From Bremerella sp. P1 (GTDB taxonomy: Bacteria > Planctomycetota > Planctomycetia > Pirellulales > Pirellulaceae), in assembly GCF_028748185.1 (NCBI RefSeq), contig NZ_CP118164.1:992001-1056000 (forward strand): a stretch of 64,000 bases of DNA. The letters are read 5' to 3'. Each line of letters starts with the position of its first letter. Positions within the stretch are counted from its first letter, which is position 1. Both the position numbers and the translations under genes were made by a program. Below are positions 1 to 64,000 of the stretch, one piece after another. The notes under the pieces are model-generated. The model was given only the letters and a program-made list of their open reading frames with translations. It was not told the DNA's origin and searched no databases.

Positions 1-228
1 GCGGAAGAGATTGCCAACTCGGGGCAGTACATCTGGAAGATCACCCCGGACGTGCCGGCCGATATCTTCCTGAAAGCGATCGCCCGAGACCGCTCTGGCA
101 ATGTAGGCGAGTTCGTTCTGAAGCGGGCCATCGCCAACGACGGACTCGTTCCCCGAGCTCAAATTCGCTCACTACAGCCGATTTCCGGCCAGAATGATCA
201 AGCGGCCATGCCGTTCACGATTCGCTAA
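1..228 (+). CDS. C-terminal end of an unidentified, probably exported protein (partial)
   Basis: The first reading frame is open from base 1 and ends at a TAA at 226-228, giving the last 75 residues of a protein whose start lies outside the window. The fragment (ITPDVPADIFLKAIARD, then RSGNVGEF) has the alternating pattern of an extracellular Ig- or fibronectin-like beta-sandwich, in which phrases such as DRSGNVG are common. It ends 47 bp before holA on the same strand. No specific function can be assigned from 75 residues; a surface or periplasmic location is inference. Confidence 0.6.
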   Translation, partial: AEEIANSGQYIWKITPDVPADIFLKAIARDRSGNVGEFVLKRAIANDGLVPRAQIRSLQPISGQNDQAAMPFTIR

Positions 229-275
229 TCGATCCGCTGGTAGTCAAATTGCCCTGCACCGGGTAACTTGGTGCC

Positions 276-1376
276 ATGGCAAATACGGTTCACGCGTTCG
301 ACTTTCTCGACTCCGACGCGACGTCCATTCCCTCGGTTTGTGTCGTCTTCGGTCGCGATGCCTTTCTGCGCGGGCTCGCCGCGGAGAAGATCCGCAAAGC
401 CGTCCTGGGGGACGATCCCGATGTTCCTTACGGCAAGCTGGCCGGAAACATGGTCACGTGGGTCGATGTGGCGGACGAAGTCTCGACGGTAAGCCTGTTC
501 GGGGCTTCCGGACGACGGCTGGCGATCGTAGATGATGCCGACCCGTTCGTGTCTCGCTATCGAGACGAACTGGAAGGGTTTCTGGAAAAGAAACGCCCCG
601 GCGGGGTACTCGTTCTGCAGGTCGAGAAGTGGGCGGCTAATACGCGGCTCTACAAGAAGTGCAACGAGGTCGGCCTTCAGGTTCAGTGCAACCCGCCCGA
701 AAAGAAAGCCGGTAAGAAGACCTCGCTCGACATGGACCTACTGAGCAAGTGGTTTGTTCGCCGCGCGAAAGAGGAACACGACGCCAAGCTCAACGTCGGG
801 GCCGCACACCTCTTGGTGGAACTTCTGGGAACGGAACTGGGACTGATCGATCAGGAGGTTGCCCGACTGTCTCTCTTCGTTGATCCTCACGAGGCGATCA
901 ACGAAGACCTGGTCCGCGAACAGGTTCACGGAGGTCAGCTGCAGGAGATCTGGCACCTGGTCGATGCGGCGGTCGAAGGCAAAACAGCTGACGCGTTGAA
1001 TCAGCTCGATCGGCTGTTCCAATCGGGCGACAAGCCGCAGAAGCTGTACGGTCAAATTGCCTGGAGCCTCCGCCGCTTCGCTGCTGCCACACGTATCTAT
1101 CAGCGGGCCCGACGCCGCGGCGATGCGGTCAGTCTGCGGGATGCCCTCAAAGAAGCTGGCTTCCCGAACTGGCCCAAAGCCCTGGAAGAAGCCCAACGCC
1201 GGCTGTTGGCCCTCGGCCAAATCCGCGGGGGACGTCTTTATCGGCAACTGCTGGAACTCGATATGTCGCTCAAAGGAAGCCACTCGCAAGAGGCCCGCGG
1301 CCGGTTGGCTTTGGAGAAGCTGATCGTATCGTTCTCAAAAGCGATGGATCCACCACGAGCTACCGCTCAGCGATAA
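276..1376 (+). CDS. holA: DNA polymerase III subunit delta
   Basis: This 366-residue protein matches HolA, the clamp-loader subunit that opens the beta sliding clamp and hands it to the replicative polymerase in the cytoplasm. The N-terminal part has the usual delta layout (VVFGRDAFLRG, then LAIVDDADPFV), with a degenerate nucleotide-binding fold lacking a true Walker A, as is normal for delta. The C-terminal helical collar domain carries the family-typical DLLSKWFVRRAKEE and QKLYGQIAWSLRR segments. Length is close to the usual 330-370 residues. The ATG at 276 follows a short spacer after the upstream gene. A G/C-rich palindromic repeat starts 7 bp after the stop and may end the transcript. 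Confidence 0.9.
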   Translation: MANTVHAFDFLDSDATSIPSVCVVFGRDAFLRGLAAEKIRKAVLGDDPDVPYGKLAGNMVTWVDVADEVSTVSLFGASGRRLAIVDDADPFVSRYRDELEGFLEKKRPGGVLVLQVEKWAANTRLYKKCNEVGLQVQCNPPEKKAGKKTSLDMDLLSKWFVRRAKEEHDAKLNVGAAHLLVELLGTELGLIDQEVARLSLFVDPHEAINEDLVREQVHGGQLQEIWHLVDAAVEGKTADALNQLDRLFQSGDKPQKLYGQIAWSLRRFAAATRIYQRARRRGDAVSLRDALKEAGFPNWPKALEEAQRRLLALGQIRGGRLYRQLLELDMSLKGSHSQEARGRLALEKLIVSFSKAMDPPRATAQR

Positions 1377-1382
1377 AATTTT

Positions 1383-1484
1383 CCCCTCTCCCTTCCCAAG
1401 GGAGAGGGCTAGGGTAAGGGTTGGGAAGCGGGTATTCTGTTCGCCCCTCACCCTCCCCCTCTCCCCCAAGGGGCGAGGGGACAG
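1383..1484. repeat. 102-nt intergenic G/C-rich palindromic repeat, copy 1
   Basis: This element starts with a palindromic half (CCCTCTCCC, short loop, GGGAGAGGG), continues through a G-rich linker and ends with a second palindromic half (CCCCTCACCC to GGGGCGAGGGG). It is the same length as, and nearly identical to, the element at 9950-10051. Both lie just downstream of a plus-strand stop codon, so they may act as terminators or as REP-like elements. Confidence 0.8.
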
Positions 1485-1623
1485 GAAACGGTCGCAGCTA
1501 GCACCCATCGACAATCTCCCGTCGGTATCTCTTGCTTCAATCTTGAGGTTTTCCTACTATCCGCCGACCGTTTCTTGGAAGAAGGCTTGCGCCCGCGCGC
1601 GCCATCAACGGAAGCTCGAGCGA

Positions 1624-3471
1624 ATGATGTCGAAGATTATCCTCCCCTGCGTTGTCTCCCTGACCGTCCTTCTGACTGGCTGCATGAGCGGCTGGAATCG
1701 TGGTATGAATGAGTCGAGTTCGCTCAACTCGTACCTCAATCAGCAAGCGGCTCAGTCGAAACCGGCGGCGCAGAAATCGACCATGCCGGAAACCGAGAAA
1801 GCCAAGCAGCACGAGTTGGCCAAGTCGGAAAGCAGTGACGTTTCCCTCGGCAAAAAGCTGGCAGCCAAGTTAGCCGCCGCCGCCGAGAAAGCACCAGCGG
1901 AGTCGGCACCCGAAGCGACGAGCTATGCAGCCCGCGTCAAAGCGTTGTCGTTGCCGGCGGATGACAAGCAGCAAATCCTCAGCGAGTTCGCTTCGGCCAG
2001 TGACGCCCAGTGGGAAGAACTTCTTTCCAAGCTGGAACCGGTCTTCGGCCCCCAGCAGCAAGCGGTTGCGCAAAAGGAATCGTCCGGCGAAGCTGACGTC
2101 ATCGATCAATACGCCTCGAAGCTCGTGCAGCGGCATCTGAAAACGCCAATCGAAAACGAACCGGCCGAACAGCCTAAGCGTTTGCCGTCGATCAATATGC
2201 ACCAGGATACGTCGCACCTGGCCCAAGCCGATCCGGCAGGCTATCCACGGACCATCGACCTCGACCGCGGCAAGATGTCGCCGGCCGTCCGGGCCACGGC
2301 TCCGCCAGAGGAGAAAGTACGCCGCGACACAGGCGTTCAACTAGCCGCCTACGTGCCAGAGATGGATGCCCAGTCAGAAGGCCTCTACCCGGAAGACGTT
2401 CAAGCCGCTGCCATCGCCGACATGAAGCGAAACCCGAGCAATCTGCCTGACAAGACCGCTGGGCCTAAGCCAAGATCAACTCAGCCAGAAAGCCAGGAAG
2501 AAGAAACCGTCAGCCAGCTTACTCGCGTCGAATACCGCGCGATGCAGATCCTCTGGCAGCGTAGCCAACTTTCGCTGGAAGCGTTGTACAAAGAATACAA
2601 AGCGCAATTCGCTTCCGAGCAATCGCCGACTTCGCCAGATCCGAGCATCTTGAGCCTCGACGAACTGCACGCGATTCTCTTCGACTTGAAGAATCGCGGT
2701 TGGATCGCCGATACCCGGCGTGGCAACACGGTCGTCTACTGGGCTGCTCGTAACCAAGAGGAAACCGACTCTGGCAGTTGGGAAACACTGATTGATGACA
2801 CCATCGGCAAGCTCGAACGCGTTGCCACCGACTCGCGGGCTTCGGAAGAAGAACGCACCATCGCACAGCTGCGTCTGAGGATGCTGTACCTGATTGCCAA
2901 TCGCAAGGGGGACGCGATGGAGAAGGTCGAAGGTCTGACAGCAGAAGAACAAGAGGTCTGGAGCAACACGCTCTTCGGCCTGGCCGATTACATGAAGGTG
3001 GAAGACATCCCGGTCGAGCGCCGTCATACGCTGGCCTTGGGTTCGTTCCGCCGAGCGATGTCGCACCTGGAAGCGGCGAGCCCGCTGGAACTGCGGAACC
3101 TGGAATTCATTCAAAGCGTCGACAGCTTCGGTCAATTCAAGCCGTTCCCTTCGCATGACTTCCAACCCAAGCAAGAAGTCCTGCTGTACGTCGAGATCGA
3201 GAACTTCACCAGTCGGGACAACGGTGGCAAGTTTGAAACGGCCCTACAAAGCAACTACGAGATCTACGATCAGTCCGGCCGCCGGATCGATGCTCGTCAG
3301 TTCCCGGAAGTGAAGGACAGTTGCCGCGTCCGTCGCCGCGACTTCTATGTTCCGTATCGGCTTTACATGCCGGAGAATATCGCCGCAGGCACCTATCGTC
3401 TAGAATTGACGGTCCGTGATTCGGCCGCCGACAAGTTTGGCCAGGCCTCGATCGAGTTCAGTATCAAGTAG
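1624..3471 (+). CDS. Large lipoprotein with a BlaI-like winged-helix segment
   Basis: From the ATG at 1624 the protein is 615 residues. It begins with a lipoprotein signal (MMSKIILP, a hydrophobic core, then the lipobox LLTGC with Cys20), so it should be exported and lipid-anchored; this is why the start was placed here and not at the upstream in-frame ATG at 1543. Residues about 20-290 are Ala/Gln/Lys-rich and probably disordered. Residues about 299-385 (LTRVEYRAMQILWQ, later LDELHAILFDLKNRGWI, then NTVVYWAA) resemble the BlaI/MecI winged helix. The last 150 residues look like a beta-sandwich domain (VLLYVEIENF, TYRLELTVRDS). Function unknown. It lies 9 bp upstream of the oxidase gene. Confidence 0.7.
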   Translation: MMSKIILPCVVSLTVLLTGCMSGWNRGMNESSSLNSYLNQQAAQSKPAAQKSTMPETEKAKQHELAKSESSDVSLGKKLAAKLAAAAEKAPAESAPEATSYAARVKALSLPADDKQQILSEFASASDAQWEELLSKLEPVFGPQQQAVAQKESSGEADVIDQYASKLVQRHLKTPIENEPAEQPKRLPSINMHQDTSHLAQADPAGYPRTIDLDRGKMSPAVRATAPPEEKVRRDTGVQLAAYVPEMDAQSEGLYPEDVQAAAIADMKRNPSNLPDKTAGPKPRSTQPESQEEETVSQLTRVEYRAMQILWQRSQLSLEALYKEYKAQFASEQSPTSPDPSILSLDELHAILFDLKNRGWIADTRRGNTVVYWAARNQEETDSGSWETLIDDTIGKLERVATDSRASEEERTIAQLRLRMLYLIANRKGDAMEKVEGLTAEEQEVWSNTLFGLADYMKVEDIPVERRHTLALGSFRRAMSHLEAASPLELRNLEFIQSVDSFGQFKPFPSHDFQPKQEVLLYVEIENFTSRDNGGKFETALQSNYEIYDQSGRRIDARQFPEVKDSCRVRRRDFYVPYRLYMPENIAAGTYRLELTVRDSAADKFGQASIEFSIK

Positions 3472-3480
3472 GAAGACGCC

Positions 3481-4608
3481 ATGCTCACGTGCGACGTTGC
3501 TGTAGTTGGAATCGGCGGCGTCGGCAGCGCGGCGGTCGCGTCTCTGGCGAAAGCCGGCGCAAACGTCATTGGCCTCGATCGCTTCTCGCCGCCACACATT
3601 CACGGCAGTTCGCACGGCCAAACGCGTGTCATTCGCATGGCCTACTTCGAACATCCAGACTACGTCCCACTGCTCCGCCAGGCCTACCGCGGCTGGAGCG
3701 ATCTGGAACAAGCCACCCGACGCCAGCTCTACTACCCGACCGGCGTGCTTCAAATAGGCCCTGAATCAGGCGAAGTGATTGCCGGTACGCTGCATAGTGC
3801 CCAGGAACATCAACTGGCAATCCAACGTTTTGCGTACGACGAAATCGCCAGCGAGTTTCCCGGGGTAGTTCCCCCAGAAGATTGCATTGGCATTCTGGAA
3901 CGCGATGCAGGCTACTTACTGGTGGCCGACTGCATTGCAGCCTACTTGGACCAAGCCAGGCAGCACGGGGCAACCATCAAGACGGACTCGCCGGTTCAAT
4001 CCTGGACACGAACGGGCGACACGTTTGAGCTGCGAACCGACACCGAAGTCATTCAAGCCAAGCAGTTGGTCGTGTGCGGCGGAGCCTGGGCTACGCAGCT
4101 CCTGGCCGATCTCAACGTACCGATGACCATCCTGCGGAAGCACTTATACTGGTACGAGAACGAGGCCCCTGCCTACACCAGCGAGTCTCAGTTTCCGGTC
4201 TTTCTGCTTGAGACTCCCCAGGGCATCTACTACGGATTCCCTCAGCTGGACAGCGAAGGAGTCAAACTGGCCCGGCATGATGGAGGCGAACCGATCCCGG
4301 CGGCCGATCGGCAACACCAACAGGAAGACGCCGCCGATCGTCAGGCCGTCGAAGCCTTCACGGCGGGTCACCTTCCGCTGCTCTCCCAGAACCTGGTCCG
4401 CCGCGAGGCGTGCATGTACACGGTCACGCCTGACCATCACTTTCTCGTCGGGACGCATCCCGAGCACGAGGGTCTGCACTTCGCGGCAGGCCTTTCCGGG
4501 CATGGCTTCAAATTCGCTTCGGCCCTGGGTGAGATCCTTTGCGACCTGGCAATAACAGGCCAGACGAGCTCGCCGATCGAGTTTCTTTCTCCGCGACGAT
4601 TCTCTTAA
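3481..4608 (+). CDS. solA: Sarcosine oxidase / N-methyl-L-tryptophan oxidase family flavoenzyme
   Basis: This 375-residue protein belongs to the monomeric sarcosine oxidase family, which oxidatively demethylates N-methyl amino acids to the amino acid, formaldehyde and hydrogen peroxide. The N-terminus has a dinucleotide-binding motif (VVGIGGVGSAAV) and GLDR, followed by SSHGQTRVIR, typical of the family. Cys311 in EACMYTVTPDHHF matches the cysteine that binds FAD covalently. The C-terminal GLSGHGFKFASALGE also fits. Length agrees with the 370-390 residues of relatives. It probably shares a transcript with the lipoprotein gene 9 bp upstream. The substrate cannot be fixed from sequence, so the symbol is by family only. 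Confidence 0.85.
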   Translation: MLTCDVAVVGIGGVGSAAVASLAKAGANVIGLDRFSPPHIHGSSHGQTRVIRMAYFEHPDYVPLLRQAYRGWSDLEQATRRQLYYPTGVLQIGPESGEVIAGTLHSAQEHQLAIQRFAYDEIASEFPGVVPPEDCIGILERDAGYLLVADCIAAYLDQARQHGATIKTDSPVQSWTRTGDTFELRTDTEVIQAKQLVVCGGAWATQLLADLNVPMTILRKHLYWYENEAPAYTSESQFPVFLLETPQGIYYGFPQLDSEGVKLARHDGGEPIPAADRQHQQEDAADRQAVEAFTAGHLPLLSQNLVRREACMYTVTPDHHFLVGTHPEHEGLHFAAGLSGHGFKFASALGEILCDLAITGQTSSPIEFLSPRRFS

Positions 4609-4721
4609 ATCGCGTCCCCTTTCCATAACGGCGACCTAGATTTGGATACGTGTTTCGCTGCGCACCTGCGCACGCGTCGGACAATCGATACAACCGCTGC
4701 AATCCGCATTCGGAAGTCGCC

Positions 4722-6308
4722 ATGAGCCAGCTTCAGTTACCACCTCAAGTTAAGCAGTACACCGATCTCCTTCGTAAACAGTGGAAGCTGTGGGTGCCGG
4801 TGGCCGTTGGCTGTTTTCTTTTGGCGGCAACGTATTCGCTGGTGAAGCCCGATCAGTGGCAAGCCACGCAGTCGGTTTTGTTGCGTGACGAAGCAGCCGG
4901 TCAGCTGAGCGGCCAAGGCCGCTTCGACAGCATCGATACGATGAAAGCGGCTCAAGAGATGGTGGTCGAAGTGGCCCGTAATCAAGCGGTGCTGGAAGCG
5001 ACCCTCAAGCAGGTTGGGCCTCCGCTGGGCAGCCGCATCAAAGGAGAGTGGCCGTCGCTAACCGAAGTGGAATCACTGCGAAAGAACGTGAAGGTCAGCC
5101 CACCCAACGGTGCCGAATTTGGCACAACGGAAGTGCTGCACCTTTCAGTCGATGCCGACAATCGCGAGCGAGCCGTCCTTTTGGCTTCGACCCTTTGCCA
5201 ACAGATGGACATCGCCCTGAAGAACATCCGCAACCGACGCGCCGACAGCGTGATCGCTGAACTTGAGAATGCCGAATTGTTGGCCCAGCAGGAGCTTGCC
5301 CGGGCAACCGAGGCGCTCAAAGCTCAGGAAACGAAGGTCGGAAGTGACCTGGGTGAACTACGCAGCCTGAACGATGCCAACTCCGGCGATGGCAACCTCC
5401 GCAATGCCTGGAATCAGATCAAGCAGCAGATCCGCGACGGCGAGGCCGAACTGGTCAAGCTGGACGAACAACTGAACATCCTCAAGGCCGCCCAGAACGA
5501 TCCCGAACATCTGATCGCCACGCCGAATCAGCTGCTGGAAAGCCAGCCTTCGCTTCGTCGATTGAAGGACGGCCTGGTCGACGCTCAACTTCGTACGTCG
5601 CAGTTGATGGGCAAGATGAGCAAGTCGCACCCGCAAGTCCTCTCGGCGGTTGCCGCGGAACAAGAGGTTCGTGGCAAGCTACGAGGCGAATTGGAGATTG
5701 CCGTCCGTGGTGTTCAGGCGGACCTGCAGCTGCAACGCTCGCGACTGAAATCGATCAATAGCCAAGAGGCCGACGTTCGCGAGCGACTCGATTCGCTGGC
5801 ATCGATTCGCGCCGGCTACGCCAACCTGGTGGCCGACGTCGACAAGTGTACGCTCGTCCTACGAACCGCTCACGAGCAGCTGGCCGATGCCAAGGCCAAC
5901 AAGCGAGCATCGGAAACTTCCAGCCTGATTACCCGCATCGATCAGCCCACGACCGGCGAGTACCCGTTAGGTCCTGGCAAAACGGTCATCGCAGGCAGCG
6001 GTCTGTTGGGTGGCTTGATCCTGGGCATTGGGATCGTGGTGCTGCTTTCGCCCATGCCAGGCAGCCAGGGTCGCCGCTGGACCGATCGTCTTTGGGGACG
6101 CCGCTCGACCGATACTTCCACCGCACCCAGTGCCGGGGATCGTCGATCGGCTCCGCGAACTGCCGAGCCGCCGGTTAATCCAGATGCCCCAGGCCGAGGT
6201 CGTCGTGCGACCGATCAAACCCCGCAGGCAACTTATCCAGAAGTCGATCGCCGCACTGGCTTCGACCGACGTGGAACGGCCGCGCCCGGAGATCGGCGCG
6301 GCCAGTAG
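4722..6308 (+). CDS. Wzz/GumC-like polysaccharide chain-length determinant with an Arg-rich tail
   Basis: From the ATG at 4722 (MSQLQLPPQV) the protein has 528 residues. A transmembrane segment near residues 25-45 follows WKLWVPV. A long periplasmic part comes next (SVLLRDEA, then extended coiled coil around residues 180-410), and a second transmembrane segment near 420-445 (GSGLLGGLILGIGIVV). This is the co-polymerase layout used to set exopolysaccharide length at the inner membrane. No tyrosine-kinase Walker motif follows. Instead the cytoplasmic tail of about 80 residues carries seven RR pairs in contexts such as GRRST, GRRAT and DRRTG. Partner genes are not adjacent; a glycosylphosphotransferase lies at 10090. 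Confidence 0.8.
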   Translation: MSQLQLPPQVKQYTDLLRKQWKLWVPVAVGCFLLAATYSLVKPDQWQATQSVLLRDEAAGQLSGQGRFDSIDTMKAAQEMVVEVARNQAVLEATLKQVGPPLGSRIKGEWPSLTEVESLRKNVKVSPPNGAEFGTTEVLHLSVDADNRERAVLLASTLCQQMDIALKNIRNRRADSVIAELENAELLAQQELARATEALKAQETKVGSDLGELRSLNDANSGDGNLRNAWNQIKQQIRDGEAELVKLDEQLNILKAAQNDPEHLIATPNQLLESQPSLRRLKDGLVDAQLRTSQLMGKMSKSHPQVLSAVAAEQEVRGKLRGELEIAVRGVQADLQLQRSRLKSINSQEADVRERLDSLASIRAGYANLVADVDKCTLVLRTAHEQLADAKANKRASETSSLITRIDQPTTGEYPLGPGKTVIAGSGLLGGLILGIGIVVLLSPMPGSQGRRWTDRLWGRRSTDTSTAPSAGDRRSAPRTAEPPVNPDAPGRGRRATDQTPQATYPEVDRRTGFDRRGTAAPGDRRGQ

Positions 6309-6324
6309 AGAACGCGTCTAATGC

Positions 6325-7323
6325 TTAGTTCCCTTGGAAGTCCGCTGGCTTCAGGCCCTTCTTGAAGCCATTGAAACCGTAGAAGCTCGGGTCGTATTCG
6401 CCAACGATGCTGACATCGAGATCCGGCGTGATCTTGTCTTCCAGACCTACAAGGTCAAACGCGGCGTTCACGATAACACGGCGACCGTCTTCACTGACGA
6501 AGTCGATTGCGCTGCCGAAGGTACTGCACACGGAGGTACCTTTCTCGCCACCTTTCAGCTGATAAGGCATCGTCCAGACGATCGGCATCATGGGATCGTT
6601 CTTCTTCCCTTCCACCGCTTCGTCTTCTGGCTTCATTCCTTTGAGCACCGAGCCGTACAACAGCACCGTCGCGTCTTCCGGCAGGTTGCGAATCCCGTAC
6701 ACGTCGGTCGGACCCCAGACGTCATCGACACCACGCAGGATCGGATTGTCTTTGGCCTCTTCGTTGATCACACCGCGGGTACTTTCTCCCTTGTGACGAC
6801 CATGGTGACTGACCCAGGTTTCGCCGAGCACCTGCTTACCGAAGCCCCCTTGGTTGTTGAAGCTATACGAGTTGAACTTGGCGTCCTTAGGAATGTTGAA
6901 CGCGTGAGTCGCCGTACGAATCCCGATGACCGGCTTGCCTGCTTTCAGGTAGTCGTCGATGACCTGCATGTCTTCATCAGGCAGGTTGCGGAAGCGGGTC
7001 ATGATGATGCACAGATCGGCTGACTTCAGCTTCTCGATGCCAGGGATGTTTTTCTGATTGTTCGGATCGACCGTGCCATCTTCCGGGTTGATCGAGAACA
7101 AGACCGTGCAGTCGAAACCGTGATGCTTCGACAGAATACCTGCCAGCATGGGCAAGGCTTCTTCCGAGCGGTACTCTTCGTCGCCACTGATGAGCACGAT
7201 GTGCTTCCCTTTGCCAGGACCATCGCCACCCTCGTAGGTGAGCATGGTTTCGTCGGCAGAAGCCACAGACAGCGGAGTTAACACCAGAGCAACAAGCGCG
7301 AGCCAGGCGATATTGAATTTCAT
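6325..7323 (-). CDS. Exported ThuA-domain protein
   Basis: The 332-residue product starts with a signal peptide (MKFNIAWLALVALVLTPLSV, cleaved near ASA-DE). The start was chosen at 7323 because a ribosome-binding AGGAA lies just upstream and the signal peptide begins there; an in-frame extension to 7428 would bury it. The mature part has the ThuA glutamine-amidotransferase-like fold: KHIVLISGDEEYRSEEALPM at the first strand, then DLCIIMTRFRNLPDEDMQ and GKPVIGIRTATHAF. ThuA proteins are linked to trehalose or other sugar use, but the reaction is unknown. In planctomycetes they are commonly found near PVC-type cytochromes, and here one is divergent and 164 bp away. Confidence 0.85.
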   Translation of the reverse strand: MKFNIAWLALVALVLTPLSVASADETMLTYEGGDGPGKGKHIVLISGDEEYRSEEALPMLAGILSKHHGFDCTVLFSINPEDGTVDPNNQKNIPGIEKLKSADLCIIMTRFRNLPDEDMQVIDDYLKAGKPVIGIRTATHAFNIPKDAKFNSYSFNNQGGFGKQVLGETWVSHHGRHKGESTRGVINEEAKDNPILRGVDDVWGPTDVYGIRNLPEDATVLLYGSVLKGMKPEDEAVEGKKNDPMMPIVWTMPYQLKGGEKGTSVCSTFGSAIDFVSEDGRRVIVNAAFDLVGLEDKITPDLDVSIVGEYDPSFYGFNGFKKGLKPADFQGN

Positions 7324-7487
7324 GGAGAATTCCTGAAGGGGTGAATCGGGAGGTGGGAAGTCGTGAATCAGTTCGGTTATAATCGAAATCAATCCACATT
7401 TCACCGCTTCCGCGCGATCAATTCTCACGAATTTGTCGCTGTGTTGATCCTCCCGCCCTTGCTCACGCTTCTCGCGAAAGATTCGTC

Positions 7488-9935
7488 ATGCCTCGATTAC
7501 TGTCGCTCGCTCTGGGTCTGATTTTATTACTGGGATTTACGGATATTCTTAGCGCCGAAAAGCCTAAGGTTCTCGATCCGCGGCTTGAGCTGGAACTGAT
7601 TGCCGAGCAGCCTGACATCGTGACGCCGATTGGTATCACCTTCGATTCCGACGGGGCGCTGCTGGTGATTGAATCGCACACACATCATCGCAAGCCGGAC
7701 TACCAAGGCCCACCCAAGGATCGCATCCGTCGCTTTGCTGACACAGACGGCGATGGCAAGTTCGATACGTGGAGTACCTTCTACGAAGGGACCGAGGCCA
7801 CGATGAGCATCCTTTCCGCAAAGGATGGCACTGTTTATGTTGCGACACGGATGGAAGTCTTTCGTCTTCGCGATACTAACGGTGACCATGTCGCCGACAA
7901 GCGGGAAGAGATTGCCCATCTGGAAACGGCTGGACGGTATCCACACAACGGGCTGGCCGGTCTGACCATCGGCCCCGACAGCCTGCTGTACTTCGGACTG
8001 GGTGAAAACCTGGGCGAGCCTTACGCATTGGTCGGCAGCGACGGCACCAAACTTTCCGGTGGTGGCGAAGGCGGAACCATCTATCACTGCAATTTGGATG
8101 GCAGCGATCTACAGCTCATGGCGACCGGCGTATGGAATCCTTTCGGCATGATCTTCGATCCGGCCGGACGTTTGTATATGGTCGACAACGACCCCGACAG
8201 CCGCCCACCTTGTCGGCTTCTGCATATCGTCCCTGGTGGCGACTATGGTTATCAGTTCCGTTACGGGCGAACGGGCGTTCATCCGCTGCAAGCCTGGAAT
8301 GGCGAACTGCCAGGCACACTGCCAATGGTAGCCGCGACCGGCGAAGCCCCCAGCGGCGTGACGTGGTACCACGGCGAATTATGGGGTACCAGCTGGGGCG
8401 ATCATCGCATCGAAACCTTTCGCCTCGGCAACAATGGAGCAAGTGTGCAGGCAACGTTCCAGACGGTCGTGCAAGGAGATCACAACTTTCGCCCGGTCGA
8501 TTTTGCGATCGCTCCGGACGGATCGCTCTACTTCACCGACTGGGTCGACCGCAGCTATCCAGTGCACGGCAAGGGACGCATCTGGCGTTTGACTTGGAAG
8601 GAGAAGCCTGCCCCGAGCGAGGCGTTACCCCTTTCCACTGCGGAAGAGGAAGCGAAGGAACTGCGGAAGTCCCCTACCCTGGCAGCACTTGAGTACGACG
8701 ATCCGTTCCTGCATCAGGCCGCCGTCTATGGCTTTTCGCAGCGTGGCGTCGACATGCCGCTGGAAATCTGGAAAGAACTGCCCACGGGCGCACAGCGTTT
8801 GGGAATTCTCGAAGCGTATCGTTGGTCATTTGACACCAAGCAGGCCGAGGCTCCTCTACCGTTGCTTCGCGCCGCGCTGGACGATCGCGACGATCTTGTT
8901 CGCATTTATGCGATGCGGTGGATCGCCGATACGCAGGCCAAGAATTTTCTACCGCAGCTGAAAGAACGTCTTCAATCGCACACGCCGAGCGTTCGTGAGT
9001 TTCCCGTTTTGCTGAGCACCATTTCATGGCTCGAATCAGGCAGCGTGGGCGGCCGCAATGAGATTCTCGAACAACAGACGTTGGCCAACATTATTCGGGA
9101 CGAGAAGCAGTCGACGGCGTTACGGACGCTGGCTCTCAAACTGATCGATCCCCACAGCAAACAGCTCAGCGACGATACGCTCCAGGCATTAGCCCAATCC
9201 GCCGACAAGGACCTGGCCCGGCAGACGCTGCAGGTACTTTACCTTCGCGGCACCGAGCACGGCGAGAAGGTGGCAACTGAAATCGCCCTGAATGCTGACC
9301 GCAATCCCCAAGTACGCGCGATGGCAATCGTCGGGCTGTCTGATCACGCGAACGTTCACCTGGAAACGCTGCAGAAACTGGCGGCCGACGAAAACGAAAC
9401 GGTTCGCCAAGAAGCCAATCGCACGCTCGATGCGGATACGGTTGCCAATCCGATTTCTCCCGAGAAACTGGACCAATGGTTGGCTGCGATTGAGGGCGAA
9501 GCGGATGTCGAGGCAGGACGCCGTACGTTTCTTTCGTCCCAAGGAGGTTACTGCATTCGCTGTCACCGGTACGACGGCAGCGGCGCGGACGTAGGGCCCG
9601 ACCTGACCTACATCGGCCAACGCATGACACGCAAGCGTCTGCTGGAATCGATCCTCCAACCCAGCCAGGAAATCGCTCCGATGTACGTCCCCAAAGTCTT
9701 GCTGACTGACGACGGGCGATTGCATATCGGCTATCCAATTACCGACCCTAGCGTGAACGAAAGACGTCTCTTCGTCGACACGGCCGGGAAGCGGTTCGAG
9801 CTTGATCCCGAAGCCATCGAAGAGGAACGCGACTCGAACAAGTCGATCATGCCCGAAGGGTTTCAGCAGGTACTTTCGCCCGCGGAAATGCGTGACTTGA
9901 TCGGGTTTCTGATGGAAACGAGCGACGCGAAATAG
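7488..9935 (+). CDS. PVC-type beta-propeller / HEAT-repeat / cytochrome c protein
   Basis: This 815-residue exported protein has a signal peptide (LSLALGLILLLGF, ending near LSAE). A glucose/sorbosone-dehydrogenase-like beta-propeller spans about 30-370 (PIGITFDSDGALLVIESHTH, WNPFGMIFDPAGRLYMVDN, FTDWVDRSYPVHGKGRIWR). A helical HEAT-like region covers about 390-650. A C-terminal cytochrome c domain has one haem site, CIRCH at residues 689-693. This architecture is typical of planctomycetes, where it is thought to oxidise sugars or related compounds in the periplasm. The substrate is unknown. A 102-nt palindromic repeat follows 14 bp after the stop. Confidence 0.9.
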   Translation: MPRLLSLALGLILLLGFTDILSAEKPKVLDPRLELELIAEQPDIVTPIGITFDSDGALLVIESHTHHRKPDYQGPPKDRIRRFADTDGDGKFDTWSTFYEGTEATMSILSAKDGTVYVATRMEVFRLRDTNGDHVADKREEIAHLETAGRYPHNGLAGLTIGPDSLLYFGLGENLGEPYALVGSDGTKLSGGGEGGTIYHCNLDGSDLQLMATGVWNPFGMIFDPAGRLYMVDNDPDSRPPCRLLHIVPGGDYGYQFRYGRTGVHPLQAWNGELPGTLPMVAATGEAPSGVTWYHGELWGTSWGDHRIETFRLGNNGASVQATFQTVVQGDHNFRPVDFAIAPDGSLYFTDWVDRSYPVHGKGRIWRLTWKEKPAPSEALPLSTAEEEAKELRKSPTLAALEYDDPFLHQAAVYGFSQRGVDMPLEIWKELPTGAQRLGILEAYRWSFDTKQAEAPLPLLRAALDDRDDLVRIYAMRWIADTQAKNFLPQLKERLQSHTPSVREFPVLLSTISWLESGSVGGRNEILEQQTLANIIRDEKQSTALRTLALKLIDPHSKQLSDDTLQALAQSADKDLARQTLQVLYLRGTEHGEKVATEIALNADRNPQVRAMAIVGLSDHANVHLETLQKLAADENETVRQEANRTLDADTVANPISPEKLDQWLAAIEGEADVEAGRRTFLSSQGGYCIRCHRYDGSGADVGPDLTYIGQRMTRKRLLESILQPSQEIAPMYVPKVLLTDDGRLHIGYPITDPSVNERRLFVDTAGKRFELDPEAIEEERDSNKSIMPEGFQQVLSPAEMRDLIGFLMETSDAK

Positions 9936-9949
9936 CAGCGTACTCTTGT

Positions 9950-10051
9950 CCCCTCTCCCTTCCCAAGGGAGAGGGCTAGGGTGAGGGTTGGGAAGCGGGT
10001 ACCTGGATCGCCCCTCACCCTAACCCTCTCCCCAAAGGGGCGAGGGGACAG
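9950..10051. repeat. 102-nt intergenic G/C-rich palindromic repeat, copy 2
   Basis: This is the second full copy of the element at 1383-1484, the same length and differing at about a dozen positions, most of them in the linker and second half. It lies between the stop of the cytochrome gene (+) and the stop of the glycosylphosphotransferase gene (-), where a bidirectional terminator would be expected. Confidence 0.8.
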
Positions 10052-10089
10052 AATCTATTGGGCGAGCATTTCCCTTTAGGTCGATTCGC

Positions 10090-11499
10090 TTAGTATGCGT
10101 TCTTGCGTCCCAGCACCACCCAAACGGTCTCGAATAGAATTCGCAGGTCGAGCCAGATGCTCCACGTGCGGATGTACTCGTGGTCGCACTGAACACGGCG
10201 TTCCATCTTTTCAACGGTGTCTGTTTCGCCACGCCAGCCGCGGACCTGAGCCAGGCCAGTAATACCGGGTTTGACCTTGTGACGCAGCATGTAGTGATGG
10301 ATCAGCTTGCGATACTGTTCGTTATGTGCCGAAGCATGCGGACGCGGCCCCACCAACGACATCGTCCCGGACAATACGTTGAATAGCTGCGGCAGTTCGT
10401 CGATCGAAGACTTCCGCAGAAAGCCACCGATCGGCGTCAGCCGGCTATCGTTCTTCTGGGCTTGCTTGACATTGGGACCATCTTCGCAAACAGTCATGCT
10501 GCGAAACTTCCAGACCAGGATCTCTTGCCCGTCCAGACCATAGCGACGCTGACGGAAGAAGACAGGCCCCTTGGAAGTCAACTTCACCGCCAAGGCGACC
10601 AGCGCCATTGGGATCGACAACAACAGCAGTGCCAGCGATGCCAGGATGATATCGCTGACTCGCTTCAGGACACCGTCGACGCCCAACAGTGGGTTTTCGT
10701 AAACGCTGACCACCGGCAAGCCGCGAATATCAGACCAGCGCGAGTGCAGGATCTCGAACACGAAGAAGTCTGGCACGATGTAAACCGAGGCGGTCGTGTC
10801 CCCAAGATGGTTCAGTACGTTGCGAATACGTGATTCGGCACGCATGGGGAACGTAATGTAAATGCGATGCACGTCACCACGCTTAGCCGCTTCGACCAGG
10901 TCGTGCAGGTTTCCGACGCAAGCCCCAAGGCTATCGGGAATTTCCGGCAAACGTTCGCTCGGGCGGTCGTCGTAAAAACCGGCGACTCGCATTCCCAGGT
11001 CAGGCGTATCTTTGATGTTTTGAGCAAGTTGAATACTGAGTTCATTCACTCCGACGATCGCCACGCCATGCTGATTCATCCCGCTGGCCAACATCCAACG
11101 GAGCACCGTACGGATGATCATCCGCGAGACAGTAAGCAGGAGCGGCGTGATCAAAAACCACGAAACGAGCGTGTAGCGATTGAACGGGTGATCGTAACGA
11201 AAGACGGTAGCCAGCAGGACAAGTAGCGCAAGTGACACCGCCCAGGTCATTGCTCCACACCAGACTTCTCGTTCGGTGGAAACACCCCGCCAGTTGCGAT
11301 AGACGCCTGTGAATTCGGCCACCACATAAAAGATGGCCAACGCGGCCGCCACGGCCAGTTGATGATCACCAACCGGAGTACCGCCAGACCACATGACGGC
11401 CAGGATCATCCCCACGATGATCGCCGCCGCATCTGCTACACGGTAGAGACCATCGAGGAGGGTCGATTTATGTTGAATTTGTCGAAGTGGATTGCTCAT
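10090..11499 (-). CDS. Undecaprenyl-phosphate sugar phosphotransferase (WcaJ/PssY type)
   Basis: This 469-residue inner-membrane enzyme would start exopolysaccharide repeat-unit synthesis by moving a sugar-1-phosphate from a UDP-sugar onto undecaprenyl phosphate. Four to five transmembrane segments lie in residues 20-130 and another near 275-300 (VSDIILASLALLLLSI). Between them is a Rossmann-like domain (GVAIVGVNELSIQLA). The catalytic bacterial sugar transferase domain has KLTSKGPVFFRQRRYGLDG, FRSM, RKSSIDELPQLFNVL and GPRPH, with the C-terminal KPGITGLAQVRGWRGETDT typical of the family. Glucose as substrate is inferred from overall similarity. Related polysaccharide genes are scattered in this window. 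Confidence 0.9.
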   Translation of the reverse strand: MSNPLRQIQHKSTLLDGLYRVADAAAIIVGMILAVMWSGGTPVGDHQLAVAAALAIFYVVAEFTGVYRNWRGVSTEREVWCGAMTWAVSLALLVLLATVFRYDHPFNRYTLVSWFLITPLLLTVSRMIIRTVLRWMLASGMNQHGVAIVGVNELSIQLAQNIKDTPDLGMRVAGFYDDRPSERLPEIPDSLGACVGNLHDLVEAAKRGDVHRIYITFPMRAESRIRNVLNHLGDTTASVYIVPDFFVFEILHSRWSDIRGLPVVSVYENPLLGVDGVLKRVSDIILASLALLLLSIPMALVALAVKLTSKGPVFFRQRRYGLDGQEILVWKFRSMTVCEDGPNVKQAQKNDSRLTPIGGFLRKSSIDELPQLFNVLSGTMSLVGPRPHASAHNEQYRKLIHHYMLRHKVKPGITGLAQVRGWRGETDTVEKMERRVQCDHEYIRTWSIWLDLRILFETVWVVLGRKNAY

Positions 11500-11671
11500 C
11501 GCGGTTGCCTGACGTCAAGGCGCATGCGCCCCTGGGATTCGAATTCAGGCAAATATAGGTCAGCCCCCTCAGCCGCGGAAAGAAATACAATCGGCCAGCT
11601 ATGATCTCGCAGAACACCGTTAGCGAGTGTAGCGATCGCAACGATTATTCATGGCCCAATCACGTTCTTAT

Positions 11672-11698
11672 CCCCCTCGCCCCTCGCGGGAGAGGGGG
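11672..11698. repeat. Short C-rich/G-rich hairpin related to the 102-nt repeat
   Basis: The arms CCCCCTC and GAGGGGG flank a C/G-rich centre. The element sits between the glycosylphosphotransferase start and the AsmA-like gene stop, 10 bp beyond the latter, so it may end that transcript. Its composition matches one half of the longer repeat. Confidence 0.5.
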
Positions 11699-11707
11699 CA
11701 GAACATG

Positions 11708-13204
11708 CTAAAGATCAACCGCTTCGCTCAGGTCGATTTCAATCTCGGGCGCGGCTGGGTCTTGGTTATCTCCTGGCGGGGCATCGGAACCTTCGGCTGC
11801 CTCTTGGGCTCGTTTCAGAAGTCGCTTAAACAGACCTTCCCGTGGGGCTGCCTCCGGATCGGTCGTGTTTTGCTCGCCTTGCTTGGCCTCGCGTCGCTCA
11901 CGCATTTGATCCAGCAGGCCCCCTTCGCGATTGGCGTTTTCCAGCAGCGAGCCAGCCATGTTGAGGATGCCATCTACGTCGATCTCGCCCTCTTCCCCTT
12001 CGAGATCGAGCTTGATCTGATCGTTGTTAAGAAAATCACGCAGCGTTGATTCGGCGGTTGCCATCAGCGACTGACCGAGACGATCTTTGTCGATAATTGG
12101 CTGATCAAGCGTACCGACAATCGGGATTTCGATCGTCTTACCTCGCAGTGCCGACAGGAGCGGACGCGGGAGTTCGCCCTCCTCGAGTTCCTCCACGGGA
12201 TCGAGCGGCATCGGTATTTCGGCGATCAGATTAAGGGACTTATCGAGGCCCACGAACCCGCGTGTCCGCACACGCAAGTTGCCGATGCCGAAGTCGAGCC
12301 CTTCGTGATAGACCTGTTTATCGGCGAGTTCGAAGTTGATCGTGCAGTCGGAAAAGACTTCCACCGACGGCCCGAGGCCGATGAACTCGGTGATCTTCTT
12401 CACCAGCGGCGTTTTACCGGTGAGCCGGGCCTTGTGAATCGTCATTTGGCCTTTGCCGACCGAACTCTGACGATCGGCCAACGGAACGCGAATGTCCGAG
12501 AGCGACAGCGAGACCTCTCCGTCGACCTGGGTCACGCCGGTGACGATCGGGGCGACGAACTTGAGCATGTCGTCGCACATCTCTTGGGTCATTGCCTGGT
12601 GGTCCATCAGGGTCGCTTCGGGAATGAGCAGCGATGGCCCTTCTTCTTCGCTACGACCAGGACGTAGCTGGGCGAGGAAGCCGATATTTTCAAATCCCCA
12701 GGGTTTCTCTGCCCCTGGCTTCTTGACCTGTAGCGTGGCATCGATCACCCGCACGTCGATCGTTCGCTGTAGCGCGGCTTCGACTTGTTCCTGGTCCAAG
12801 GAAGGGGCATCCCCGGCTCCATCGGTGACCAGGTCGGCCTCTTCGTTAGGCAATTCGACCACGATCAGCGGCTCTTCGATCGTGAGATTCCCAAGTTGGC
12901 GCGGCTTGGTGATCAGTTGGAAGAGAGTCACATCGTTGGCGATCCGCGGAACACCGACGTTGTACTTGCCTTCGTTTTGCTGAATCCGAAGGTTGCCAAT
13001 TTCGGTCGGGCGAAACCACCCCACGGAAACCGAGCCGACCGAAACGGCGACTTCTTTGCCGTTAAAGAGATGATTCAACAGAAAGCTACGCACCGGCCCA
13101 TAGCCGATGAGCATGGGAGCCGCGAGCACCAAGACGATCAGCAGTACGATCACACCGCTGGCAAACCCGAGCAACTTGCCCCAATGCTTTTTCAGAAAAT
13201 TCAT
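11708..13204 (-). CDS. AsmA-like membrane-anchored protein of unknown function
   Basis: The 498-residue product has one N-terminal transmembrane segment (LLGFASGVIVLLIVLVLAAPML) and then a long beta-rich region with phrases such as VSVGSVSVGWFRPTEIGNL and LGNLTIEEPLIVV. These resemble the AsmA/TamB-type repeats of envelope lipid-transport or assembly proteins. Residues about 310-340 give GLDFGIGNLRVRTRGFVGLD followed by IEIPIVGTLDQPII, which is AsmA C-terminal-like. The tail (about 430-498) is charged and low in complexity. It should face the periplasm. Membership of the AsmA group is an inference from pattern, not from a conserved catalytic motif. Confidence 0.65.
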   Translation of the reverse strand: MNFLKKHWGKLLGFASGVIVLLIVLVLAAPMLIGYGPVRSFLLNHLFNGKEVAVSVGSVSVGWFRPTEIGNLRIQQNEGKYNVGVPRIANDVTLFQLITKPRQLGNLTIEEPLIVVELPNEEADLVTDGAGDAPSLDQEQVEAALQRTIDVRVIDATLQVKKPGAEKPWGFENIGFLAQLRPGRSEEEGPSLLIPEATLMDHQAMTQEMCDDMLKFVAPIVTGVTQVDGEVSLSLSDIRVPLADRQSSVGKGQMTIHKARLTGKTPLVKKITEFIGLGPSVEVFSDCTINFELADKQVYHEGLDFGIGNLRVRTRGFVGLDKSLNLIAEIPMPLDPVEELEEGELPRPLLSALRGKTIEIPIVGTLDQPIIDKDRLGQSLMATAESTLRDFLNNDQIKLDLEGEEGEIDVDGILNMAGSLLENANREGGLLDQMRERREAKQGEQNTTDPEAAPREGLFKRLLKRAQEAAEGSDAPPGDNQDPAAPEIEIDLSEAVDL

Positions 13205-13249
13205 GGCGTGACATCCGGAAGTGTTCGCCCAGCCCGCCGATCGCGCCGC

Positions 13250-13281
13250 GTCCCCTCACCCGGCTTGCGAGAGAGGGGACT
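13250..13281. repeat. Short GTCCCCTC/GAGGGGAC hairpin
   Basis: The arms GTCCCCTC and GAGGGGAC enclose about 16 nt. It lies between tpx (stop at 13296) and the start of the AsmA-like gene, and could terminate tpx. It shares composition with the longer intergenic repeat. Confidence 0.5.
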
Positions 13282-13295
13282 GGCGATAGGTTGAC

Positions 13296-13817
13296 TTACA
13301 GGGCCGAATTCAACGCGGCCAAGGCAGCGTCGTAGTTAGGTTCTTCGGTCACTTCCTTGCAAGTTTCAGCATAGACGACCTTGCCGTCCTTATCGAGAAC
13401 AAACGTGCCGCGAGCCAGCAGTTTCAGCTCATCGATCAGCATGCCGTAGTTGTTGCCGAAGCTGCGATCCTGGTAATCGCTGTACTGCTTGATGTTCTCG
13501 ATGCCTTCGGCACCGCAGAAACGATTTTGAGCGAATGGCAAGTCCAGGCTGATGGTCAGGGCGTTGATCTTGTCGCCGAGGTCGCCCAGCTTTTCGTTGA
13601 ACTTCTTGGTCTGCGTTTGGCAAACGCCGGTGTCCAGCGAAGGAACAACGCTCATGATGGTGGGCTTGCCCTTGACGTCGGCCACGGTGATGGCGGTCAG
13701 GCCTTCTGGGCCGAAGGCGTGCAGCTTGAAGTCAGGAGCGTCCTGACCAACTGTCACTTCTTCGCCGACCAGGGTCATGGGGTTGCCTTTGAACGTAATC
13801 GCTGCGGGGCGGCTCAT
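13296..13817 (-). CDS. tpx: Thiol peroxidase (atypical 2-Cys peroxiredoxin)
   Basis: From the ATG at 13817, which has a strong GAGGAAG ribosome-binding site upstream, the protein is 173 residues, close to the 165-175 usual for Tpx. It reduces hydrogen peroxide and organic peroxides using thioredoxin. The peroxidatic cysteine is Cys66 in VVPSLDTGVCQTQT, and the resolving cysteine is Cys101 in FAQNRFCGAEG, the pattern of the Tpx subgroup. A longer in-frame start at 13868 lacks a matching ribosome-binding site. A terminator for the upstream BON gene separates the two, so tpx probably has its own promoter in 13818-13985. Confidence 0.93.
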   Translation of the reverse strand: MSRPAAITFKGNPMTLVGEEVTVGQDAPDFKLHAFGPEGLTAITVADVKGKPTIMSVVPSLDTGVCQTQTKKFNEKLGDLGDKINALTISLDLPFAQNRFCGAEGIENIKQYSDYQDRSFGNNYGMLIDELKLLARGTFVLDKDGKVVYAETCKEVTEEPNYDAALAALNSAL

Positions 13818-13985
13818 GGAACTTCCTCTTCTAATGAATGTTGCCGTTGGCAAGTGGGTTTCAAACAAAGGCGCATTGTGACGCGCCGCCGGGGGTGTTT
13901 GAAGAGGGCGTCGCCTGTATGGCGAGTTTTCAGTTTGAAGTGTTCCGTTTTCAGGAAGAAATCAGGGCAGGCCCATTCGAAATGA

Positions 13986-14019
13986 AAAATGCCACCCGGC
14001 TTGCACCTGGTGGCATTTT
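13986..14019 (-). terminator. Rho-independent terminator after the BON gene
   Basis: On the minus strand the hairpin AAAATGCCACC / GGTGGCATTTT (11 bp arms) is followed by a run of T. It lies 56 bp after the stop of the BON-domain gene and upstream of tpx. Confidence 0.8.
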
Positions 14020-14075
14020 CACTTTATGGGAATGGATCGTTGACCGTTGATCTTCGTCCGAAGAATGCGGACCGA

Positions 14076-14294
14076 TTAACGCCAATCGACTTCCAGTTGA
14101 TTTTCAACTTCATGAACCCCGTCCAAGCGGCGAACCGTTTCCTGGGCCATCTGCTTATGAAAATAGCTGCCCACGCGTCCCTTCAAAACGACGCGACCTT
14201 CGCTGTCTTCCACTTCAAGGTGGCGACCAGGAAAGTGGGGGCTGGCGGACAGGGCCTGGTGAACATTACTCGCAATCGCGGTCATGTCTTGCAT
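14076..14294 (-). CDS. Small BON-domain protein
   Basis: The likely start at 14294 gives 72 residues consisting of little more than one BON domain: VHQALSASPHFPGRHLEVED, then GRVVLKGRVGSYFHKQMAQE and GVHEVENQLEV. BON domains bind membranes or other ligands in osmotic-stress and transport proteins. No signal peptide is visible, so a cytoplasmic place is likely. A longer in-frame ORF to 14528 runs through a palindromic intergenic repeat, which argues against it. A GTG directly before the ATG is an equally possible start, and GTGAGG upstream could serve as the ribosome-binding site. Confidence 0.75.
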   Translation of the reverse strand: MQDMTAIASNVHQALSASPHFPGRHLEVEDSEGRVVLKGRVGSYFHKQMAQETVRRLDGVHEVENQLEVDWR

Positions 14295-14465
14295 CACGGG
14301 TGCCTCACGATGGGGAATGAGATGGGGGAATTCGCATGGAAGTGCTATCACTGCTATCGGAGATTCCCTTAGGCTAACCTCAACGGATTTTCCGTCCGGA
14401 CTGCCAAGCCGACCGAAACGATACCGGCTGGTCCGGTTGTAACGATTACCAAGCATCCTCCTGGT

Positions 14466-14495
14466 TCCCTCGCCCCTGGGAGGGGAGGGGCGAGC
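14466..14495. repeat. Short CCCTCGCCCC/GGGGCGAG hairpin
   Basis: The arms CTCGCCCC and GGGGCGAG form a hairpin between the BON gene and the stop of the next minus-strand gene. It is a half-unit relative of the 102-nt repeat. Confidence 0.5.
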
Positions 14496-14521
14496 AGGCA
14501 AGAGGGTTGATCTCTCTGGCT

Positions 14522-14875
14522 TTACCAAACGCTCCCAGGCTTTCCGTGCCGGTAATCTGACCCTAGAGAGGCAACGTAACTACACATCACGCGATAAGAG
14601 CTCTTTTCAGCCGTTTCATCGACGAATCCCACTAAGCGAAACTCATGGTTCACCAGGTAGTCAAAGTAGCCGGGAAGATCATTGCCGTCTTCTAGAGCGT
14701 CAATTTCATCAAGTCCGATTGATTCATCGAGAGACTTGAAATCCAAGGCCGTCAGCTGAGAGCAATCCAGCAATTCCTCTTGCTCTTTTTTGCCGAGTGC
14801 ATCCCACCATCGTTTGACGGGCACAAGCTCGACGGGAGTTAGCGATTCGGAAATATCCGCTGGAAGTTCGTTCAT
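14522..14875 (-). CDS. Hypothetical acidic protein
   Basis: The ATG at 14875 gives 117 residues (MNELPADISESLTPVELV, WWDALGKKEQEELLDCSQL, ending HGKPGSVW). The protein is acidic and has no signal peptide or recognised domain. A GTG at 14932 in the same frame is an alternative start. In the next frame, an ATG at 14996 opens a signal-like stretch (KVLVFLLFSLVGLVYAF) that runs into this gene, so a frameshift joining the two is possible. No clear ribosome-binding site marks either start. It has no recognised link to its neighbours. Confidence 0.5.
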   Translation of the reverse strand: MNELPADISESLTPVELVPVKRWWDALGKKEQEELLDCSQLTALDFKSLDESIGLDEIDALEDGNDLPGYFDYLVNHEFRLVGFVDETAEKSSYRVMCSYVASLGSDYRHGKPGSVW

Positions 14876-15272
14876 CGAATTCGGAGAGCAATCTAGATCG
14901 CTGGCAATTGGAAACGAAAACGAGAAGTCCACTATCGAAAGCGTAAACTAAGCCGACCAGACTGAACAGCAGAAAGACAAGTACCTTGCCAGGCATCGCT
15001 TTTCATTTAACTGGCTAAGCTCGAGGGAAACTCGCTGCTGTAGGAGATCCATCGTCGAAAACCGTCTCGGCATACCTTATACGTTTGTCGATGACAATCT
15101 ACTTCCTGCGAATCGGAACCGACCGCGTCATCTGTTCCCAAGCCATGGTCCTCGCTCGTGAGAGCTCATTCGGACCAATAACAATGCCGGTAATCGAGAG
15201 GACACGAGAAGAATCTGATTTGGCATTTCACGTGTTCGGTCAACACTTGGCTCGATGCCGGCGTGATCCCCT
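14876..15272. other. Spacer of about 400 bp with no firm gene
   Basis: The stretch between two minus-strand unknowns holds the possible frameshifted start at 14996 and a 67-residue plus-strand ORF (15085-15288) with no recognisable features. No tRNA, terminator or strong promoter was seen. The sequence is less G/C-rich than the genes around it. Confidence 0.4.
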
Positions 15273-15758
15273 TCACCCGCGCACGTAGTCATCCCAATCA
15301 TCTTCCGGCTCTTCTAGAACACGTTCCTCGTAGTCATCTGGAATCTTATCGAGTGCAGCGGGAAGCCACTCTCCTTTTGACTTTCGATAGCACTTTTTAC
15401 GATAGGCGAACTTCTTGACGATGCTTTCGATCTCTTTCAGCAGATTCGTCTTTTCGTACCAGATCGATCCGCATTCGCCGCATCCCCAGTAGGGGTCTTC
15501 TTTCTTTTTGCCCTCGACGTAGTCAACGAGGCCAGAACATCCCGAAACCGGGCAACGATACTGGGGCTTGGAGATAACCGTACCTTCCTTACCAGCGACG
15601 ACCGCGGAAGGATTAATCTTCGTATATTCATGACAACGAGGGCATTCGATGCCCAACTCTGTCCACTTACTCTTGGCGCACCTTCGAATCATATCCGCCT
15701 GCTTCGTTTTCAGCGGATAGAATCGTTCGCCGCATTCCTCACATACTGCTGAAGACAT
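15273..15758 (-). CDS. Hypothetical zinc-ribbon protein
   Basis: This 161-residue protein has a good GGAGG ribosome-binding site before the ATG at 15758. It carries several paired cysteines: CEEC near the N-terminus, CPRCHEY at about 39-42, CPVSGC near 70 and CGECGSIWYEK near 92-95. This suggests two or three zinc ribbons. The CGECGSIWY form looks like a treble-clef ribbon in nucleic-acid-binding or stress proteins. A basic helix (KKFAYRKKCYRKSK) and an acidic C-terminus follow. Cytoplasmic. Function unknown; nucleic-acid or protein binding is inference. Confidence 0.7.
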   Translation of the reverse strand: MSSAVCEECGERFYPLKTKQADMIRRCAKSKWTELGIECPRCHEYTKINPSAVVAGKEGTVISKPQYRCPVSGCSGLVDYVEGKKKEDPYWGCGECGSIWYEKTNLLKEIESIVKKFAYRKKCYRKSKGEWLPAALDKIPDDYEERVLEEPEDDWDDYVRG

Positions 15759-15981
15759 CGGGGACCTCCGCGATCATAAATCGCAGCATTGACAAGTATT
15801 AGAAGGCTCTGCCTTTGAAGTACAAGCGGCAATAGATTCCGCCCAAAGCCGGAGTGTAGCCAGTGCTTTGGGGCTTGTCACATAGATTTCGGCGCAGATG
15901 AACAAGCGATGCTCATCAAAGGCAAGGACCCCAGCTAAGCAGACTACCGGGATCCTGGTTCGATCTGAGTAACCGGATTGG

Positions 15982-18801
15982 TTACGCAAACAGCGATTTA
16001 GCTAACTCTTCCGCTTTAGCCATAGCCGCCGGAATCTGCGAGGCATCCTTACCACCGGCTTGGGCCATGTCAGGACGTCCGCCACCCTTTCCACCGACGA
16101 CCGCGGCTGGTTCTTTGACCCAGTCGCCAGCCTTCTTGCCGCTGTCGACCAGCGACTTGCTGAGCCCGGCGACAATGGTGACCTTGCCTTCTTCGGCAGC
16201 GGCGAACAGCATGACGGCCGAAGACTCGGTGCTTTTGCGGATCTGGTCGATCAGTTGACGCATGAGGTTGGCATTGGCACCGGGCACGTCGGCGACGACG
16301 ACACTGGTGTCGCCGACCTTGGTAGCCTTGGCCAGCAGGTCATCGCCCGAGAGCGTGCCGGACTTCTCTCGTTCGGCCAACTGATGTTTCAGCTTGTCAA
16401 CTTCGTGGTAAAGGGTTTCGACACGTTCAGCCGACTCGAACAGTGGGCTGTTCAAGAGGCGAGCCGATTCCTTCAACATCTCTTTGCGATGATAGTAATC
16501 GACGTCCGCACCACTGTACGGCTTGATCTCGGCCGGAGCTTCCGGTGCTTTGCCACTACCGTTGACGGCCTTCTTCAAGTCACGCACGTAACCGGTCAAG
16601 CTACGGACGGCTTCGGGGATGTTGGGCACGTCGCACTTGAGTGTCTTGGCCATCGCGTCGAGCGAGTGATCGACCTTTTCGCGGTACTCCTTCGCCTTTT
16701 CACCGGTCAGGGCAATGATACGACGCACGCCAGCGGAGACGCTTTCTTCGCTGATCACCTCGAACGCTTCGACCTGCTTGGTATCAGTCAGGTGCGTACC
16801 ACCGCACAGTTCGCGGCTGAAGTCACCCATGGTGACCATGCGAACCGGGTCGGGGTACTTCTCGCCGAAGAGCATCATTGCACCCAGTTCGCGGGCTTTG
16901 GCCAGCGGAACCGTTTCCCATTTGACCGTACCACCGTCGACGACCTTCGCGTTCACGTCGGTTTCGATGGTGGTCAACTGATCGAGAGCAATCGGTTCCA
17001 TGTTGGTGAAGTCGAACCGGAGGAGGTCGTCTTCGACTTTGGAGCCTTGCTGTTGAGCGTGCGAACCGAGTGTCTTCTGCAACGCATGATGCAGAATGTG
17101 CGTGGCCGAGTGAGCCCGCTTGATAGCCGCGCGACGTGCATTGTCGACTTCGGCCTTGGCAGTGGTGTCGGTCGTGATCGTTCCCTTGGCGAGGTAACCT
17201 TCGTGCAGGAACAGGTCGCTGTCCTTCTGCGTGTCGGTCACGATGAACTCGAAGTCACTTGAGTAGATGCGACCGGTATCGCCAACCTGACCGCCTGACT
17301 CACCGTAAAACGGTGTCTTGTCGAGGACGACGATCATGTGGTGCTCGGGTCCGGTCGTGCTGCACTCGTCGACCAGTTGCGACTCATCGTCCCCTTCCGC
17401 AGCGGTCACGATCCCTTTGATCGTCACCTCGGTGGCTTCGTTGTCGTAACCGATAAACTCCGTCGAGCGCACCGAATTCTTGAGCGACTCGATTGGCCCC
17501 GTTTCGAAGAGCTTCACCTGGTCGCCGCCAGATCGCTCGCCGAACTCTTCCATTGCCTTCTTGTAGCCGACCCAGTCGAACGTGAAGCCATGTTCGATAG
17601 CGACCTGCTCGAACAGTTCCGGCGGGAAGCCAAACGTTTGGTAAAGTTCAGCCGCTTCGTCACCGTTGACCACAGTGCGATTGGCCGAACGCATGCCAGC
17701 AAAGATCTTTTCGCTGCGGGCAATGCCGTCATCCAGCGAGTGCAGGAAGTTTTCTTCTTCGCTCTTGATGACGTTCTTCACGCGTGTGACCGAATCTTGC
17801 AGATCCGGGTAAGGCGTCTTCATCATCTCGACAATCTTGTCGACCAGTTGGTAAGCGAAGGCCTGGTGCATGCCCATCTGGTGACCATCGAGCACGGCCC
17901 GGCGAAGCAATCGACGGATGACGTACTTCTCTTTGTTGGCACCTGGGTAAACGTTCTCGTGAACGGCCATCGTACAGGCGCGGATGTGATCGGTGATACG
18001 ACGCAGGCGACGACCGTTATCGGAAGCCGGATCGTACTTCACACCACAGATCTCGCCGGCCGCTTCCACGATCGGACGCAGGATGTCGATGTGGTAGTTA
18101 GTGCTGACGCCCTGCAGGGTAGCCGCGGTACGTTCGAGCCCCATCCCGGTATCGATGTTCTTGCTGGGTAGCGGTTCAAGGTTATCTGGCGGATCGCCCA
18201 CGCGATTGAACTGCGTGAAGACGAGATTCCAGATCTCGACCTTCTCACCACCGTCTTTCGGGTTGAAGTAGATTTCGCTACACGGACCACAAACGCCGTC
18301 GGGGCCTTGGCTGGGTGCACTGGCCGGCCAGAAGTTTTCGTCTTCGTCCAGGCGTTCAATGCGGCTGAATGGCAGGCCGATCTTTTCGTGCCAGATGTTG
18401 GCAGCTTCGTCGTCATCCTTATAGACGGTGACGCTCAGCTGAGCGGGATCGATCGCGAGCCACTTCTTGTCGGTTAGAAACTCCCAGGCCCAGTGAATCG
18501 CATCTTCTTTGAAATAGTCGCCAAAGCTAAAGTTGCCCAGCATTTCAAAGAACGTGTGGTGATAGGCGGTACGACCGACATTGTCGATGTCGCCGGTACG
18601 CAGACACTTCTGGCAAGTCGTGGCCTTGGTGAAGTCGAGCTTCACGCGACCGAGGAAGTGATCTTTAAACTGGTTCATCCCGGCCGGGGTAAAGAGAACC
18701 GAGGGGTCCCAGGTGGGAACCAGAACGTCGCTCGGGCAACGGGTGTGTCCTTTGGTCTCGAAAAAGCTGAGGTACTTTTCGCGTAGTTCGTCGGTTTTCA
18801 T
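15982..18801 (-). CDS. alaS: Alanine--tRNA ligase
   Basis: The 939-residue class II synthetase charges tRNA(Ala) with alanine. The N-terminal catalytic core is clear (SFFETKGHTRCPSDVLVP, FTPAGMNQFKDHFLG, then TGMGLERTAATLQG). The editing domain carries the zinc ligands HSATHILHH near 562 and CGGTH near 665. The C-terminal DHHA1 domain ends with GGKGGGRPDMAQAGG. The protein is some 60 residues longer than the common 870-880, with extra sequence mostly after the editing domain. The 430-bp leader upstream holds a large hairpin. It follows recA on the same strand but is far enough away to have its own promoter. Confidence 0.96.
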   Translation of the reverse strand: MKTDELREKYLSFFETKGHTRCPSDVLVPTWDPSVLFTPAGMNQFKDHFLGRVKLDFTKATTCQKCLRTGDIDNVGRTAYHHTFFEMLGNFSFGDYFKEDAIHWAWEFLTDKKWLAIDPAQLSVTVYKDDDEAANIWHEKIGLPFSRIERLDEDENFWPASAPSQGPDGVCGPCSEIYFNPKDGGEKVEIWNLVFTQFNRVGDPPDNLEPLPSKNIDTGMGLERTAATLQGVSTNYHIDILRPIVEAAGEICGVKYDPASDNGRRLRRITDHIRACTMAVHENVYPGANKEKYVIRRLLRRAVLDGHQMGMHQAFAYQLVDKIVEMMKTPYPDLQDSVTRVKNVIKSEEENFLHSLDDGIARSEKIFAGMRSANRTVVNGDEAAELYQTFGFPPELFEQVAIEHGFTFDWVGYKKAMEEFGERSGGDQVKLFETGPIESLKNSVRSTEFIGYDNEATEVTIKGIVTAAEGDDESQLVDECSTTGPEHHMIVVLDKTPFYGESGGQVGDTGRIYSSDFEFIVTDTQKDSDLFLHEGYLAKGTITTDTTAKAEVDNARRAAIKRAHSATHILHHALQKTLGSHAQQQGSKVEDDLLRFDFTNMEPIALDQLTTIETDVNAKVVDGGTVKWETVPLAKARELGAMMLFGEKYPDPVRMVTMGDFSRELCGGTHLTDTKQVEAFEVISEESVSAGVRRIIALTGEKAKEYREKVDHSLDAMAKTLKCDVPNIPEAVRSLTGYVRDLKKAVNGSGKAPEAPAEIKPYSGADVDYYHRKEMLKESARLLNSPLFESAERVETLYHEVDKLKHQLAEREKSGTLSGDDLLAKATKVGDTSVVVADVPGANANLMRQLIDQIRKSTESSAVMLFAAAEEGKVTIVAGLSKSLVDSGKKAGDWVKEPAAVVGGKGGGRPDMAQAGGKDASQIPAAMAKAEELAKSLFA

Positions 18802-19231
18802 TGGGAGCTTAGTTTTCAGTGTTCAGTTTTCAGTGTTCAGCAGGAAAGCCGCTCTGCCGACCTCTTTTCCCAATCGTTGGGACACAAGCCCTTCATGATA
18901 AGTTCTTTGCCAATTTGGGCAAAGGTGACTGATTTGGCCAGAAATATGGGCCGCTCAAGAACCAAAACAAGGCCGGCCGTCCCTCTGTGCTGGGACAGCC
19001 GACCTCGGAACCCTGTTTTGGTTAGGAGAACGCACGAAAAAGCAAATCCCGAGGGGGACGGAGATCTGCCAGATCTGCCTTGGTGCGATACGGCTCCCAG
19101 AACCAGCCGTACCGCAGTGGTTTGTCAAACGGAAAGGAACGTGCGAATCGCTTGCGTTGCTTCACTTCTCGCACCCTACGGCCCACTGGGGAAGTGGACC
19201 GGAGCTGAACGTACCCGGGAGGACGGGTCGC
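18802..19231. other. Structured recA-alaS spacer
   Basis: This 430-bp gap between recA and alaS (both minus strand) has no convincing ORF. It contains a 60-nt hairpin at 18962-19021, a 7-bp-arm hairpin TACGGCT/AGCCGTA at 19089-19111, a tandem duplication of AGATCTGCC near 19062-19081, and a GTGCGA/TCGCAC pair around 19139-19172. It could be an alaS leader, a recA 3' region or a small RNA. Confidence 0.5.
18962..19021 (-). other. Long imperfect hairpin in the alaS leader
   Basis: On the minus strand CCAAAACA (outer arm) pairs with TGTTTTGG, and inside it AGGTCGGCTGTCCC pairs with GGGACGGCCGGCCT, the two mismatches being G-U pairs in RNA. An asymmetric internal loop of about 8 nt separates the two stems. 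The terminal loop is about 8 nt. No T-run follows, so a standard terminator is less likely than a leader or RNA structure. Confidence 0.6.
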
Positions 19232-20368
19232 TTACAATTCTTCTTCCGGCGGTTCGCCATCAGCTTCCGGACCTGAGACAGGACCGACGACCGGCTCGAT
19301 AGATTCCATCACCTTCTGCTTGATTTCCTCAGTAATCTCAGGATTCTCAACCAGGAATACCCGAGCCTTCTCCTTACCTTGGCCAAGCTGCATATCGCCA
19401 TAGCGGAACCAAGCCCCGCTGCGAGCCACGATCTTGTGAGTAAGCCCCAGGTCAAGGACGTCCCCTTCAAAGCTGATGCCATCTTTGTGCATCATGTCGA
19501 ACTCGGCGACGCGGAATGGCGGGGCAACCTTGTTTTTGACGATCTTCGTGCGGACACGCTGGCCGACTACGTCTTCCCCGTCCTTCAGCTGACCGATGCG
19601 GCGAACATCGATACGGCAAGACGAGTAGAACTTCAAAGCACGGCCACCAGGCGTCGTTTCGGGGCTACCGAACATCACGCCGACCTTTTCGCGAATCTGA
19701 TTGATAAAGATCACGCAGGTCTTAGATTTAGCGATCGCTCCGGTCAGCTTACGCATCGATTGGCTCATCAAGCGGGCCTGGAGACCGACGTGCGAGTCAC
19801 CGATTTCGCCATTGAGTTCCGCCTTGGGAACCAGGGCAGCCACCGAGTCGACAACGATAATGTCGACCGCGTTCGATTTGACCAGCATCTCGGTGATCTG
19901 CATCGCTTCTTCACCGCTGGATGGCTGGCTGACCAGCAATGTTTCTAGCTGCACGCCAAGCTTCTTGGCCCAACTGGGGTCGAGGGCGTGTTCGGCGTCG
20001 ACAAAAGCAGCGATCCCGCCCAGCTTCTGGGCCTGAGCGACCGCATGGAGGGCGAGCGTCGTTTTACCGCTCGATTCAGGGCCAAACATCTCGATGATTC
20101 GCCCACGCGGAATCCCTCGGCCCCCCAGGGCCAGGTCCAGCGAAAGCGATCCGGTCGGGATCCCTTCGATCACCTTATGATTGGTGCCCAGGGGCATGAT
20201 GGCCCCTTCGCCGAACGATTTCTCGATCTGCGCGAGGGTCGTTTTCAGGGTGGTGTTCCCGGCAAAGACGTCCTTTTTGGCGTCCGCTCCCTTAGAAGCG
20301 GTGTCCTTCCCGGACGATTTTCTCTTGGCTGCCATTTTACCGTTGCTCTTGGTTGCGACCGTGACCAT
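19232..20368 (-). CDS. recA: Recombinase A
   Basis: The 378-residue protein is RecA, the ATP-dependent strand-exchange filament for recombination and SOS activation. Walker A is GPESSGKT at residues 96-103, followed by [32 protein letters not shown] (Walker B), the L1 and L2 loop regions (MSQSMRKL, then [21 protein letters not shown]), and a C-terminal acidic tail ending EEEL. The N-terminus has a Lys/Ala-rich extension of about 35 residues compared with E. coli RecA. AAAGGAG upstream of the ATG at 20368 supports the start. Dyad sequences upstream may be regulatory. Confidence 0.97.
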
Positions 20369-20427
20369 TTCTTAGGGCTCCTTTATGCGGAAAGACTGCA
20401 GGCACTGCAAGCGGCCTGAAAGTCCAA

Positions 20428-20469
20428 GTGCACAGATGAACAGTGTACAAATTTGCATCGGCCATGCAA
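20428..20469 (-). promoter_or_regulatory. Dyad-rich region upstream of recA
   Basis: Two dyads lie 60-100 bp before the recA start. One is TTGCAT-N5-ATGCAA (20453-20469, perfect 6-bp arms). The other has the arms GTGCAC and GTGTAC (20428-20448, one mismatch). On the minus strand TTGCAT, 16 nt and TACACT could form a weak promoter. These are candidates for a LexA-type operator; no standard LexA box was found. Confidence 0.3.
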
Positions 20470-20633
20470 TCTTGTTTCTGTGTTGTTTCTGAAATTAATG
20501 ATCGGTGAGGGGCAGGACACGTTAGGTCCAGGGGCGGAAAAGAATTTCCAGAAAGTGGAAAGAAGTCCGAAAACCCTGTCAGAACAAGGACTTACGAATC
20601 ACGCCATGTAACATCGCCGGAGCAGACGGACCG

Positions 20634-21206
20634 TTACCCGAGCGAGCCGCGACCGATCAGCGTGTACTTGGGGCCGGTGCGATCCAGTTTGCTGGCAAAG
20701 ATGCAAACTTCTTTCACGTGGCACTCACCCATTGGCAATTCGGCGTTTTCTACCAGCAAAGTCTTCAGGTCTTCCACCTTGCCGCTGAAGCGTTTCAGCC
20801 GTCCGAGCGTGAGATGGGGGTGATACTTCTTGCGGGAATCGGGCGGAAACCCAATCGCGGCCAGTTGCTCAGTCAGATCTTCCTGCAGCGAAATGAGCTG
20901 CTCAGCACCAGCATTGGCCCCAATCCACAGCGTGCGGGGATTTTCGACATCGGGAAATGCCCCCGTGCCAATCATCTCGAGATCGAAGGCCGCATGTTCA
21001 GCAGCGACCTCGATCGTTTTCCGAGAGATATCGACCACGTCCTGGCTGGTCACGTCACCCAGAAAATTGGTCGTGATGTGCAGGTTCTCTGACTCGACCC
21101 ACTTCACGTCCGCCTCGGCTGCCGAGAGCTTTTTGATCAGCTTCTCGGCTCGGCGACGAACGTCCGTCGAAATGCGAACGGCCAGAAAACAGCGAGTCGC
21201 TTCCAT
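20634..21206 (-). CDS. thpR: RNA 2',3'-cyclic phosphodiesterase
   Basis: From the ATG at 21206 the protein is 190 residues, the usual size for ThpR/LigT 2H phosphoesterases, which hydrolyse RNA 2',3'-cyclic phosphates. The two catalytic HxT motifs are visible: NLHITTNFLG near residue 45 and HPHLTLGRLKR near residue 133. RCFLAVRI is the typical first strand. A longer reading frame to 21281 would overlap the PfkB gene, so the internal start is preferred. It lies 13 bp after the PfkB gene and is probably co-transcribed with it. Confidence 0.9.
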   Translation of the reverse strand: MEATRCFLAVRISTDVRRRAEKLIKKLSAAEADVKWVESENLHITTNFLGDVTSQDVVDISRKTIEVAAEHAAFDLEMIGTGAFPDVENPRTLWIGANAGAEQLISLQEDLTEQLAAIGFPPDSRKKYHPHLTLGRLKRFSGKVEDLKTLLVENAELPMGECHVKEVCIFASKLDRTGPKYTLIGRGSLG

Positions 21207-21219
21207 GAAGCAGAGCGCC

Positions 21220-22122
21220 TTAGAAGGTGAGCATCTGACGGTATTGGGCGAAACGGCCGTCGATTTCATCGCGGCTGGCACCCTTCAAACGATCCATGCT
21301 GAAGTCTTCGACAATCAGGCTGGCCACAACGGTACCGTAAGCCATGGCCTCCTTCAGCGTCTTCGGATCGAACTCGTTCTTTTCGGTCAGGTAACCCATC
21401 ATGCCACCGGCGAAGCTGTCGCCAGCACCGGTCGGATCGACCACTTCCGGCGTTGGGAACGCAGGCATCACGTACGTTTCTTTTTCCGAGAAGAACATCG
21501 CACCATGCTCGCCCTTCTTCAAAACGACGAACTTCGGCCCCATTTCCAGGACCTTCTGACCGGCTTTGACCAGGTTTTCTTCCTGGGTCAGCAGTTTGGC
21601 TTCGCTGTCGTTGAGCACCAAGCCGTCGATGCGGCCCAGCAGCTTCATCAGTTCGTCGCGTTCAATCTCGATCCACAGGTCCATCGTATCGGCGACCACC
21701 AGACGAGGGCCGGTCATTTGATCGAGCACCTTAAGCTGCGTCGTCGGCGAGCCATTGGCCAGAAACACGAAGGGGCAACGCGTGGCTTCTTCCGAAAGAG
21801 TCGGGCTGAAGTTTTCCAGCACGTTCAGATGAACTTCCAACGTGTCACGATCGTTCATGTTGTCGTGATACTTGCCAGTCCAGCGGAACGTCTTGCCCCC
21901 CTTTTCGACTTCGATGCCGGTCGTATCAATCCCACGTTCCGCGAAAAGCTGGGTATGCTCTTCCTGCCAGTCTTCACCCACAACACCAACCATGCTCACA
22001 CCGCTGAAAAAGCTGGCGGCATAGGAGAAGTGGGTGGCCGATCCGCCAATGATGTTCTCGCGAACCTCGGTGGGCGTGTGAATGGAATCGATGGCGATGG
22101 ATCCGACGACCAAAAGTGGCAT
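21220..22122 (-). CDS. PfkB-family carbohydrate kinase
   Basis: This 300-residue ribokinase-type enzyme transfers phosphate from ATP to a sugar or nucleoside. It begins with the family start (LLVVGSIAIDSIHTP) and GGSATHFSYAA. The C-terminal signature VVDPTGAGDSFAGGMMGYL (about 229-247) holds the catalytic aspartate and anion hole. Length is normal. The substrate is unknown, although the GSATHFSYAASFF region is seen in PfkB proteins of planctomycetes. It shares a divergent 221-bp promoter region with the exported 988-residue protein and is followed by thpR after 13 bp. Confidence 0.88.
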   Translation of the reverse strand: MPLLVVGSIAIDSIHTPTEVRENIIGGSATHFSYAASFFSGVSMVGVVGEDWQEEHTQLFAERGIDTTGIEVEKGGKTFRWTGKYHDNMNDRDTLEVHLNVLENFSPTLSEEATRCPFVFLANGSPTTQLKVLDQMTGPRLVVADTMDLWIEIERDELMKLLGRIDGLVLNDSEAKLLTQEENLVKAGQKVLEMGPKFVVLKKGEHGAMFFSEKETYVMPAFPTPEVVDPTGAGDSFAGGMMGYLTEKNEFDPKTLKEAMAYGTVVASLIVEDFSMDRLKGASRDEIDGRFAQYRQMLTF

Positions 22123-22343
22123 GGGGACGTCTTTCGTTTTAGCGTGAGCGGGGGAAAATCGTTTTCAATGGGTGCAAGGTTGCGACCAAACGATGGGAAG
22201 TTCTCCCTGTCTGGTCCATAATGAACCTCGCAAAACGCCTCATTATCGGGGAATTCGCTCCGACTGCAACGTACCGCATGAAACCAAATAGGCATTGTGG
22301 TCATTTTCTTGTGGCGTCTTGGAACCCCTCGTTTTTCGCTTGA

Positions 22344-25310
22344 ATGCCCCGAAAGGTCGTGAAATTGCCTTTTCGCTCCGCCCTGCTCTGCCTATTGATT
22401 TCTGCCTGCACAATTAGCGCTTCCGCCTATGGTGACGAAGAAAAGCGGTTTGTGGCCCTGCTGGAAGATGGCCGAGTGGTTGAAGACGACGTCCTGCGCA
22501 ATTGGTATTCCGGCAATGCGATGCCACAGTTGGCTGGGCAAAGCCTGATCAATGGCGGCAATCCCATGCGGTGGATGATGGACCGCTCGCTGGGACCGGC
22601 CGAAATGCCCAACGCTTACATCGAGCTATTCTCGGGAGACCGCATCCCAGGACATCCCGATGCCTACGTGCCTGAAGGAATTGAGTACCAGGCCGACGTA
22701 CCTGAGCACTTTCTGATTACGCCTAGCTTTGCGTTTCGCCGATCCTCCAACTCGCGTTATCGTTCGGATATCCGCGTCCGCCGTGACTTTGTGCGGAAGG
22801 TCGTTTGGGAACAGATGCCAGCCCTAGTCGATCGTCACGTGCCGGCAACGGTCTTTTTGAAGAACGGTCGCGAGATCACCTTCCGCGCGATTCGCTTCTC
22901 GGAAGCAGGCATCCACCTGTTGGTTGATCGCGAGCGGATGTCGTTCGGCTTTCACGAAATTGCCGAACTACACCTGGATATCGAATCCCCATGGGAAAGC
23001 CACTTACGAGAGCTGGCGATCCTTTTCCCAAGCGGCAAGGTCGAACCGGCCGATCAGCAGCGACTGGTGCAATGGGAAACGTCCGACGGCCTGGTCGCCA
23101 CCACCAGCGTGCAGCGGATCGATGCCGACTCGCGCGGCGACAACAACAATTCCGATCGTTGGGTTCATGGTATCCAGCCTGCCTGGTCGCTCGATCCGAT
23201 CTGGATCGAATGCCGTTCGACCTGGATGCGACGCAGTTGGGCCTTCGACGAAATTCCGTTGTTTCGCTTGCCCTATCAAGAGAGCCGGGACGGAGCCATG
23301 TTCTCGCGCAATGGTTTCTCGGCACGCATCAACCGCGGCATCCTCGCCGGCACCGCCAAGTCAGGTGATCGCATCAGCGGATGGAGCTTTGGTGTCATGG
23401 CCCCCAGCCGCCTAAGCTTCAACCTGCCCCCGATGGCAACGGCGTTTCGTACGATGGTTGGAATCGATCAGGCCGCGCACGATCGTGGTTGCATTCGCGG
23501 GCGGGTGTTCGTCTCTTGGGAGGGATCTCCCAAGTTTCAATCTGACGCAATCGTCGGTTCGGAAAAGACAGCCGATGCCGGCAACGTTCGCTGGAACGAA
23601 GTACCACGCGACGGACAGCTGATATTGGAAGTCGACATGGCCCATCACGGGCGACCCAATGGCGCCGATCCGTTTGACATTCGCGACATGGCAAACTGGA
23701 TCGAGCCGCGTATTGAACTCGACGGCGAGAAGCTACGCGAAGCGATCTACCAGCGAACGCCTGAAACGATCCTGGCCTGGAACGGATGGCAAGTCGCGTC
23801 GGACTTGACCAAGCTTCGATTCCAAACGACACGTCGCCGCGTCGAATACACGTACGAGTCCCCCTCGTGGCGGACGACCGTCGTGGCGAAGGACGAGCCT
23901 CTGCGTCTTACGATGACTAAGAAGATCGCCCCGGAAACCACCTACCTGGAAATCAACACGGCCAAGTTCGATGGCGGGGATGAGCCGAACCTTGAAGTTC
24001 GTATCAATGACATTCCGGTACTTTCGGAACCACTGAAGAACGTTAACACGCACGATCACGTCAACACACCGGCGCCCTACTTGGTCGATCTGACTCCCTT
24101 CGCTGGGCATGAAGTCGCGCTCGAAATTTCACAATCGCCTGGCCCCGATAACATCAGCGTCGACTGGCGAGGGATTCACTTCCTGTCGGAACCATCGTTC
24201 CTGATGCCGGTGCTGGATGCTCCCACGGAAGAACAGATCGAAGGCTTGCTCACCCTCGATGGGCAACCGGCTGACGCGCAATGGAACAACGAGATCCGCC
24301 TGGTCAGCCGACCGGCCCTCGAGATCAATGACGGACCCTGGGTTCAGATTGCCAGCTTTGATCGCCCGATCGAAATCCGGGAACGACCGCTACCGGGTCA
24401 GTACCGGCAGTTGCGTTTCGCATTTGAGAAGAAGGGTAGCGGCTATGTCCAGATTCGCCTGATGCATGGCCGAGACGCGGAGTCGCCGACGATCTATTCG
24501 GTTGGAACCGATAAGGCAGAAAAAGGAGTGATCGAACTCGCCCCCAAGAGTACCAAGCCGGGTGAATGGCACGTGGTCGGACCCGATATCTACTCCAACC
24601 TCCGCGAGATCAACATCACCGGAATTGCGATTCAATCGGTCGGAAAAGGCACGTCGATCTGGGACCATTTTGTCTTCGCCAGTAGTGCCGGGCATTACGA
24701 GCGATTGGCCTCGATTTCGCCCATCAACAACAACTGGGACAACTGGCAGAAGCGATCCGATGACTTAATGAACTACCTCCCAAAAACACTAGTCCAGGTT
24801 CATCGCCCCAAAAAACCGGTTCGTCCAGCCATTATGATCGACCAGGGCCAAGGCATCTTTGCCATGCTGGGGGACGACGATTGGAAGCGGGATCAGCAGG
24901 TCGAAATCGTTCGAGATGACGGCAAGAAATTCCCTGCTAAATGCCTGGGAATGGACGAGGAGTCCCAACTGGCCCTGCTGCGAATTGAGAATATTGAGCA
25001 GGACGGACAGTGGGGACAAGTTAATCTAGCGGGAGGCGATCGGTTCGATCGTCAGTTCGCTTATATGCTGATTCAGCAGGACGAAGAGCCCACCCAAATT
25101 GCCTGGGATATCTGCAGGCCGATCACTTTCACAAAAGGCATTGAGATTCTTTCCGGACCTTCGAACGCGGACATCTCGATCGGTGCCGTTGCAATCGACC
25201 GAAATCACCAGATTGCCGGATTCGTGCGCGGAAAATGTCCTAATGGGGAGCCAATTCTAACCATCGCCCATCCATTGACGCAGAAGCGTTCCACCCTTCA
25301 GGGCAATTAA
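22344..25310 (+). CDS. Large exported protein with NPCBM-like and degenerate HtrA-like domains
   Basis: The 988-residue product has a signal peptide (RSALLCLLISACTISASA). The first 300 residues look like a beta-rich domain of unknown type. Residues about 330-465 (ISGWSFGVMAPSRLSFNLPP, FRTMVGIDQAAHDRG, IRGRVFVSWEG) resemble the NPCBM-type carbohydrate-binding sandwich. Residues 825-985 resemble an HtrA/DegP protease: DGKKFPAKCLGMDEESQLAL matches the region around the catalytic Asp, but Gln replaces that Asp, and the expected His and Ser-Gly-Gly motifs are absent. An inactive, binding role outside the cytoplasm is inferred. Divergent from the PfkB gene. Confidence 0.65.
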   Translation: MPRKVVKLPFRSALLCLLISACTISASAYGDEEKRFVALLEDGRVVEDDVLRNWYSGNAMPQLAGQSLINGGNPMRWMMDRSLGPAEMPNAYIELFSGDRIPGHPDAYVPEGIEYQADVPEHFLITPSFAFRRSSNSRYRSDIRVRRDFVRKVVWEQMPALVDRHVPATVFLKNGREITFRAIRFSEAGIHLLVDRERMSFGFHEIAELHLDIESPWESHLRELAILFPSGKVEPADQQRLVQWETSDGLVATTSVQRIDADSRGDNNNSDRWVHGIQPAWSLDPIWIECRSTWMRRSWAFDEIPLFRLPYQESRDGAMFSRNGFSARINRGILAGTAKSGDRISGWSFGVMAPSRLSFNLPPMATAFRTMVGIDQAAHDRGCIRGRVFVSWEGSPKFQSDAIVGSEKTADAGNVRWNEVPRDGQLILEVDMAHHGRPNGADPFDIRDMANWIEPRIELDGEKLREAIYQRTPETILAWNGWQVASDLTKLRFQTTRRRVEYTYESPSWRTTVVAKDEPLRLTMTKKIAPETTYLEINTAKFDGGDEPNLEVRINDIPVLSEPLKNVNTHDHVNTPAPYLVDLTPFAGHEVALEISQSPGPDNISVDWRGIHFLSEPSFLMPVLDAPTEEQIEGLLTLDGQPADAQWNNEIRLVSRPALEINDGPWVQIASFDRPIEIRERPLPGQYRQLRFAFEKKGSGYVQIRLMHGRDAESPTIYSVGTDKAEKGVIELAPKSTKPGEWHVVGPDIYSNLREINITGIAIQSVGKGTSIWDHFVFASSAGHYERLASISPINNNWDNWQKRSDDLMNYLPKTLVQVHRPKKPVRPAIMIDQGQGIFAMLGDDDWKRDQQVEIVRDDGKKFPAKCLGMDEESQLALLRIENIEQDGQWGQVNLAGGDRFDRQFAYMLIQQDEEPTQIAWDICRPITFTKGIEILSGPSNADISIGAVAIDRNHQIAGFVRGKCPNGEPILTIAHPLTQKRSTLQGN

Positions 25311-25349
25311 CAAACTCATCTGTTTTAACTATATTTGCGGAATAATACT

Positions 25350-25361
25350 TTTCCCGGGAAA
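25350..25361. promoter_or_regulatory. Perfect 12-bp palindrome upstream of the DUF1559 gene
   Basis: TTTCCCGGGAAA lies 96 bp before the DUF1559 start and just after an A/T-rich stretch (AATAATACT) that could contain a promoter -10 region. It may be an operator. Confidence 0.3.
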
Positions 25362-25456
25362 TCTAATCACTTCCCGCCTGATTCGTCGGAACGCAACGTT
25401 ACCGGCGGTGTTGCGTAGTTATTCCGTATCTTTCTCCCTTCTCTTTTGGTACCTCC

Positions 25457-26335
25457 ATGCGCAAAACTCATGCTTTTACGTTGGTCGAGTTGCTTGTCGT
25501 CATCGCCATTATCGGCGTGCTGATTGCTCTGTTGTTACCTGCCGTGCAGCAGGCTCGAGAGGCAGCCCGTCGTATGCAATGCACCAATGGCGAAAAGCAA
25601 ATCATTCTGGCCATGCACAACTATGAATCGAGCTTCAAGGTGTTCCCTACCGGACGTCTTGGTTGCGACGGTGCCTGTAGCCCACAAAACGGTCCCGGCA
25701 CAAGCGCCTTCGTGCTGTTGCTCCCCTTCCTGGAAGAGAACAACCTGTACGAATTGTTCGCCCCGTACGGTCCTGGCTCGGCGTTCCCAGGGTCGTTGCC
25801 GGAATCGACGTTGACGACGCGTCCGGATGCTTATGTTTGCCCAAGCAGCACCATGCCTGAAACGGTGAACGCCAGCAGCAAGAACTGGGCTACCAGTTCC
25901 TACGCATTGGTCTCGGGGCACTTCGGTCCTTCGCAGGGCATCGGCTCGAAGGTGAAGTGGGAAAACTCTGGCATGTTTGTCTATCGTGATTCGTTCGGCG
26001 TGCAAGATGCGACCGACGGTCTGTCGAACGTGATGTTTGTGGGTGAAGTGATTGATGGTCACCTATCTAATCACATCAATCGCTGGACCATCGCAGGGCG
26101 CCACTTGGACTCGCTGCGATCCACCGAAAACCCAGTCAACACTCCGCCAGGACAAGGCGTCACCACGTCGCCCTATGGCGAAGCACTCAATGGTGCCTTT
26201 GGCAGTCGGCACCCAGGCGGAGGTAACTTTGCCTTTGGCGATGGTTCGGTTCACTTCATTCCTGAAACGATCAACCTGACCATCTACAAGTTGCTTGGTC
26301 AGCGGTCATCCGGCCAACCCAAAACGATTAACTAG
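25457..26335 (+). CDS. DUF1559 pseudopilin-like protein
   Basis: This 292-residue protein belongs to the large planctomycete DUF1559 family. It begins with a type IV prepilin-like signal (RKTHAFTLVELLVVIAIIGV, continuing to AVQQAREAARR), cleaved before FTLVE, so it should enter the envelope by the type II secretion/pilin route. The body has a DUF1559 beta-rich domain with FPTGR, YVCPSS and SYALVSGHF. The C-terminal signature is present (RHPGGGNFAFGDGSVHFI). Position -1 is Ala and not the usual Gly. A small lipoprotein gene follows after 53 bp, which is the usual arrangement. Function unknown. Confidence 0.95.
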   Translation: MRKTHAFTLVELLVVIAIIGVLIALLLPAVQQAREAARRMQCTNGEKQIILAMHNYESSFKVFPTGRLGCDGACSPQNGPGTSAFVLLLPFLEENNLYELFAPYGPGSAFPGSLPESTLTTRPDAYVCPSSTMPETVNASSKNWATSSYALVSGHFGPSQGIGSKVKWENSGMFVYRDSFGVQDATDGLSNVMFVGEVIDGHLSNHINRWTIAGRHLDSLRSTENPVNTPPGQGVTTSPYGEALNGAFGSRHPGGGNFAFGDGSVHFIPETINLTIYKLLGQRSSGQPKTIN

Positions 26336-26388
26336 ACGAGGCGAACGTCTGAGCTTTAACTCGTTGAACACTCATCAGAGATTGCCTT

Positions 26389-26847
26389 ATGTCAAAATTC
26401 TTGTTGATCAGCGCAGCATTTGCTGCGCTGATGCTTGTAGGTTGTGGTGACGGTCGCCCGTCTCGGGTGAAAGTCTCAGGGCAGGTTCTTCTCAATGGCG
26501 AACCGTTAACCTTCAAAGGTGACGGCTTCGTCCAAGTTATTCCGGCCGATAATCGACCCGCCACCGGAAAGATCAACCCTAGCGATGGGACCTTCACGCT
26601 GACCACGTTTGAGAACGGGGATGGAGTCGTTCCCGGTGAGCACCCCGTGACCGTCCTCGTGAATGCCTTGGGGCCTGGCGGTCAGTCGGTCAACTTGCTT
26701 CCTAGGGAATATGCGGACGCGACGACAAGCGAACTAACGGTCGTCATCAATGAGCCTACCGATTCCCTCAAGATTGAGCTGGAAGGGAAGATGCGTGCCG
26801 CGCCCGACAACGCCAATGCTTTGAAGGGGGACGCATCGGGCTTCTAG
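26389..26847 (+). CDS. Small lipoprotein, transthyretin/carboxypeptidase-regulatory-like
   Basis: The 152-residue product has a lipoprotein signal (MSKFLLISAAFAALMLVGCG, Cys19 as the lipidated residue). The mature part reads VKVSGQVLLNGEPLTFKGDG, VQVIPADNRPATGKI and DGTFTLTTFENGDGVVPGEH, the pattern of the carboxypeptidase regulatory-like beta-sandwich. Such lipoproteins commonly follow DUF1559 genes in planctomycetes, and this pair fits. Start chosen for the signal peptide. A perfect 26-nt inverted repeat lies within the signal-peptide codons. The stop overlaps the stop of the opposite-strand asparaginase-like gene by 4 nt. Confidence 0.85.
   Translation: MSKFLLISAAFAALMLVGCGDGRPSRVKVSGQVLLNGEPLTFKGDGFVQVIPADNRPATGKINPSDGTFTLTTFENGDGVVPGEHPVTVLVNALGPGGQSVNLLPREYADATTSELTVVINEPTDSLKIELEGKMRAAPDNANALKGDASGF
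26407..26432. repeat. Perfect 12-bp inverted repeat near the lipoprotein start codon
   Basis: ATCAGCGCAGCA and TGCTGCGCTGAT meet with only TT between them, all within codons 7-15 of the lipoprotein gene. In mRNA it would form a tight hairpin close to the start. Confidence 0.6.
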
Positions 26848-27791
26848 TCGCTGGGAAACATCGCCTCGCAGGTCTCAAGCCGAGAGCCTGCGTCGTCGGT
26901 GATGGCAATCTTCCAGTCTCCTCGCAGGCACACTCCAGCATGTGTGCCATCCTTCGCCAGCAGGTAAAGCTGCAGGTTGAAGTTAGGGCGTCCCAGTGGG
27001 TCTAGTTCAAATGGTGGAGCATGCTTGGCTGCGTGCTCTAAGGTCGCCATGCCGGCATCCCGGGGCGACATCCCCTGCCCCATCAAGTGCACCGCGTGAA
27101 AGCTGCTACAGTTCAGTAGGTTCGCTTCGCCGTGACCAATGCTTCCGCAGGTACCGTGCTCATCATCGACGTACAGTCCGGCTCCGAAAATGGGTGAGTC
27201 ACCCACGCGTCCCTTGGTCTTGAAGCAGTGTCCACTGGTCGAGGTCACGCAGGCCAGGTGCCCTTGGGGATCCTGTCCCGCCGCGTGGACCGTCCCGCCA
27301 GGGTGACGATAGAACTGTGTTAAGATCTTCATCAACTCCTCGGTTTCGTCATCCGCCGGAGCCGGTAGCCACTCCTTGTTGGCCTGATAGGTCCTCTTCC
27401 ACAGTCGCCACAGCTTGCGTGCTTTCTCAGTCAGCAGGTCTTCTGTCGGAAAGCCACACGCCCGAGCAAACGCATCAGCTCCGTCTCCGTGCAGCATTAC
27501 GCGGCGTGATTCTCGCATCAACCGAAGAGCGACCTTAGAAACGTGACGAACGCCAGAAAGGCCAATAATCGAGCCACCACGGTGCGATCGGCCGTCCATC
27601 ACAGCCGCGTCCAGACTTACATGTCCCTGTTCATCCGGAAGGCCGCCATAGCCAACTGTTAGCTCATCCGGGTCGTCTTCCACCAGAGTCACTCCGTCGA
27701 CGCAGGCGTCGATCAGCGGAGAACCGGCCTCTAGCTTCTGCCAAGCTAAGCGGGTTGCTTCCAAGCCGTTGTGCGAGGCAATCACTTTCAT
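26844..27791 (-). CDS. Isoaspartyl peptidase / asparaginase-family Ntn hydrolase
   Basis: This 315-residue protein belongs to the asparaginase-2 / glycosylasparaginase family, which self-cleaves to expose an N-terminal threonine nucleophile. Thr167 in RHPGGTVHAAG matches it, followed by LACVTSTSG and KGRVGDSPIFGAGLYVDD, which is the substrate-binding signature, and GSIGHGEANLL. The N-terminus (GLEATRLAWQKLEAGSPLID) also fits. The residue before Thr is Gly and not the Asp of glycosylasparaginase. Substrates are probably beta-aspartyl peptides or asparagine-linked sugar; which one is uncertain. No signal peptide. Confidence 0.85.
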   Translation of the reverse strand: MKVIASHNGLEATRLAWQKLEAGSPLIDACVDGVTLVEDDPDELTVGYGGLPDEQGHVSLDAAVMDGRSHRGGSIIGLSGVRHVSKVALRLMRESRRVMLHGDGADAFARACGFPTEDLLTEKARKLWRLWKRTYQANKEWLPAPADDETEELMKILTQFYRHPGGTVHAAGQDPQGHLACVTSTSGHCFKTKGRVGDSPIFGAGLYVDDEHGTCGSIGHGEANLLNCSSFHAVHLMGQGMSPRDAGMATLEHAAKHAPPFELDPLGRPNFNLQLYLLAKDGTHAGVCLRGDWKIAITDDAGSRLETCEAMFPSD

Positions 27792-28027
27792 GGTTATTTT
27801 TCACCCTTGGGGCGGTATAATTGACAGACTTAAAAAAACAAAAATTAGTGGTCCCAGGTTCAGGTATCGTTACTATTGATTGATCCTAGAAGCAGGACAT
27901 CTTAGCAGATGCTCTGCCGGCTGACGTTCTGCAAGGCGGTGGTTTTCGGGGACAGCCAACCCGCAAGCTAATTGAGAGAACGCTCAGCCTATTGTTGTCG
28001 TTAAGAATCGAAAGAGAGATCGTTGCG

Positions 28028-28046
28028 CGTTTTCCGCGTGAAAACG
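28028..28046. promoter_or_regulatory. CGTTTTC-N5-GAAAACG dyad
   Basis: A 7-bp perfect dyad lies 42 bp before the start of the membrane protein at 28088, inside a 296-bp spacer that otherwise shows nothing distinct. It could be an operator for that gene. Confidence 0.3.
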
Positions 28047-28087
28047 TTTTGCCCGATCGTTGATCGCCTTGCCCCCTCAAAGCACTC

Positions 28088-28876
28088 ATGACCAATCCAA
28101 GTAACGAAAGCGATTCGCCCTCGCATTTACGATTCAATCACGGCTCGGAAGAGCCGTCACGCCAAGCTCGATGGCTTCGCGGCATCGGCGGCATCATCAT
28201 GGGACTCTCGCTGGGCGTTGCGTTTGCTCCCCTCTTTTTCACCGCGGACGTCTCCTCGGCCGAGACCACAACGTACCTGCTGTGCCTGGTCACGGTGTTG
28301 GTCTTGGACGCGTCGCTAGTAGCATTGATTATTACCTGGCGCAGCGTCGCCAGCAGTCGCTTGGGGGAATGGCAATTCACGGTGGATGGATTTCAATCCT
28401 CACTCTACCGTAACTTGCTGCTCGGAGGCGGAATGCACACGCTATCGCTGTTTCTGCTGTGGATTCCTCTGCTGATGGAAAAAAAGCCTGACCTGCCGCT
28501 TAACGGCTTTCTGCCGTTCGTGGTGATGGCTGGCTTTGGTGCGTTGGCAAGTATGCCGTGGCTGGTGCAGTTCTTTTTGAACACCAAAGGGCACGATCTA
28601 GAAGTTCACGAAGAAGGCATGATGATCGGCGGATTCTATCCTTGCCGCTGGAATCGCATCCTTAGCTACACCGTCTGGGACGATGCCGCTTCGTTGATTG
28701 CCTTCGACATCCGTGGACGTGGGCCCGTTGAAGTCTTCATGGCCCCGTCCGACCGCAAGATCCTGGTGGAAGAGCTTCGCCGTCACGTTGGACCACCCAA
28801 ACGGGAAGGTCGCTCGGACGACCTGCCCGATGACGATCACAACGGGCAATTTGGTAACCTGACGGTGTTTCGATAA
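28088..28876 (+). CDS. Hypothetical membrane protein
   Basis: This 262-residue protein has four predicted transmembrane segments, near residues 33-52 (GIIMGLSLGVAFAPLFF), 62-82, 112-130 and 142-163, then a cytoplasmic C-terminal domain (DLEVHEEGMMIGGFYPCRWN, ISYTVWDDAASLIAFDIRG) that resembles the small PH-like or bPH domain seen in bacterial membrane proteins. The last 30 residues are charged. The function is unknown. It is convergent with the rRNA methyltransferase gene, whose stop lies 3 bp away. Confidence 0.7.
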   Translation: MTNPSNESDSPSHLRFNHGSEEPSRQARWLRGIGGIIMGLSLGVAFAPLFFTADVSSAETTTYLLCLVTVLVLDASLVALIITWRSVASSRLGEWQFTVDGFQSSLYRNLLLGGGMHTLSLFLLWIPLLMEKKPDLPLNGFLPFVVMAGFGALASMPWLVQFFLNTKGHDLEVHEEGMMIGGFYPCRWNRILSYTVWDDAASLIAFDIRGRGPVEVFMAPSDRKILVEELRRHVGPPKREGRSDDLPDDDHNGQFGNLTVFR

Positions 28877-28879
28877 CGC

Positions 28880-30103
28880 CTAGCCGACGCTGGCGATGAA
28901 ACACTTCAGGTATTCGTTTTCCAGGCAGGTTGCGCTGACCGGATGGTCCGGAGCAGCTCCACGCTGTTCCAAAAGACGCAGGTCGCGTCCCGTTTTCTGC
29001 GACACGCCCAGCAGCATCATCAGAAATTCTTCGCGGTTCACGTTTCCACTGCAACTGCACGTCACCAGGATGCCACCGGGCCGCAACAGTTGCGTAGCAT
29101 GCCGATTGATGTGGAAGTAGGCCCGCAGGGCTTCGTCAATCGTGCGACGCGACTTGGTGAACTTGGGTGGGTCGAGAATGATTGCATCGTACTTGTCGCC
29201 GGCATCGACGCGGGCCTTCAAGTAATCGAAGCAGTCGGCCTTCTCGAACGAAACGTTGCTCAGCTGGTTTCGTTCGGCGTTTCGCTGCGCCGCGGAAATC
29301 GCCGGACCACTTCCATCGACCCCCTGCACCGATGCCGCACCGCCGTGCTTGGCAGCATTCATCGCAAAGCCGCCGCTGTAGCAGAACATATCCAGCACCT
29401 TGGCGCTGGGCGGCAAATAGCTGGCCGCCACACGTCGGTTGTCGCGCTGATCGAGGTAAAAACCGGTCTTTTGTCCTTCCGTCAGATCGACTTCGTAACG
29501 CAGGTCGTTTTCGACGATCTCGATCGCTTCGCTTGGCAATTCCCCGGAAAGCAGCTGCGGTTCCACTTCCAGACCTTCGAGCTTCAAAATGCCGGCTTCC
29601 CCGCGCAGCGAGATGCTTTTCGGCTGGAGCAGGTCGGTCAGGATCGCCGCGATGCTTTCGATTCGGCGGAACATCCCCAGCGAGGTGACCTGAATCATCA
29701 GATGCCCGGCGAAGTTTTCGACGATCAGCCCGCTGAGCCCGTCCGCTTCGCTGTAGACGAGCCGACAGCCAGCGTTGTCCTGTAGCAGCCCCAATTCGCG
29801 GCGCATCAAGATGGCACGCTCCAGGCGGCTTCGCCAAAAGGCGTCTTCTAGTGGCTGTTGCTGGTCCCAAGAGTAAAGCCGAACCCGCAGGTGGCTGTTG
29901 CGATTGATCAGGCCATACGCGATGAAACGATCTTTATCGCTATGCAGTTGGACGACGTCGCCATCTTGCACCTTGCCGATCACTTTATCGATGCCGCTAT
30001 CACGCACCCAAGGATGCCGCCCAAAGAAGGGTTGAGCCTTGCGTGGGCGGAGCTTCACAATCGGAATGGAGGACGCAGACGCATCGCTTGTTTCGTCGGA
30101 CAT
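28880..30103 (-). CDS. RlmI-family class I rRNA methyltransferase
   Basis: This 407-residue protein has the RlmI/RlmK layout. An N-terminal PUA-like domain (residues about 15-95, KAQPFFGRHPWVRDSGIDKV) is followed by a linker and a Rossmann SAM-dependent methyltransferase (TGFYLDQRDNRRVAA, VLDMFCYSGGFAMNAAKHGG, then IILDPPKFTKSR and LVTCSCSG). It probably methylates a base of 23S rRNA; cytosine-5 is the known reaction of RlmI. The gltX gene ends 7 bp upstream on the same strand, so the two genes are likely an operon. Confidence 0.85.
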   Translation of the reverse strand: MSDETSDASASSIPIVKLRPRKAQPFFGRHPWVRDSGIDKVIGKVQDGDVVQLHSDKDRFIAYGLINRNSHLRVRLYSWDQQQPLEDAFWRSRLERAILMRRELGLLQDNAGCRLVYSEADGLSGLIVENFAGHLMIQVTSLGMFRRIESIAAILTDLLQPKSISLRGEAGILKLEGLEVEPQLLSGELPSEAIEIVENDLRYEVDLTEGQKTGFYLDQRDNRRVAASYLPPSAKVLDMFCYSGGFAMNAAKHGGAASVQGVDGSGPAISAAQRNAERNQLSNVSFEKADCFDYLKARVDAGDKYDAIILDPPKFTKSRRTIDEALRAYFHINRHATQLLRPGGILVTCSCSGNVNREEFLMMLLGVSQKTGRDLRLLEQRGAAPDHPVSATCLENEYLKCFIASVG

Positions 30104-30110
30104 TCGGTGA

Positions 30111-31703
30111 CTATTCAGATTCAGGTGGAAATGTTTCCTGGGCCAAATGCAACGTCGCGTCCATACGCTTCAGACACGACTCTTTGCCCAAAATTGCCAG
30201 GCAATCAAACATGCCAGGGCCAACCGTCTTGCCGGTTACGCTCAGGCGAACGCCGTGAATGATGTCGCCAATCTTGACGCCAGCTTCATCGATGAACGCG
30301 TGCATCTCTTTGTCGAGGTGCTCGACGGTCCAATCTTCGACGTCGGAAAGGTGATTGCGGAAGGTCGCCAGTATAGCTTGCGATTCAGGGCTGGAAAGTC
30401 GCTTCTTGAAGCCCTTCTCGTCCATTTCCATCTTGTCGTCGTCGACATAGAAGTAGTCGGCGTACGAAAGGATGTCCCCCATGACCTTCAAACGATCGCC
30501 ACACGCGGCAACAATCCGCTCGAGCTTTTCCATTTCCCCTTCGGCATTGGGATCGGCCACCAGGCCGGCCTTGGTCAGGAAAGGCATCATCCCGGCGGCT
30601 TTCTCGGCCACCGAAAGTTTTTGCAGATGGCGATCCTGGAAAGCCCACAGCTTCTTCGCATCGAAGCTCGCCGGAGCCTTCGTGACACGTTCCAAGCTGA
30701 AGTGCTGGATCATCTCGTCGACAGTGAAGTCTTCGGTCTTGTCGTCCAGCGACCAGCCCAGCAGGACCAGGTAGTTCAGGATCGCGGCAGGCAAATAGCC
30801 GGTCAGTTCGTAGAAGTCGACGATCACCGGGTTGAACGTTTCGGCCGACATCTCAATTCCCATACGATGGGCAATCTCCTGGCCATGCTCGTTGATCCGC
30901 TTGAAGTCGGGGTTCTTCAGATACTTCTCGAGCTTGCGCTTGCTTAGCTTGTTCTTGCTACCAGGCTCGGCGACATACGGCAGGTGAGCATACACCGGCA
31001 ACTCATATCCCAGCGACTGGGCGATGAAGATCTGCCGCGGTGTATTGGGCAAGTGTTCTTCGGCTCGAATCACGTGCGAGATCTGTAAGTCATGATCGTC
31101 GACCACGCTGGCCAGATGATACAAGCAGGAACGATCGCTCCGCTGGATGACGTGATCGTTTTCCTTGGCCCACTCGAACGAGACATCACCGCGGACGGCA
31201 TCGGTGAACTCACAGTTGCCTTCGCGCGGCATCTTCAGGCGAACGACAAAGCTACGTCCTTCGGCCTCGAACTTGGCTCGTTCTTCCGGCGTAGTTGCCA
31301 TCCACGTGCGGCTGTATTGAAACGGCTTCTTTTCAAAGTGCGCCAGATCACGCTCGGCGTTGATCTCTTCAGGCGTTGAGTAGTCGTAGTAGGCGAAACC
31401 GTTCTCGATCAGCTTCTGCGCGGCGGCTTTGTACTTGTCGGACCTTTGCGATTGGTAATAGGGCTCGTACGGGCCGCCGACTTCGGGACCTTCGTCCCAA
31501 TCGATACCCAACCAACGAAAGCCATCGAGGATCGGCTGCAGGGCCTCGTCGACGTTGCGTTGTTGGTCAGTATCGTCGATCCGCAGAATGAACTGGCCGC
31601 CATGCTTGCGAGCGAACAGCCAATTGAAAAGTGCAGAGCGAACACCACCGATGTGCAAATAGCCGGTCGGACTGGGGGCGAAGCGAGTACGAACTGTTGC
31701 CAT
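30111..31703 (-). CDS. gltX: Glutamate--tRNA ligase
   Basis: This 530-residue class I synthetase charges tRNA(Glu). The HIGH signature appears as APSPTGYLHIGGVRSALFNW, and the KMSKS loop as KNKLSKRKLEKY (near residues 248-255). The region HLPYVAEPGSKNKLSKR and the anticodon-binding helical domain (LSVAEKAAGMMPFLTKAGL) fit. It is somewhat longer than the usual 470-500 residues. It is the first gene of an operon-like pair with the rRNA methyltransferase. No zinc-binding Cys cluster is obvious. Confidence 0.94.
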   Translation of the reverse strand: MATVRTRFAPSPTGYLHIGGVRSALFNWLFARKHGGQFILRIDDTDQQRNVDEALQPILDGFRWLGIDWDEGPEVGGPYEPYYQSQRSDKYKAAAQKLIENGFAYYDYSTPEEINAERDLAHFEKKPFQYSRTWMATTPEERAKFEAEGRSFVVRLKMPREGNCEFTDAVRGDVSFEWAKENDHVIQRSDRSCLYHLASVVDDHDLQISHVIRAEEHLPNTPRQIFIAQSLGYELPVYAHLPYVAEPGSKNKLSKRKLEKYLKNPDFKRINEHGQEIAHRMGIEMSAETFNPVIVDFYELTGYLPAAILNYLVLLGWSLDDKTEDFTVDEMIQHFSLERVTKAPASFDAKKLWAFQDRHLQKLSVAEKAAGMMPFLTKAGLVADPNAEGEMEKLERIVAACGDRLKVMGDILSYADYFYVDDDKMEMDEKGFKKRLSSPESQAILATFRNHLSDVEDWTVEHLDKEMHAFIDEAGVKIGDIIHGVRLSVTGKTVGPGMFDCLAILGKESCLKRMDATLHLAQETFPPESE

Positions 31704-31837
31704 GATGACGAGGGCTTAAGCCGTTGCTTGAGGAACCGAACGAGGGCAGCGTCTCCCCCTTGTTGGGAGGGAAACGCCCGGAACGATCCCTAAGCTTAGA
31801 CGCTTGCGGCAAAGCCCGTCAAAGGGGCTGCGGCGAT

Positions 31838-33394
31838 TTAGGCGGCTGCCCGACGTTTTAACTTCTTTAAACGTCGCCGTTCGGCCTTGCTGAGCAAATG
31901 CTCTGGCTTCGATTCCAACCGTAAGATTTCGGCGTCCTCGCTCGAATTTGCCGAGTCATCGTCATCCTGCGAGTACTTGCCGGTGATGGTGGGGGCCTGG
32001 TTCCCGGCAGGACGCTGCTGAGCTGACGGCTGCTGCTTTGGACGTGTTTTGACCCGTGGCGTCATGGTCGTCCGCTCTTCGTCGGTGGATGCCGCATCTT
32101 CCTGGTCGGCATCTTCGGACGATTTCTTACCCCACGAGAACCACGATCGCTTAGGCTTCTCTTCGGCCGAGTCGTCCTGGTCCGTCGAAGCCGCAATCTT
32201 CGGCTTGGCCGGCGATTTGACTTCCTGATCATCGGCCGAGTCGTCTTCTACGTTCTTCTGACCGAACGAGAACCAGCCACGCATTGGCTTTTCGTCTTGC
32301 TCGGACTCTTCGTCGGTCGACTTGGCGGCTGGCTTCGCAGGCCGCTTTGCCGGCTTGTCAGCTTCCTCGTCAGTCTCTTCAGTCTTCTTTCTGCCAAACG
32401 AGAACCATCCGCGACGTGGCTTGGCTTCTTCTTCGTTCTCGTCGGTCGTCTCGTCCGCATTCGACTTCGCGGCTGGTTTCTTCGCGGCGGTGCGAGTGCG
32501 GCGGGTTGTCTTCCGCGGCTTGGCTTCCTCGTCGGTTTCCTCTTCCACGCTGATCGACCGTCGCGAGATGAGCCCCTGGGCGTCTAGCCACACAAACCGC
32601 GAATATTGAATAAGCGTCGCCAGCAACAGCCCGACACCCAGCAGCTGGGCCGCATGCAATGCCAGACCTGCCGGAACGCTGCTGGGCAGTAAAAGCAAGT
32701 CCATCTGCAGCGCCATACCGGTGAATAGCAACACAGCGCTGATCAGCCCGACGGCAATCGTCCCTTTGCTTTCGCGAACTTCGATCAGTGCCCGAAGCGT
32801 CATCGATCCGTAGGCCACACACCAGACAACGACCCACCAGCCATCCGTCTGCCCGAGCAGGCGAACACGGGTAACAGCTTCCAAGCCTCGAGCGACATCT
32901 GAGCGGAAGTTCAACATGCAGTCCAAGCTGGCAAACAACAACAGCCCGGCAAACCACAGCCAACAACGATAACGGCCGCGGTAGTCATCTAGGCGATGAC
33001 GTCGAATTCGATAGGTGAGAAATGCCAGCATGGCCCCGACAAAGAGCGAGCCAGCGGAAAGGTACGTTCCTAAACTATCGACTCGGGTCAGGTCGGCCCA
33101 ACGGACGATGTTTGCGCCGTAATGATGCATGGCTAGCAGCACGGCAACGGTAAGCACGATGGCGGAATAAATGAGCGTGACGTGGACAAGATAGACAGGA
33201 ACCACATCGACGATGCGAATCCTTCGCTCGTCTACGGCAGTCTTCGAATAAGTCCGAGCCGAACGACATACAGTGTCGTCTGCGGTGTTCGACGTAGACT
33301 GGTTGCCTGAATCGCTAGCGCGATCGTCCATGAGGGCCCGGCGACGACGCTCGTCGCGCAGGCCATTCCGCCTGAATTGCATGCTCACATCCAT
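31838..33394 (-). CDS. Membrane protein with repeated WFSFG-type charged tail
   Basis: The 518-residue product has a cytoplasmic N-terminus, about six transmembrane segments between residues 65 and 275 (VYLVHVTLIYSAIVLTVAVLL, then GSLFVGAMLAFLTY and later WVVVWCVAYGS), and a C-terminal tail of about 230 residues. The tail is rich in Glu, Asp, Lys and Ala and contains three repeats of a short module, RGWFSFGRKK, RGWFSFGQKN and RSWFSWGKKS, separated by acidic linkers. It ends with a basic stretch (AERRRLKKLKRR). Function unknown. The start could be later, for instance at 33382. The family was not recognised. Confidence 0.6.
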   Translation of the reverse strand: MDVSMQFRRNGLRDERRRRALMDDRASDSGNQSTSNTADDTVCRSARTYSKTAVDERRIRIVDVVPVYLVHVTLIYSAIVLTVAVLLAMHHYGANIVRWADLTRVDSLGTYLSAGSLFVGAMLAFLTYRIRRHRLDDYRGRYRCWLWFAGLLLFASLDCMLNFRSDVARGLEAVTRVRLLGQTDGWWVVVWCVAYGSMTLRALIEVRESKGTIAVGLISAVLLFTGMALQMDLLLLPSSVPAGLALHAAQLLGVGLLLATLIQYSRFVWLDAQGLISRRSISVEEETDEEAKPRKTTRRTRTAAKKPAAKSNADETTDENEEEAKPRRGWFSFGRKKTEETDEEADKPAKRPAKPAAKSTDEESEQDEKPMRGWFSFGQKNVEDDSADDQEVKSPAKPKIAASTDQDDSAEEKPKRSWFSWGKKSSEDADQEDAASTDEERTTMTPRVKTRPKQQPSAQQRPAGNQAPTITGKYSQDDDDSANSSEDAEILRLESKPEHLLSKAERRRLKKLKRRAAA

Positions 33395-33498
33395 CCCTGG
33401 TGAAAGAAATGACCACTTCCCTGTGGCATTTAATCATCCTACATATGTCATTTCGGCAATCGAACGAAGCGTTCTGAACGATTGCTGATCACTATTTA

Positions 33499-33562
33499 GC
33501 CAGCAAATGAGAGACGCTTATCGCATCACGTAAAACGCGTAAAGTCGGGCGAATTTGCTGGC
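33499..33562. repeat. Inverted repeat GCCAGCAAAT ... ATTTGCTGGC
   Basis: Perfect 10-bp arms at 33499-33508 and 33553-33562 flank 44 bp in the spacer upstream of the membrane-protein gene (start 33394). They may mark a regulatory region or a remnant of a larger element. Confidence 0.4.
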
Positions 33563-33564
33563 AG

Positions 33565-33593
33565 GGCTAGCGAAGACATCCCTTCGACTAGCC
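33565..33593 (-). terminator. Hairpin after the fumarylacetoacetase-family gene
   Basis: The arms GGCTAG-CGAAG and CTTCG-A-CTAGCC (one bulged A) form a strong hairpin 22 bp downstream of the stop at 33615 on the minus strand. No T-run follows, so a Rho-independent terminator is only probable. Confidence 0.4.
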
Positions 33594-33614
33594 TCCCTTG
33601 CTTATGTGCCCAAC

Positions 33615-34475
33615 CTATTTACCGGCGATCACCGGATTGGTCAGAATACCGAGCTTTTCGATCTCAACTTCGACCGTATCGCCCGGCTTCAAAAAGACGG
33701 GTGGATTGCGAGCCATGCCCACCCCAGGTGGTGTTCCGGTGTAAATCAAATCGCCCGGCATCAGCGTGCAGACCTGAGAAAGATAAGAGATCAAGAAGTC
33801 GACGCGGAAGATCAACTGGCTCGTCGAAGAATCTTGCATCGTTTCGCCGTTGAGTCGGCACTGAATCCGCAAGTTGTGCGGATCCTCAATCTCGTCGGCC
33901 GTTACCAATTCCGGACCCAGCGGGGCGAAGCTATCAAACGCCTTGCCGAGTAGCCACTGCTTGCCAGGCTTGCCCTTTTGCCAATCGCGTGCCGAGACGT
34001 CGTGCCCGACTGCGTAGCCGGCAACATGGCTCATGGCCTCTTCCTGGGGAATATTCTTTCCGGCACGACCGATCACGACGACCAATTCCGCTTCGTAGTC
34101 GACCTGGCTGCTTACCGAAGGAAGCTCGATCGGCTGGCCAGAAGCTCGCAGGCATGTTGGGAACTTATTGAAGACAACCGGTTCGTCGCCGACGGTCGCC
34201 CCGGTCTCGGCGGCATGGTCGGCGTAATTCAAACCGATGCAAAGAATCTTTTGCGGTTCGACAACCGGGGGAAGCAAGCGAAGCTTACGCGGATCAATCA
34301 ATCGCCCTTCTTCCGCGGCTTCCAAGATGGCCTCCCTATGCATCGATAGCATCGGAAGCAAGTGCTTCATCTGAGTTGGCAACAATGGGTCGGCCTGGTG
34401 TAAGTCGACATAGCCATCACCATGGGCCACGGCCGTGCGTGGGCCAGTTTCACTTTGGTAGCTGATCAGTCGCAT
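33615..34475 (-). CDS. Fumarylacetoacetate hydrolase family protein
   Basis: From ATG 34475 (MRLISYQSETGPRTAV) the protein is 286 residues, which is typical of the FAH family. These enzymes hydrolyse or decarboxylate beta-keto acids such as 4-fumarylacetoacetate or acylpyruvates, using a divalent metal. Metal ligands are seen in DYEAELVVVIGRAG and GHDVSARDWQ, and PQKILCIGLNYADHAAETG and GDLIYTGTPPGVGMAR are signature segments. A TTG start four codons upstream is possible, with AGGAAAG just before it. The substrate is unknown. Confidence 0.87.
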   Translation of the reverse strand: MRLISYQSETGPRTAVAHGDGYVDLHQADPLLPTQMKHLLPMLSMHREAILEAAEEGRLIDPRKLRLLPPVVEPQKILCIGLNYADHAAETGATVGDEPVVFNKFPTCLRASGQPIELPSVSSQVDYEAELVVVIGRAGKNIPQEEAMSHVAGYAVGHDVSARDWQKGKPGKQWLLGKAFDSFAPLGPELVTADEIEDPHNLRIQCRLNGETMQDSSTSQLIFRVDFLISYLSQVCTLMPGDLIYTGTPPGVGMARNPPVFLKPGDTVEVEIEKLGILTNPVIAGK

Positions 34476-34616
34476 ATCCGTCGACAACTTTCCTGAAGAG
34501 CAAGCCTAACAATCGGTAAAAACCGGAGAACCATCAAAACTCAACTTATCGCAATTATTCACGCGCGACAACGAGACGTTTTCTCTTTCCAGCGGTCCAT
34601 CAGACGCCTACGAGCT

Positions 34617-36986
34617 ATGGTTCTAATGGAATTCTCATTTCTTGGACGGGGGGAGTTTGCTGGTCTACGGATTCCAACGTACCTTTCAGCGCTAACCTTC
34701 CAACAACACACAAGCGCGGTAAGCAACGGGCAGCAGCAACTGATGGCCATGGAACCTCATACTAACTCAGGTTCATTCGACCCTGCGGACGAAGCACTCG
34801 GTCCCGCAGATGACCCGATTCACACCATTTCGAATCTCATTGCATGGGCCGACCAGGACTCGGACGAAACCGTCGATGAAGAATTTGGTGAAGCAGACAA
34901 TCAACTGATTCAAGTCAGCCTGGGTATTGCCTCAGGCTTGTTCTACTCGCTGCAGGCAAAGCATTTCCCGACCGCATCGCACTCGCTGCGTGTTGCCAAG
35001 TTGTGCTCTCGTTGGGCCGCAACTCTTGACCTGGAAGCCTACCAACGCGATCAACTCGAAGTCGCCGCCCTGCTGCACGATATCGGCAAGATGGGTGTGC
35101 CTGACTATGTATTGGCTTCCCCCGGCAAGTTGGCAGCCGAAGAACAGCAATTGATGGAGCGCAGCCAGGACATCGGCCTGGAGATCCTTTCGGCTTGCTG
35201 CGATGGCGAAGAGATCGTCGATCTGATCCGCTACAACTATGCCTGGTTCGACGGAACGCAAGGCGACTATCAGCTCAAAGGAAAAGACATCCCGATCGAA
35301 GCACGCATGCTGGCGATCGCCGATGCTTTTGACTCGATGACGGTCGACCAGATTTTCCGCCGAGCTCGCTCGAAAGAACGGGCATTCGCCGAGTTGCAGT
35401 CCTTTGCTGGTTCCCAGTTCGATCCTGACCTGGTCAGTAACTTCTGCGAGATGATGTCGCATCCGTTGCCAACCAGCGGCCAATCGACACGCAACTGGCT
35501 TAAGGTTCTTTCCCCCGAACAAGTCAACAAGCATTGGCGCGTGAATCAGAATGGGGCCAACCCGTCGAAGATGCGTTCACTAGCACCGTTCCAGGAAAGC
35601 ATCGTTCGCCATATTCACGACGCGGTTGTCTTCATCGATATCAACCAGCAGATCCTCGGCTGGAATCAAGCCGCCGAACGTCTCACGGGTTTGACGCGTG
35701 ACGCGGTCGAAGGTCACTATTGGACATCTGAATTGCTCGGCCTCGCCGATCACCAAGGTCGCAAATTCACCCACGAGACCGATCCGGTACGCGTGTCCAT
35801 CACCGCCGGCACCCAGGGCATGCATCGTCTTTCAATCCGCAACTCAGGCGGTAAGTTCGTGACCGTCACGGCCCATATCGTTCCGGTGGTTGGCGAAGAC
35901 GGTAAGAGCCTCGGCACGACCATCCAAATGCACGACACCTCAGGTGTCGAGTCATTAGAAGAACAGATTCAATCGCTGCATTACAAAGCGACCCGTGATC
36001 CACTTACCGGCCTGGTGAACCGAGCCGAAATGGACCGCGGACTGGTCGACATGGTCGAGCGTCACACGACCGCTGGCCGAGCGTGCAGTGTGATCATCTG
36101 CGACATCGACTTCTTCAAAAAGATCAACGATACGTTTGGACACCAGGCCGGCGACGAAGCGCTGATTTGCTTTGCAAAACAGCTTCAGCAACATGCTCGC
36201 TCGGCAGACATCTGTGCACGGTACGGCGGCGAAGAATTCGTCATCCTCTGCCCGAGTTGCAGTAATGAAGAAGCGGGCCAACTGGCCGAAAAGATTCGTA
36301 GCGAAGTCGCGGCGACGCCACAACCGGCACTAGGTGGCAAGACCATGTCCGCCAGCTTTGGTGTTACCGAGCTACAGCGTGGTGATACGGCAGACTCGAT
36401 CTTAAACCGTGCCGACCGAGCTTTACTGCAATCGAAGGAAATGGGTCGTAACATCGTCACCCAGATCGGTAGCGGCCTGAAAGAGCCTGAAATCGGTGAT
36501 CGTCGCAGCTGGTTTACCCGCATGTTTGCCCCGGTCGAACCGGAGGTGCTGATCAAGCGTGCAATGAAGACCAAGGTGCCGCTCAACCTGGCTGCGGAAA
36601 AGATCCGTGGCTTTGTTGCCGATCACCGCGCCGAAGTGCTGAGCGTGAACGAAGAAGCGATCAAGATCATGGTCGACGGGGAATCCTTGCCGCTTCAGCG
36701 GCGTGTGGCAGACCGTGCCGTTCCGCTGATCATCGAACTTAAGTTCAGCCCGATCACGGGCGAAAAAGGTGGGCAGCATACCAAGGTCCAGATTTCCATT
36801 GCCCCGCGTCGCAATCGCGACCGACGTAAACGAGACGCGATCGAACGAGCCCGTCACTTGCTGATGAGTCTGCAATCGTACATGGTGGCCTACGAATTCG
36901 TGGACACTACCTTTGCCGCAGAAGAAGAAGTGCCTTCGTGGTGGAGCAAGCTGTGGGGTAGCTCTCCTAAGCCGGAATCGCGGTAA
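34617..36986 (+). CDS. Degenerate HD-GYP / PAS / GGDEF signalling protein
   Basis: This 789-residue protein seems to be a cytoplasmic c-di-GMP synthase. An HD domain near residues 125-275 has HDIGK (His154-Asp155), but the HD-GYP signature is lost: RYNYAWFDGTQGDY stands where HHExxDGxGYP should be, so phosphodiesterase activity is unlikely. A PAS domain lies at about 325-440 (DAVVFIDINQQILGWNQAAERLTG). The GGDEF domain has an intact active site (RYGGEEFVIL at residues 535-544) and an inhibitory RxxD site (RSAD, 528-531), so it should make c-di-GMP. A C-terminal domain of about 170 residues is unrecognised. The start is uncertain; ATG at 34743 is also possible. Confidence 0.8.
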   Translation: MVLMEFSFLGRGEFAGLRIPTYLSALTFQQHTSAVSNGQQQLMAMEPHTNSGSFDPADEALGPADDPIHTISNLIAWADQDSDETVDEEFGEADNQLIQVSLGIASGLFYSLQAKHFPTASHSLRVAKLCSRWAATLDLEAYQRDQLEVAALLHDIGKMGVPDYVLASPGKLAAEEQQLMERSQDIGLEILSACCDGEEIVDLIRYNYAWFDGTQGDYQLKGKDIPIEARMLAIADAFDSMTVDQIFRRARSKERAFAELQSFAGSQFDPDLVSNFCEMMSHPLPTSGQSTRNWLKVLSPEQVNKHWRVNQNGANPSKMRSLAPFQESIVRHIHDAVVFIDINQQILGWNQAAERLTGLTRDAVEGHYWTSELLGLADHQGRKFTHETDPVRVSITAGTQGMHRLSIRNSGGKFVTVTAHIVPVVGEDGKSLGTTIQMHDTSGVESLEEQIQSLHYKATRDPLTGLVNRAEMDRGLVDMVERHTTAGRACSVIICDIDFFKKINDTFGHQAGDEALICFAKQLQQHARSADICARYGGEEFVILCPSCSNEEAGQLAEKIRSEVAATPQPALGGKTMSASFGVTELQRGDTADSILNRADRALLQSKEMGRNIVTQIGSGLKEPEIGDRRSWFTRMFAPVEPEVLIKRAMKTKVPLNLAAEKIRGFVADHRAEVLSVNEEAIKIMVDGESLPLQRRVADRAVPLIIELKFSPITGEKGGQHTKVQISIAPRRNRDRRKRDAIERARHLLMSLQSYMVAYEFVDTTFAAEEEVPSWWSKLWGSSPKPESR

Positions 36987-37014
36987 GCGAGACGTCACCT
37001 GCGTCCAAGAATCG

Positions 37015-37050
37015 CTCACCCTAGCCCTCTCCCTTCACGGGAGAGGGAGC
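37015..37050. repeat. Half-unit intergenic palindromic repeat
   Basis: CTCACCCTAGCCCTCTCCC and GGGAGAGGG match one half of the 102-nt repeat. It lies between convergent genes (stops at 36986 and 37079) and may end both transcripts. Confidence 0.6.
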
Positions 37051-37078
37051 AAGGCTGAGTCTTCAAATCGGTTCGCTC

Positions 37079-38686
37079 TTAACCGATCAGCTTTTTCAGT
37101 TCGCCGCTGAGATCATCGGCTTTGACGCGCCACTGTTCCAGCGTGTCGCGATGGCGGATAGTGACCGTTTGGTCCTGCATGCTTTCGCCATCGACCGTGA
37201 TACAGAACGGAGTACCCGCTTCGTCTTGTCGACGATAACGACGCCCGACGGCACCCTTCTCGTCGTAGAAGACGTTGTAGTCCTTCTTCAACGAACGGTA
37301 GATGTCCTGTGCCATCTCCGGCATGCCATCCTTCTTCACCAGTGGGAAGATGGCCGCTTTGATCGGGGCAATCCGCGGGTGCAATTTCATCACCGTGCGG
37401 GTTTGCATCTTGCCCTTGTCGTCCGGAGCTTCGTCTTCGGTGAAGGCTTCGCACAAGAAGGCCAGCGTGGCACGGTCGGCACCGGCCGATGGCTCGACCA
37501 CATGCGGCACGAAACGTTCGCCGGTGATGTCATCGCGGTACGACAAGTCCTTGCCGCTACCACGATGCTTTGGCTTGCCATCCTCGTTCAGCTCGACGGT
37601 CATCGGGTTGGTGCTCGGATCGAGCTTGCCTTCCATGTGACTACGCAGGTCGAAGTCACCTCGGTGGGCAATCCCTTCCAATTCGCCATACTCCCCTTCC
37701 GGCAGGAATGGGAACGCATATTCGATATCGGCCGTACCGATCGAGTAGTGGGCCAACTCTTCCGGATCATGTTCGCGGAGGATCAGCTTGCCCTCGTCCA
37801 GCCCCATGTCCTTGTACCACTGGAAGCGACGTTCGCGCCAGTAGCGGTACCAGTCTTGCGACGAGTCAGGATGGCAGAAGAACTCGATTTCCATCTGCTC
37901 GAATTCACGCGAGCGGAACGTGAAGTTACGCGGCGTGATCTCGTTGCGGAAGCTCTTACCAACCTGGGCAATACCAAAGGGAACACGAACGCGGCTGCTG
38001 TCGACCACGTTCTTGAAGTTCACGAAGATACCCTGAGCCGTTTCCGGACGCAGGAACGCCGTATCGGCTTCGCTACCCAACGCACCGATCGTCGTCTTGA
38101 ACATCAGGTTGAATTCGCGCGGCGGAGTCAGCGTTCCCAGGCTCTTGGCATCAGGTCCGAGAACCTGCTCGAAATCATCGACCGTGGTCAACGAAACGAG
38201 TGGACCATCCCACTTCAGTTCGTCCGCGTTCTTGGAACGCATGCCGAAGAACTTGAGTGCCTGGCGTTCGATGTCGGCCTCAGGCGATTCGGAATCACTA
38301 CCGGCGGTGGCGAAGATCTTCTTGCCCTTGGCTTCGACCCAGCGACCTTGGATCTGGTCGTGGCGATAGCGTTTCTTCGACTCGCGGCAGTCGACCATGT
38401 AGTCGTGGAAAAGGTCGTAGTGACCACTGCACTTCCAGACCTGAGGGTGCATGATGATCGTACAGTCGAGACCGGTCATCTCGTACGCAGCCGGGGCACC
38501 AGGAAGTTGGGCCAGGTCGTCGTGTCCGGTGACCATATCACGCCACCAGGCATCCTTGATATTTCGTTTCAGCTCGACGCCCAGCGGGCCGTAGTCCCAA
38601 AATCCATTGATTCCTCCATAGATTTCGGATGACTGAAACATGAAGCCTCGCCGTTTGCACAACGAGACGAGCTTTTCCATTTCCAT
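37079..38686 (-). CDS. glyS: Glycine--tRNA ligase, single-chain type
   Basis: This 535-residue class II synthetase charges tRNA(Gly) and is the single-chain alpha2 type found in eukaryotes, archaea and many bacteria, not the alpha-beta type. The N-terminus has CKRRGFMFQSSEIYGGINGF and DYGPLGVELKRN. Motif 2 and 3 regions are FGIAQVGKSFRNEITPRN and GADRATLAFLCEAF, with ARPETAQGI-like RPETAQGIFVNF before them. The anticodon-binding domain ends the protein (LHPRIAPIKAAIFPLV). The gene is convergent with the c-di-GMP protein. Confidence 0.95.
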   Translation of the reverse strand: MEMEKLVSLCKRRGFMFQSSEIYGGINGFWDYGPLGVELKRNIKDAWWRDMVTGHDDLAQLPGAPAAYEMTGLDCTIIMHPQVWKCSGHYDLFHDYMVDCRESKKRYRHDQIQGRWVEAKGKKIFATAGSDSESPEADIERQALKFFGMRSKNADELKWDGPLVSLTTVDDFEQVLGPDAKSLGTLTPPREFNLMFKTTIGALGSEADTAFLRPETAQGIFVNFKNVVDSSRVRVPFGIAQVGKSFRNEITPRNFTFRSREFEQMEIEFFCHPDSSQDWYRYWRERRFQWYKDMGLDEGKLILREHDPEELAHYSIGTADIEYAFPFLPEGEYGELEGIAHRGDFDLRSHMEGKLDPSTNPMTVELNEDGKPKHRGSGKDLSYRDDITGERFVPHVVEPSAGADRATLAFLCEAFTEDEAPDDKGKMQTRTVMKLHPRIAPIKAAIFPLVKKDGMPEMAQDIYRSLKKDYNVFYDEKGAVGRRYRRQDEAGTPFCITVDGESMQDQTVTIRHRDTLEQWRVKADDLSGELKKLIG

Positions 38687-38868
38687 GGCGTCGATTCTGC
38701 TTGAAGTGGGTGGTTGGCGTAAGTCGTTAACGGGTAAACGTCTTAGTGTACCTCAGTGGTCCCTCAGGCGTCTACGTGGGTCGGCATCGAGCAATTCGCT
38801 CGATTGCCTGGCGGGTTTGCCCTAGAATTCGGACAATTACGCCCCCAAAAGGTTCCCTTATCGCCGTG

Positions 38869-39699
38869 ATGCCCAAAGATCCCATCAATCCGTTTCAGTC
38901 GCCGCAAGCTTCGCCGGACGAGGCCCCGTCCGTCGTTTCGGCCGTGGCAGAAGAGGAATGGCCGTTCGAGGCCACCGAGCTAGCAGTGATCGAGGAAATC
39001 GAGCCCCCTCTGGGTCGACCGATCGTGCCAGGACGCTCATGGGGCAAGATCATCTCCTTTTCCCTTTTGAGCATAGTCGGCTGCTACGGGCTTTGGATTG
39101 GCGTGATGGTGCTGATCGCGTGGCTCTCTGGCAATTCCGATGCGATGAATAGCCTGCTGATACACCACGTGACTTCCTTGCTGTTTGTCGTCCTGCCGGC
39201 GGTTCTGTTTCTACTAACGATTAGCCGTCACTACTTTCAGCAAGATGTCTCGACATTCCGTCGACTCGCCAAACTACTTCGGTTGCGTGAGACCAAGCCG
39301 ATACCCTCGCTGAATTCCCCCAACTGTCAGTTCGTGGCGATCGTCCCGCGTGAGCGGTGGCAGTTTTCCGAATTGGATGTCACGCAGGAAGTCGCCGTAC
39401 TGCATATCAATCCGTACGAGTCGCGGATCATCCTGGAAGGAGCCAAACATCGCTTCTGGATTCCCTCGCATGCACTCCTTAAATGTGGAGTCGACTATCT
39501 AACGAAATCAAAGAAAGAAATCTGGGTCGTTTGTCTGATTATTCAAACAGAGAATGGTCCTCGGGAAGTCTGTCTGCGAGTCGGAAATGTCGATGGCTTC
39601 TGGCAATCGAATGGTCAGCGAAAGTCGGTCGCCGAAAAGTATTGGGGACGCATCATGCTTCTAAAGAAAGCACCGCGGAAAAGCACGGAAGAGAATTAG
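38869..39699 (+). CDS. NPF-x-SP membrane protein, first of three tandem paralogs
   Basis: From the ATG at 38869 the protein has 276 residues. It starts MPKDPINPFQSPQASP, a motif common at the N-terminus of planctomycete membrane proteins, then has an acidic stretch (EEEWPFEATELAVIEEIEPP). Two transmembrane segments follow at about 60-85 and 95-117. The rest is a cytoplasmic domain with VAIVPRERWQFSELD, HINPYESRIILEGAKHRFWIP and VCLIIQTENGPREVCLRVG. The two genes downstream encode similar proteins. No known function. The start is supported by the NPF motif and by loss of the pattern further upstream. Confidence 0.7.
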   Translation: MPKDPINPFQSPQASPDEAPSVVSAVAEEEWPFEATELAVIEEIEPPLGRPIVPGRSWGKIISFSLLSIVGCYGLWIGVMVLIAWLSGNSDAMNSLLIHHVTSLLFVVLPAVLFLLTISRHYFQQDVSTFRRLAKLLRLRETKPIPSLNSPNCQFVAIVPRERWQFSELDVTQEVAVLHINPYESRIILEGAKHRFWIPSHALLKCGVDYLTKSKKEIWVVCLIIQTENGPREVCLRVGNVDGFWQSNGQRKSVAEKYWGRIMLLKKAPRKSTEEN

Positions 39700-39713
39700 C
39701 CAGATCCTTGTAA

Positions 39714-40529
39714 ATGACGTCCCAGGAAACTAATCCGTTCGCTTCACCACAAGCCGTCTCCCAACGAGAAGCGGTCCAGTTGGCAGCCATGCCGCCGACG
39801 ACTCCGTTGGAGGAAGAATCATGGCCTTACGAAGCGACTGAACTAGCCAAGATCGAAGAAATTCCCAGACCGTGGGGACGTCCGATATCGGTTGCCCGGA
39901 AGTGGGGCAATGGTCGCTGGTTGGGGATCTTCTTGTCGTCGCTGGCCTTCATTTACTTTACGTTCTCGTTTATTTTTTTGCTTCTTTCCTCGTCGGAAAG
40001 CACACGGACTTTCGCGAATATGGGGGCGATCGCCGCTACAGTGGCTCTCTTCTTTGGCTTAATGGTGCCGTATTTGGTGTTTTACGATCGCGAAGACGTC
40101 TCTGACCGTGGCAGACTAAGAAAACTTATTCGTAAGCGCAAAGAAGCGATCGACCCTCTGCCTGAGTCAGATGACCCTGTGTTTGTCATGATCGTCCCGC
40201 GAACACGCTGGGTGTTTTCACGCGCCGAGATGACTGCCTATGTGGCGAATGCCCATATCGATCCTGAGCAGAAGCGGCTATTTCTCGACGCCGATCAGTT
40301 CCGCTTTCGAATTCCGGTGAACTCTTTACTGGATGTCTCGGTAGAACCACTACGGAAGTATCCAACCACGTACTGGTTCGTGCGGCTAGTCATTCAAACC
40401 CAGGAAGGCCCCCAAGAGCTTTGTTTTCGACTCGGAAATACCGATCATCTTTGGCAAACCGATGGTCAAAGGGAAGCAGAAGCGAAAGAATATAGGAATC
40501 GTATTCTGCTGCTCAAGAAGGCGTCATGA
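39714..40529 (+). CDS. NPF-x-SP membrane protein, second of three tandem paralogs
   Basis: This 271-residue protein begins MTSQETNPFASPQAVS and repeats the plan of the first paralog: WPYEATELAKIEEIPRPWGRP, two transmembrane segments (about 70-95 and 103-122), and a C-terminal domain with MIVPRTRWVFSRAEM, NAHIDPEQKRLFLDADQFRF and VIQTQEGPQELCFRLGN. It lies 14 bp after the first and overlaps the third by 4 nt (ATGA), so the three are one transcript with likely translational coupling. Confidence 0.75.
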   Translation: MTSQETNPFASPQAVSQREAVQLAAMPPTTPLEEESWPYEATELAKIEEIPRPWGRPISVARKWGNGRWLGIFLSSLAFIYFTFSFIFLLLSSSESTRTFANMGAIAATVALFFGLMVPYLVFYDREDVSDRGRLRKLIRKRKEAIDPLPESDDPVFVMIVPRTRWVFSRAEMTAYVANAHIDPEQKRLFLDADQFRFRIPVNSLLDVSVEPLRKYPTTYWFVRLVIQTQEGPQELCFRLGNTDHLWQTDGQREAEAKEYRNRILLLKKAS

Positions 40530-41332
40530 CCACTGAACCCACCAATCCGTTCGCTTCGCCGACGGCCGACATTTCGGCAACCGGCTCACCGGAGGCCGAT
40601 CAGGCGTATCCGATGACGGCGACGGCGATCGCAGTGATTGAGGACGTGCCGGAAACCCATCGTCGAAAGGTCCGCACGTTGGGCATGCGGTTCTTACTGG
40701 GTCTGCCCAACGTGGTGATCCCCATCGGCCTGGGCATCATGTTCTATACGCTCGCTGCATATGGACCAGCTCGGTTCAACCTGGGAGGGAATGCGTCGCT
40801 GGCACTTTTGGTGATAAGCATCACGCTGTTTTTCGCGATGATCTACGTCCTGACCAACGCGTTCTGCCAGGACCGCTGGTGGGAATCACTCCTTCGGAAA
40901 CAAATCGGTAGTCGCCCTGCCCCGTGGGTCTCGCTGGCAGAGCATCCATCCGAGTTCGTTACGTTGACTTCAACGCAGCCGAAGTCGATGGCATCGTTTC
41001 AGCTGGGCTCGAACGAGGCCGAGATCATCGACATCGGCATGCTTCAGTTGGATAAGACCAAGGGAGAAATGGTCATCGAATGCGACGACCGGCGTTACCG
41101 AGTTCCGCGTCGGTCCCTGCTGGCGTGTGACGTGCAGCAAATCAAGCTGCAGTCCCCTTGGACCACCGTCGTCAAAATTGCTTGTCAGACCGACGAAGGT
41201 CCTCACGAGTTCTGCATCTTGCCGGCCGACATCAAGCCATGGCTTGCGTTCACGCAGCGGTACCGCAAGAAACAAGCGGAACGGCTCGCCCATGAAATCT
41301 ACGAATTACCTGAGACGCGTTCAGCCGATTAG
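40526..41332 (+). CDS. NPF-x-SP membrane protein, third of three tandem paralogs
   Basis: This 268-residue protein begins MTTEPTNPFASPTADIS and has YPMTATAIAVIEDVPETHRRK, two transmembrane segments (about 55-80 and 88-112), then FVTLTSTQPKSMASFQLGSN, IECDDRRYRVPRRSLLACDV and VVKIACQTDEGPHEFCILP. It is the most diverged of the three but keeps the same order of parts. Its ATG overlaps the stop of the second gene. Its stop overlaps the stop of the PhoX-like gene by 4 nt on the other strand. Confidence 0.72.
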   Translation: MTTEPTNPFASPTADISATGSPEADQAYPMTATAIAVIEDVPETHRRKVRTLGMRFLLGLPNVVIPIGLGIMFYTLAAYGPARFNLGGNASLALLVISITLFFAMIYVLTNAFCQDRWWESLLRKQIGSRPAPWVSLAEHPSEFVTLTSTQPKSMASFQLGSNEAEIIDIGMLQLDKTKGEMVIECDDRRYRVPRRSLLACDVQQIKLQSPWTTVVKIACQTDEGPHEFCILPADIKPWLAFTQRYRKKQAERLAHEIYELPETRSAD

Positions 41333-42720
41333 AACAACACGTCTTCCCACGGACCGGTAATCGCGAATGTGATTCCAGGCGTCTGAATGTTGGCAAACAA
41401 CCATTTGCCGTCGGGGCTGAATGTGGAACCAGCCCATTCCTTGTCGACGTACGAGCCACGCAGACCGTTGTGCTCGCCGTTGAGGATAACGTTGTTCTCG
41501 GCGAAGTTATTCAGACGACCATCCTTGCTCAGGGTCAGCATCCGCTGTGGCAGCGGGTCTTCGCCGGCGTAGTCGTTGTCTTCGCAGAGAATCAGGCCCC
41601 CTTGCGGGCTGACGCACAGGTTGTCGGGCATGTTCAGCACACGCTTGTCGCGCGATTCGTAAAGCAGCGTGACCGTTTGCTGCTGCGGATCAAACTGCCA
41701 GATCTGCCCTGCCTTGGCACCACCGCCATCGGTCGCATCGAAGTAAATCAGATCGTTCCCGTACCAGCAGCCTTCGAGTCGAGAGAAGGTCGAACCGCCC
41801 AGCTTCTGGCCTTGCTCGAAAACTGTGTCGACCTTGGCATCGGGACTCGTCTTTTCCAAAGCCGGATTGGCAATGCGGTGCCATTTAACCGGGAACGACG
41901 AGCCATCGGGGAAGCCACCACGCAGGTCAGATTGGCCCACGACCTCGGCGATTTCCAGTACACCACCTTCAGCCAATTGCCCTGGCTTGGTGGGACGGAA
42001 GCGATAGAAGCCAGAGCTTCCTCGGTCTTCGGTCAGATACACATAGCCCGTCTTGCGATCGATGGCGACGGCCTCGTGCACAAAGCGGCCCATTTCCTTG
42101 ATCGGTTTCGCCGTCGCCGTTCCATCGGCAGGAACTTCAAAGACCCAACCATGATCTTTTTCGTAGTGGGACAGCTCGTTGCCATTCTCAGGACCGTAGT
42201 CGGTCTCTTCACAGGTCAGCCAACTTCCCCAAGGAGTCACCCCACCGGCGCAGTTACGGACCGTACCGGAAATGGCCCCGTAGCTGGTCAGCCACTGGCC
42301 TCGCCGGGTGTCAAACTCAAGTTGGGTGCAGCCACCGGTCGCCATACGATCGAACGGGGCACCATTTTTGTAATTGAATGCCGGGCCGGGATTGCTCAGT
42401 TCGTGATTCCGCGTGAGCAGCAGCTTATTTCCCTTCTTGCCGATGACGCCCATGCCGTCATGAGCGGCTGGCGTCGCCTGATGGTCGGACATTTCATCGC
42501 CTGTCCAGCCGTACGAGACATAGCGAAACCCTTCGGGCAGCTTTAGCAGCGGCAGGCCAGTCGCTTCATCCTTGATCGGAATCAACGGAGTCGATTGCCG
42601 GGCAGCTTCGCCAAGTGCCGTACGCTCGCCAAAGGTCGAGAGGGCCCCTCCAATGGCGAATGACCCGAATACAGAGAACGTATCACTCAGGAATTCGCGC
42701 CGCGATTTAGGTTCCGACAT
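41329..42720 (-). CDS. PhoX-family (DUF839) exported phosphatase-like protein
   Basis: From ATG 42720 the protein has 463 residues. It begins MSEPKSRREFLSDTFSVFG, a twin-arginine signal, so it should be exported folded. The body is PhoX-like: LLLTRNHELSNPGPAFNY, WGSWLTCEETDYGPENG, IYFDATDGGGAKAGQIWQFD, MPDNLCVSPQGGLILCEDND and STFSPDGKWLFANIQTPGIT. PhoX enzymes are calcium- and iron-dependent alkaline phosphatases, but some family members lack activity; whether this one acts on phosphate esters is not certain. It follows the SMR gene by 111 bp on the same strand. Confidence 0.85.
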   Translation of the reverse strand: MSEPKSRREFLSDTFSVFGSFAIGGALSTFGERTALGEAARQSTPLIPIKDEATGLPLLKLPEGFRYVSYGWTGDEMSDHQATPAAHDGMGVIGKKGNKLLLTRNHELSNPGPAFNYKNGAPFDRMATGGCTQLEFDTRRGQWLTSYGAISGTVRNCAGGVTPWGSWLTCEETDYGPENGNELSHYEKDHGWVFEVPADGTATAKPIKEMGRFVHEAVAIDRKTGYVYLTEDRGSSGFYRFRPTKPGQLAEGGVLEIAEVVGQSDLRGGFPDGSSFPVKWHRIANPALEKTSPDAKVDTVFEQGQKLGGSTFSRLEGCWYGNDLIYFDATDGGGAKAGQIWQFDPQQQTVTLLYESRDKRVLNMPDNLCVSPQGGLILCEDNDYAGEDPLPQRMLTLSKDGRLNNFAENNVILNGEHNGLRGSYVDKEWAGSTFSPDGKWLFANIQTPGITFAITGPWEDVLF

Positions 42721-42831
42721 GTATATGCCCAAAAAGGGATTGTTAAGAAACACCAATGCCAAGAGGCAAGGTACCTAAGGCACAGCCAAGCTGACAAGCG
42801 ACTTCACGAACTCTTAACATATCGTGCGGTA

Positions 42832-43155
42832 TTACGTAGCTGCTGCACTGAACTTCAGCCCAAGAACGGCAATGCCCAGCAAAACCATGAAGAACAAGCG
42901 AAACGGCGAGATCGGCTCGTTCAAGACAGCCATCCCCAAAATGGCGGTTCCCGCCGCGCCCACGCCAACCCAAACGGCATAAGCCGTTCCAATAGGCAAA
43001 TCACGAACAGCAACCGAAAGGAGGTACATGCTACCGACCAACGCGACCAGTGTCAGCGAACTAGGCCAGAAACGGGTAAACCCTTCGGTGTACTTAAGAC
43101 CAACCGCCCAAACGACTTCCAGAAGGCCTGCTGCCAATAGAATCCACCAAGCCAT
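42832..43155 (-). CDS. gdx: SMR-family guanidinium exporter (Gdx/SugE type)
   Basis: This 107-residue protein has four transmembrane helices and matches the SugE/Gdx subgroup of the small multidrug resistance family: WWILLAAGLLEVVWAVGLKY with the essential Glu13, then GTAYAVWVGVGAAGTAILG and a final LGIAVLGLKFS. Gdx proteins exchange guanidinium for protons across the inner membrane. AAAGGAG precedes the ATG. A guanidine-III riboswitch-like element 40 nt upstream supports guanidine as the substrate. This makes it an exporter regulated by its own substrate. Confidence 0.9.
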   Translation of the reverse strand: MAWWILLAAGLLEVVWAVGLKYTEGFTRFWPSSLTLVALVGSMYLLSVAVRDLPIGTAYAVWVGVGAAGTAILGMAVLNEPISPFRLFFMVLLGIAVLGLKFSAAAT

Positions 43156-43195
43156 GATAAGCTCCTTTTCAACGACACGAGGTTTGTTACTTCGT

Positions 43196-43236
43196 GCGTC
43201 GTCTTATCCTGACCGGGTACGGCGCGTCTCGTCCGG
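43196..43236 (-). promoter_or_regulatory. Guanidine-III (ykkC-III) riboswitch-like element
   Basis: On the minus strand this 41-nt element starts CCGGACGAG and continues with GCGCCGTACCCGGTCAGGA, then AAGACGACGC. As I recall the Thermobifida fusca guanidine-III aptamer, the two are the same length and differ at about four positions. The two stems of its H-type pseudoknot can form: CCGG (1-4) with CCGG (21-24), and GCGCCGT (12-18) with ACGACGC (35-41), with one C-A mismatch at 15/38. It lies 40 nt before the start codon of the guanidinium exporter, and a CACGA/TCGTG hairpin and the ribosome-binding site follow. Comparison was made from memory, not by search. Confidence 0.85.
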
Positions 43237-43353
43237 GGCTGTTTGCGTAGCCAACGCTGTCGAGATTATTGTTCGGTAACGAGGTAACAACAAGGTCGGC
43301 TTACCGCACTTGCGATCTTGTTCTCTTCCACCATCCGCAGGGGTACGGACATC

Positions 43354-44322
43354 CTAAAAGTTAGGCGTCGGTGGGCGATACTGCGAAAGCTCGATCGATT
43401 TGAACCAGTCAATCGTCTTCTTGAGGCCATCTTCCAACTCGGTATCAGGTTCCCAGCCGAGGTGTTTCTTAGCCAAGGTGATGTCGGGCTGACGCTGCTT
43501 CGGATCGTCGGCAGGCAGTTCGGTGTAGATGATTTCTGACTTCGAGCCGGTCAGCTTAACGACCAACTCGGCCAACTGCCGGATCGAGAACTCCTTGGGA
43601 TTGCCGATGTTGATCGGGCCGACCTGATCACTGGCCATCAATTTCAGGATGCCATCGACCAGGTCATCACGGTAGCAGAACGAACGCGTCTGCGAGCCGT
43701 CGCCGTAGATGGTAATTGGCTCGCCGGTGAAGGCCTGACGGATGAAGTTCGAGATCACGCGACCATCGTACGGATGCATCCGCGGACCGTAGGTATTAAA
43801 GATACGCACGATGCGAACCTGAACGCCGTTCATGCGATGGTAGTCCATGCACAGAGTTTCGGCAGCTCGCTTACCTTCGTCATAACAAGCGCGGATCCCC
43901 AGCGTGTTGACGCTACCGCGATACGTTTCTGGCTGCGGATGAACTTCCGGATCGCCGTAGATTTCCGAAGTCGACGCAAACAAGTATCTCGCGCGACAAC
44001 GCTTGGCCATCCCCAGCAGATTGATCGAACCCATCACCGACGTCTTCATCGTCTTGATCGGGTTGAATTGATAGTGCCCAGGAGCGGCTGGACAGGCCAT
44101 GTTGTAGATCTCGTCCACCTCCAGCCAAAGAGGATGGATGATATCGTGACGGATAACCTCAAAATTGGGCTCGGACAACAGGTGGACGATATTCGACTTC
44201 TGGCTGGTGAAGAAGTTATCGACGCAGATCACATCGTGACCCTGCGCGACCAGCTGTTCGCAAATTCGCGATCCTAAAAAGCCAGCCCCGCCGGCCACCA
44301 AAATGCGTTTGATCTGAGACAT
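43354..44322 (-). CDS. UDP-glucuronate decarboxylase (UDP-xylose synthase)
   Basis: This 322-residue NAD-dependent SDR enzyme would convert UDP-glucuronate to UDP-xylose in the cytoplasm. It has the N-terminal GGAGFLGS motif (residues 11-18), [15 protein letters not shown] (with the Glu typical of decarboxylating UXS enzymes), YDEGKR (Tyr147, Lys151) and [36 protein letters not shown] is typical of UXS. The ugd gene lies 43 bp upstream on the same strand, supplying UDP-glucuronate, so the two likely form a pathway operon. A plain epimerase is the main alternative. Confidence 0.9.
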
Positions 44323-44365
44323 AGAAATTCAGGCCACTCTCTGTAGTGAAGTCCCAATCCGCGGG

Positions 44366-45691
44366 CTAGGTTTTGGAAACATCGACCGGTCGACGTCCCA
44401 CCGAGAAGTACGTGAACCCGTGCTTTTCCATCGTACCCAGGTCGAACAGGTTACGTCCGTCGAAGATGGTCGGCGTCGTCATCTTTGCCTTCAGCTTCTT
44501 GAAGTCTGGCGTACGGTACTCGTTCCATTCGGTGTTAATAGCCAGACAATCGGCGCCGTCGATGGCTTCCATCTCGCTCTTACAGTACTTCTGGATCTTA
44601 TCGCCGAATTGCGCCTGGACGTTTTCCATGGCTTCGGGATCGTGTACGTGAATGATCGCTCCCTTTTCGACCAGGTAGTTCAGCAGTTCGAGCGCCGGTG
44701 CTTCGCGAATGTCGTCCGTCTTCGGCTTGAATGCCAGCCCCCACACGCCAAACGTCTTGCCGGCCACGTCGCCGCCATAGAAGGCATCAATCTTACGAAC
44801 CAACGATGCCCGCTGATGGACGTTCACGTCGTCGACTGCCCGCATGATCTTGGGCTCGAGTTCCAACGTTTCTGCCAAGGATGCCAACGCTCGAACGTCT
44901 TTGGGGAAACAGCTTCCACCGTAGCCCAACCCAGGAAAGAGAAACTGGAAGCCAATGCGTTGATCGTGCCCCATGCCGATACGTACGTCGTTGATGTCGG
45001 CACCAACCTTCTCACTCAGATTGGCGATCTCGTTGATGAAGCTGATCTTAGTAGCCAACAAGGCATTAGCGGCGTACTTGGTCAGTTCCGAGCTTTCTGG
45101 GCTCATGAACAAGATCGGCTTGCCGGTGCGAACCAGCGGAGCGTGCAGCGTCTGCAGCAGTTCCTCGGCCGCCTCGTTACGAACACCGCAGACGACACGG
45201 TCGGGGTACATGAAGTCCGAGATCGCCGAGCCTTCTTTTAGGAACTCGGGATTGCTCGCCACGTTGACCTCACGGCCACATAGCTTCTTGAGCATGTCGT
45301 ACACTTTGCCGTTGGTTCCGACTGGGACCGTGCTCTTCACCACCACCAAGGCGTCTTCTCGCAGGTGGGGCGCAATGCCTTCGACAACTTTCCACACGGC
45401 AGAAAGATCGGCCGCGCCGCTATCAGACTGTGGCGTGCCGACGGCGATATAAACGAGATCGGCATCCGGAATCACTTCGGCGGCGTTGGTCGTGAACTGA
45501 AGACGACCTTCTTCATGGTTCCGCAAAACCAGTTCGGATAAGCCTGGCTCATAAATCGGAATGATGCCCTTCTTCAGTCCTTCGACTTTGGCCTCATTGA
45601 CATCGATGCACGTGACTTCGTTACCCAAATCAGAGAAACAGGTCCCCGTAACCAGACCCACGTAGCCCGTGCCTATGACTGCTAGCTTCAT
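44366..45691 (-). CDS. ugd: UDP-glucose 6-dehydrogenase
   Basis: This 441-residue enzyme oxidises UDP-glucose to UDP-glucuronate with two NAD+. It has the N-terminal AVIGTGYVGLVTGTCF, KSTVPVGTNGKVYD, ASNPEFLKEGSAISDFMYPD and the catalytic Cys261 in GYGGSCFPKDVRAL. The C-terminal domain has KTFGVWGLAFKPKTDDIREAP. Length fits. The product feeds the adjacent UDP-glucuronate decarboxylase. It is divergent from an MFS sugar porter; the 237-bp gap between them probably carries both promoters. Confidence 0.95.
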   Translation of the reverse strand: MKLAVIGTGYVGLVTGTCFSDLGNEVTCIDVNEAKVEGLKKGIIPIYEPGLSELVLRNHEEGRLQFTTNAAEVIPDADLVYIAVGTPQSDSGAADLSAVWKVVEGIAPHLREDALVVVKSTVPVGTNGKVYDMLKKLCGREVNVASNPEFLKEGSAISDFMYPDRVVCGVRNEAAEELLQTLHAPLVRTGKPILFMSPESSELTKYAANALLATKISFINEIANLSEKVGADINDVRIGMGHDQRIGFQFLFPGLGYGGSCFPKDVRALASLAETLELEPKIMRAVDDVNVHQRASLVRKIDAFYGGDVAGKTFGVWGLAFKPKTDDIREAPALELLNYLVEKGAIIHVHDPEAMENVQAQFGDKIQKYCKSEMEAIDGADCLAINTEWNEYRTPDFKKLKAKMTTPTIFDGRNLFDLGTMEKHGFTYFSVGRRPVDVSKT

Positions 45692-45928
45692 CTAAACTCT
45701 TCCTGCCAGGAAATCGACCATGAAGGTAATCGAATTAGTGTAACTCAGTTTGTAAAGGATAACAGGTGAAGAGACTTTGCGCGACCACACCTACCGGGAC
45801 AATTCAGGGGCATCTGGGGAAGAAAACCCTTTTTTAGGCCGCTTGAGTGTGGGAGAATCTTGCAGACTCATCCAACACGACGCGATCCAGCCTTAATCCT
45901 GTTTACCTAATCTTCCCCAACCCTTGAA

Positions 45929-47284
45929 ATGCTTCATCGAATTATCTTCTGGTCGGTAACGGCTTCTCTGGCAGGCTTCCTGTTTGGTTTCGACACGGTC
46001 GTGATTTCTGGCGCGGAAAAAACGATCCAAGAGTTGTGGGGACTGAACGACTTTAAGCATGGCCTGGCCATGAGTGCCGCGTTGTGGGGGACAGTGATTG
46101 GATCGATGGTTGGTTTCTGGCCAACCGATCACTTCGGTCGCCAAAAGACATTGGTATCGATCGGCGTGCTTTACCTTGTTTCGGCTCTGTGGTCGGCCAT
46201 GGCAACCGATCCCTATTCCTTCATGCTCGCCCGGTTTATTGGCGGCCTGGGCGTGGGGATCTCGACGGTAACCTCTCCGCTGTATATCTCTGAAATCTCG
46301 CCACCGCAGAACCGTGGCAAGCTGGCGGGCATGTTTCAATTCAATATTGTCTTTGGAATCCTGATCGCATTCCTCTCGAACGCACTGATCGCGCAGTGGT
46401 TTGCGGATACAGTCGCCGAAGGAGAGGTCAACAATGCATGGCGCTGGATGCTGGGGGTCGAAGCGGTTCCCGCGCTCGTCTACTCGATCTTCTGTTTCTT
46501 CCTGCCGGAGAGTCCTCGTTGGTTAATTGCCCGGCAAGGGGAACGCGAAAAGGGAATCGAGATTCTGCGGATGATTATGCCGGAAGACTCGCCTGGTCAC
46601 GTCGAAGCCGTGGCGGACGAAATCGAGATCACCGCGCAGCAAACCGTCGCCGCTGGCAGCATCTGGCAAGCGAAGCTACATGTGCCGATGTTGATGGCCG
46701 TTCTGATTGCCTTCTTTAATCAACTCTCCGGCATCAATGCGGTACTTTACTTCGCCCCACGCATCTTCGAGATGACCGGACTCGGCGAAGAAGCGGCCTT
46801 GCTGCAGTCGGTCGGAATTGGTGTGGCTAATCTGATTTTTACGTTCGTTGGCCTGGCATTGATTGATCGCCTGGGACGCCGCACGTTGATGATCATTGGC
46901 TCGATCGGTTACATCGCCTCGCTGGGCCTCTGCGCATGGGCGTTTCATAGCGAGTACTATTCGATCGTGCCGCCGTGTATTTTTGCCTTCATCGCGGCCC
47001 ACGCCGTGGGACAAGGCGCGGTTATTTGGGTCTTCATTTCCGAGATCTTTCCCAACCGTTACCGTGCCGGCGGCCAGACGGTTGGCAGTTTCACGCACTG
47101 GTTCTTCGCCGCAACGCTCACACTCGTCTTTCCTTACCTGGTGAACGCGTTGGCCCCTTCGATCGTGTTTGGCATTTTCTGTGGGATGATGGTGCTGCAA
47201 CTTCTCTGGGTGTTGACCAAGATGCCAGAGACCAAAGGAGTTCCGCTGGAAGAAATAGAGCGGCAATTGGGCATGCATCAGTGA
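45929..47284 (+). CDS. MFS sugar porter
   Basis: This 451-residue, 12-helix inner-membrane protein belongs to the sugar porter group of the major facilitator superfamily (XylE/GalP/GLUT-like). It has GFLFGFDTVVISGAEKTIQ, the loop 2-3 motif DHFGRQKT, RFIGGLGVGISTVTSPLYIS, PESPRWLIARQG between helices 6 and 7, NQLSGINAVLYFAPRIF in helix 7 and DRLGRRTLMIIGS. It should import a hexose or pentose with protons. Its place next to the UDP-xylose genes suggests xylose, but that is inference. Stops of this gene and of the MBL-fold gene overlap by 7 bp. Confidence 0.9.
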   Translation: MLHRIIFWSVTASLAGFLFGFDTVVISGAEKTIQELWGLNDFKHGLAMSAALWGTVIGSMVGFWPTDHFGRQKTLVSIGVLYLVSALWSAMATDPYSFMLARFIGGLGVGISTVTSPLYISEISPPQNRGKLAGMFQFNIVFGILIAFLSNALIAQWFADTVAEGEVNNAWRWMLGVEAVPALVYSIFCFFLPESPRWLIARQGEREKGIEILRMIMPEDSPGHVEAVADEIEITAQQTVAAGSIWQAKLHVPMLMAVLIAFFNQLSGINAVLYFAPRIFEMTGLGEEAALLQSVGIGVANLIFTFVGLALIDRLGRRTLMIIGSIGYIASLGLCAWAFHSEYYSIVPPCIFAFIAAHAVGQGAVIWVFISEIFPNRYRAGGQTVGSFTHWFFAATLTLVFPYLVNALAPSIVFGIFCGMMVLQLLWVLTKMPETKGVPLEEIERQLGMHQ

Positions 47285-47973
47285 GCCGAAAGCCACTCGT
47301 GCAGTTTCTCGAGCCGTCGCAGGTGCTCTTCCGGTGGTGCCAGGTTGCCATGATTCGGCAGCACCCCTCGCGGTTTGATGGCGAGGGCCGTCTCAATGCT
47401 TCGCACGTTTTGCTGCGAATCGATGTTGAAGATGTTCAGCGGCAAGCGAGCCTGATCGCGGTAGCTGACAAAGAGGTCGCCGGTGAACAGCACCCCCTGC
47501 TCTTCCCACAAAAAACCCATGTGACCGCGCGTATGCCCTGGCAAGTGGACGGCTTGGACTCCGGAAGAGATCTCGAGTCGATCCCCATCGTCGAGCCAAA
47601 TGTCAGGCTCGAACTTGTGATAAGCCAACACCACACGCCCTACGGCTTCGAGCCATCCTGTGACCCGCGATTTGCCAGAATACTTAGGGCGGCCTGCGTA
47701 GTGGTCGGCATCCAATCTCGGTGCTGCGATCCAGGCACCGTAGGCCTTGGCCAGGTGGGTCACGTTCAAGATGTGATCGAGATGCCCGTGAGTTATTACG
47801 ACGCCGCGGACAGGTTCATCTTGCCAGCCCTCGCTACGGAGTGCACTTTGCAGCATTCGCCAACCTCCGATAAAACCACCATCGATGACGTAGAGCCCCT
47901 TGTCATCGCGCAGCACAAAGAAGTTGAGCGCCGGGGCACGAACTTCCAAGATTCCAGGATGAACAATAGGCAT
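47278..47973 (-). CDS. Metallo-beta-lactamase-fold hydrolase
   Basis: This 231-residue protein has the MBL zinc signature VITHGHLDHILNV, HLPGHTRGHMGFLWEEQG with GVLFTGDLFVSY, and the final PNHGNLAPPEEH. These supply the usual metal ligands. MBL-fold hydrolases of this size include glyoxalase II-like and many of unknown substrate. No signal peptide is visible. The gene overlaps the end of the MFS gene on the other strand. The substrate is unknown. Confidence 0.88.
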   Translation of the reverse strand: MPIVHPGILEVRAPALNFFVLRDDKGLYVIDGGFIGGWRMLQSALRSEGWQDEPVRGVVITHGHLDHILNVTHLAKAYGAWIAAPRLDADHYAGRPKYSGKSRVTGWLEAVGRVVLAYHKFEPDIWLDDGDRLEISSGVQAVHLPGHTRGHMGFLWEEQGVLFTGDLFVSYRDQARLPLNIFNIDSQQNVRSIETALAIKPRGVLPNHGNLAPPEEHLRRLEKLHEWLSAH

Positions 47974-48337
47974 AGCAAGTCGATCGAATAAGAGTGGGGG
48001 GTCTTCCTACAGAATAGAGCGCTAACCTGACACTGGTAAGTCACCCTTTGAGCTACCTGGGGACGCGGGGTGCGATTACCCGATCCTTTATCACCGCACC
48101 CAAGAAGTCCCGTTTGTGGCAATAGCTTTACGTTTCAGTTTCCTGAAGTGGGTACCGCGCTGAAGAACGTCATCCAGACAACCAATCATGGGGTGCGCCA
48201 ATAGACTTCTGACGAGATAGTTTAAATAAACTAACGTGATCAGCGCTCTTACGAGGTCATCTCGGTTGAATGCCCTCACGACGCCATTACGATAGAAAGC
48301 ACGCTTTGCCTCCACGCCCTTTCCACCCCTCCTGAAG
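47974..48337. other. Spacer upstream of the sulfatase gene with a nested hairpin
   Basis: This 364-bp gap between divergent genes holds a nested inverted repeat at 48060-48111. No tRNA could be assembled here, although a GAGCTA-like string is present, and two antisense ORFs in the area look random. The sulfatase promoter must lie here, but no clear -35/-10 pair was seen. Confidence 0.4.
48060..48111. repeat. Nested inverted repeat
   Basis: The outer arms GGGAC and GTCCC and the inner arms GGGTGCG and CGCACCC are perfect, separated by 3 and 5 nt, with 20 nt in the loop. It may form a hairpin in DNA or in a leader transcript. Confidence 0.45.
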
Positions 48338-49846
48338 ATGAGGCCTCCTCTCGTGAAATTGCTTTCAACGCTTGCCCTGCTGGGGATTCTCTCGTTTGTC
48401 TCTTTGGCACATGCCGCGGATCAACGTCCCAATATTGTCTTCTTCCTGGTCGACGATATGGGCTGGCAAGATACGTCCCTCCCCTTCCACACCGAAGCGA
48501 CCGCGCTGAACGGTAAGTACCGGACTCCGAACATGGAGACGCTGGCTGAGCAGGGAACCAAGTTTACACAGGCCTATGCTTGCGCGATTTGTTCCCCGAC
48601 GCGTGTTAGCTGGATGACCGGACAAAACGCGGCCCGCCATCGCGTCACGTGTTGGACCTTGCGGAAAGATGTTTCTCCTTCGCGCAATCATCCCAAGCTA
48701 AGCGAACCGCAGTGGAATTTGAACGGCCTGAGCCCTGTCCCTGGTATCGATAAAACCGTCCAGGCAACCACGGCCCCCATGCTGCTGCAAGAGGCCGGCT
48801 ACCACACGATTCACGTCGGCAAAGCGCACTTTGGCGCGGTGGGTACTCCTGGAGAAGATCCCAAGAACGTTGGCTTCGACGTGAACATTGCTGGGCACGC
48901 AGCCGGCGGACCTGGTAGCTACTGGGGCAAGAAGAACTTCAGTGCCAAGTGGCGCAACGGCAGTCCCATCTGGGATGTTCCCGGTTTGGAAAAATATCAC
49001 GGAAAAGACATCTTCCTGACTGAGGCGCTCACCCTGGAAGCCAATCAAGAGATCGATAAAGCGGTGGCAGCCGATAAGCCCTTCTTCCTTTATATGTCGC
49101 ACTACGCGGTCCATGCTCCGTGGGAAAAGGACGATCGCTTTTACGAGTCATACAAAGACGCCGGTCTACCGGGACTCGGCCAGACGTTGGCCTCGATGCT
49201 CGAAGGCATGGACAAGTCGCTCGGCGATATCCGAGCCAACCTGAAGCGACATGGAATTGAAGACAACACGATCATCGTCTTCATGTCCGACAACGGTGCT
49301 CCGAAGAATGTTCCCCGAAACCTTCCGCTGCGTGGCCATAAAATTACGCCCTATGAAGGGGGAACGCGTGTTCCGATGATCGTGCAGTGGCCTGGTGTAA
49401 CCAAGCCTGGGACAACATCTGATGGTTACCTGATCATCGAAGATCTCTTTCCAACCTTCCTGGAAATGGCTGGCGTCAACGATCGACCAGAGACCGACGG
49501 CGTGAGCATCGTGCCGCAGCTAAAGGATCCCAAGCTGGCTCATCACGACCGACCGATCTATTGGCACTATCCCAACAACTACGACCAGCCGGCCTACAGT
49601 TCAATTCGCCATGGGGACTGGAAGCTGATTTACCATCACGGTTCGCAGACTTCCGAGCTTTTCAATCTCAAGAACGATTTGAGCGAGAAGAATAACGTCG
49701 CCAAAACTCATCCAGAGAAAGCAGAACAACTGGCAAGCGAGTTGGGGCAGTACTTGAGAACCGTAGACGCCCAGATGCCGATCGTCAAAGCAACCGGTAA
49801 TCCCGTGCCATGGCCTGATCAGGCAGGGGATATCGCCTCGAAGTAA
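48338..49846 (+). CDS. Exported sulfatase
   Basis: This 502-residue protein has a signal peptide (LLSTLALLGILSFVSLAHA) and is a type I sulfatase. Metal ligands begin with VFFLVDDMGWQD (Asp39-Asp40). The formylglycine motif is CSPTR at residues 85-89 (AYACAICSPTRVSWMTG), where Cys85 is converted by a maturase that is not in the window. The C-terminal subdomain includes IVFMSDNGAPKNVP and RHGDWKLIYHHGSQTSELFNL. It should remove sulfate from sulfated polysaccharides outside the cytoplasm, as is common in planctomycetes. The substrate is unknown. Confidence 0.92.
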   Translation: MRPPLVKLLSTLALLGILSFVSLAHAADQRPNIVFFLVDDMGWQDTSLPFHTEATALNGKYRTPNMETLAEQGTKFTQAYACAICSPTRVSWMTGQNAARHRVTCWTLRKDVSPSRNHPKLSEPQWNLNGLSPVPGIDKTVQATTAPMLLQEAGYHTIHVGKAHFGAVGTPGEDPKNVGFDVNIAGHAAGGPGSYWGKKNFSAKWRNGSPIWDVPGLEKYHGKDIFLTEALTLEANQEIDKAVAADKPFFLYMSHYAVHAPWEKDDRFYESYKDAGLPGLGQTLASMLEGMDKSLGDIRANLKRHGIEDNTIIVFMSDNGAPKNVPRNLPLRGHKITPYEGGTRVPMIVQWPGVTKPGTTSDGYLIIEDLFPTFLEMAGVNDRPETDGVSIVPQLKDPKLAHHDRPIYWHYPNNYDQPAYSSIRHGDWKLIYHHGSQTSELFNLKNDLSEKNNVAKTHPEKAEQLASELGQYLRTVDAQMPIVKATGNPVPWPDQAGDIASK

Positions 49847-49853
49847 TGCACGG

Positions 49854-52391
49854 CTATTGGATCTCGGTCCAGCGTAGAATCCTAACACCTTGGGTACTCA
49901 GCCCAGCGGTTGCTAAATCCTGGATCTCCGAGGCGCACAACGCACGACTGTAGACGTGGACGTCGTCGACGCGTCCATCCAGGTAATCGCCTGAAGCACT
50001 GTAGACGCCTTCACCCATTATGAAAGGGTAGCTACTGCTGCCATACGTACCGCTGCCGATAGAATTGCCTCCCATGTGAACGAGTGTTCCATCTACATAA
50101 ATCGAAATCGAACTCCCATCACCCACTGCGGCAAGATGCACCCATCTTCCGGCAGACAGTGTACCAGCAACGTAGCTGCTACCACCGTTAGCCGTCCATA
50201 AATGGATTTGTCCTTCGGCACCGTTAATACCAAACTCGATCACATCGTTCTGTCCGAAGAACGACCGATTCGCAGTCAATGAGTCGAAGTAGATCCAGCC
50301 AGCCATCGTGAACTGATTGAGACCATTGAGCAGGCTCTTCCCACTGGTCACATACTGCATCGAGCCATCCAATTCGACGGCGGTCCCCAGTTCGGACGAA
50401 CTCGGCCCGCCAACTCCGAGTGTCGGTGCCCCCATATAGGTCGCGTGGTTCCCGGCCAAGGACGAATCGTAAGCGATCGATCCGCTCGTTTCGTCGAGTT
50501 CGTAATGAGCGATCACACCGGCTAGTTCCAGAATCTCGGATTCCAAAATCTGGCGATTATAGATCCGGAAGTCGCGCATCGAGCCTTGCCAATATTCGGA
50601 CGACCCGGTGCGTGTTCCAAAGGTAAGTCGATTGGCCGATTGCGGGCTCAAGCTACCCGACGCACTCTTCTGTAGTTCACCATCAACATAAATCGCGTAG
50701 GTATCATCGTCACTATCGTACACGGCAACAAAGTGATACCACTTCGCCCCTGCGAATGGCTCGGAATAAAAACCGTTGGACGTCGCGTTGGATGCGACGT
50801 CGCAGTACACCACACCATCTGTCGTTTGACGCATTTCATAGTCGCCGCCGACACCCCACAGACGTTGATGACCAGCAGCGGGGTTCGTACTCAAAAACCA
50901 GAAAGCAATCGTTCCTTCCGAGGGCGGATCGAAATTGGAACCCGTCTCAGCTCGGTCGCCGGAACCATCAAAGGAAAGAGTCGTATTGCCAGCACAGTCG
51001 GTTGCCCAAGTAGCACCGCTGATGGTGGCGTCGTTGCCAAATGCGGTACTATCGGCCGCAACGCTACCACTCCCTTCGTCAAACTTCCAATGCCCGACCA
51101 AGCCATGTAGTTCGGCAACTTCTTCGGCGTCGAGTTCGTAGCTATAGATACGCAGATCGTCGATCGTCCCGTCGAAACGTTCGCTTGAACCGTTCCTCGT
51201 TCCCAGCGAGAGGTAGTTCGCCCCTTGGTCGGCCAGATTGTAAGAACCGGTCTTGTGCAACTGGCCATCAATATAGATTGCGTAGGTGTCATCAACCGCG
51301 TCGTAAACACCAACGACGTGATACCAACGATTGACCACATTCAAGGAACTGTTGGTCACAAATCCGCTGGTCGTCCCGGTCGCCCCCAGATCGAAGCCAA
51401 CTCTGCCATCCGAGCCGATATAGATTTCCCAGTTATCGGCCGTGCCGAGAATGCGTTCCGTCCCGCTGACCGAGTCATCGCGTTTCATCCAGAAAGCGAC
51501 TGTGCCTCGCTCAGGCGGATTGAATGTGGCATTCGAGCGCACATTGTTCGCCCCGTTGAAATCAAGGGCCCCGTCTCTGGGGCCTGTCGTCCAAGTCGGC
51601 GAGCCGGTCTGAAACGAGCCATGACGGTTGTTGCCCGACACGTCGCTAAGACTCGTGCCCGATCCTTCATCGAGTTGCCAATGCAGTTCTAATTCCGCGC
51701 TTGCCGGAGCTGCGTAGAGCAACGCTTGCTGAACGATATATTGCCCCGTACTGTTGAGCGACGACCACTGAAAACTATTTCCACCAAATGGCAGGCGGAC
51801 ACGGCGGCCGGCCGCGTTTGAATTGCTGAGCAGCGTATTGGCCAAAGCGGCTCCCGTTTCCAGGGTAGCCACGGTGACAGGGCCGGTTGAGCTCGTCCTC
51901 CCGACAATGACCAACCCGGGAGCCAGGGTGCCATTCATCTGTGTAAGTGGTTGGGTCGACGACACGATCGTAACGTTATATCCCCCGTCAACCACATAGA
52001 TTTGCGTTGCCGAACGTTCGCTACCGTCGGTATCGGAGAAGCCGAATTCAACGTCGAGTCTTGACTCTTCGACAACAACGCCAATCGTTGCAAGCCGAAG
52101 CTTCGTTCCCACGGAATTACCATTGGCATCTTCAGGAACGTAGGCGAGATCTGCCGAAGCAAGAGCATTGTTGTATTCCGTCTGAGAGGCATCGTCCCAG
52201 ATGGTCGTAACGGTGTACCCCCAAGACTGAAATGACGAACGCCGGGCAGACTCTTCGCTGGTCAAACTCCCGTCGTTAGCGGTCACCATCAGAATCGTCT
52301 GCTGAGCAAACAGCGACGGCGCAGCAGCACCTAGAACTGCGAAAAACGCAGCGAAAGCGACCCATCTCGACCAAGCTGGACGAGGCATCAT
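49854..52391 (-). CDS. Exported protein with three LamG-like domains
   Basis: The 845-residue product has a signal peptide (AFAAFFAVLGAAAPSLFA). After a domain of about 200 residues (TILMVTANDGSLTSEESARR) come three concanavalin A-like LamG domains, at about 225-430, 433-640 and 645-835. Each opens with a phrase such as HWQLDEGSGTSLSDVSGN, GHWKFDEGSGSVAADST or AHYELDETSGSIAYDSS and includes YAIYIDGQLHKTG, YAIYVDGELQKSA or SIYVDGTLVHMG. LamG domains bind carbohydrates or proteins at the surface. Function unknown. It is convergent with the sulfatase gene, with only 7 bp between them. Confidence 0.85.
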   Translation of the reverse strand: MMPRPAWSRWVAFAAFFAVLGAAAPSLFAQQTILMVTANDGSLTSEESARRSSFQSWGYTVTTIWDDASQTEYNNALASADLAYVPEDANGNSVGTKLRLATIGVVVEESRLDVEFGFSDTDGSERSATQIYVVDGGYNVTIVSSTQPLTQMNGTLAPGLVIVGRTSSTGPVTVATLETGAALANTLLSNSNAAGRRVRLPFGGNSFQWSSLNSTGQYIVQQALLYAAPASAELELHWQLDEGSGTSLSDVSGNNRHGSFQTGSPTWTTGPRDGALDFNGANNVRSNATFNPPERGTVAFWMKRDDSVSGTERILGTADNWEIYIGSDGRVGFDLGATGTTSGFVTNSSLNVVNRWYHVVGVYDAVDDTYAIYIDGQLHKTGSYNLADQGANYLSLGTRNGSSERFDGTIDDLRIYSYELDAEEVAELHGLVGHWKFDEGSGSVAADSTAFGNDATISGATWATDCAGNTTLSFDGSGDRAETGSNFDPPSEGTIAFWFLSTNPAAGHQRLWGVGGDYEMRQTTDGVVYCDVASNATSNGFYSEPFAGAKWYHFVAVYDSDDDTYAIYVDGELQKSASGSLSPQSANRLTFGTRTGSSEYWQGSMRDFRIYNRQILESEILELAGVIAHYELDETSGSIAYDSSLAGNHATYMGAPTLGVGGPSSSELGTAVELDGSMQYVTSGKSLLNGLNQFTMAGWIYFDSLTANRSFFGQNDVIEFGINGAEGQIHLWTANGGSSYVAGTLSAGRWVHLAAVGDGSSISIYVDGTLVHMGGNSIGSGTYGSSSYPFIMGEGVYSASGDYLDGRVDDVHVYSRALCASEIQDLATAGLSTQGVRILRWTEIQ

Positions 52392-52528
52392 CGGGACCTT
52401 CTCCGAGGAAACAACGCATCAGTGCGGAAAACAAGGTCCTAAAAGATAGGTCACCCCTGACGCGTTTCAAATCGTCAGAACCCGGATAACCGGACCTTGC
52501 CGAAAGCGTCCCGAGCCAAGTGAGCCGC

Positions 52529-53134
52529 TTACAGCCAGCCCATGGGATAAGTGCGATCGAAGGCCTGCTCGACGAAGGTACGGATATCTTGGTCCGAAGG
52601 CATGCCGGACGGCCCGTCGTTTGGACCATCACCACTTACCATATCCCGAATCTCAGCCATCTTTTCACTGCGGTCGTAGTCTCCGACCAAGATGCCGTTT
52701 TCAAAGACCAGTTCCCGCACCTTTTCATACTTCCAGGCCGGATGAAATCCCATGTGAACGTACAGCTCTTGGATAAAATCCTTAGCCAGCAAGAGCCCGC
52801 CGGAGTACTCCAGGTGAAAGTGGATCTTCTCGTAGTGATTGTTAAACCAGTCGTGCTGCTTCTGCGCATCCGTGGGCACAACGTCATTGATCGCCGGTCC
52901 CTGAAGCCGCTGGTAGTCTTTCCCCTCTTCATACAGATTGACGTGTAGATTGATCACGGCCAAGTGCCGATCGACCAAGCCGTATTCCACACAGTACCCT
53001 CGCCAGCACGCCGAGCACGTGCCGACCGGTTTCAACTCCAAAACGGCCGGGTCAAACAATTCCCCTTCGCTGATTCCCGCGACGTTGTAGGACTCGTCCT
53101 GGTATTGGAAATGATCGTTGATTTGGGCTGTCAT
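52529..53134 (-). CDS. Hypothetical protein
   Basis: This 201-residue protein has a GAGG site before the ATG at 53134. It reads MTAQINDHFQYQDESYNVAG, then GTCSACWRGYCVEYG with three cysteines, KQHDWFNNHYEKIHFHLEYSG with several histidines, and AFDRTYPMGWL at the end. The Cys/His content could bind a metal. No signal peptide or membrane segment. It lies 31 bp before the DinB-like gene stop, on the same strand, so the two are probably co-transcribed. Family not recognised. Confidence 0.6.
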   Translation of the reverse strand: MTAQINDHFQYQDESYNVAGISEGELFDPAVLELKPVGTCSACWRGYCVEYGLVDRHLAVINLHVNLYEEGKDYQRLQGPAINDVVPTDAQKQHDWFNNHYEKIHFHLEYSGGLLLAKDFIQELYVHMGFHPAWKYEKVRELVFENGILVGDYDRSEKMAEIRDMVSGDGPNDGPSGMPSDQDIRTFVEQAFDRTYPMGWL

Positions 53135-53165
53135 GAGGGTGCCTCGCTTCCGGAAGACTAACTAG

Positions 53166-53681
53166 TCAGGACTGCCATCCACTGCCAAACCAGGGCGTAT
53201 GAATTTGATAGTCCATCCGCAGCCGCATGATCAGTTGGGCCGCGTGGTGTTGTATATGACGCACGTTGTAAACATGAAGTTCGGCCCGGCTGAATGTCTT
53301 GGGAGGAAAGTTGCACGGGGCCGCCAGGTCATCGGCCGATTCTGCAGCCAGCGTTTCCTTCGCTTTCCTTCGGCAATACTGCAGATAGTCGTCAAGCGAC
53401 TCTTTGGTGTACCGCTGCACCTGACGACGCGGCTCCATCTCTTCATAGTCGGCAAAGAAATCAGCACGCTGCTGGTGGTAGGCCTGCTGCTTGAAGTCGT
53501 CCGGGGTCTTCCCCAGGTAGTAATCGGTGAAGAACAGCGTGTGAAAGACGGCCTGATCGAAGGTCAGGTTGACCACTTTCCCCTGCCAGGCAGCTTCGGG
53601 GCTCTGAACGATGCAGTGATTCAACGTGCATAACGATGCTTCGTACTGCTGCAGGATCACGTCATTCCACAGATCGGCCAT
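53166..53681 (-). CDS. DinB-family protein
   Basis: This 171-residue protein looks like a DinB/YfiT four-helix-bundle protein: residues near 45-60 have FDQAVFHTLFFTDYYLG, and the C-terminal helix has NVRHIQHHAAQLIMRLR, which together give the three histidines that bind a metal in the family. DinB-like proteins often act in thiol-dependent reactions or stress. The substrate is unknown. It is first in a likely two-gene unit with the hypothetical at 52529. Confidence 0.7.
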   Translation of the reverse strand: MADLWNDVILQQYEASLCTLNHCIVQSPEAAWQGKVVNLTFDQAVFHTLFFTDYYLGKTPDDFKQQAYHQQRADFFADYEEMEPRRQVQRYTKESLDDYLQYCRRKAKETLAAESADDLAAPCNFPPKTFSRAELHVYNVRHIQHHAAQLIMRLRMDYQIHTPWFGSGWQS

Positions 53682-54178
53682 ACCCTTTTCCCTGTCGATA
53701 AAGTCGTGTCAGCTAACCACTTGGCACATCCTAGCACCTTCCGGAATATCCGCCCAGAATTGGGTCTGAATTGCCCCTTTCTGGTGATTGGTCGCGGAAA
53801 CCCGCCTATTCTTTAGTGCGCTTAGCGAGTATAGTTATGCCAAACAAGGTGTGAGACTTAGCGGCATTCGTGCCGTTCAAGTTCATTCGATTCGATAAAA
53901 AGCGGTCACCTGGACCGAGATGCGGCAAACCAATTGCCATCTCACTTGCTCCTCCCAGGTTGCTCGTTCTCTCGACCGCGACTGATTATCTTGCCCCTTA
54001 CGGCCACTCCACGCAACAAAACTATCTGCGTGATGATTACCTTGCCGCGTAAGGCAAAACCAGCTGGCCGACAATTTGGCATCGCCCCGCAAACCAATGG
54101 GGCAGACAGTTCGCGCGTCCAGGTCGAGAGGACTCTCTACCGATGGTCTGCGAACGTCCTCCGAAAGCATTGATTGAT
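53682..54178. other. Long spacer and probable leader of the RNA helicase gene
   Basis: This is a 497-bp gap between the divergent DinB-like and helicase genes. A TATAGT (53830-53835) could be a -10 for the plus-strand gene, which would leave a leader of about 340 nt. A small hairpin TTGCC/GGCAA is at 54042-54057. Cold-regulated helicase genes commonly have long leaders, which is only suggestive here. Confidence 0.35.
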
Positions 54179-55687
54179 ATGAAGTTTACTGACGTCGCGC
54201 TAGCCGAACCGTTTCAGCGTGCTTTGAAGAAGCTGAAATACGAAACGGCCTCGCCGATTCAAGCGGAAGCAATTCCCGTCATCATGGACGGTAAAGACCT
54301 GATTGGCTGTGCCCAAACCGGCACCGGCAAGACGGCCGCATTTGCGCTTCCGATGCTCAACCGCCTGCTCGAATCGCTTCCTCCCCGCGAGAAGCAAACC
54401 GAACGTGTTCGCGGTAAGCGAGTTCCTCACAACAAGTTCCAAGGTCCACCTCGTCCGATCCGTGGCTTGGTTCTGGCTCCCACGCGCGAACTGGCTGCCC
54501 AGATCGGCGAGAGCCTGAAGAAGTACGGCGGGGCAACCGCATTGAAGCACACCGTCGTATTCGGCGGCGTTTCGCAGAACCCTCAGGTACGTGACCTTCG
54601 TTGGGGTGTCGACACCCTCGTTGCTACCCCGGGCCGTCTGCTCGACCTGATGAACCAGGGACACATCAACCTGTCGCAGCTGGAAATCCTTTGCTTCGAC
54701 GAAGCCGACCAAATGTTGGACATGGGCTTTTTGCCGGCACTCAAGAAGATTGTTGCGGCTTGCCCTGATCAGCGTCAAACGGTGATGTTCTCGGCGACCA
54801 TGCCACCCGAGATCCGCGAGTTGGCCGAGAAGTGGCTGAGCAATCCGGTCTCTGTTCAGGTTGCCCCCGTGGCGGCTCCGGCCGAACGTATTTCGCAGTC
54901 GGTCCACTTCGTTGACAAGCGACGGAAGGCCGCCCTGCTCTCGCGTTACCTGCAAGATACGCCGCGCAGCCGAACGTTGGTCTTCGTGCGTACGAAGCAC
55001 GACTGCGACAAGATCGTTCGCTTGCTGGAGAAGGACGGCCTGCGTGCCGCTGCCATCCATAGCAACAAGAGCCAAAGCGTCCGCAGCCGCACGCTGGCTC
55101 AGTTCAAAAGCAACCGACCGCCCGTGCTGATCGCGACCGATATCGCCGCACGCGGCTTGGACGTGAACGACGTTTCGCACGTGGTGAACTTCGACCTGCC
55201 GGAAACTCCGGAAACGTACGTCCACCGAATCGGTCGTACTGCCCGAGCCGGTGCCGAAGGGGTTGCCGTTTCGTTTTGTGCTGGGGGCGAACGCCGTCTG
55301 CTCAAGCAGATCGAACGCCTGACCCGTATCTCGATTCCGATCGAAGCGACCATCGAAGGCTTCGAAACGAGCGACCCGATCGTGCATGACGAACCTCGCC
55401 GAGGTGGCTCGCGTGGTCGTGGCCCTCGTAGCGGCGGTCCTCGTGGCAATGGTGGTTCCAATGGTGGCCCACGCAAGTTCGGCAGCAAGCCAGGCAAGAA
55501 GCCACGTCGTTTTGGCTCGAAGGCCAAGTCGGACAACCAAGGCGGCGACGATCGCCCAAGCGATAAGAAGCCAGCCGCGGCAGGTCCCTTCGGCAACAAG
55601 AAGAAGCCCAAACGCATCGGCGGCAAGCCAGCGACCGGCTTCGGCCAGAAGCAAAAGCGTCGCCGTCCGGCGAGTGCCAAAGGCTAA
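54179..55687 (+). CDS. DEAD-box ATP-dependent RNA helicase
   Basis: From ATG 54179 (MKFTDVALAEPFQRALKKLK) the protein has 502 residues. All DEAD-box motifs are present: the Q motif (SPIQAEAI), AQTGTGKTAAFALP (I), PTREL (Ia), TPGRLLD, DEAD in CFDEADQMLDMGF, FSATMP (III), and HRIGRTARAG (VI). The C-terminal 120 residues are Gly/Arg/Lys-rich (RRGGSRGRGPRSGG, and KKKPKRIGGKP), typical for RNA binding in RhlE-like enzymes. It unwinds RNA in ribosome assembly or decay. A strong terminator follows 28 bp after the stop. Confidence 0.93.
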   Translation: MKFTDVALAEPFQRALKKLKYETASPIQAEAIPVIMDGKDLIGCAQTGTGKTAAFALPMLNRLLESLPPREKQTERVRGKRVPHNKFQGPPRPIRGLVLAPTRELAAQIGESLKKYGGATALKHTVVFGGVSQNPQVRDLRWGVDTLVATPGRLLDLMNQGHINLSQLEILCFDEADQMLDMGFLPALKKIVAACPDQRQTVMFSATMPPEIRELAEKWLSNPVSVQVAPVAAPAERISQSVHFVDKRRKAALLSRYLQDTPRSRTLVFVRTKHDCDKIVRLLEKDGLRAAAIHSNKSQSVRSRTLAQFKSNRPPVLIATDIAARGLDVNDVSHVVNFDLPETPETYVHRIGRTARAGAEGVAVSFCAGGERRLLKQIERLTRISIPIEATIEGFETSDPIVHDEPRRGGSRGRGPRSGGPRGNGGSNGGPRKFGSKPGKKPRRFGSKAKSDNQGGDDRPSDKKPAAAGPFGNKKKPKRIGGKPATGFGQKQKRRRPASAKG

Positions 55688-55715
55688 GCCGACGGGTTAG
55701 CGATAGAACAAATAG

Positions 55716-55758
55716 AAAACCGCCTGAGCGAGCAATCGCTGCAGGCGGTTTTTGTTTT
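55716..55758. terminator. Bidirectional Rho-independent terminator
   Basis: AAAACCGCCTGAGCGA pairs with TCGCT-G-CAGGCGGTTTT (one bulged G) around the tetraloop GCAA. T-rich sequence follows on the plus strand, and the arms begin with A-runs, so it can also serve the convergent gene at 55784. Confidence 0.92.
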
Positions 55759-55783
55759 TGACACGATGCGTGCGAAAGTCCGC

Positions 55784-57346
55784 TTAGTCGTTGAGCAGGT
55801 TGGAAAGCAGACCGCCGGTTCGCTTGATCTTGAACAGGGTGGTCGTGCCACTGAACTCGTGCGAGACAACGATCGCCGGTTCGGTGAATGGGCTGTCGCT
55901 ACGCGAGATGAAGTCGATCCCTTCTGGAGCAATGTCCGTCAGGTTCCGCGAGTACTCGACGAAGCTCGGGTTCAGCGGGTTGCTGATGTCGTACAGCATC
56001 ACGCCGCCAACGCGTTCCAGACCGATGAAGGCCCAAGTGCAACCCAGGTCGCTGCCAATATCGATCGCTTCCGGCTCCGGTCCCTTCGCGTCGCTGCGGT
56101 TGTCGAAGTTGTCGATGTCGCCATCGTCCGAGTTGAAGTAGTCAGGCACCTGAGCCGCCGTGATCTCTTCAAAGTCGCTACCGCTATCGTACAACTGCAC
56201 CGTTTGACCAAACGGAGACAGCAGCCACAGCGAGAATGAGCGAGCACCGAAGCTATAAAGCTCGTCGTAGTCGCCATCGTTGTCGATGTCACCCAGCGTG
56301 GTCGTGACGTCCAGGCGTCCCAGGTTTTCGTCTTCCTGCAGGAATTCGGCATCGGGGAAGGCATCTTCGTCCAACACCAGATCCTTGATGCGTTCTTCTT
56401 CCGAGAAGCCATCGTAGTCGCGGGCATCCCCTTCGTTGGCCGAAGCCACCACGGTGAAGCCGAGGAACTGGGTCGAAGCGATCGAATCCGGCATGTACAT
56501 CCCCTTGGTCGGCCAAGGCTGGATGTTGATCGCATCGTCTCTGTCCGAGGCGTCCATCGCGTTCTCAGGGAGCGAATGATCCTTGAAACCAAGCGGGTTG
56601 ATCGACAGAACGCGTTTAGCCGGAATGCTGATCACGGCAATCGCGTTGTTTTCCTGACAGCTGACATAGGCCGTTCGGGAGTTGGCCGAAACGGTAATGT
56701 ATTCCGGTTCGATATCTTGCGTGACCGAAGCACCTGGGCCGAAAATGCGAACGCCAGCGGCCTTCAGGGCCGCTTCGTCACCGTTGAACGACTCGAAGCC
56801 AGCCTCGAATACTTCCGGGTCCGAAGGATCGGTCACGTCGATGATCGAAACGGAACCAACCGGGTCGATCAGGTAGTCGTCATCCGGCTCCCCTTCGTTG
56901 GCAACCAGCACATACTTGCCGTTGGGTGTGAAGGTCACCATGTCTGGCAGGAAACCAGCTTCAGGCTCGGAATAGACCGAGTAATCTTCGGCGTCGACCA
57001 GAATGACTTTGCCTCGCACGCCGGTTTCTGCGGCAACGGCAATCGCAACGAGACCTTCATAGCAGGCAACACTATTCACCTTGCCTGCTTCAATTTGATA
57101 AAGCAATGTGCCGTCGGTCGCATCCAGGACGTCGACGGTTTCATCAACCGCGTTGGTCACAAACACTTTCTGAGTTTCCGCATCGTAAGAAGCGATCTCA
57201 CAAGCCGATTCTCCACCGGCAGCCGAATAACGCCAGGCTTCTTCCAGCGTGGGCGTGCCAAACAGAAAATCCAACGGGCCGGCTGCAGCCGAACTAGCCA
57301 ACACCAGCGATGCCAGAACGGCACTGCCAAAACAACGCAATTTCAT
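55784..57346 (-). CDS. Exported choice-of-anchor I-like beta-propeller protein
   Basis: From ATG 57346 the protein is 520 residues with a signal peptide (FGSAVLASLVLASSAAA). It resembles the choice-of-anchor I family, with a propeller of repeats such as KVFVTNAVDETVDVLDATDG, TPNGKYVLVANEGEPDDDYL, EPEYITVSANSRTAYVSCQE, VVASANEGDARDYDGFSEE and GDIDNDGDYDELYSFGARS. The calcium-like DxDxDG segment is visible in GDIDNDGDYD. The family is linked to surface anchoring and to alkaline-phosphatase-like proteins. Function unknown. It is divergent from the gene at 57586. Confidence 0.8.
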   Translation of the reverse strand: MKLRCFGSAVLASLVLASSAAAGPLDFLFGTPTLEEAWRYSAAGGESACEIASYDAETQKVFVTNAVDETVDVLDATDGTLLYQIEAGKVNSVACYEGLVAIAVAAETGVRGKVILVDAEDYSVYSEPEAGFLPDMVTFTPNGKYVLVANEGEPDDDYLIDPVGSVSIIDVTDPSDPEVFEAGFESFNGDEAALKAAGVRIFGPGASVTQDIEPEYITVSANSRTAYVSCQENNAIAVISIPAKRVLSINPLGFKDHSLPENAMDASDRDDAINIQPWPTKGMYMPDSIASTQFLGFTVVASANEGDARDYDGFSEEERIKDLVLDEDAFPDAEFLQEDENLGRLDVTTTLGDIDNDGDYDELYSFGARSFSLWLLSPFGQTVQLYDSGSDFEEITAAQVPDYFNSDDGDIDNFDNRSDAKGPEPEAIDIGSDLGCTWAFIGLERVGGVMLYDISNPLNPSFVEYSRNLTDIAPEGIDFISRSDSPFTEPAIVVSHEFSGTTTLFKIKRTGGLLSNLLND

Positions 57347-57439
57347 CCGAGGTGATCCTTCATCTTTGGGTGAGTCCAGAAAGACAATGAGTCGACAAGT
57401 GTGCCGAGCTTTTGTTGGCAGCAGATGAAGGGCAAATGA

Positions 57440-57459
57440 ATAACACAATTTCGTGTTAT
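57440..57459. promoter_or_regulatory. ATAACAC-N6-GTGTTAT dyad between divergent genes
   Basis: A perfect dyad with 7-bp arms lies 94 bp from one start codon and 126 bp from the other in a 239-bp divergent region. It may be a shared operator. Confidence 0.35.
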
Positions 57460-57585
57460 GCCCCGACGGAGTGCGTGCAAGAACGGTTCAACCCAGCAGC
57501 AAAGACAATTTGGTTCCGCAACTTGTTAAGCTTCGATAAAATAAACAAAGCTTGATTCACAGCCACGTACCAGGACGACCTTACC

Positions 57586-58611
57586 TTGTCCGAGACGCCT
57601 TATCTTCGTTTGGTTCAAGCCGCTTCGCAGATCGTGGTGGACGATAACTACCACGACCTGATCGATCGTCGCGACATGGCAGCACTGCGCCATCTGGTGG
57701 ATCAGAATCGCGAAGCACTTGCGCTTGCTCGGACGCACCTGGGACCCAGTTGCCAGATTAAGTTGGTGTACGAAGCCGACTTCTTTGCCAAGAGCTGTCC
57801 CAACATGCAGCATCTGCGGAACCTGTCGCGGGCATTCACCGCCGAGGGACATCTGGCCGGCTATGAACAGCGCTGGAACGATGTGGCTTCGATCGGACTC
57901 GACCTCTTGGAACTCGCCAGTGCGACCGGACGGGGCGGACTTCTGTGCGATCACATGGTCGGCTGGGCCATCAGCAGTTGCGGCATCGACTTGCTTCGGC
58001 GTTGGCGTACCCAGTATGACGAGGCGACGTTATCGCACCTACTGGTTCGTATTCCTGAAATCGAAGCAGGTCGAGACGACTGGGATGCGGTCCTGGAGCG
58101 CGATCAAGCGTGGGAAAAAATTGTTGAGTACCCGGAGGACGCGGTCGATGGATCGTCGTTCGAGCTTTCCGAAGAAGACAAGCATGACATGTCGGAAGAA
58201 GAGATCGCCGCCTATTACGAGGTGATCGATCAAATGCTGAACATGCCCGACGAAGAACGCACCGACATGAACCGCGACCTCGAGAACCGGGCCGTGGCCA
58301 GCTTGCGGCTGATGACCCTCGATACGGCAATCCGCGTGTTTCAAGCCATGACCGGTCGCTACCCGCAGCAGCTTGCCGAGTTGGTCCCAGGCGTCTTGGC
58401 AGAACTTCCCAGCGATCCATTCACCGGAAACGACTTCATCTATCGCCCCCAATGGAAAGGCATCTTTCATCGCTCGATCGAAAGCTTCCTGCTTTACAGC
58501 CCCGGTCCCAGCCAACAGGACCACGGCGGCAGTTTCGGCCCCTATCCGCTGGTCGCCGCAGGCCAGGCCGACTTGTGTTTAGATGAAGCCGACTATTGGT
58601 CGGAGGATTGA
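57586..58611 (+). CDS. Hypothetical protein with a pilin-like C-terminal segment
   Basis: The 341-residue product uses a TTG start with AGGACG upstream; the next in-frame ATG is 30 codons in. It is mostly helical (IGLDLLELASATGRG, LSHLLVRIPEIEAG). Near residues 275-335 it has GRYPQQLAELVPGVLAELPSDPFTGN and FLLYSPGPSQQDHGG, a segment reminiscent of the C-terminus of planctomycete type II secretion pseudopilin-associated proteins. No signal peptide is seen. Function unknown. The 3' end overlaps the end of the TPR lipoprotein gene on the other strand by 19 bp. Confidence 0.6.
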   Translation: MSETPYLRLVQAASQIVVDDNYHDLIDRRDMAALRHLVDQNREALALARTHLGPSCQIKLVYEADFFAKSCPNMQHLRNLSRAFTAEGHLAGYEQRWNDVASIGLDLLELASATGRGGLLCDHMVGWAISSCGIDLLRRWRTQYDEATLSHLLVRIPEIEAGRDDWDAVLERDQAWEKIVEYPEDAVDGSSFELSEEDKHDMSEEEIAAYYEVIDQMLNMPDEERTDMNRDLENRAVASLRLMTLDTAIRVFQAMTGRYPQQLAELVPGVLAELPSDPFTGNDFIYRPQWKGIFHRSIESFLLYSPGPSQQDHGGSFGPYPLVAAGQADLCLDEADYWSED

Positions 58612-59300
58612 TCCCCGTCGGTTGCCTCGGCTTTCGCTCCGTCCGGTGCTGGCGTCTCTTCCGCGATGGCCCTAAACGAGTCGATTCGTTCTTTGATCAA
58701 CTCGGGACGCTCGTAACCACGCACAATTGCCTTCTTGAGCTCGCGATCGGCGTCGTCGAAGCGGCCGACCGTGGCATAGGCAAATGCCAGGTTCGAGTGC
58801 GCGACAGCCAAGGAGTCGTCCAGCTCGACCCCCTTCTCCAGATGCACGACCGCTTTTTCGTACTCTTCCTGATGGATATAGAGCGCGCCCAGGCTGACGT
58901 GAAGCTCGGCGTACTCCGGCTCCAGTTCCAAAGCCTTGTTGTACATCTTTTCGGCTTCATCAAATTCACCGATCAGACGGCAGACGACACCCTTGTTGAC
59001 GTAAGCCATATGATTCTGGGGATCTTCCTTGATCGCCATATCGTGGTACTTGATCGACTCTTCGTACTCGTCCAGCTCGTTGTAGCAATTGCCGATCATC
59101 GTCAGCACTTCGCTTTTGTTGTAGTTAATCAGCGGCTTCTTCAGAGCATCTTGGAAATAGGGAATCGCTTCGGCGTAGTTCCCCTGGTCGTGATACAGGG
59201 CCCCTTCTTCGACCAGCGCGTCCCCGTTTTTCTCAACGTTGCAGCCAACAAGCATAAGGATCGCAACGAGACAAATCGCGGCGGGAGTGATTTTTGTCAT
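58593..59300 (-). CDS. TPR-repeat lipoprotein
   Basis: From ATG 59300 the protein is 235 residues with a lipoprotein signal (MTKITPAAICLVAILMLVGC, Cys20). Five or six tetratricopeptide repeats follow: GALYHDQGNYAEAIPYFQDAL, IGNCYNELDEYEESIKYHDM, KGVVCRLIGEFDEAEKMYNK, LGALYIHQEEYEKAVVHLEK and LAFAYATVGRFDDADRELKK. TPR proteins mediate protein-protein contacts. It is probably attached to a membrane and faces the periplasm. Partner unknown. A TTG at 59327 is a possible, but weaker, start. Confidence 0.85.
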   Translation of the reverse strand: MTKITPAAICLVAILMLVGCNVEKNGDALVEEGALYHDQGNYAEAIPYFQDALKKPLINYNKSEVLTMIGNCYNELDEYEESIKYHDMAIKEDPQNHMAYVNKGVVCRLIGEFDEAEKMYNKALELEPEYAELHVSLGALYIHQEEYEKAVVHLEKGVELDDSLAVAHSNLAFAYATVGRFDDADRELKKAIVRGYERPELIKERIDSFRAIAEETPAPDGAKAEATDGDQSSDQ

Positions 59301-59371
59301 GGCAATAGATCTAGCAGAAAGGAGCAAACGATCAGATTCGTTCTGTCGATTTTAGTCTTGTCGCCAGGAAT

Positions 59372-60628
59372 CTACCAGAACTTCCACCACGGCTTCTTTG
59401 CCGCTGGTCGCGAAGGCTTCGACATCTTGAAGACCATCTCGACCGCCTTGTCCATGGTTGCCTGCGATACGCCCCGCTCTGGAACAACACTCGGAAAGAG
59501 CCGCATGCCACTTAAGTCATCGGCATCGGCCCCCGATTCCAGGGCGTTGAGAATGGCATTCGACTCGGCATTGTACAGGGTTAGCGGTTGCCATTTCTCT
59601 TCCGGCATCGTCTCCCACAGCTTGGCGCCAATGGCCCGGGCCCGGGAGTAGGCTGGCAATCCCATCAAGGGAACATCCGTTTCGATCGTGCCGTCACGAC
59701 GTGCTCGGACGATGGTCGGCGAATACTGCACGCCGGTCTGCTCGAAGTAGAGACGCCCGAAGGCAATCGTCGAAAGAGACTCGACTTCATGGACCAGGTC
59801 GGCGTCGAACCCCTGCCGGACCATGACGTCCATCAACGAATCGATGTTGGGGTAATCGGTAAAGTGCTCGGCAAAAAACTGGATCGTGCGTTCCAACTCC
59901 TTGCGGCGCTGGACTTCGGCTGAGTTACGAGGAAACTCGAACACGGCAAATCGAGTCACGTAGCCGAAGTCAGGCCCTCGGACGCTGGCTGGCCAGTCAT
60001 CATCGCGATGGGCGACCTCGTGACCGTCGATTTCCAATTCACGCTTCCAGCCTTCGTCGCCATGCGAAAGAATGGTCGCTTTAACCAGGTGAACCCGTCG
60101 CGGAGCTGCGGACTCGGCCGCATAGCGAAACCATGGCTTGCTGTCGTCGAGCTTCTCGTGAATCGCATCGTCCTCGATACCGCGCGACAGCGATGGTCCG
60201 ACGTAGGCCCGTAGCCCCGGCAAGCCGTAGTCGCCGGGGGCATACCCTTTTGAGAAATCCCCTCCTTCAACGCCAGCCTGGCAGGTCATGCAAAGCGGCT
60301 GGTTATCGAGAAACGATTTGATCGGCCCGGCCACACAGGTAATCCACAATGCGGCGGCCTCGCGCAAGGCCTTTTCACGATCGTCCCCCATCCCCACCAC
60401 GCACGCATCGAGGACTTCATCGTCATAGTCATGTAGCGTGGCAAACACATGACAATGCGCCATCTCACGGCGGTCCTCTTCTCCATCGTAGATTTCACCC
60501 CTAAGGGTGATCCGTCCGTCGAATAGCTTGAGCTGGCCATCGAACAATTGCGTCCAGCCCCCCAGTTCGCCGTCGTGCGCGACGATCCCTTCCTCGATGT
60601 ACTCGAGTAGTTGGTGTTCTTCCGTCAC
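59372..60628 (-). CDS. Hypothetical protein, DUF6348-like
   Basis: The 418-residue protein uses a GTG start. The N-terminal half (residues about 10-210) has MAHCHVFATLHDYDDEVLDACVVG, then ALREAAALWITCVAGPIKSFL, and resembles the DUF6348 family, though that link is tentative. The C-terminal half (about 210-418) has RTIQFFAEHFTDYPNIDS and YNAESNAILNALESGADADD, and the protein ends with KKPWWKFW. No signal peptide is seen. The role is unknown. Confidence 0.6.
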   Translation of the reverse strand: MTEEHQLLEYIEEGIVAHDGELGGWTQLFDGQLKLFDGRITLRGEIYDGEEDRREMAHCHVFATLHDYDDEVLDACVVGMGDDREKALREAAALWITCVAGPIKSFLDNQPLCMTCQAGVEGGDFSKGYAPGDYGLPGLRAYVGPSLSRGIEDDAIHEKLDDSKPWFRYAAESAAPRRVHLVKATILSHGDEGWKRELEIDGHEVAHRDDDWPASVRGPDFGYVTRFAVFEFPRNSAEVQRRKELERTIQFFAEHFTDYPNIDSLMDVMVRQGFDADLVHEVESLSTIAFGRLYFEQTGVQYSPTIVRARRDGTIETDVPLMGLPAYSRARAIGAKLWETMPEEKWQPLTLYNAESNAILNALESGADADDLSGMRLFPSVVPERGVSQATMDKAVEMVFKMSKPSRPAAKKPWWKFW

Positions 60629-60662
60629 GGTTGAAATTATCCCAGCATACTAATGAAACAAT

Positions 60663-61205
60663 TCACTCGATCGAAATTTGATTTACCACACCGGCAGCTT
60701 CCAACGCATCCACCTCATCACCAATTTCGTCGTAGTAGTCGGCAAGCACGATGTGTGCGTTCCTGGCTCGCCATGCTTGAAACGTATTTTCAATCTCAGG
60801 ACGATCTAACCAGCTAGCCGCTTCACGAATCAGCAATTGGTTAGGGATATGTCGTTTCGCGTTTAGCATTTCTGTAGCCGCTGCCAAACTGAAATACTGG
60901 CATGCTAGGACGAACGCCAATGCAACACTACGACTTTGACCCGCTCGGCACGTCACTAGGACGCATTCACGATCCTTGGCGAATGCAATGGCTTGGTCGA
61001 TATGTTCCGATGTAACGTGCTGCTGTCTTTGAATCGGACGCTCAATATCATCAAACCGAAGTACTACATAGTCTTGAGCATGCTCCTCGACAAACGGGTT
61101 TAAATCCGATTCGCCACCCAACACAACAATCACATCCCAACGACCAGATTCCCGGCGCAGCAGGTCAGAAGCAGCCAAGTAACTTGCGGCGAGGATTTCT
61201 TTCAA
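60663..61205 (-). CDS. Dual-specificity phosphatase-like protein
   Basis: This 180-residue protein uses a TTG start with AAGGG about 9 nt upstream. It contains the phosphatase P-loop in VLVTCRAGQSRSVALAFVLA (Cys-x5-Arg). The residue before the cysteine is Thr, where His is usual. An upstream VVLRFDDIERP could place the general-acid Asp. This is a tyrosine or dual-specificity phosphatase fold, perhaps acting on protein or on a small phosphate ester. The neighbours are also uncharacterised. Function unknown. Confidence 0.7.
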   Translation of the reverse strand: MKEILAASYLAASDLLRRESGRWDVIVVLGGESDLNPFVEEHAQDYVVLRFDDIERPIQRQQHVTSEHIDQAIAFAKDRECVLVTCRAGQSRSVALAFVLACQYFSLAAATEMLNAKRHIPNQLLIREAASWLDRPEIENTFQAWRARNAHIVLADYYDEIGDEVDALEAAGVVNQISIE

Positions 61206-61241
61206 TCGTTGATTCCCTTTCAGGTGATTCCAATGCGGCCG

Positions 61242-62105
61242 CTAAGCTCCGCCAGCTTCTTCCAGCCGCTTCATGACCTTCTTCCAACCCAGCGACTTGG
61301 CCAGCATATATGGCGTCATGCCGTTGCCGGCAGGCTTCTTGGGGTCGGCACCGTTGTTCAGGCAAACGTCGACACCATCGAACGATCCCCCCAGGGCCAA
61401 CTGGTGCAGGAAGGTAAAACCCTTGTCGTCCGGCTCGTTGAGCATCTCCGGGTTGCCGGCCAAGGCTTCCTCGAATGAAGAACGCATGTTGACCGACATG
61501 GGGTGCTCGTGGGCGGCGACCTTGGCGTAGTCTTGCGGTTCTTCTTTGGCCCCGCCACCAAACAGCTTGCTAAAGAAACCTTGCTTCGGCGGTTTCTCGC
61601 CGATGTAGTCAGGCGGCACCAAATTGACGATGCCCACCGGGCCGAAATCGAAGCCCCAGGCATTGTCGTGCTCGCGGCGTTCGCTGGCCCCCAGACGCGA
61701 TCGCATCAGGTCGACGGTAAAACCGCCGTAGACTTTGCCGAAGATCACGTACATCCAATCGCAAATCTGCTTGCCGGGGATCTTCACTTCATCCCCTTCC
61801 TTCACCGACTTAAGCGAGTGAGGCGAATTGATCAACGTGCCGGTCAAGTGCTTGCCATCGAAGTCGACATCGATCAGCCACATGTGTTCTTTTTCAAGTT
61901 CATCCGGATCGTCGGTTCGCAGCTCGGGCGGATCTTCAAAGGTCGCTTTCACCGCGGCAATTTCCAGCCCCGGAATGATGCGGCGGCGTTCCCAGGACAT
62001 CTCGCGCCAGAAGTATTTAAAGGTTTGCCGCGCCTTTTCGGCGGCTTGTACCATTTCGGGGTCGTTGGCAGGCGTAAGGATGGCGGTCGATTCTTGATCG
62101 GACAT
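61242..62105 (-). CDS. DUF2314 and ankyrin-repeat protein
   Basis: From ATG 62105 the protein is 287 residues, with GAGG about 11 nt upstream. Residues about 45-150 form a DUF2314 domain (HMWLIDVDFDGKHLTGTLIN, EGDEVKIPGKQICDWMYVIF, GKVYGGFTVDLMRSRLG). Then comes a short linker with KQGFFSKLFGGG, and two ankyrin-like repeats at about 215-287 (LNEPDDKGFTFLHQLALGG, NNGADPKKPAGNGMTPYMLA). It is cytoplasmic. DUF2314 proteins often occur next to unknown or immunity-like genes. Function unknown. Confidence 0.75.
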   Translation of the reverse strand: MSDQESTAILTPANDPEMVQAAEKARQTFKYFWREMSWERRRIIPGLEIAAVKATFEDPPELRTDDPDELEKEHMWLIDVDFDGKHLTGTLINSPHSLKSVKEGDEVKIPGKQICDWMYVIFGKVYGGFTVDLMRSRLGASERREHDNAWGFDFGPVGIVNLVPPDYIGEKPPKQGFFSKLFGGGAKEEPQDYAKVAAHEHPMSVNMRSSFEEALAGNPEMLNEPDDKGFTFLHQLALGGSFDGVDVCLNNGADPKKPAGNGMTPYMLAKSLGWKKVMKRLEEAGGA

Positions 62106-62221
62106 GGTCGACGGGCCTCGTTGATAAGAAGAGAGAAGAGAGGAATTACGGCTCAGTTTATCGGAGCCACCTAGCGGTGCCAACTTTTTTATCGGGAACC
62201 AGGAGAAGCGTCTTCGAACGA

Positions 62222-62249
62222 AACATGCCCACGCGAACGTGGGCATGTT
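62222..62249 (-). terminator. Hairpin after the Gly-rich protein gene
   Basis: Perfect 12-bp arms AACATGCCCACG and CGTGGGCATGTT enclose a 4-nt loop that reads TTCG on the minus strand. The hairpin lies 29 bp after the stop of the 62278 gene; only a weak T-run follows. Confidence 0.7.
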
Positions 62250-62277
62250 GTGTGATCGTGCTTCGCCAAATACTCCG

Positions 62278-63945
62278 CTAGAACGGCAACCCTTCGCCGG
62301 AAGAGTCCTTGGAAGCGTCTCCGCTGTCATCCTGCTTGGCGTCTTTAGGTGGATCCATGCGAATCAACAAGTAATGCTTGGTGCTGGCCGTACCAAAGTG
62401 AACCAGGACCGGCACCTCGTTCTTGGTGAGGTTATAGATCCCGGTCTCGAAGACCGTGGACGAATTATCCCCGACTGTGAACGCACAGCGCTGCGTCTTC
62501 TTGTCGACCTTGCCTTGCACCAGGTACGACTTGTCGGTCGACGTGTTGTAGTACGATCCACTGATGATCCCATTGTGATCGACCGCCAACTGGATCACCC
62601 GCGTCGGCTTCGGGTCTTCTTCACTGGTCGAAATCGCAAAGGTACCCAGCGGAAGGAACTTGTCGTCTTGGCTGTTATCGCCTTGCGTGCTGTCCTGCTG
62701 GTTCGACTCGATATCCGAAGGCTGCACGGTCGCCAGGTCCATCGCCGACTGGGCGTATTGCTCCTGGGTGCCGACATCCTGACCATTGACGTAAACGGAA
62801 TTGTCCTGATACACGACGTTGCCGCCGGCGCCGTAGTCGTAATAGATCGGTGCTCCCCAGCCGTAGTAAGGGAACCAGGCCGTCATGCGACCCCAGGTCA
62901 CGCCGCCCCACCAATACCACCAGTCGTGATTGTGCCAATCGTGTTGGTAGTACCAGGGCCGAAGGTTCGGATGGTTGTGGCTCCACCAATCACTTCCCGG
63001 ACGATTCCAATTGAAGTGATTTTCGATGTTCTGGGTGATCTGCGGATGATTGTCGCTCCACCAGTTACCATCGATGTGGTTGTCGTGAATGTTCTGAAGC
63101 TTGTTACCGATGTTGCCGTTGTTTTGAAAGTTCTGCAGCTTGTTTTGCAGATTCGGATGGTCTTGGCCCCAGAAGTCATTCCCAGGCTTCGGACCATCGC
63201 CCCCTAACCACTTTTCGATTTGGTTGCCAGCGTTGGGATGATTCTGACTGAATGCACCACCGCCGGGCAGGCCCGAGCCTTTCGCCTTGTCGGCCCATTG
63301 CTCTAGCTTCGCGGCGCGGTCGGGATTGTTATCCAACCAACTGCTAAGCTTGTTCGCCCCAGCACTGCCGGGACCGACGATGTTACTGAGCTGATCATGA
63401 ATCTTGCTGGCAGCATCCGGCGGGAAGTTCGTACGAATACCACCGTCGGCTTTCGGACCACCTTGCAATCCGAGGAAGCTTTGCAGCTGCCCGGTCGAGG
63501 GTCGCCCACCGTTGGGCAGATGCGAAGTGAACGAAGGAAAGCCTGCGTGACTTTCGCCGATACCGGCCAAGCCGTCCCCAGCATGCAGCGACGAAGGATT
63601 CAGCGTGCCAGGGAAACGCCCCGCGACACCAGACGGAAGATTCAATCCACCTTGCGGCAAGTGAACGCCCGAGGGCAAATGAGCACCGCCAAAGTCTCCT
63701 CCCCCGAAGCCACCGGCACCGAGACCGCCACCGCCGAAGTTGCCACCCAGCCCTGCGCCGCCAGGACCACCGGGATGAAACCCACCTCCGGCCATCGCTC
63801 CGCCGCCATGGAATCCGCCGCTCAGGCCTCCCATTCCACCACCGTGGAATCCGCCACCGCCATGAAAGCCGATCGCGTAGGTTGTTGCAGGCAACAGGAC
63901 CGCCGCCACGACAGCCCAACACCAGGTCAAGATATTTCGCTTCAT
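62278..63945 (-). CDS. Exported Gly-rich protein with HPN repeats
   Basis: The 555-residue product has a signal peptide (NILTWCWAVVAAVLLPATTYA). Residues about 25-120 are Gly/His-rich (GFHGGG, FHGGGAMAGGG). Residues about 228-335 have tandem units built on a Trp-x-x-x-HPN pattern: SQNHPNAGNQIEKW, GQDHPNLQNKLQNF, WSDNHPQITQNIENHF and WSHNHPNLRPWYY. A Trp-rich stretch (WHNHDWWYWWGGVTWGRM) follows, then a C-terminal beta-rich domain near 430-535 (LAVDHNGIISGSYYNTSTDK, LVHFGTASTKHYLLIRMD). Function unknown. AAGGG precedes the ATG. Confidence 0.75.
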   Translation of the reverse strand: MKRNILTWCWAVVAAVLLPATTYAIGFHGGGGFHGGGMGGLSGGFHGGGAMAGGGFHPGGPGGAGLGGNFGGGGLGAGGFGGGDFGGAHLPSGVHLPQGGLNLPSGVAGRFPGTLNPSSLHAGDGLAGIGESHAGFPSFTSHLPNGGRPSTGQLQSFLGLQGGPKADGGIRTNFPPDAASKIHDQLSNIVGPGSAGANKLSSWLDNNPDRAAKLEQWADKAKGSGLPGGGAFSQNHPNAGNQIEKWLGGDGPKPGNDFWGQDHPNLQNKLQNFQNNGNIGNKLQNIHDNHIDGNWWSDNHPQITQNIENHFNWNRPGSDWWSHNHPNLRPWYYQHDWHNHDWWYWWGGVTWGRMTAWFPYYGWGAPIYYDYGAGGNVVYQDNSVYVNGQDVGTQEQYAQSAMDLATVQPSDIESNQQDSTQGDNSQDDKFLPLGTFAISTSEEDPKPTRVIQLAVDHNGIISGSYYNTSTDKSYLVQGKVDKKTQRCAFTVGDNSSTVFETGIYNLTKNEVPVLVHFGTASTKHYLLIRMDPPKDAKQDDSGDASKDSSGEGLPF

Positions 63946-64000
63946 CGAAATGTTCCCTTATGTCTCTTGTGTGCGTGAAGTCCTAGTTGCCGCGACGTGT

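Follow-up and report, generated by a model that had tools for sequence, protein, structure and literature searches.

A guanidine-III riboswitch before a Gdx-type exporter gene in Bremerella and a proposed anti-P2 strand for its translational control

A guanidine-III riboswitch stands upstream of a gene for a Gdx-type SMR exporter in the 64,000-nucleotide stretch of the Bremerella sp. P1 genome analysed here (the window), and we consider it likely that this riboswitch acts as a translational ON switch of the guanidinium exporter Gdx by way of an anti-P2 strand. Without ligand, the 3' strand of the aptamer stem P2 (nt 34-41) would be held by the anti-P2 strand near the start codon and, in the genus of the window, this pairing would be extended to a long hairpin in which the spacer between the Shine-Dalgarno sequence (SD) and the ATG is also paired with nt 29-34. 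When guanidine, a toxic compound, accumulates, it would stabilise P2 together with the pseudoknot, so that the anti-P2 pairing would be released and the ribosome would start. The conserved A38 would leave P2 mismatched, so that the anti-P2 strand could compete. We infer both the ON direction and translation as the level of control from sequence; the same direction is proposed in the covered part of the Thermobifida fusca structure paper (PMC5696562), and control at translation, as suggested in an initial annotation of this DNA, is supported as likely.

Results

The aptamer was detected with cmscan as a match to the Rfam guanidine-III model RF01763 at 43260-43193 on the minus strand (58.3 bits, E 1.1e-10), spanning the full model from 1 to 67. 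As the gathering cut-off of RF01763 is 36 bits, the score rules out a chance match as a reading of the aptamer. A whole-genome search returned one RF01763 copy, at the same position. The initial annotation had described a 41-nt guanidine-III element with both pseudoknot stems and had named a covariance-model search as a check; the match above the cut-off and the location of both stems bear this out, and the Rfam model also covers a short hairpin on the 5' side that reaches 43260 (aptamer with hairpin, 43193-43260), where the annotated range had stopped at 43240. In the T. fusca crystal-structure numbering of the covered part of PMC5696562, the 41-nt core occupies 43196-43236, with all strands on the minus strand. 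Pseudoknot stem P1 is fully paired between nt 1-4 CCGG (43233-43236) and nt 21-24 CCGG (43213-43216), and P2, made of nt 12-18 GCGCCGU (43219-43225, C15 at 43222) and nt 35-41 ACGACGC (43196-43202, A38 at 43199), has six of seven standard pairs, the seventh being C15.A38. Against the same part of PMC5696562, the ligand contacts C6, G7 and G17 are all kept, and A5, A8, A19, C20 and G29 are unchanged, including the A5/A19 and C20/G29 partners. The window aptamer would be expected to bind guanidine. The motif GACGA occurs in it twice, at nt 4-8 in the ligand-binding core (43233-43229) and at nt 34-38 in P2 (43203-43199), so that the same leader strand could pair with either copy.

Like the T. fusca aptamer (PDB 5NWQ) and RF01763, the element is a 41-nt H-type pseudoknot with the ligand-contacting nucleotides, and it shares with the class the 5' hairpin of the Rfam model and the position before an SMR gene. 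It differs from T. fusca (locus L066 in our sample), as given in the covered part of PMC5696562, in A38 for G38, A10 C11 for G10 U11 and U31 for C31. The window element is an ordinary guanidine-III member beside the usual gene of the class. Guanidine-II (mini-ykkC) is likewise an ACG-containing element 5' of SMR genes, for which the portion of the literature covered treats translational action as likely, and its fold differs from that of guanidine-III; no guanidine-II match was found in 41000-45000 at E up to 10.

The gdx-type SMR exporter gene (107 aa) lies at 42832-43155 on the minus strand, and its ATG at 43155-43153 is exactly 40 nt beyond aptamer nt 41 at 43196, the distance that the initial annotation had given. 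The protein scores 96 bits against PF00893 (SMR; cut-off 23.7) and is the sole PF00893 match in a whole-genome search. Its closest solved structure is Gdx-Clo (PDB 6wk5, phmmer E 1e-30 over residues 1-103), with which it shares E13, W16, S42, Y59 and W62 in the alignment; W16 is conserved in Gdx proteins and is Gly or Ala in Qac proteins, according to the covered part of PMC7695847. The NCBI SugE equivalog model NF008512 was the top one among 21 SMR models for this protein (runner-up, 64.7 bits), at 118 bits against a cut-off of 126 that was not reached, and because of this shortfall the exporter is named Gdx-type here and not SugE equivalog. The Gdx/SugE-type exporter proposed earlier is supported as a Gdx-type SMR by PF00893 and W16, with guanidinium export as its putative function.

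The RF01763 element is present in the window genome and in 8/8 same-genus genomes searched, in 16 of 60 relatives (same-genus genomes included) and, with the stock Rfam model, in 38 of 396 sampled genomes of the window's order and 8 of 294 genomes of the phylum. An exact-pattern scan of named genomes gave at least 118 stretches, and guanidine-III loci fall in at least 10 named phyla among the matches listed. With these counts, the planctomycete setting recognised at the outset is supported and the conservation in relatives put forward as a check is found, while the view of this setting as a one-case extension of the class falls away. For comparison, 156 loci were reduced by four with a core outside the search expression (L023, L025, L083, L126) and by 11 repeats to 141 distinct loci, and by a further eight without an SMR match to the 133 that were analysed. 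An SMR gene lies directly downstream of the aptamer in 16/16 of the first relatives' loci, and one with a usable start follows it in 133 of the 141 distinct loci among the matches listed. The order epimerase, riboswitch, gdx, PhoX-like gene is shared by the window and 7 of 8 other same-genus loci, the exception being L014. An SMR relative was found in 58 of 117 sampled genomes of the window's order; 20 of the best 30 such loci came from riboswitch-bearing genomes, and the remaining 10 gave no guanidine-III match, either at the cut-off or at E up to 1.

Several loci in this survey depart from the usual arrangement. At L181:1430-1478 (+), a sub-threshold guanidine-II match (28.3 bits, cut-off 32, E 0.056) lies just 5' of a planctomycete gdx ortholog that lacks guanidine-III; one riboswitch class may have replaced the other here. 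At L050, L086, L093, L097, L124 and L133 (Asticcacaulis), the ORF that follows guanidine-III does not match the window SMR protein. The one tested of these six, L050:6229-7101 (+), is an EamA-type transporter (PF00892, 89 bits), and EamA proteins may represent another type of guanidine exporter. L170 and L183 each carry one in-frame TGA inside the SMR match.

The C-A mismatch at 15/38 that the initial annotation had pointed out is present, and it is the rule in the class. Across the 141 distinct loci among the matches listed, positions 15/38 are C.A in 108, C.G in 14, A.A in 12, U.A in 6 and U.G in 1, so A38 is fixed irrespective of the base opposite. The mismatch as a peculiarity of the window copy, or as a local defect, is ruled out by this commonest state. 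At the 133 analysed loci among the matches listed, nt 38 is A in 119 and G in 14, all 14 of them in Actinomycetota, and the window's A10 C11 is the commonest combination (57/133). When A38 was changed to G in silico at 37 planctomycete loci with C15, P2 was stable in 11 of them compared with 0 before, and leader pairing (at least 4 pairs) was present in 23 compared with 33. In the window the same change had little effect, with leader pairs going from 6.9 to 6.5 and P2 from 0.0 to 0.4. A38 probably weakens P2 and also pairs with the anti-P2 strand.

Strands resembling UCGUC stand immediately 5' of the ATG in many leaders. Complementarity was scored as the longest helix between the aptamer 3' strand and the last 30 nt of the leader, against shuffles, which overstate significance because the sequences are related. 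With nt 28-40, 38 of the 133 listed loci reached a score of at least 6, compared with a shuffled mean of 7.2 and a maximum of 16 in 200 rounds. With one locus per genus label (61 labels, among which some genera may count twice), nt 34-41 reached this score in 13 of 61 against 1.5 shuffled, and nt 4-11 were also enriched (8 of 61 against 1.2). Most other aptamer windows were without enrichment across the 61 labels, the exception being nt 4-15, which share GACGA; the control strands nt 12-25, the reversed 3' strand and its reverse complement were likewise not enriched, and the control nt 1-14 was enriched, as the aptamer holds two copies of GACGA. Leader UCGUC is complementary to both copies of GACGA (nt 4-8 and nt 34-38), and in a direct helix comparison nt 34-41 were better in 28 labels, equal in 14 and worse than nt 4-11 in 19. 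This comparison alone leaves the choice of copy unsettled; the fold model favours nt 34-41. Among riboswitch planctomycetes, 19 of 36 scored at least 6 and 33 of 36 at least 5, compared with 0 and 2 of 10 riboswitch-less planctomycete orthologs, a set that includes L176, whose start is uncertain. Two riboswitch-less loci, L165 and L169, still carry TCGTC directly 5' of the ATG, which may be a relic or a coincidence.

In ensemble folding, with programs that ignore the pseudoknot and triplex, aptamer-leader pairing reached P<=0.05 for 31 of the 61 genus labels (15 of 36 families), most of them planctomycetes or myxobacteria. Riboswitch planctomycetes alone account for 20 of 36 (the Planctomycetota(G) folding row holds 38 loci, including L134 and L149 without a phylum), and there was little such pairing in Actinomycetota (3/19), Pseudomonadota (2/13) and Acidobacteriota (2/7). 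In predicted ligand-free folds, at least 4 pairs between leader and nt 34-41 were present in 41 of 61 genus labels, and P2 itself in 3. Forcing P2 made the SD-ATG region more open, by a mean of 0.118 compared with 0.014-0.043 in five shuffled-leader rounds, and the opening exceeded 0.2 in 39 of the 133 loci among the matches listed compared with 5-12 when shuffled. We read the leader strand near the ATG as the anti-P2 strand of what would be a translational ON switch.

In the window's own leader (minus strand throughout), the proposed anti-P2 strand is GUGUCGUU at 43171-43178, which can pair with nt 34-41 at 8 positions, 2 of these pairs being G-U. A Shine-Dalgarno-like GGAG lies at 43162-43165, and CUUAUC, between it and the ATG (43156-43161), is complementary to nt 29-34 GAUAAG (43208-43203). 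The predicted ligand-free fold is one hairpin, with nt 29-34 paired to CUUAUC, the P2 3' strand paired to the leader and the SD in a bulge; its stability has a z of -3.0, and 1 of 200 shuffles was as stable. By eye, GAUAAG co-occurs with CUUAUC in 4 of 9 loci of the genus (window, L009, L010, L012), and two further same-genus loci combine GGACA with UGUCC (L004) and GGACAA with UUGUCU (L007). Aptamer-leader pairing was not significant for the window leader alone (P 0.11; 0.28-0.37 for L009, L010 and L012), and forcing P2 left its SD-ATG region unopened (mean unpaired 0.53 free and 0.47 forced, with L004 and L006 also falling). For these two reasons, the mechanism is extended to the window leader from its relatives. 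Finally, a scan of 42700-43450 found 0 terminator-like sites, which rules out a transcription terminator as the expression platform, and no promoter-like site just 5' of the aptamer, with 2 weak ones elsewhere.

Discussion

Three other readings of this locus were weighed against the anti-P2 strand. The initial annotation had seen control at translation in a CACGA/TCGTG hairpin between aptamer and ribosome-binding site (43176-43196, minus strand), and this hairpin could itself be the control element, independent of anti-P2 pairing, which we regard as improbable. The hairpin is real as far as the arms go, since CACGA (43196-43192) is complementary to TCGTG (43180-43176) and lies within predicted folds, and both arms are kept in 8/8 aligned genus sequences, the ninth, L014, being outside the alignment. 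As far as seen, however, it is confined to the genus of the window, and other leaders, often 19-24 nt long, are without it. It also does not cover the SD, and no connection with the ligand state is apparent except through competition with the anti-P2 strand: the downstream strand is shared, so the hairpin competes with the pairing to nt 34-41, which we judge the more telling of the two. A degenerate aptamer, or one specific to another ligand, with the mismatch as its sign, is very improbable. This reading could draw on the replacement by C15.A38 of the T. fusca C15-G38 pair, which takes part in a base triple with G10 (PMC5696562, covered part), but most loci among the matches listed have this mismatch (108/141) and the contacts C6, G7 and G17, together with A5, A8, A19, C20 and G29, are those of the known aptamer.

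The remaining alternative, which we hold to be unlikely but the strongest of the three, is that the aptamer acts mainly on mRNA stability, with the guanidine-bound pseudoknot obstructing RNase E scanning, so that an expression platform would be unnecessary. The primary paper behind this model for guanidine-III is reportedly that of Richards and Belasco from 2021. Consistent with it, the aptamer core is invariant within the genus of the window while the leaders diverge; a complementary strand near the start codon, in contrast, is not something that it predicts. The covered part of a J Bacteriol review (PMC12186494) states the RNase E obstacle model for guanidine-III and links the class to both translation and RNase E protection. 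Such protection remains a rival or a partner of translational control.

More tentatively, and with somewhat less than even confidence, we propose that several phyla share one platform, in which a strand beside the ATG stands in for the 5' strand of P2 and pairs with nt 34-41, and in which the near-fixed A38 would have been selected for an imperfect, ligand-dependent P2 and for pairing with a U of the anti-P2 strand. In actinobacteria, from which the crystal structure comes, G38 is frequent and the platform would be absent; the T. fusca leader shows no evident counterpart of the anti-P2 strand seen in planctomycetes and myxobacteria. Both the shared anti-P2 platform and the function given to A38 may be new.

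Planctomycetes are not named for the guanidine-III class in the portions of the literature covered, and guanidine-III control of a guanidine exporter is now firmly placed in this group. The comparative data explain a mismatch that had seemed a defect, and a vague printed statement, that the ribosome-binding site probably becomes accessible on ligand binding, would be replaced by a specific pairing. If the shared platform is true, the textbook actinobacterial example would be the atypical one.
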